NCBI GenBank assembly: GCA_013140395.1
Contig: JABFSY010000103.1
Coordinates: 1-14,125, forward strand
Source of the DNA: Cyclobacteriaceae bacterium
Lineage (GTDB): Bacteria; Bacteroidota; Bacteroidia; Cytophagales; Cyclobacteriaceae
Direction: 5' to 3'
Length of the DNA: 14,125 bases
Every line of letters starts with the position of its first letter. The stretch's first letter is position 1. Below the pieces are notes generated by a model, which saw only the letters and a program-made list of their open reading frames with translations, was not told where the DNA came from and ran no database searches. Made by a program: the position numbers and the translations under genes. This document shows positions 1-14,125 of the stretch, in pieces.

Positions 1-177
1 CATTCCTCGACGGAAGATCTTGCCGCACAAAGAGCGATTTTTCTGGATGCCTGGGAAAAAGAAGTCGAGGCGGCCAACCGACACTACACGCCGGGCAAAT
101 TCACCACCTTCATCGCCTACGAATACCATACCCGCGGCTGCCTATCACGAGGGTTGGGCGCGGAAGGGTGGAATTAA
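1..177 (+). pseudogene. Fragment of a DUF3604-like protein, truncated at both ends
   Basis: Frame 1 is open from the first base to a TAA at 175-177. Its first ~43 codons read like a real protein, with a helix-like acidic stretch followed by PGKFTTFIAYEY at about 94-126. This resembles the 'PGxFTxFIGYEW' block I know from DUF3604 proteins. After about 127 the frame loses that character, and the neighbouring frame takes over with glucoamylase sequence. The fragment therefore has neither its own start nor its own end. It may be a relic of a recombination event or an artefact of assembly at a contig edge. The family assignment is from memory of the motif and covers only about 40 residues. Confidence 0.45.
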
Positions 178-763
178 AAATGACTCATCGCATCAACGAT
201 ATGGTTTGCATTTGTCGCTAAAGCACAACGGATCGCAACAATTTGGCGGACCACTTTTTTGGTCGCACTATTCTTTTTTGGGATTGGATCCACGTAAGCT
301 AAAAGACACTCATGCCGATTATTGGCAACACAACACTAACCACACGCTCATCAACTATAAATATTGTGTCGAAAATCCATTGAAGTATAAAGGCTATGGA
401 CCCAATTGCTGGGGACTTACGGCTGGCTACTCGGTAAAATTTTATGCCGCGCATAGCCCCAACGAAGACAAAGGAGTAATAAGCCCAACTGCGGCACTCT
501 CGTCATTTCCCTATACACCCAATGAAAGTAAAGCAGCGATGCGCTATTTCTATGATAGTCTGGGTGCGAAAATTTTTGGTGATTACGGATTTTATGATGG
601 CTTTAGCGAACAAGAAAATTGGACGAAGCCATGGTACTTGGCCATCGACCAAGGGCCAATAGTGGTCATGATGGAAAACCAACGAAGCGGATTACTGTGG
701 AAGTTGTTCATGTCGTGCCCCGAAGTGCAAGCAGGGCTGACCAAACTCGGATTTCAATACTAA
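110..763 (+). CDS. Glucoamylase-family protein (PF10091 type), C-terminal part, 5' truncated
   Basis: The protein looks like the 'putative glucoamylase' family of exported glycoside hydrolases, thought to act on glucans in the periplasm or at the surface. From SSPTNTIP (110-133) onward the reading frame follows the family closely: YHEGWA, then PLFWSHYSFLGLDP, an NHTLIN block, YGPNCWGLTA, a PTAALSSFPYTP block, YGFYDGF, LAIDQGPIVVMMEN and the C-terminal block LLWKLFMSCPEVQ, ending LGFQY. The open frame extends back to a TTG at 20. The residues before 110 are Arg/Ser/Pro-rich and do not fit the family, so I do not accept that start. The N-terminal half of the gene is missing from this window. 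bglX follows after 22 bp on the same strand, consistent with one polysaccharide-degradation operon. The family is confident; the substrate is not known. Confidence 0.85.
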   Translation, partial: SSPTNTIPAAAYHEGWARKGGIKNDSSHQRYGLHLSLKHNGSQQFGGPLFWSHYSFLGLDPRKLKDTHADYWQHNTNHTLINYKYCVENPLKYKGYGPNCWGLTAGYSVKFYAAHSPNEDKGVISPTAALSSFPYTPNESKAAMRYFYDSLGAKIFGDYGFYDGFSEQENWTKPWYLAIDQGPIVVMMENQRSGLLWKLFMSCPEVQAGLTKLGFQY

Positions 764-785
764 GACAAGTCAAACCTAAATCATT

Positions 786-3074
786 ATGAAGATACGAATA
801 GGACTATTTGGATTTCTGTTGGCTTTTATTGTTTTGGCCTGCTCAAAGCCTACGCCAAACGGGAGAGATCGAATGACAGTGGTGGTAGACTCCGTTTTGG
901 GTCAAATGACTTTAGAGGAGAAAATAGGGCAACTAAATCTCCCCTCAGCTGGTGCATTTACTACAGGTGCTGTCGAGAGTTCGGACATTGCAAAAAAAAT
1001 TGAAGAAGGAAAAGTTGGCGGACTCTTTAACATTAAGACAGTCGCAAATATTAGAGAAATGCAAAAGATTGCTGTTGAAAAAAGCCGTACCAAGATTCCA
1101 TTGATTTTTGGAATGGATGTGATTCACGGATACCAAAGTGTCTTTCCGATTCCCTTAGGGTTAAGTTGCTCGTGGGATACTAAGTTGATTGAGCGCAGCG
1201 CGCGCATTGCTGCACAAGAGGCAAGTGCCGATGGTATTAATTGGACGTTTTCACCTATGGTTGATATTTCGCGGGATCCACGTTGGGGTAGAATCTCCGA
1301 GGGAAGTGGAGAGGATCCTTTTTTAGGTGCTGCGATTGCGAAAGCAATGGTGCGTGGGTTTCAAGGTAATGACCTAAAAGCCAACAACACAATTATGTCT
1401 TGTGTAAAACATTATGCATTGTATGGTGCTGCAGAGTCGGGTCGCGACTACAATACAACTGATATGAGTAGGCACCGCATGTACAATGAATATCTTCCAC
1501 CTTACAAAGCGGCTGTTGACGCAGGCGTTGGAAGTGTGATGGCATCATTCAACGAAATAGATGGAGTGCCCGCAACTGCCAATAAATGGTTGTTAACGGA
1601 TGTATTGAGGAAAGAGTGGGGCTTTACGGGTTTTGTAGTTTCTGATTACACAGGAGTAAGTGAAATGTCTGCCCACGGTTTTGGGGATCTTCAAACAGTA
1701 TCTGCCAAGGCATTGGACGCAGGATTGGACATGGATATGGTGAGTGAAGGTTTGTTAACTACGTTAATGAAGTCTGTCAAGGAGGGTAAAATCATCGAGG
1801 AACAGATCACACAAGCATGTAGAAGAGTTCTGGAAGCCAAATACAAATTAGGCTTGTTTGACGATCCCTATAAGTACTGTAATGATGACAGAGCGAGAAC
1901 GGAAATTTTCAATACTTCCAATAGAGCCGAAGCCAGGAATACCGCAGCGCAGAGTTTCGTACTCTTAAAAAACAAAGACCAAATTCTGCCATTATTAAAA
2001 AAAGGAACGATTGCATTGATTGGGCCATTAGCCGATGCCAAAGAGAACATGACTGGGACATGGAGTGTTGCTGCTCGATTTTCTGAATCGATTTCTGTGC
2101 GGGAGGGATTGCAGAAGGCGGTGGGCTCTAATGCAAAAATCGTATATGCGAAAGGTTCCAATTTAGATGCAGACGAGGCCATCGAAGAACGTGCTACCAT
2201 GTTTGGCAAGTCACTACATCGCGATCAGAGATCGGCAGAACAACTTAGAAATGAAGCATTGGCCATTGCAAAGCAAGCAGATGTAATTGTTGCTGCGGTG
2301 GGTGAAGCTGCTGAAATGAGTGGCGAATCATCGAGTAGGACGAATTTGGAAATACCCGAAGTACAAATTGAGTTAATCAAAGCTTTGTTAAAAACAGGAA
2401 AACCAGTTGTGTTGGTATTGTTTACGGGCAGGCCATTGGTACTGAAATGGGAACAAGACAACGTGCCAGTGATTCTAAATGTTTGGTTTGGTGGAAGCGA
2501 AGCAGGTGATGCCATTGCGGACGTGTTGTTTGGAGATGTGAATCCTTCTGGTAAACTAACCACAACATTTCCGCAAAACGTAGGACAATTACCGCTGTAT
2601 TATGCGCAGAAAAGTACAGGCCGCCCGTTAGCCGATGCAAAATGGTTTCAAAAATTCCTTTCTAATTATTTAGACGTTTCCAATGATCCGGTGTACCCCT
2701 TTGGTTTTGGGTTGAGCTATACAAAATTTGTCTACAGCGAAATCAAGATGAGTAAGGTTGAAATGAACACCGCAGATTCTATTTCTGTTTCGGTTGACCT
2801 TTCAAATGTTGGAACACGTGACGGAGCTGAAGTCGTGCAGCTTTACATCAGAGATTTGGTCGGATCAGTTACTCGCCCTGTGAAAGAGTTGAAGGGATTT
2901 CAAAAAGTATTTTTGAAGGCGGGGGAAACAAAAACAATTACTTTTCAACTAACAAACGAGTTGCTGTCATTCTATCGGCATGACCTTAGCTTTGGCAGCG
3001 AGCCGGGCGAATTTCAATTATTTGTAGGAGCTAATTCGCGTGATGTGAAGCAATCCAGATTTACGCTGCGTTGA
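786..3074 (+). CDS. bglX: Glycoside hydrolase family 3 beta-glucosidase, lipoprotein (BglX-like)
   Basis: This is a 762-residue enzyme, close to the length of E. coli BglX, expected to release terminal beta-linked glucose from oligosaccharides. A lipoprotein signal peptide ends VLAC (C19), so the protein is probably anchored in a membrane facing the periplasm or cell surface. The GH3 N-terminal barrel runs from about residue 35 to 360, with the family blocks MTLEEKIGQL, IFGMDVIHGY and DPRWGRISEGSGEDP. The nucleophile is D287 in GFVVSDY. The second domain (about 390-620) holds GEAAEMSGESSSR (residues 506-518), where the acid/base Glu should lie. A fibronectin-III-like domain (about 670-740) closes the protein. 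The ATG at 786 is preceded by A-rich sequence rather than a Shine-Dalgarno, as is usual in Bacteroidota. It appears co-transcribed with the glucoamylase-like gene upstream. Substrate specificity within GH3 cannot be read from the sequence. Confidence 0.93.
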   Translation: MKIRIGLFGFLLAFIVLACSKPTPNGRDRMTVVVDSVLGQMTLEEKIGQLNLPSAGAFTTGAVESSDIAKKIEEGKVGGLFNIKTVANIREMQKIAVEKSRTKIPLIFGMDVIHGYQSVFPIPLGLSCSWDTKLIERSARIAAQEASADGINWTFSPMVDISRDPRWGRISEGSGEDPFLGAAIAKAMVRGFQGNDLKANNTIMSCVKHYALYGAAESGRDYNTTDMSRHRMYNEYLPPYKAAVDAGVGSVMASFNEIDGVPATANKWLLTDVLRKEWGFTGFVVSDYTGVSEMSAHGFGDLQTVSAKALDAGLDMDMVSEGLLTTLMKSVKEGKIIEEQITQACRRVLEAKYKLGLFDDPYKYCNDDRARTEIFNTSNRAEARNTAAQSFVLLKNKDQILPLLKKGTIALIGPLADAKENMTGTWSVAARFSESISVREGLQKAVGSNAKIVYAKGSNLDADEAIEERATMFGKSLHRDQRSAEQLRNEALAIAKQADVIVAAVGEAAEMSGESSSRTNLEIPEVQIELIKALLKTGKPVVLVLFTGRPLVLKWEQDNVPVILNVWFGGSEAGDAIADVLFGDVNPSGKLTTTFPQNVGQLPLYYAQKSTGRPLADAKWFQKFLSNYLDVSNDPVYPFGFGLSYTKFVYSEIKMSKVEMNTADSISVSVDLSNVGTRDGAEVVQLYIRDLVGSVTRPVKELKGFQKVFLKAGETKTITFQLTNELLSFYRHDLSFGSEPGEFQLFVGANSRDVKQSRFTLR

Positions 3075-3151
3075 TTTAGTCTCTCATTCCTGAAACAGTT
3101 CCATTTTGCATTTTTACTTTAGAAGTGGACCAACAGGAATGGGCACACTTC

Positions 3152-4771
3152 CTACAAAATATAATCAGTACTCAAAAAGTCCGACTCGCGGTTACGGATG
3201 ATGGAGTTAAAAATTTGCTTATTGTCATCCGTACCCTTTGTAGCAACTATAGTACGGATCGAAAATACCCGCAGTGCATCTGCAATCGAAAGTGTTCCTT
3301 CTGCGGAATCCTTTCTTCCATTGAACGGAAACGTATCTGGCCCCCGTTGAGATTGGGTGTTCAAGTTGATTCTGCCTACTTGGTTAACCAAAGCATCCAT
3401 CATCTTCGCTAGTCGTTTTGAATCTTTCCCAAACAGACTTACTTGCTGCCCAAACTGTGAGTTCAGCAAATAGTTTATGGGCTCTTCATCGTCAGTAAAA
3501 GGGACGATGGGAACAATGGGACCAAATTGTTCTTCGTGATAGATATTCATCTTTTTGTTCACCGGATACAAAACGGCCGGGTGAAAATACGATTGGGAAA
3601 TTTCACCCCCATTTTCATTCATCACTTTTGCGCCATGTAGCTTCGCGTTGTCTACAAGTCCTTTCAGATAATCGGTCTTACCGGGTTCAGGTAAAGGTGT
3701 TAGCCCAACTCCCGCTTCCCACGGCATACCGGGTTTCAACTTTTTTAACTCTTCGAGATAGCGTTTTGTGAAATCCGCTACGATGGTTTGATGTACAAAT
3801 AGAATTTTAAGTGCCGTGCAGCGCTGACCGTTAAATAAAAGTGAGCCGGTGATACACTCGGCAACTGCATTCGTTAAATCTGCGTCCGACAAAACGATGG
3901 CGGGGTTTTTTGCATCCAGCCCCAGTATGGAGCGCAAGCGGTGTGGTTTGGGGTGAAGCCTTTTCAAATCGTTTGCTCCCTTATTCGTTCCGATAAAAGC
4001 AAACACGTCAATCTTTCCTGTTTCCATTAATGCGCCAACGGTGTCTCGCCCGCGGCCATAGATAATGTTAATGACTCCGGCAGGGAAACTATCCCGGAAC
4101 GCCTCCAATAAAGGTTTTACTAGTAACACTCCGTATTTAGCAGGTTTAAAAACCACGGTATTACCCATGATCAGGGCAGGTATTAGCGTAGTGAAAGTTT
4201 CGTTAAGCGGATAATTAAAAGGTCCCATACAAAGAGCAACACCCAATGGTACTCGCCTTATTTGCCCGAGAAAACCTTGCTCTTCGATTAAGTTCGCGGA
4301 TCTTCTGTCTTGCTCTTTGAGCGCTTTGACAGTGTCCACAATGTAGTCGCAGGTGCGATCAAATTCTTTTTCTGAGTCCTTCAAGGATTTGCCAATCTCC
4401 CACATCAACAGTTTGACTACTTCTGCGCGTTTTGTGCGCATGGCCGTCAAGAAATTTTCGATGTGTTCAATGCGTTTGGCCACGCCCATGGTGGGCCATG
4501 CTCCGTGTCCTAAATCGTAGGCGGCAACGGCAGCATCGAGTGCTTCTAGTGCTTCATACTTCGTGAGGAGGGGCGTGCTCCCAATTATTTTTTGAGTTAG
4601 TGTCTCACCTTTTTTAATATAGACAGGACTGGCCACAGGGTTGAGCGTACCTGCCCACTGCCGCAGTTGGCCGTTGATCAGGTATTCGCGTTGCTCTACA
4701 TACGCGCGTAGTTGATATTGTTCAGGTATAGATGATTCTTCGGGGAATAGATTAGACAGAAAATGACTCAT
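3152..4771 (-). CDS. GapN-like NADP-dependent aldehyde dehydrogenase (ALDH superfamily) with altered catalytic Glu
   Basis: A 539-residue cytosolic ALDH, closest in feel to non-phosphorylating glyceraldehyde-3-phosphate dehydrogenase (GapN/ALDH11), which oxidises glyceraldehyde 3-phosphate to 3-phosphoglycerate with NADP+. Visible landmarks are GPFNYPLNE with the oxyanion Asn N186, cofactor-binding VVFKP with K209, and the nucleophile C318 in FNGQRCTALK. EEQFGPIVP and the C-terminal GRKDS block are also present. The usual ELGGKNP motif reads GLDAKNP. The residue 34 before the Cys, where other ALDHs carry the general-base Glu, is G284, and D286 lies two residues later. The enzyme may therefore use another base or be altered in activity. 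It lies 37 bp downstream of deoC on the same strand, so an operon handling the aldehyde products of deoxyribose phosphate cleavage is plausible. It converges with bglX across 77 bp with no clear terminator. Confidence 0.85.
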   Translation of the reverse strand: MSHFLSNLFPEESSIPEQYQLRAYVEQREYLINGQLRQWAGTLNPVASPVYIKKGETLTQKIIGSTPLLTKYEALEALDAAVAAYDLGHGAWPTMGVAKRIEHIENFLTAMRTKRAEVVKLLMWEIGKSLKDSEKEFDRTCDYIVDTVKALKEQDRRSANLIEEQGFLGQIRRVPLGVALCMGPFNYPLNETFTTLIPALIMGNTVVFKPAKYGVLLVKPLLEAFRDSFPAGVINIIYGRGRDTVGALMETGKIDVFAFIGTNKGANDLKRLHPKPHRLRSILGLDAKNPAIVLSDADLTNAVAECITGSLLFNGQRCTALKILFVHQTIVADFTKRYLEELKKLKPGMPWEAGVGLTPLPEPGKTDYLKGLVDNAKLHGAKVMNENGGEISQSYFHPAVLYPVNKKMNIYHEEQFGPIVPIVPFTDDEEPINYLLNSQFGQQVSLFGKDSKRLAKMMDALVNQVGRINLNTQSQRGPDTFPFNGRKDSAEGTLSIADALRVFSIRTIVATKGTDDNKQIFNSIIRNRESDFLSTDYIL

Positions 4772-4808
4772 AGCATTTGTTTAGAAACGCTAAGTTACTG
4801 ATCTAAAT

Positions 4809-5456
4809 CTATATGGCCACAATAGCAATGCCCGAAGAAGTGCCGAGGCGATCAGCTCCTGCTTCTATCAATTGGATAGCTTGTTCTTTGGTCTTGATCC
4901 CACCCGATGCTTTAATGCCTACGCCACCAGGCACGGATCTTTTCATCAATTGAATATGTTCCAATTTAGCTCCACTGGGCGCAAAGCCTGTAGATGTTTT
5001 AACAAAATCAGCGCCTGCATCGACACATATTTTACAGGCTTCCACAATTTCATCGTCTGACAGATAGGCCGTTTCGATAATTACTTTTAATGCTTTTTGA
5101 TAGCCGTGGACAAGCTTGCTGCACTTGGCGATCTCAATTTTCGTCCAGGGATTTCCTGATTTAAATGAAGAGATGTTCCAGACTACATCTACTTCGTCTG
5201 CCCCATTGTCAATGGCATTTTTGATTTCTTCCAGTTTGGTTTCTGTCATTGAGTAGCCGAGTGGAAAGCCAGCTACTGTAATGAGCAGAATTTTTGAGTC
5301 TCCTATTTCACGCTTGGCTCGCTTTACCCAAAAAGGCGGAACGCAAACACCTAGAAATTGATATTGCTTTGCTTCGGCTACTAGTTTATCAATGTCTTTG
5401 ATGGTAAGCGTGGGGCTCAGGTTGGTGTGTTCGATGTAGCGGGCGAGGGTTTCCAA
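4809..5456 (-). CDS. deoC: Deoxyribose-phosphate aldolase
   Basis: DeoC reversibly cleaves 2-deoxyribose 5-phosphate into glyceraldehyde 3-phosphate and acetaldehyde in deoxynucleoside catabolism, in the cytosol. The 215-residue protein has the full class I aldolase set: IEHTNL at the N-terminus, EVDVVWN with D90, the Schiff-base lysine K153 in FVKTSTGF, and the second active-site lysine K182 in VGIKASGGI. The phosphate-binding end GADRLGTSSG is also present. The reading frame starts at a TTG (5454-5456). The only codons upstream before an in-frame TAA (5475-5477) contain no ATG or GTG, so TTG is the best supported start; only six residues then precede RYIEHTNL, as is usual. The GapN-like gene follows 37 bp downstream and may be co-transcribed. 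Confidence 0.93.
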   Translation of the reverse strand: METLARYIEHTNLSPTLTIKDIDKLVAEAKQYQFLGVCVPPFWVKRAKREIGDSKILLITVAGFPLGYSMTETKLEEIKNAIDNGADEVDVVWNISSFKSGNPWTKIEIAKCSKLVHGYQKALKVIIETAYLSDDEIVEACKICVDAGADFVKTSTGFAPSGAKLEHIQLMKRSVPGGVGIKASGGIKTKEQAIQLIEAGADRLGTSSGIAIVAI

Positions 5457-5618
5457 GGTTAGCTTTTTCTTGATTTATATTTTTTGCATTTCGCTTATTG
5501 TGAAAGATGGCAACCAAAATTACTAACTGAATTTTTCCATTCAATTTTGGCATCGTCTCATAAGTAAACAAATATAACGCTCCGCAATCGTAACTCACAA
5601 ACCGTAAATCGTCAATCC

Positions 5619-5996
5619 TTAATGTCTTATCCCGCATTCTTTGCAATACTTCATCGCATAAGGCTTGTTCTTTTTAGGTTTGTTCTTATGTCCAAAGTAA
5701 GCGAAGTCAGCATATTGAGGCTTTGATAGTTTCTTCAATATTCGTTGTTTTTCTCTCGCAGCCTCTTCTACGCGCTTATAGAATTCGTAGCGCGCGGTGT
5801 TTTCCACTTTCGGTTTTTTGAATAGAAGGCGTTGTCTTTTTTTTTCTCTTCGAGAGAGATGAACGCGATGGGTATGTTTTTGCGTATCTTCAATAGCGCT
5901 GGTTGTGGCGCGGTCTCCAAGTGTATTACTTTGTCCTTGGGCCAAAAGCGGCAATACCATTGCCGCGAAAGCGTAAACCCTCCATGTATTTTGCAT
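5619..5996 (-). CDS. Small exported basic protein with C-terminal CxxC, unknown function
   Basis: I do not recognise a named family. From the ATG at 5994-5996 the 125-residue product begins MQNTWRVYAF and carries a signal peptide (AAMVLPLLAQGQ), with probable cleavage near AQG. The frame can also start at 6023, adding nine residues before the signal sequence, but the inner Met places the hydrophobic stretch correctly. The mature part is rich in Lys and Arg. It has a short helix-prone segment (FYKRVEEAAREKQRILKKL), then a YADFAYFGHKNKPKK block, and ends CKECGIRH with two cysteines three residues apart. The tail resembles small conserved hypothetical proteins of Bacteroidota. It is transcribed away from the kinase gene and separated from deoC by 162 bp. 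Overlapping frames in this region look like shadows. Confidence 0.6.
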   Translation of the reverse strand: MQNTWRVYAFAAMVLPLLAQGQSNTLGDRATTSAIEDTQKHTHRVHLSRREKKRQRLLFKKPKVENTARYEFYKRVEEAAREKQRILKKLSKPQYADFAYFGHKNKPKKNKPYAMKYCKECGIRH

Positions 5997-6067
5997 AGTG
6001 GAGGGATAACGATGAGACGCCATGATTTATTTTGAACGCCATCGATACAAAATTTTCTATCACTAAA

Positions 6068-6110
6068 CAACGTGGTTTTCCCCGTATTTTTTACGTGGAA
6101 AACCACGTTG
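6068..6110. repeat. Near-perfect 43-bp palindrome upstream of the kinase gene
   Basis: The 14-bp arms CAACGTGGTTTTCC (6068-6081) and GGAAAACCACGTTG (6097-6110) are exact inverted copies. Inside them, CGTA (6083-6086) pairs with TACG (6092-6095) around a T5 loop, with one mismatch between the stems. Read another way, it contains two 18-bp dyads of 8-2-8 layout, AACGTGGTTTTCCCCGTA (6069-6086) and TACGTGGAAAACCACGTT (6092-6109), with centres 23 bp apart. It lies between two divergently transcribed genes, so a terminator is unlikely. A regulator-binding site or an interspersed hairpin repeat fits better. Confidence 0.8.
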
Positions 6111-6138
6111 CGCCAAGCTGGTTTTAAATTTAGATTTG
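6107..6138 (+). promoter_or_regulatory. Candidate Bacteroidota-type promoter of the histidine kinase
   Basis: GTTG (6107-6110), a 20-bp gap and TAGATTTG (6131-6138) fit the Bacteroidota pattern of a TTG-containing -33 box and TAnnTTTG -7 box. Transcription would begin around 6145, giving a very short leader before the ATG at 6152. The -33 box overlaps the right end of the palindrome, so a protein bound there could block or modulate RNA polymerase. This is from sequence pattern only. Confidence 0.4.
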
Positions 6139-6151
6139 CTCGAAGAAATCT

Positions 6152-6994
6152 ATGCCGCATTCAGCCGATTTGTTCACCTATATCTTTTTTTTGCTTTTTG
6201 GTTTTTTGCTGGGAGCCGCCTACGTTTGGCTGCGGCTGAAAAGGCGAGTGAAAACAGCACTCATGCACCGAGCCAATATGGACAACGCGCTTACGTCATT
6301 CAAAAAGAAGTTTGATGAACTGAATAAACAGAGAGAGCAGGACAGGTTTTGGGCAGAAGAACAAGCGGTAGCCCTGGAGCGAAAACGCATTTCGGCTGAT
6401 ATTCACGATGCAGTGGGTGCCTATTTTGCCGCGGCACAGAATAAGCTGGCACTTGTTAGAAGAGACACCATCTCAGACGAGACTTTTCGATTGCTTCAAT
6501 CTGTTAGAAATATGATATTCGGGGCTTCTTATGAACTGAGGGATGCTATCGATCAGATCAAACCACTCGCTTTGGACGTAAACAATTTGTATCAATCTAT
6601 TGATCGATTTCTTGACAAAAACAGTGGGTTGCGAGGCATTGCTTTTGCAGTTAGCCAAAAAGGAACACCCCGTAAAATAGAAGACTTGCTATCCATCACC
6701 ATCTATCGCATCGTGCAAGAGCTGGTAGCCAACGCGATTAAGTACTCCGACTGTTGGCATATGAAATTCACATTGAACTGGGAGCAAAATGGGAAACTCG
6801 TATTTTTTGTGCGTGACGATGGACAGAAATTACTCAGCACCCGCGAAGTGGGGAAATCTGTTACGAGGCGCATAGCGCTGATGGGTGGGCAGATATCAAA
6901 ACTGCCTTTGGATAACAAGGGCTTGCATTTGGAGATCACTTTTCAATTGAAGGAATCATCAGATCAACCCGCTGTTAAAAGCGTAGCGGATTAA
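6152..6994 (+). CDS. Sensor histidine kinase, HisKA_3/NarL-type
   Basis: A 280-residue membrane-anchored kinase, expected to autophosphorylate on His and pass the phosphate to a NarL/FixJ regulator, probably the one encoded next to it. One transmembrane helix lies at about residues 8-27, with almost no periplasmic domain, followed by a charged coiled-coil-like linker (about 33-75). The HisKA_3 dimerisation box is ERKRISADIHDAVG with H85 as the phospho-acceptor. The ATPase domain shows the N-box ELVANAIKYS (E190, N194) and a DDG box (222-224). The second glycine-rich box is weak. With so small a sensory region, the signal may be membrane state or a partner protein rather than a soluble ligand. 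The last 36 bp overlap the end of the response regulator gene on the opposite strand. Confidence 0.9.
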   Translation: MPHSADLFTYIFFLLFGFLLGAAYVWLRLKRRVKTALMHRANMDNALTSFKKKFDELNKQREQDRFWAEEQAVALERKRISADIHDAVGAYFAAAQNKLALVRRDTISDETFRLLQSVRNMIFGASYELRDAIDQIKPLALDVNNLYQSIDRFLDKNSGLRGIAFAVSQKGTPRKIEDLLSITIYRIVQELVANAIKYSDCWHMKFTLNWEQNGKLVFFVRDDGQKLLSTREVGKSVTRRIALMGGQISKLPLDNKGLHLEITFQLKESSDQPAVKSVAD

Positions 6995-7591
6995 CTCATC
7001 AGTATTTTTGCTGCCGGTTTTCTTCAGTAAATTTTGCCGATAGCTATTGATGGTATTTTCACCCAAGTGCAGGAGTTCAGCTATTTCTTTGCTGGATTTC
7101 CCCTCTGAAATGTGCCTAATGATGTTTCGTTCATTTTCACCCAGCGGCAATTTGTGAATGGGTTTTTCACCCAGTTGGCCTTCCACCAACTCACGTACAG
7201 AGCGCGAAAGCCATTTGCCCGTTGCCCATACTTGTTCTACCACCTCGCAAATGTCATCGGTTTCGCCTTTGAATAGGATCGAGTTAACTCCTTGATGCAA
7301 GAAGTGGAGGATCATATCTTTGGCCACAAACTGCGTGTAAATGATCACTTTCGTAGCCGGATATTGTTTTTTAATAGCAGGAAAGGCACCGTAAGCATCT
7401 AGTGTCGGCATAGACACATCTAGGAAAAGAATATCTATCGGATGTTGCCCGAGTATGGCCAAGGCTTCTTGCCCTGTGCGCGCAGTATAAAACTTGGCAG
7501 TTGTGAACTCCTGTTCTAATACCTCTTTTAGCCCCACTGCCACAATAGTGTGGTCATCGGCTAACAAGAAAGAAGTGGGCTTATTCTTCAT
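6959..7591 (-). CDS. Response regulator, NarL/FixJ (LuxR-HTH) family
   Basis: A 210-residue DNA-binding regulator. The receiver domain (about 5-120) has the acidic pair D12/D13 in LLADDH, the phospho-acceptor D58 in ILFLDVSMP, T86 in IIYTQ and K108 in ILFKGE, so all switch residues are present. The C-terminal LuxR-type helix-turn-helix (about 145-210) contains ISEGKSSKEIAELLHLGENTINSYRQNLLKK. It overlaps the kinase gene by 36 bp, tail to tail, and faces away from the peptide 1 gene. The intergenic region between the regulator and peptide 1 contains two 18-bp dyads of the size NarL-type proteins bind. The same pair recurs upstream of peptide 3. I infer that this protein binds them and may also control its own gene. 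Confidence 0.92.
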   Translation of the reverse strand: MKNKPTSFLLADDHTIVAVGLKEVLEQEFTTAKFYTARTGQEALAILGQHPIDILFLDVSMPTLDAYGAFPAIKKQYPATKVIIYTQFVAKDMILHFLHQGVNSILFKGETDDICEVVEQVWATGKWLSRSVRELVEGQLGEKPIHKLPLGENERNIIRHISEGKSSKEIAELLHLGENTINSYRQNLLKKTGSKNTDELIRYAFNSGLI

Positions 7592-7598
7592 TTTTTGC

Positions 7599-7606
7599 CA
7601 AAGATA
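7599..7606 (-). promoter_or_regulatory. Candidate -7 box of the response regulator gene
   Basis: On the minus strand this reads TATCTTTG, a full match to the Bacteroidota -7 consensus TAnnTTTG, ending 7 bp before the ATG at 7591. No good TTTG box is seen 19-21 bp upstream, so the promoter is weak or needs an activator. Its edge overlaps the first dyad (7605-7622), so a regulator bound there would compete with polymerase. A nearly leaderless transcript would result. Confidence 0.3.
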
Positions 7607-7647
7607 CCTTATAAATCAGGTGGTTTTTATACCTGATTTATCAGGTA
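7605..7647. promoter_or_regulatory. Paired 18-bp dyads, copy 1 (candidate operator)
   Basis: Two dyads, TACCTTATAAATCAGGTG (7605-7622) and TACCTGATTTATCAGGTA (7630-7647), lie 25 bp apart centre to centre. The second is a perfect 8-2-8 inverted repeat; the first departs at its outer end and at one inner base. The layout resembles binding sites of NarL-type regulators, and the pair lies directly between the response regulator gene and the peptide 1 gene. The second dyad ends 13 bp before the -33 box of the rightward promoter, a usual activator position. That the neighbouring regulator binds here is inference. Confidence 0.7.
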
Positions 7648-7660
7648 TTTTAGGTTTTGA

Positions 7661-7721
7661 TTTGGAAATTACTCCACGCTACCAATACTTTCACAACAAG
7701 GTTTCCGGCCGGGACTGAAAA
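7661..7721 (+). promoter_or_regulatory. Promoter and conserved leader of peptide 1 operon
   Basis: TTTG (7661-7664) and TACTTTCA (7686-7693) are separated by 21 bp, matching the spacing of Bacteroidota promoters, although the -7 box is imperfect (TTCA in place of TTTG). The same boxes at the same spacing occur upstream of peptide 3. The sequence after the -7 box (7694-7721), which would form the start of the transcript, is nearly identical in both copies, with three differences in 28 positions. It contains the self-complementary CCGGCCGG (7705-7712). Its conservation beyond the promoter suggests a role in the RNA or as a further binding site. Confidence 0.65.
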
Positions 7722-7748
7722 ATGATTTTTAACTTTAAATATTTGAAA

Positions 7749-7892
7749 ATGGATAAAAATGATTTAGCGCGTTTTGCAGTGCAGGAGTTAAATGACTCCG
7801 AGCAAATGCAAACTGGCGGGGGCGGCTGGTTCGGCAAACTTGTGTTAGGTTTTTTGGAATGGTTGTCCGAGCTCCGCGTTGTATTTATTTAA
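7749..7892 (+). CDS. Double-glycine-leader peptide 1 (47 aa)
   Basis: A short gene directly behind the copy 1 promoter. The leader is MDKNDLARFAVQELNDSEQM then QTGG, with cleavage expected after G24. The core is about 23 residues, GGWFGKLVLGFLEWLSELRV then VFI, aromatic, hydrophobic and possibly amphipathic, with no Cys. The VQEL block 11-14 residues before the cleavage point recurs as VQEL or VAEL in peptides 2 and 3. An in-frame ATG at 7722 would add nine residues. I prefer 7749 because its distance from the conserved leader (about 30 bp) matches that of peptide 3. The product could be a bacteriocin or a signalling peptide exported by the C39 transporter at 10787-12967. No modifying enzyme is nearby. 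Peptide 2 follows 79 bp later, probably on the same transcript. Confidence 0.7.
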   Translation: MDKNDLARFAVQELNDSEQMQTGGGGWFGKLVLGFLEWLSELRVVFI

Positions 7893-7971
7893 CGTAAGTG
7901 ATTATTTGTTTTAGGCAATTAAAAAGAAAACTGCGCCAAACAGATTTTTGGTAAAATTAAACTAAACAGCT

Positions 7972-8145
7972 ATGAATACTTTAGAAATGAGAACGATTGG
8001 AGTTCAGGAACTCAATTTAAATGAAATGCTAGAAATTGAAGGTGGTAAGAGGTTTTGGGACACTTTTTGTGGTAAATTAGTTTCAGCCTTTTGCATGGCT
8101 TTTGTAGCCGCTCTTGGTGCCGCTTTGGCAGATGAAGTCATTTGA
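7972..8145 (+). CDS. Double-glycine-leader peptide 2 (57 aa)
   Basis: A second precursor, 79 bp after peptide 1 and before a strong terminator. The leader MNTLEMRTIGVQELNLNEML then EIEGG fits the double-glycine type, with Leu and Glu at the usual positions and cleavage after G25. The core of 32 residues begins KRFWDTFCGKLVSAFCMAF and continues with an Ala/Val-rich helix-like stretch that ends ADEVI. Two cysteines (C33, C41) eight residues apart could form a disulfide. The core has mixed charge and a hydrophobic centre, like class II bacteriocins, but I see no specific bacteriocin motif. It has no copy of the dyad module of its own, so it probably depends on the peptide 1 promoter. An internal ATG at codon 6 is possible as a start, but the longer leader aligns with peptide 3. 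Confidence 0.72.
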   Translation: MNTLEMRTIGVQELNLNEMLEIEGGKRFWDTFCGKLVSAFCMAFVAALGAALADEVI

Positions 8146-8163
8146 TCGAATTTGAGGTTTCTC

Positions 8164-8200
8164 CCTAGAGGTTGTTTGTACAAACAGCCTCTAGGTTTTC
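8164..8200 (+). terminator. Rho-independent terminator after peptide 2
   Basis: CCTAGAGG (8164-8171) pairs with CCTCTAGG (8188-8195), and after one mismatch TGTTTG pairs with CAAACA around a TA centre. TTTTC follows at once. The T-tract is on the + side only, so it ends the peptide 1-peptide 2 transcript. Confidence 0.85.
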
Positions 8201-8236
8201 TATATACAAGTGTTTGAATTAAGAAATCGCTGGAAC

Positions 8237-9418
8237 ATGATCTCAATAAAAAAATCTGCGGCTATTCTAATCGTGTTTCTATGTCATCATTCTGAGGCTC
8301 AGTCCATATTTGGAAAAATCAAAGACAAAGAAACGCACCAGCCAATTCAATATGCCCACATCTCGGTAAGGGATGCTATCACTGGGACGATCTCAAATTC
8401 AGATGGAGCGTTTAGTTTAACAATAGGGAAGATTGGTGATCTAGATTCACTAAGAATTTCTCACGTTGGCTATGCAACCGCAACTGTTTGTCGAAAGGAT
8501 TTAAAGGAGAATGAAGAAAATATACTAAGTCTTATACCAATCGCTGTTTCGCTTAACGAAGTAGTAATTAGAGGAAAAGATCCTTTTGACTATTTTTTGG
8601 ATGCGGTAGCATTAAACAAGTCGAAAATTGAATATCCGTTTTCTACAAGTGCATATTTCAGGGAAATGGTAAAAGACAATGATGAGTGCAGTAAATATTC
8701 AGATGCCCTCCTGACTATCAACTATCTGGAGAATAAGGAGGATATGATTGTTGGCGTTGATCAGGCAAGGGTAGTGAAATTACCAAAAGAATCGGATGAT
8801 ATTCTTCTAACAACATCGCCAATTGAAGTTGAGAGGCTTTTTAAGTATCAGTATCTTACTTTATTGGATCGCTTTCAAGGTGGGAACAAGCGAGATTATA
8901 ATTACTTAGTTAATGGGTTTGCTGGACAGTCGAACACATATCGCCTTAACATCAGCCCTAACAGATCAGCCTTGAAAAATGAAATTCTATTTTCGGGGGA
9001 ATTAATAGTAGAAGATGACTATATCAAAAATATAACTATTCGAATGGACTCCACCAGCAGATGGAAAAAATCACTTTTAGGGGCAACCATTGAGATTGCA
9101 TATATGGAAGTAGCGCTTTCATTTAAACGTGTTGGCGGTAGTAATTACCTTTCGTTCGCGAAAAACTATGTAAACACTATCTACACTCATAAAAGAAGCA
9201 TACAAAATAACGAGTATCAAAGTGAGTTTATTGTTTTGGCTGTCAATTTGCATCAACAGATGCCAATCGAAAAAAGGCAGCGCCTTAAAACAAAAACTTT
9301 GTATAAACACGGAGACAATCATATAAGCAATTTTTGGGAGGGTATCAACATCCCAATTTATTCCAAGAGAGAGACCGATATAATTGAAAAATTAAAGGCT
9401 AAACAATTATTAGAGTGA
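8237..9418 (+). CDS. Exported CarboxypepD_reg-like domain protein
   Basis: A 393-residue protein from the ATG at 8237. A GTG at 8210 would add nine residues ahead of the signal peptide and is less likely. The signal peptide (KKSAAILIVFLCHHSEAQ) precedes a carboxypeptidase-regulatory-like beta-sandwich (about residues 22-110). It shows IFGKIKDKETHQPIQYAHIS, a GTISNSDGAFSL block, and the VGYAT and SLNEVVIRG ends typical of TonB-dependent-receptor-like and DUF5686-like proteins. The remaining ~280 residues have no family I can name and contain no catalytic motif I can see; their beta-rich look suggests a periplasmic or surface protein. It lies between the peptide genes and their exporter, after a terminator, so it needs its own promoter. 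It is visibly richer in A+T than the exporter genes (judged by eye). A role in peptide binding or immunity is possible but unproven. Confidence 0.75.
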   Translation: MISIKKSAAILIVFLCHHSEAQSIFGKIKDKETHQPIQYAHISVRDAITGTISNSDGAFSLTIGKIGDLDSLRISHVGYATATVCRKDLKENEENILSLIPIAVSLNEVVIRGKDPFDYFLDAVALNKSKIEYPFSTSAYFREMVKDNDECSKYSDALLTINYLENKEDMIVGVDQARVVKLPKESDDILLTTSPIEVERLFKYQYLTLLDRFQGGNKRDYNYLVNGFAGQSNTYRLNISPNRSALKNEILFSGELIVEDDYIKNITIRMDSTSRWKKSLLGATIEIAYMEVALSFKRVGGSNYLSFAKNYVNTIYTHKRSIQNNEYQSEFIVLAVNLHQQMPIEKRQRLKTKTLYKHGDNHISNFWEGINIPIYSKRETDIIEKLKAKQLLE

Positions 9419-9513
9419 TAGATGATTGATTCAGTTTGCTTGTCAGTAATTTTTGGTGAACTGAGTAAAATTGATACTTATTCAAGTAATCCATTAAAAT
9501 TGGTAACGAGCGG

Positions 9514-9552
9514 AGCTATGGCCTCTAGCTAGCGCAAGCGTCCGCTTGTGCT
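9514..9552. repeat. REP-like hairpin element
   Basis: AGCGCAAGCG (9531-9540) and CGCTTGTGCT (9543-9552) form a 10-bp stem with one G-T pair and a 2-base loop. Just before it, AGCTA and TAGCT form a smaller stem around TGGCCTC. Two adjacent hairpins and a marked GC-rich composition within an AT-rich gap are typical of REP-type repeats moved by RAYT transposases. I see no second copy in this window, so the repeat nature is inferred. No T-tract follows, which argues against a terminator. The rest of the 9419-9579 gap shows nothing else that I can identify. Confidence 0.5.
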
Positions 9553-9579
9553 TCGAAAGTTTGATCAATTAAAACAAAG

Positions 9580-10716
9580 ATGTTCCCTGAAAACACTTAC
9601 TTCCCCGCCTATACCCGCACAGCTATCATTTACATCGGCTGCATTGTCTGCTGCTTTATTGCGTTGGCTGCCATGCCCTATTTAAAAACAGATGTCAGTG
9701 TGCGCTCTTCGGCATTGATACGCCCAGCCGCTGAGGTGAGCGTAATCCGTTGCATAGCTTCGGGGAGGATAAAGGAAGCCTATACCGCAGAAAATAAAAA
9801 AGTAAAGGGGGGCGAGTTATTGTATGTTATTGAGTCAGAGACCCTCAATGAGCAGGAACATTTTTTCCAGGAGAAGATAGTACTAAAGCAATCATTGATG
9901 CAAGATGTCGAGCTGGCAATCGGAGCTTCAAAAATACCTCTACCTACAAAACCAATTTTTAATAGTGCAGTCTACCAGCAAAGCTATTTTACGTATCAAC
10001 AAAAGTTAATCGAAGCACAAACGGTTTACAACAAGGCCAAGCAAGCACATGACCGCCAATTAAAACTTTACCAAGAAAAAGTAATTGCAGCTATGGAGTT
10101 TGAAAATTTTCAGTTTGAGCTGAAAAAGGCAGATGATGCCATTGCCCAACTGAAAGAAACGCAGCGCAGCCAATGGCAGAGTGAATTGAAAACTTTGCAG
10201 GAGGAAAAGAATGAGTTGGAGAGCCAGCTCGTACGCATACAAAAAGAAAAAGCCCTGCTTACCATCAAAGTACCGGTGAGCGGCACGCTGCAAAACTTAA
10301 CGGGCGTATATGTGGGTAGTAATGTTTTCGCCAACCAAGAGTTAGGCCAAATTTCACCTGATACCAGCATGCTCGTGATCGCTTATGTGCAGCCAAACGA
10401 TATTGGTTTCATTAAAAAAGATATGAACGTGCGCCTGCAAGTGGATGCGTTTAACTACAATCAATGGGGAATGGCCACCGGCAAAGTCATCGCTGTGCCA
10501 CAAGATATTAAGCTCATTGACAACAAACCTGTTTTTGAGGTGCGTTGCTCACTGGACAAAGATTTCCTTCAATTGAAAGGTGGCTATAAAGGGTTTTTGA
10601 AAAAAGGAATGACCCTGCAAGCACGGTTTATAGTTACCGAGCGCAGCTTGTGGCAGTTGCTGTATGATAAAGTAGATGATTGGGTAAACCCAAATATAGA
10701 CGTAAGACAGAAGTAG
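9580..10716 (+). CDS. HlyD-family periplasmic adaptor (membrane fusion protein) for peptide export
   Basis: A 378-residue adaptor that would link the inner-membrane ABC exporter to an outer-membrane channel. After a short cytosolic start, one transmembrane helix spans about residues 13-35. A lipoyl-type half-motif follows (about 45-90, with SGRIKEAYTAENKKVKGGELLYVIE). A long charged coiled coil (about 120-230) leads to the second half, KVPVSGTLQNLTGVYVGSNVFA. A beta-barrel segment (about 260-350) comes next. The C-terminus RSLWQLLYDKVDDWVNP is of a kind I associate with adaptors of C39 peptide exporters in this phylum. The C39 exporter gene starts 70 bp downstream on the same strand. No outer-membrane channel gene is seen here, so one encoded elsewhere must be used. 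Confidence 0.88.
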   Translation: MFPENTYFPAYTRTAIIYIGCIVCCFIALAAMPYLKTDVSVRSSALIRPAAEVSVIRCIASGRIKEAYTAENKKVKGGELLYVIESETLNEQEHFFQEKIVLKQSLMQDVELAIGASKIPLPTKPIFNSAVYQQSYFTYQQKLIEAQTVYNKAKQAHDRQLKLYQEKVIAAMEFENFQFELKKADDAIAQLKETQRSQWQSELKTLQEEKNELESQLVRIQKEKALLTIKVPVSGTLQNLTGVYVGSNVFANQELGQISPDTSMLVIAYVQPNDIGFIKKDMNVRLQVDAFNYNQWGMATGKVIAVPQDIKLIDNKPVFEVRCSLDKDFLQLKGGYKGFLKKGMTLQARFIVTERSLWQLLYDKVDDWVNPNIDVRQK

Positions 10717-10786
10717 TAAGACATTAGACAGCCCACCGCGACAGAATCTTGGATCATATGTCTAACATCTTGAGTCTTTTATAGCC

Positions 10787-12967
10787 ATGAAAAAGATACC
10801 CAAAATAAAACAACGCGACATCACCGACTGCGGTGCAGCTTGCCTTGCATCTATTGCCGCGCATTACGAATTGCAGCTACCTGTAGCACGCATTCGTCAG
10901 TTGGCATCGACCGATAAAAAGGGAACGAATGTACTCGGAATGATCGAGGCTGCGGAGAAGCTTGGGTTTCAAGCCAAGGGAGTGAAAGGGCCTTTTGAAA
11001 GTTTGTTTAAAATACCAAAGCCCGCCATTGCGCATGTCATCATCAAAGAAGTGCTGCACCACTATGTTGTCATCTACGATGCCACGCCAAAATATATTGA
11101 AGTAATGGATCCAGGCGATGGTCAGGTACACAAGCACACGCATGAGGAATTTAAAAAAATATGGACGGGTGTTTTGATTCTTTTATTGCCGGGCGAATCT
11201 TTTCAAAAAGGTGATAAGAAAGAGGCGATGACCTCTCGTTTTTGGCGATTGGTACATCCTCACAGAAGTGTTATGATTCAGGCACTATTTGGTGCGCTGG
11301 TCTATACTATTTTAGGTCTTTCCACTTCTATTTATGTGCAGAAGATTGTAGACTATGTGTTGGTAGATGGCAATAGAAATTTGTTGAATCTGATGAGTAT
11401 TGCGATGGTGGCCTTGCTGCTCTTATCCATTTTTATTGGCTACACCAAAAGTCTATTCACGGTGCAAACCGGGCAAATGATCGATTCCCGATTAATACTC
11501 GGCTACTACAAACATTTGCTCAAACTTCCACAGCAATTTTTTGATACGATGCGCGTGGGTGAAATACTTTCGCGCATCAACGATGCGGTGAAGATCAGGG
11601 CGTTCATCAACGATGTATCTATCAACCTGGCTGTTAACTTTTTCATGATCGTGTTCTCGTTCGCGCTCATGTTCACCTACTATTGGAAATTGGCGGTTGT
11701 TATTTTATTGGTGATCCCGTTCTATTCCATCATTTACTACATCACTAATCGGTTGAACAAAAAGGCAGAACGCAAATTGATGGAGAACTCTGCGGAGTTG
11801 GAATCGCAACTGGTGGAATCGCTCAATTCTGTAAGCACCATCAAGAGCTTCGGGTTGGAACAACATGCCAACATAAAAACGGAAGATAAATTCTATAATC
11901 TGTTGCAGACTGTTTATAAGTCCGGATTGAATAATTTATTTTCCAATTTTTCTACCGAGTTTATTTCGAGGCTATTCACGATCATTTTACTTTGGGTGGG
12001 TGCAGGCTTTGTGTTGGATAGTCAGATCACACCCGGTGAGTTGTTATCATTCTATGCATTGATAGGCTATTTCACCGGTCCGGTCAGTAGCTTAATAGGT
12101 ATGAATAAAACCATACAGAATGCAATGATTGCGGCAGATCGTTTGTTTGAGATCATGGACTTAGAGCGAGAAAGCGATGAAAATAAAGTGACTCTAACTC
12201 GTGAAATGGTTGGAGATATTGAATTTAAGAATGTAGCATTTCGCTATGGTTCACGAGTCACCGTGTTTCAAGATTTCAATCTCGTTGTGCCAAAGGGAAA
12301 AGTAACTGCCTTGGTCGGGGAGAGTGGTTCCGGAAAATCTACATTAATTAATATTCTGCAAAATCTGTATCCTATTTTGTCCGGCAGTATCCGCCTTGGC
12401 GAATATGATTTGAAATATATTGAGAATAACTCATTGCGGCACTTGGTTGGTGTAGTGCCCCAAAAGGTAGATCTCTTTGCCGGAAATGTACTCGATAACA
12501 TTGCGGTTGGTGATTATCAACCTGATATGAAAAAGATCATTTCCATTTGCACTTCTTTGGGTATTATGGAGTTTATTGAAAAACTACCAGCGGGGTTCAA
12601 CACCTATTTGGGCGAGAACGGAGCTACATTGTCAGGTGGACAAAAGCAACGGATTGCTATCGCACGGGCGCTTTACCGCGACCCGGAAGTATTGATACTA
12701 GATGAAGCTACATCGGCCTTGGACTCTGCCTCTGAGCAATATGTGCATCGCATGGTGGAATGGATGCGAGAGAATGAAAAGACAGTTATTTTAATCGCCC
12801 ACCGCCTCAGCTCGGTTTTGCGAGCTGATAAAATTGTTGTGCTATCTCAAGGTGCAGTGGTAGAAGAAGGACACCACGGTCAACTGATCAGCAATCGAAA
12901 GCAATATTATGAGCTGTGGCGGCAGCAGTTTCCAATGATGGAGGAAAAAGCGTACGCCAATACCTGA
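10787..12967 (+). CDS. Peptidase C39-containing ABC exporter (PCAT), double-glycine peptide processing
   Basis: A 726-residue exporter that cuts precursor peptides after the double glycine and moves the core across the inner membrane. The N-terminal C39 protease (about 1-130) has C15 in ITDCGAACL, H92 in LHHYVVIYD and D108 in MDPGDG, so the catalytic set is complete. The transmembrane domain covers about 160-440. The nucleotide-binding domain (about 475-715) has Walker A GESGSGKS with K517, signature LSGGQ (615-619), Walker B ending D639-E640, and the switch His H672 in LIAHRLSS. The three double-glycine peptides in the window are its likely substrates, and the HlyD gene 70 bp upstream its partner. 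The TGA stop (12965-12967) lies inside the first dyad of regulatory copy 2, so the end of this gene is fused to the control region of peptide 3. Confidence 0.95.
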   Translation: MKKIPKIKQRDITDCGAACLASIAAHYELQLPVARIRQLASTDKKGTNVLGMIEAAEKLGFQAKGVKGPFESLFKIPKPAIAHVIIKEVLHHYVVIYDATPKYIEVMDPGDGQVHKHTHEEFKKIWTGVLILLLPGESFQKGDKKEAMTSRFWRLVHPHRSVMIQALFGALVYTILGLSTSIYVQKIVDYVLVDGNRNLLNLMSIAMVALLLLSIFIGYTKSLFTVQTGQMIDSRLILGYYKHLLKLPQQFFDTMRVGEILSRINDAVKIRAFINDVSINLAVNFFMIVFSFALMFTYYWKLAVVILLVIPFYSIIYYITNRLNKKAERKLMENSAELESQLVESLNSVSTIKSFGLEQHANIKTEDKFYNLLQTVYKSGLNNLFSNFSTEFISRLFTIILLWVGAGFVLDSQITPGELLSFYALIGYFTGPVSSLIGMNKTIQNAMIAADRLFEIMDLERESDENKVTLTREMVGDIEFKNVAFRYGSRVTVFQDFNLVVPKGKVTALVGESGSGKSTLINILQNLYPILSGSIRLGEYDLKYIENNSLRHLVGVVPQKVDLFAGNVLDNIAVGDYQPDMKKIISICTSLGIMEFIEKLPAGFNTYLGENGATLSGGQKQRIAIARALYRDPEVLILDEATSALDSASEQYVHRMVEWMRENEKTVILIAHRLSSVLRADKIVVLSQGAVVEEGHHGQLISNRKQYYELWRQQFPMMEEKAYANT

Positions 12968-13003
12968 TAAATCAGGTGGTTTTGATACCTGATTTATCAG
13001 GTA
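12961..13003. promoter_or_regulatory. Paired 18-bp dyads, copy 2 (candidate operator)
   Basis: TACCTGATAAATCAGGTG (12961-12978) and TACCTGATTTATCAGGTA (12986-13003) repeat the copy 1 pair with the same 25-bp spacing and only two base differences across the 43 bp. The first is a near-perfect 8-2-8 inverted repeat and the second is perfect. The stop codon of the exporter lies in the first dyad. As hairpins they could also weaken read-through from the exporter gene, but in copy 1 the same sequence has no upstream gene in that direction, so a DNA-binding role is favoured. Confidence 0.7.
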
Positions 13004-13016
13004 TTTCAAGTTTTGG

Positions 13017-13077
13017 TTTGGAAAAATTAGGTCACTATTGATACTTTCACCACAAGGCTTCCGGCCGGGGCTGAAAA
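13017..13077 (+). promoter_or_regulatory. Promoter and conserved leader of peptide 3
   Basis: TTTG (13017-13020) and TACTTTCA (13042-13049) keep the 21-bp gap and the 13-bp distance from the dyads found in copy 1, although 12 of the 20 bases just after the -33 TTTG differ. The start of the presumed transcript (13050-13077) again holds CCGGCCGG and CTGAAAA. The ATG of peptide 3 lies 25 bp further on. Confidence 0.65.
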
Positions 13078-13102
13078 TAAGCTAAAAACTAAACACGTAA
13101 AG

Positions 13103-13291
13103 ATGAGAACCTTAGAATTAGAAAAAATGAATGTTGCAGAGTTGTCATTAGCCGAGGCGGGAAAAACTGAGGGCGGTGGCATTCCAGAACTTTACTATCT
13201 GGCAAAAGCTCTAGCTGCTGTATTGGATTACTTTTATCCCAAGCCTGCCGGTCCTAGTCCTTGGGCTGGTTGTGAAGAGCCGCCCTATTGA
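13103..13291 (+). CDS. Double-glycine-leader peptide 3 (62 aa)
   Basis: The leader MRTLELEKMNVAELSLAEAG then KTEGG aligns with that of peptide 2 (same length, VAEL in place of VQEL at positions 11-14, Glu before GG). Cleavage is expected after G25. The core of 37 residues begins GIPELYYLAKALAAVLDYFY, a helix-prone aromatic stretch, and ends in a proline-rich tail (PKPAGPSPWAGCEEPPY) with one Cys (C57) and several acidic residues. It differs clearly from the cores of peptides 1 and 2, so the three share leader and control but not sequence. It is driven by module copy 2, closed by a terminator, and followed by a CPBP protease. It might be a bacteriocin, a pheromone or a substrate for an unseen maturation step. 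Confidence 0.75.
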   Translation: MRTLELEKMNVAELSLAEAGKTEGGGIPELYYLAKALAAVLDYFYPKPAGPSPWAGCEEPPY

Positions 13292-13306
13292 TGATATAAA
13301 TACTAG

Positions 13307-13361
13307 AAGGAGGGAGTCGCGCGAAAATAAACCCTTCGCGCAATCTCCTTTCTTCTTATTA
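13307..13361 (+). terminator. Rho-independent terminator after peptide 3
   Basis: AAGGAG (13307-13312) pairs with CTCCTT (13345-13350), and further in GCGCGAA pairs with TTCGCGC around AATAAACCC, with a small internal loop between. A T-rich run (TTTCTTCTTATT) follows. It would separate peptide 3 from the protease gene or allow only partial read-through. Confidence 0.75.
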
Positions 13362-13377
13362 TTGAAGAAAAAGTGTC

Positions 13378-13956
13378 ATGTTAGTAACAACAATCCTAGA
13401 GTTTTTTTCTTTTCTAAAAAATCCAAGTGTTGATAAGTCTTCTAAAAAAGATTGTTTTTTCAAATTAAGGCATTTTGTACAATTGTTTCTGCTTGAATTG
13501 CCTTTTGTCGGCTTCCTCCTATTGTTAATGTTTCTTCTTAATGAGTACGGATTTATCAGAGAGTCAGCTGATCCGCTTCGTGAACTCCGCGGAATAATCA
13601 ATCTACACGGGTACACTTTTTTTCTATTGTTAGTAGTCATCATACTGCCTTTTTGTGAAGAACTTGTCTTTAGATCGTACCTTACTTGGCCGAGATTTTT
13701 TAAGCAAAAATTTCTTATAGATCATTTTGGCTGGATTTTTTATGCGTCTGCGGTTTTGTTTGCATTGGTTCATATTTCAAATTATCCCGATGAAGAAATA
13801 AATCAGTTCATACCGATTTTAATATCTCCACAATTTATTACCGGCCTATTTGCAGGTTATTTACGGGTTAAATTTGGTCTACTATGGGGGTTTTTATTTC
13901 ACGCGTTACACAATTTGTTTCTTTTGATTGTGTTAATAGCTTTTGGAGGCTTGTAG
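13378..13956 (+). CDS. CPBP-family intramembrane metalloprotease (Abi-like)
   Basis: A 192-residue, strongly hydrophobic protein with about five or six membrane segments. All CPBP (PF02517) catalytic motifs are intact: EExxFR as E94-E95-x-x-x-R99 in FCEELVFRSYL, FALVH with H132, and HALHN with H175 and N179. Members of this family act as bacteriocin self-immunity proteins (as in plantaricin loci) or as processing proteases. Its place after a double-glycine peptide suggests one of these roles here. It begins 17 bp after the T-run of the peptide 3 terminator, so expression needs read-through or its own start site. The gene is visibly richer in A+T than the exporter genes (judged by eye), which may point to a different history. 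Confidence 0.88.
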   Translation: MLVTTILEFFSFLKNPSVDKSSKKDCFFKLRHFVQLFLLELPFVGFLLLLMFLLNEYGFIRESADPLRELRGIINLHGYTFFLLLVVIILPFCEELVFRSYLTWPRFFKQKFLIDHFGWIFYASAVLFALVHISNYPDEEINQFIPILISPQFITGLFAGYLRVKFGLLWGFLFHALHNLFLLIVLIAFGGL

Positions 13957-13970
13957 TTTGCTTTACCTTT

Positions 13971-14000
13971 TATCAGTCTTAATGAATTTACGTACTGATA
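13971..14000. terminator. Weak inverted repeat between convergent genes
   Basis: TATCAGT (13971-13977) and ACTGATA (13994-14000) are exact inverted copies around a 16-base loop. It lies between the end of the protease gene and a possible convergent gene end. The stem is short and AT-rich, so a terminator role is only possible. Confidence 0.2.
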
Positions 14001-14007
14001 CCATATT

Positions 14008-14125
14008 TTAGATCGCTTGGATATGGGAAATAGACTGATCTTGATTTATAGCTAACTCGTCTTGAGCTGAAGCAGCGTTTGCTGTCTGCGAAAAATCCAG
14101 GGAGGCGTGGGTTCGGTTTCTTTCC
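14008..14125 (-). CDS. Possible C-terminal end of a gene running off the window
   Basis: On the minus strand the last 118 bases are open for 38 codons and end in TAA (14008-14010). The residues, including FSQTANAASAQDELAINQDQ, have a normal soluble-protein composition, unlike the other frames, and end SISHIQAI. I recognise no family, and 38 residues are too few to be sure that the frame is coding. Confidence 0.3.
   Translation of the reverse strand, partial: ERNRTHASLDFSQTANAASAQDELAINQDQSISHIQAI

Follow-up and report, generated by a model that had tools for sequence, protein, structure and literature searches.

The window, meaning the whole 14,125-nt stretch analysed, holds a peptide-export cluster (Table 1). 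As in known PCAT/HlyD double-glycine systems, a C39 peptidase-containing ABC transporter (PCAT), an HlyD-type adaptor and short ORFs with double-glycine leaders (recognised by eye) lie together. The cluster differs from those systems in also carrying a two-component system and in that all three of its peptides fall below every Pfam and NCBIfam cut-off.

Table 1. Features of the cluster by window position; the roles of dyads, promoter elements and leaders are predictions
Feature	Position	Strand	Remark
HisKA_3 histidine kinase	6152..6994	+	tail to tail with the response regulator gene
NarL/LuxR-type response regulator (RR)	6959..7591	-	Pfam Response_reg and GerE; proposed dyad binder
Module copy 1 (dyads, promoter, leader)	7605..7721	+	between the divergent RR gene and peptide 1; 97/117 identity to copy 2
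Distal dyad, copy 1 (ACCTTATAAATCAGGT)	7606..7621	.	centre -84.5 from predicted start 7698
Proximal dyad, copy 1 (ACCTGATTTATCAGGT)	7631..7646	.	centre -59.5
-33 TTTG, copy 1	7661..7664	+	
-7 box, copy 1 (TACTTTCA)	7686..7693	+	4/6 fixed positions of TAnnTTTG fit
5'-end leader hairpin, copy 1	7698..7718	+	7698 = predicted transcription start
Double-glycine peptide 1	7749..7892	+	likely start codon 7749
Double-glycine peptide 2	7972..8145	+	sub-threshold Bacteriocin_IIc match
HlyD-type secretion adaptor	9580..10716	+	HlyD models
PCAT	10787..12967	+	TIGR01193, 539.9 bits (cut-off 523.85); Peptidase_C39 (PF03412)
Module copy 2	12961..13077	+	between the transporter gene and peptide 3
Distal dyad, copy 2	12962..12977	.	
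Proximal dyad, copy 2	12987..13002	.	
-7 box, copy 2 (TACTTTCA)	13042..13049	+	
5'-end leader hairpin, copy 2	13054..13074	+	13054 = predicted transcription start
Double-glycine peptide 3	13103..13291	+	
CPBP-type intramembrane protease	13378..13956	+	Pfam Rce1-like

The gap-free alignment of the two module copies that the first-pass annotation had counted by hand was reproduced; the next-best same-strand ungapped pair of 117-mers in the window reaches 57/117. The homology ends abruptly on either side, and in copy 2 the transporter stop codon (12965-12967) falls within the first dyad. The adjoining peptides do have different cores, with no BLASTP alignment between them at E<=100 (the query for peptide 1 began at codon 7752, omitting the Met). 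The uneven spread of the differences also held up: 12 of the 20 lie after TTTGG and before the TACTTTCA box (offsets 64-79, window 7669-7684). We read the 117 bp as a composite control region, with a probability of roughly 0.7. It is made of three separable parts, namely tandem dyads, a promoter of the Bacteroidota type whose spacer varies freely, and a 21-nt leader. The first-pass reading is supported in part, but its description of a single unit has to be changed: the tandem dyads follow the RR and the leader follows secreted-peptide genes under several regulators.

The window's own genome (G000) comprises 3.03 Mb in 532 contigs and is 81% complete. Searching it with the 117 bases gave eight matches, four in the window and four short, weak ones elsewhere (E>=0.575). 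A single-dyad pattern (<=2 mismatches) matched 25 places, four of them in the window; the two inspected among the 21 others (contigs C355 and C39) are both inside long ORFs. The proposed search for more copies upstream of double-glycine ORFs yielded only the two known copies in this 81% complete genome. Nor were there the many randomly placed copies expected of a mobile repeat; with two copies and no plasmid match, that origin is not supported. A small regulon, as first suggested, is credible: a second gene in another genome (G381), on a different contig, has dyad, promoter and hairpin, against which stands the count of two in G000. As a searchable tag the leader works across species, but the entire 117 bp does not, its full-length matches in 148 family genomes being the window's own two places.

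Evidence for gene conversion, offered earlier as one cause of the likeness between the copies, was not obtained, and duplication by recombination has the better support. Copy b of G330 includes a piece of the RR 5' end, and in G347 the module is absent after a close relative of the transporter. Copy 2 would have arisen when the module was duplicated to a site at the transporter gene's end, so that the same control came to cover a third peptide. A recent duplication might on its own account for everything, with functionless dyads and leader whose identity reflects age only. The abrupt ends of the homology, the position of copy 2 where the G347 relative has none and the RR fragment in G330 would fit such an origin, but the differences between copies cluster in the promoter spacer, dyads and spacing are kept at 42-43% RR identity, and the leader is kept across genera with paired changes. 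We consider this explanation very unlikely.

The dyads have the form ACCTGA-N4-TCAGGT, the two members of a pair lying 25 bp apart. As a 7-2-7 inverted repeat, ACCTGAT-NN-ATCAGGT, the motif is exact in three of the four window dyads and has one mismatch in the fourth. Among 390 family genomes the tandem pattern (<=3 mismatches) occurred at nine places in seven genomes, and the reversed-pattern control at none. The places in G309, G079 and G270 are inside long ORFs and were not counted as convincing; the other six are two in the window, two in G330 and one each in G381 and G194. Four of these six are directly upstream of the start of a NarL-type RR gene, the RRs being 91% (G330), 42% (G381) and 43% (G194) identical to that of the window. 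Both Response_reg and GerE score above their cut-offs in the window and G381 RRs; the GerE score in G194 is 22.9 against a cut-off of 23.5. An RR of the window type (E<=1e-40) was found in three of 62 genus genomes, exactly the three with the tandem dyad.

At the second G381 locus, on another contig, the proximal dyad is the sole dyad, followed by 38 nt, a TACTTTTG box, a hairpin and a lipoprotein-like gene; this was a weak match (E 1.33) chosen on inspection in a genome with an estimated contamination of 6%. The RR-adjacent copy in G381 has a degenerate leader, and the dyads in G194 come without a hairpin match.

The heptamers favoured by NarL are inverted and separated by 2 bp (PMC4549865). 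The window sites resemble such operators in their inverted 7-bp arms, 2-bp gap and position upstream of a NarL-type RR gene. They differ in having an ACCTGAT arm rather than the TAC-type heptamer of E. coli, and in comprising two predicted sites at a fixed 25-bp spacing. Since tandem dyads recur beside RRs of only 42-43% identity, we propose the window RR as the binder of the activator site. The tandem dyads are probably the neighbouring RR's own operator: the HisKA_3 kinase and NarL-type RR pair would bind both dyads, the RR would control its own divergent gene, and bound RR would activate a weak sigma-A-type promoter. Binding and activation are predicted here from the observed sequence and its conservation. 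The first-pass view, in which selection keeps a promoter and its upstream activator site, is supported by this recurrence and by the second G381 locus, and an operator prediction is supplied for an uncharacterised two-component system. The operator case has no more than four RR-adjacent places behind it.

The TTTG of copy 1 matches the -33 consensus, and we take it to be the -33 element. The -7 box of the window is poor. Wherever the box is readable among leader loci, AAGG follows it at 3-5 nt, and the boxes themselves diverge widely; the pattern TAnnTTTS-N4-AAGG has no match in the window, whose boxes deviate from it. According to PMC9723704, the -7 box occupies -12 to -5. A transcript would start at the first A of AAGG, which gives the predicted starts in Table 1. 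This spacing of AAGG might mean that RNA polymerase or a special sigma factor recognises the leader as initially transcribed sequence, rather than the leader acting as a post-transcriptional structure. G381 has TACTTTGC, which may be compared with the variant box TAnnTTGY that PMC9723704 ties to another promoter class in Flavobacterium psychrophilum. Against this, conservation tracks base pairing and continues as far as nt 21 of the transcript, and the -7 boxes vary widely; we hold such a reading to be quite improbable.

The leader spans 21 nt from the predicted start and consists of two complementary arms, usually around GGCC (present in 19 of 20 leaders), with a conserved AAGG on one side and, in most cases, C[C/U]GA on the other. 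A pattern search gave 11 matches in eight of 62 genus genomes, with none for the reversed control. Model R1, trained without 7 of the 15 loci eventually found, gave 17 matches in 13 of the 62; 16 of these (15 loci, two G251 matches on overlapping contig ends being merged) precede secreted-looking genes, and one in G261 was coding and was dropped. With R2, 39 matches were obtained in 390 family genomes, of which 21 (20 loci) were taken as real. Fifteen of the other 18 were inspected (those of G348 and G361 and the second of G015 were left out); none precedes a double-glycine peptide, and that in G212 precedes a long signal-peptide-bearing protein. In all, 16 of 390 family genomes contain the leader, at 20 loci. 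In every case the next gene codes for a double-glycine peptide or another secreted-looking product, and several distinct regulators are represented upstream. Peptide 2 has no leader of its own that we could find. A laxer search of 20 genomes gave 35 matches. Of these, 21 reached E<=0.017; among the remaining 14, which were weaker, 12 were inspected and one (G381:C13) was kept, a second G381:C13 match and one in G277 being left out. The G381 leaders are excluded from the 20-leader set and from the co-occurrence table.

Leader and close PCAT co-occur among the 62 genomes (10/4/2/46, p=5e-7; 9/3/3/47, p=2e-6 minus the two weakest leaders). Close PCATs also occur without the leader, in G284 and G347, and in O. 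koreensis and Chryseosolibacter the PCAT locus (72-75% identity) yielded no leader. Ohtaekwangia koreensis DSM 25262 does appear to have one at G074:C6:978479. Across 80 PCAT loci (1.43 Mb), model R3 gave ten matches, of which six (E<=1.1e-5) fall in leader loci known before and four are weak and uninspected (E 0.13-5.8; Pedobacter, Flagellimonas, a Flavobacteriaceae isolate and Aquimarina). In 390 order genomes, a weak test as few of the known positives showed up in this sample, R3 gave five: the window twice, G137, G170 (inside an ORF) and G506 (uninspected). A single exact match on a viral contig, inside an opposite-strand ORF of 197 aa, was taken as chance, and a phage origin was rejected. 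Double-glycine peptides of other Bacteroidota gave no sign of a general 5'-end hairpin (p=0.45), although only six of them had an exact TAnnTTTG box. We found no description of the leader in the literature searched, at start-of-abstract level, which is no proof of its absence from print.

In the 20 aligned leaders, 118 of 120 cells are paired, including 29 G-U, and ten are changed on both sides. The covariation score was reached by none of 500 shuffles; two of the five measures came out weaker, at 8/500 for pairs with changes on both sides and 246/500 for additional pair types, and covariation is inflated by the relatedness of the sequences and by an alignment fitted to the model that also picked the matches. 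Restricting the comparison to 13 distinct stems left 50 of 52 paired against 42.7 when shuffled (p=5e-5); 14 of the 20 leaders entered, the other six repeating stems already included. Folded alone, 16 of 20 leaders use both arms. In 75 nt of message, seven of 20 minimum-energy folds do so and the others favour competing hairpins.

This poor folding in longer context would suit a DNA operator, in which a protein binds a near-palindrome at +1 to +21 and conservation reflects a second regulator; a position at the predicted start is usual for a repressor, and in DNA the GGCC core is palindromic, as are some arms. Yet 29 of the 118 paired cells are G-U, which breaks DNA symmetry, most copies have an extra 5'-side nucleotide, and arm sequences vary while pairing is kept. 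We regard a DNA operator as unlikely. The leader is probably a tiny RNA hairpin, modelled at the 5' end of the message, so that the transcript would begin with short arms flanking GGCC. Its register is ambiguous: many leaders, when folded alone, have a 5-nt loop and no bulge, as against a bulge and GGCC tetraloop.

Stem-loops of the ompA type at the 5' end protect mRNA. The proposed hairpin resembles these and the structured 5' leaders of Rfam in its closeness (a few nt) to the predicted 5' end. It differs in its conserved GGCC and flanks, its having been seen in one gene class and lineage only, and the lack of an Rfam match at the leader (eight sources, E<=1; weak matches fell elsewhere, some over the dyads). 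Because it is common to secreted-peptide genes under different regulators in the genus and a few family relatives, the hairpin is most likely a separate post-transcriptional element, with a predicted role in 5'-end protection or as a binding site for a common factor; co-occurrence and covariation are what was observed. A bolder and rather doubtful version would make it the recognition site of a trans-acting protein or small RNA that gates toxin-like secreted-peptide messages, across double-glycine and Sec/lipoprotein export and independently of the transcription factor. If true, an RNA-level second switch would be layered over plug-in promoters. The distribution suggests one start-of-message element common to genes under several transcription factors. 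In these Cytophagales the element also offers a compact search signature for genes of secreted peptides, perhaps bacteriocin-like ones, some of which have no Pfam match here.

The leader also bears on gene starts. Counted from AAGG, an ATG occurs at +50 to +60 in 19 of the 20 leader loci (the second in-frame ATG being the one counted in the window, G385 and G137), and peptide 1, previously begun at 7722, more likely starts at 7749.

The 117-base module that the first-pass annotation described as a duplication occurs as claimed: the two stretches match without gaps at 97 of 117 positions (no other same-strand pair in the window exceeds 57), and the differences are indeed uneven, 12 of 20 falling within the promoter spacer. 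A genome-wide search for further copies found only these 2 in the host genome (3.03 Mb in 532 contigs, the window being one of them; 81% complete). Copy 1 is placed between a divergent response regulator (RR) gene and peptide 1; copy 2 starts where the transporter gene ends, with that gene's stop codon within the first dyad. The cluster also includes two double-glycine peptides, a CarboxypepD_reg-domain protein, an HlyD adaptor and a third double-glycine peptide.

Features of the cluster around the two module copies
Feature	Position	Remark
HisKA_3 kinase	6152-6994	
NarL-type RR	6959-7591	opposite strand
Module copy 1	7605-7721	
C39-peptidase ABC transporter	10787-12967	
Module copy 2	12961-13077	
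CPBP-type protease gene	13378-13956	after peptide 3

The boxes known as -7 in Flavobacterium psychrophilum cover -12 to -5, according to PMC9723704. Since AAGG lies 3-5 nt after the -7 box at loci where a box can be read, this span predicts +1 at 7698 and 13054. The 21 nt from AAGG onwards, here called the leader, were first met alone in a same-genus genome, G137, ahead of two double-glycine peptides and without dyads. Of 62 genus genomes, 8 contain matches to a leader pattern, 11 in all; the reversed control matched none. A first covariance model, built from 8 sequences, gave 17 matches in 13 of the 62; 16 of these, representing 15 loci, stand before secreted-looking genes, and 7 of the 15 loci were absent from the building set. 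A match in G261 was dropped as coding. A second model, run on 390 family genomes, added G277, G367, G304, G074 and a second G356 locus, for a total of 20 loci in 16 genomes. With a third model and laxer filters, 20 genomes returned 21 rows (the same 20 loci) at E<=0.017, the next row standing at 0.44. Its occurrence in these searches was limited to this genus and a few relatives in the family, and an order-wide sample held no convincing leader beyond them. By eye, the genes that follow are 16 double-glycine peptides and 4 of lipoprotein or Sec type. None of seven lipoprotein or secreted proteins (four leader loci, two from G381, one from G194) matched Pfam at cut-off, and six of them had no NCBIfam match either.

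Because the leader alignments were made with the covariance model, the pairing and covariation figures lean towards structure; on that footing, 118 of 120 cells in the 20 leaders are paired (29 as G-U), and in three pairs both sides have changed (10 cells). Of 500 shuffles, none matched the leaders in covariation score, in percentage paired or in double-change cells; 8 had at least as many pairs with changes on both sides, and 246 at least as many pair types. For an earlier 16-sequence alignment, 10 of 500 shuffles reached the covariation score. Thirteen distinct stems pair 50 of 52, vs 42.7 after shuffling (p=5e-5). Folding is weak: the two arms pair in 16 of 20 leaders taken alone and in 7 of 20 within 75 nt of message, where the other 13 favour competing hairpins. 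If the 5' end folds as it emerges from the polymerase, the leader by itself could be favoured. We favour an RNA element over a DNA operator because of the G-U pairs, an extra 5'-side nucleotide and arms that are variable yet complementary; we infer an RNA function. A shared RNA-level switch for toxin-like secreted peptides is a tentative reading, to which we give a little over one chance in four.

The regulators upstream of the leader differ between loci (grouping without G312, G338, G356a, G304 and G074). A NarL-type RR with tandem dyads is found in the window, G330 and G381 (where the leader is degenerate); the NarL-type RRs of G354, G367 and G385 are different ones and lack this tandem dyad. 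A short helix-turn-helix protein takes this place in G251, G316a, G318 and G268, with a relative in G356b; HTH_3 was at or just below cut-off in the two scanned. A different HTH_3 protein precedes the G316b leader. The leaders of G137 and G277 follow a short ORF that looks HTH-like by eye and has no Pfam match. G251, G316a, G318 and G268 share a conserved TTAAAAGNGTACANCTTATAAGTGAA-like stretch, possibly a second operator class, in the interval from the divergent short HTH gene to the leader. Upstream of their leaders, G137 and G277 share a GTCTCAACTAG-type dyad near the short ORF; in G137 (L019:1540-1887) this ORF ends like a double-glycine leader (AEELKNIKGG).

A dyad of the form ACCTGA-N4-TCAGGT is present twice in each module copy (one of the four has a mismatch). 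Measured from the predicted start, the centres are at -84.5 and -59.5, a spacing of 25 bp. A search of 390 family genomes with the paired pattern (<=3 mismatches) hit nine places, in 7 of the genomes (control, 0). Matches in G309, G079 and G270 lie within long ORFs and were set aside, leaving the window and G330 (two each), G381 and G194 (one each). At four of these six (window copy 1, G330a, G381 and G194) a NarL-type RR starts directly downstream, with 91% (G330), 42% (G381) and 43% (G194; GerE match slightly under cut-off) identity to the window RR. The divergent genes, secreted-looking by eye, encode a 267-277-aa lipoprotein-like protein in G381 and an 87-aa Cys-rich peptide in G194. NarL is reported to favour inverted heptamers with 2 bp between them (PMC4549865), and the window dyads have this geometry. 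The RR would be expected to bind the dyads and activate.

The small regulon that had been proposed would gain a second G381 gene. On contig C13, a weak model match (E 1.33) with one dyad, a TACTTTTG box and hairpin arms precedes a lipoprotein-like protein of 245 aa whose end is Gly-rich, on a different contig from the RR (C118); G381 is a draft genome with 6% estimated contamination, which leaves linkage and origin of the locus uncertain. Only the promoter-proximal dyad is retained there, which hints that this may be the essential site.

Leaders co-occur with close relatives (at least 69% identity) of the transporter: of the 62 genomes, window included and relatedness uncorrected, 10 have both, 4 the leader only, 2 the transporter only and 46 neither (p=5e-7), or 9/3/3/47 (p=2e-6), on the same terms, without the two weakest leaders. 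The relatives in G137, G347, G356 and G268 are split into two fragments, which points to decay or errors of assembly. Among transporters from the genus search, the one closest to the window's, in G347 (95% over residues 3-514, 89% over 508-721), has no module after it, and similarity to the window's tail stops ~24 bp before the first dyad. In G330 (L081:3571-3960), start fragments of an HlyD-like gene and of the RR lie, by eye, ahead of a second peptide cassette, and copy b carries ~50 nt that almost repeat the beginning of the RR gene region; this looks like a tandem cassette duplication. Selection or gene conversion had been offered for the likeness of the two copies; gene conversion is possible, and the G347 and G330 arrangements both fit a recombinational duplication as the origin of copy 2.

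At 7722-7751, peptide 1 has a first ATG directly adjoining the leader, and ATG spacing at other leader loci makes 7749 probably the true start; a double ATG is also present in G385. Look-alikes of the CPBP-type protease lie, by eye, near peptides at the leader loci of G137, G338 and G268. Ahead of the kinase gene, a 19-nt inverted repeat (6068-6110; 95% complementary, 5-nt loop) is a candidate terminator or operator, and a terminator-like palindromic inverted repeat followed by a T-rich stretch lies after peptide 2 (8164-8195).
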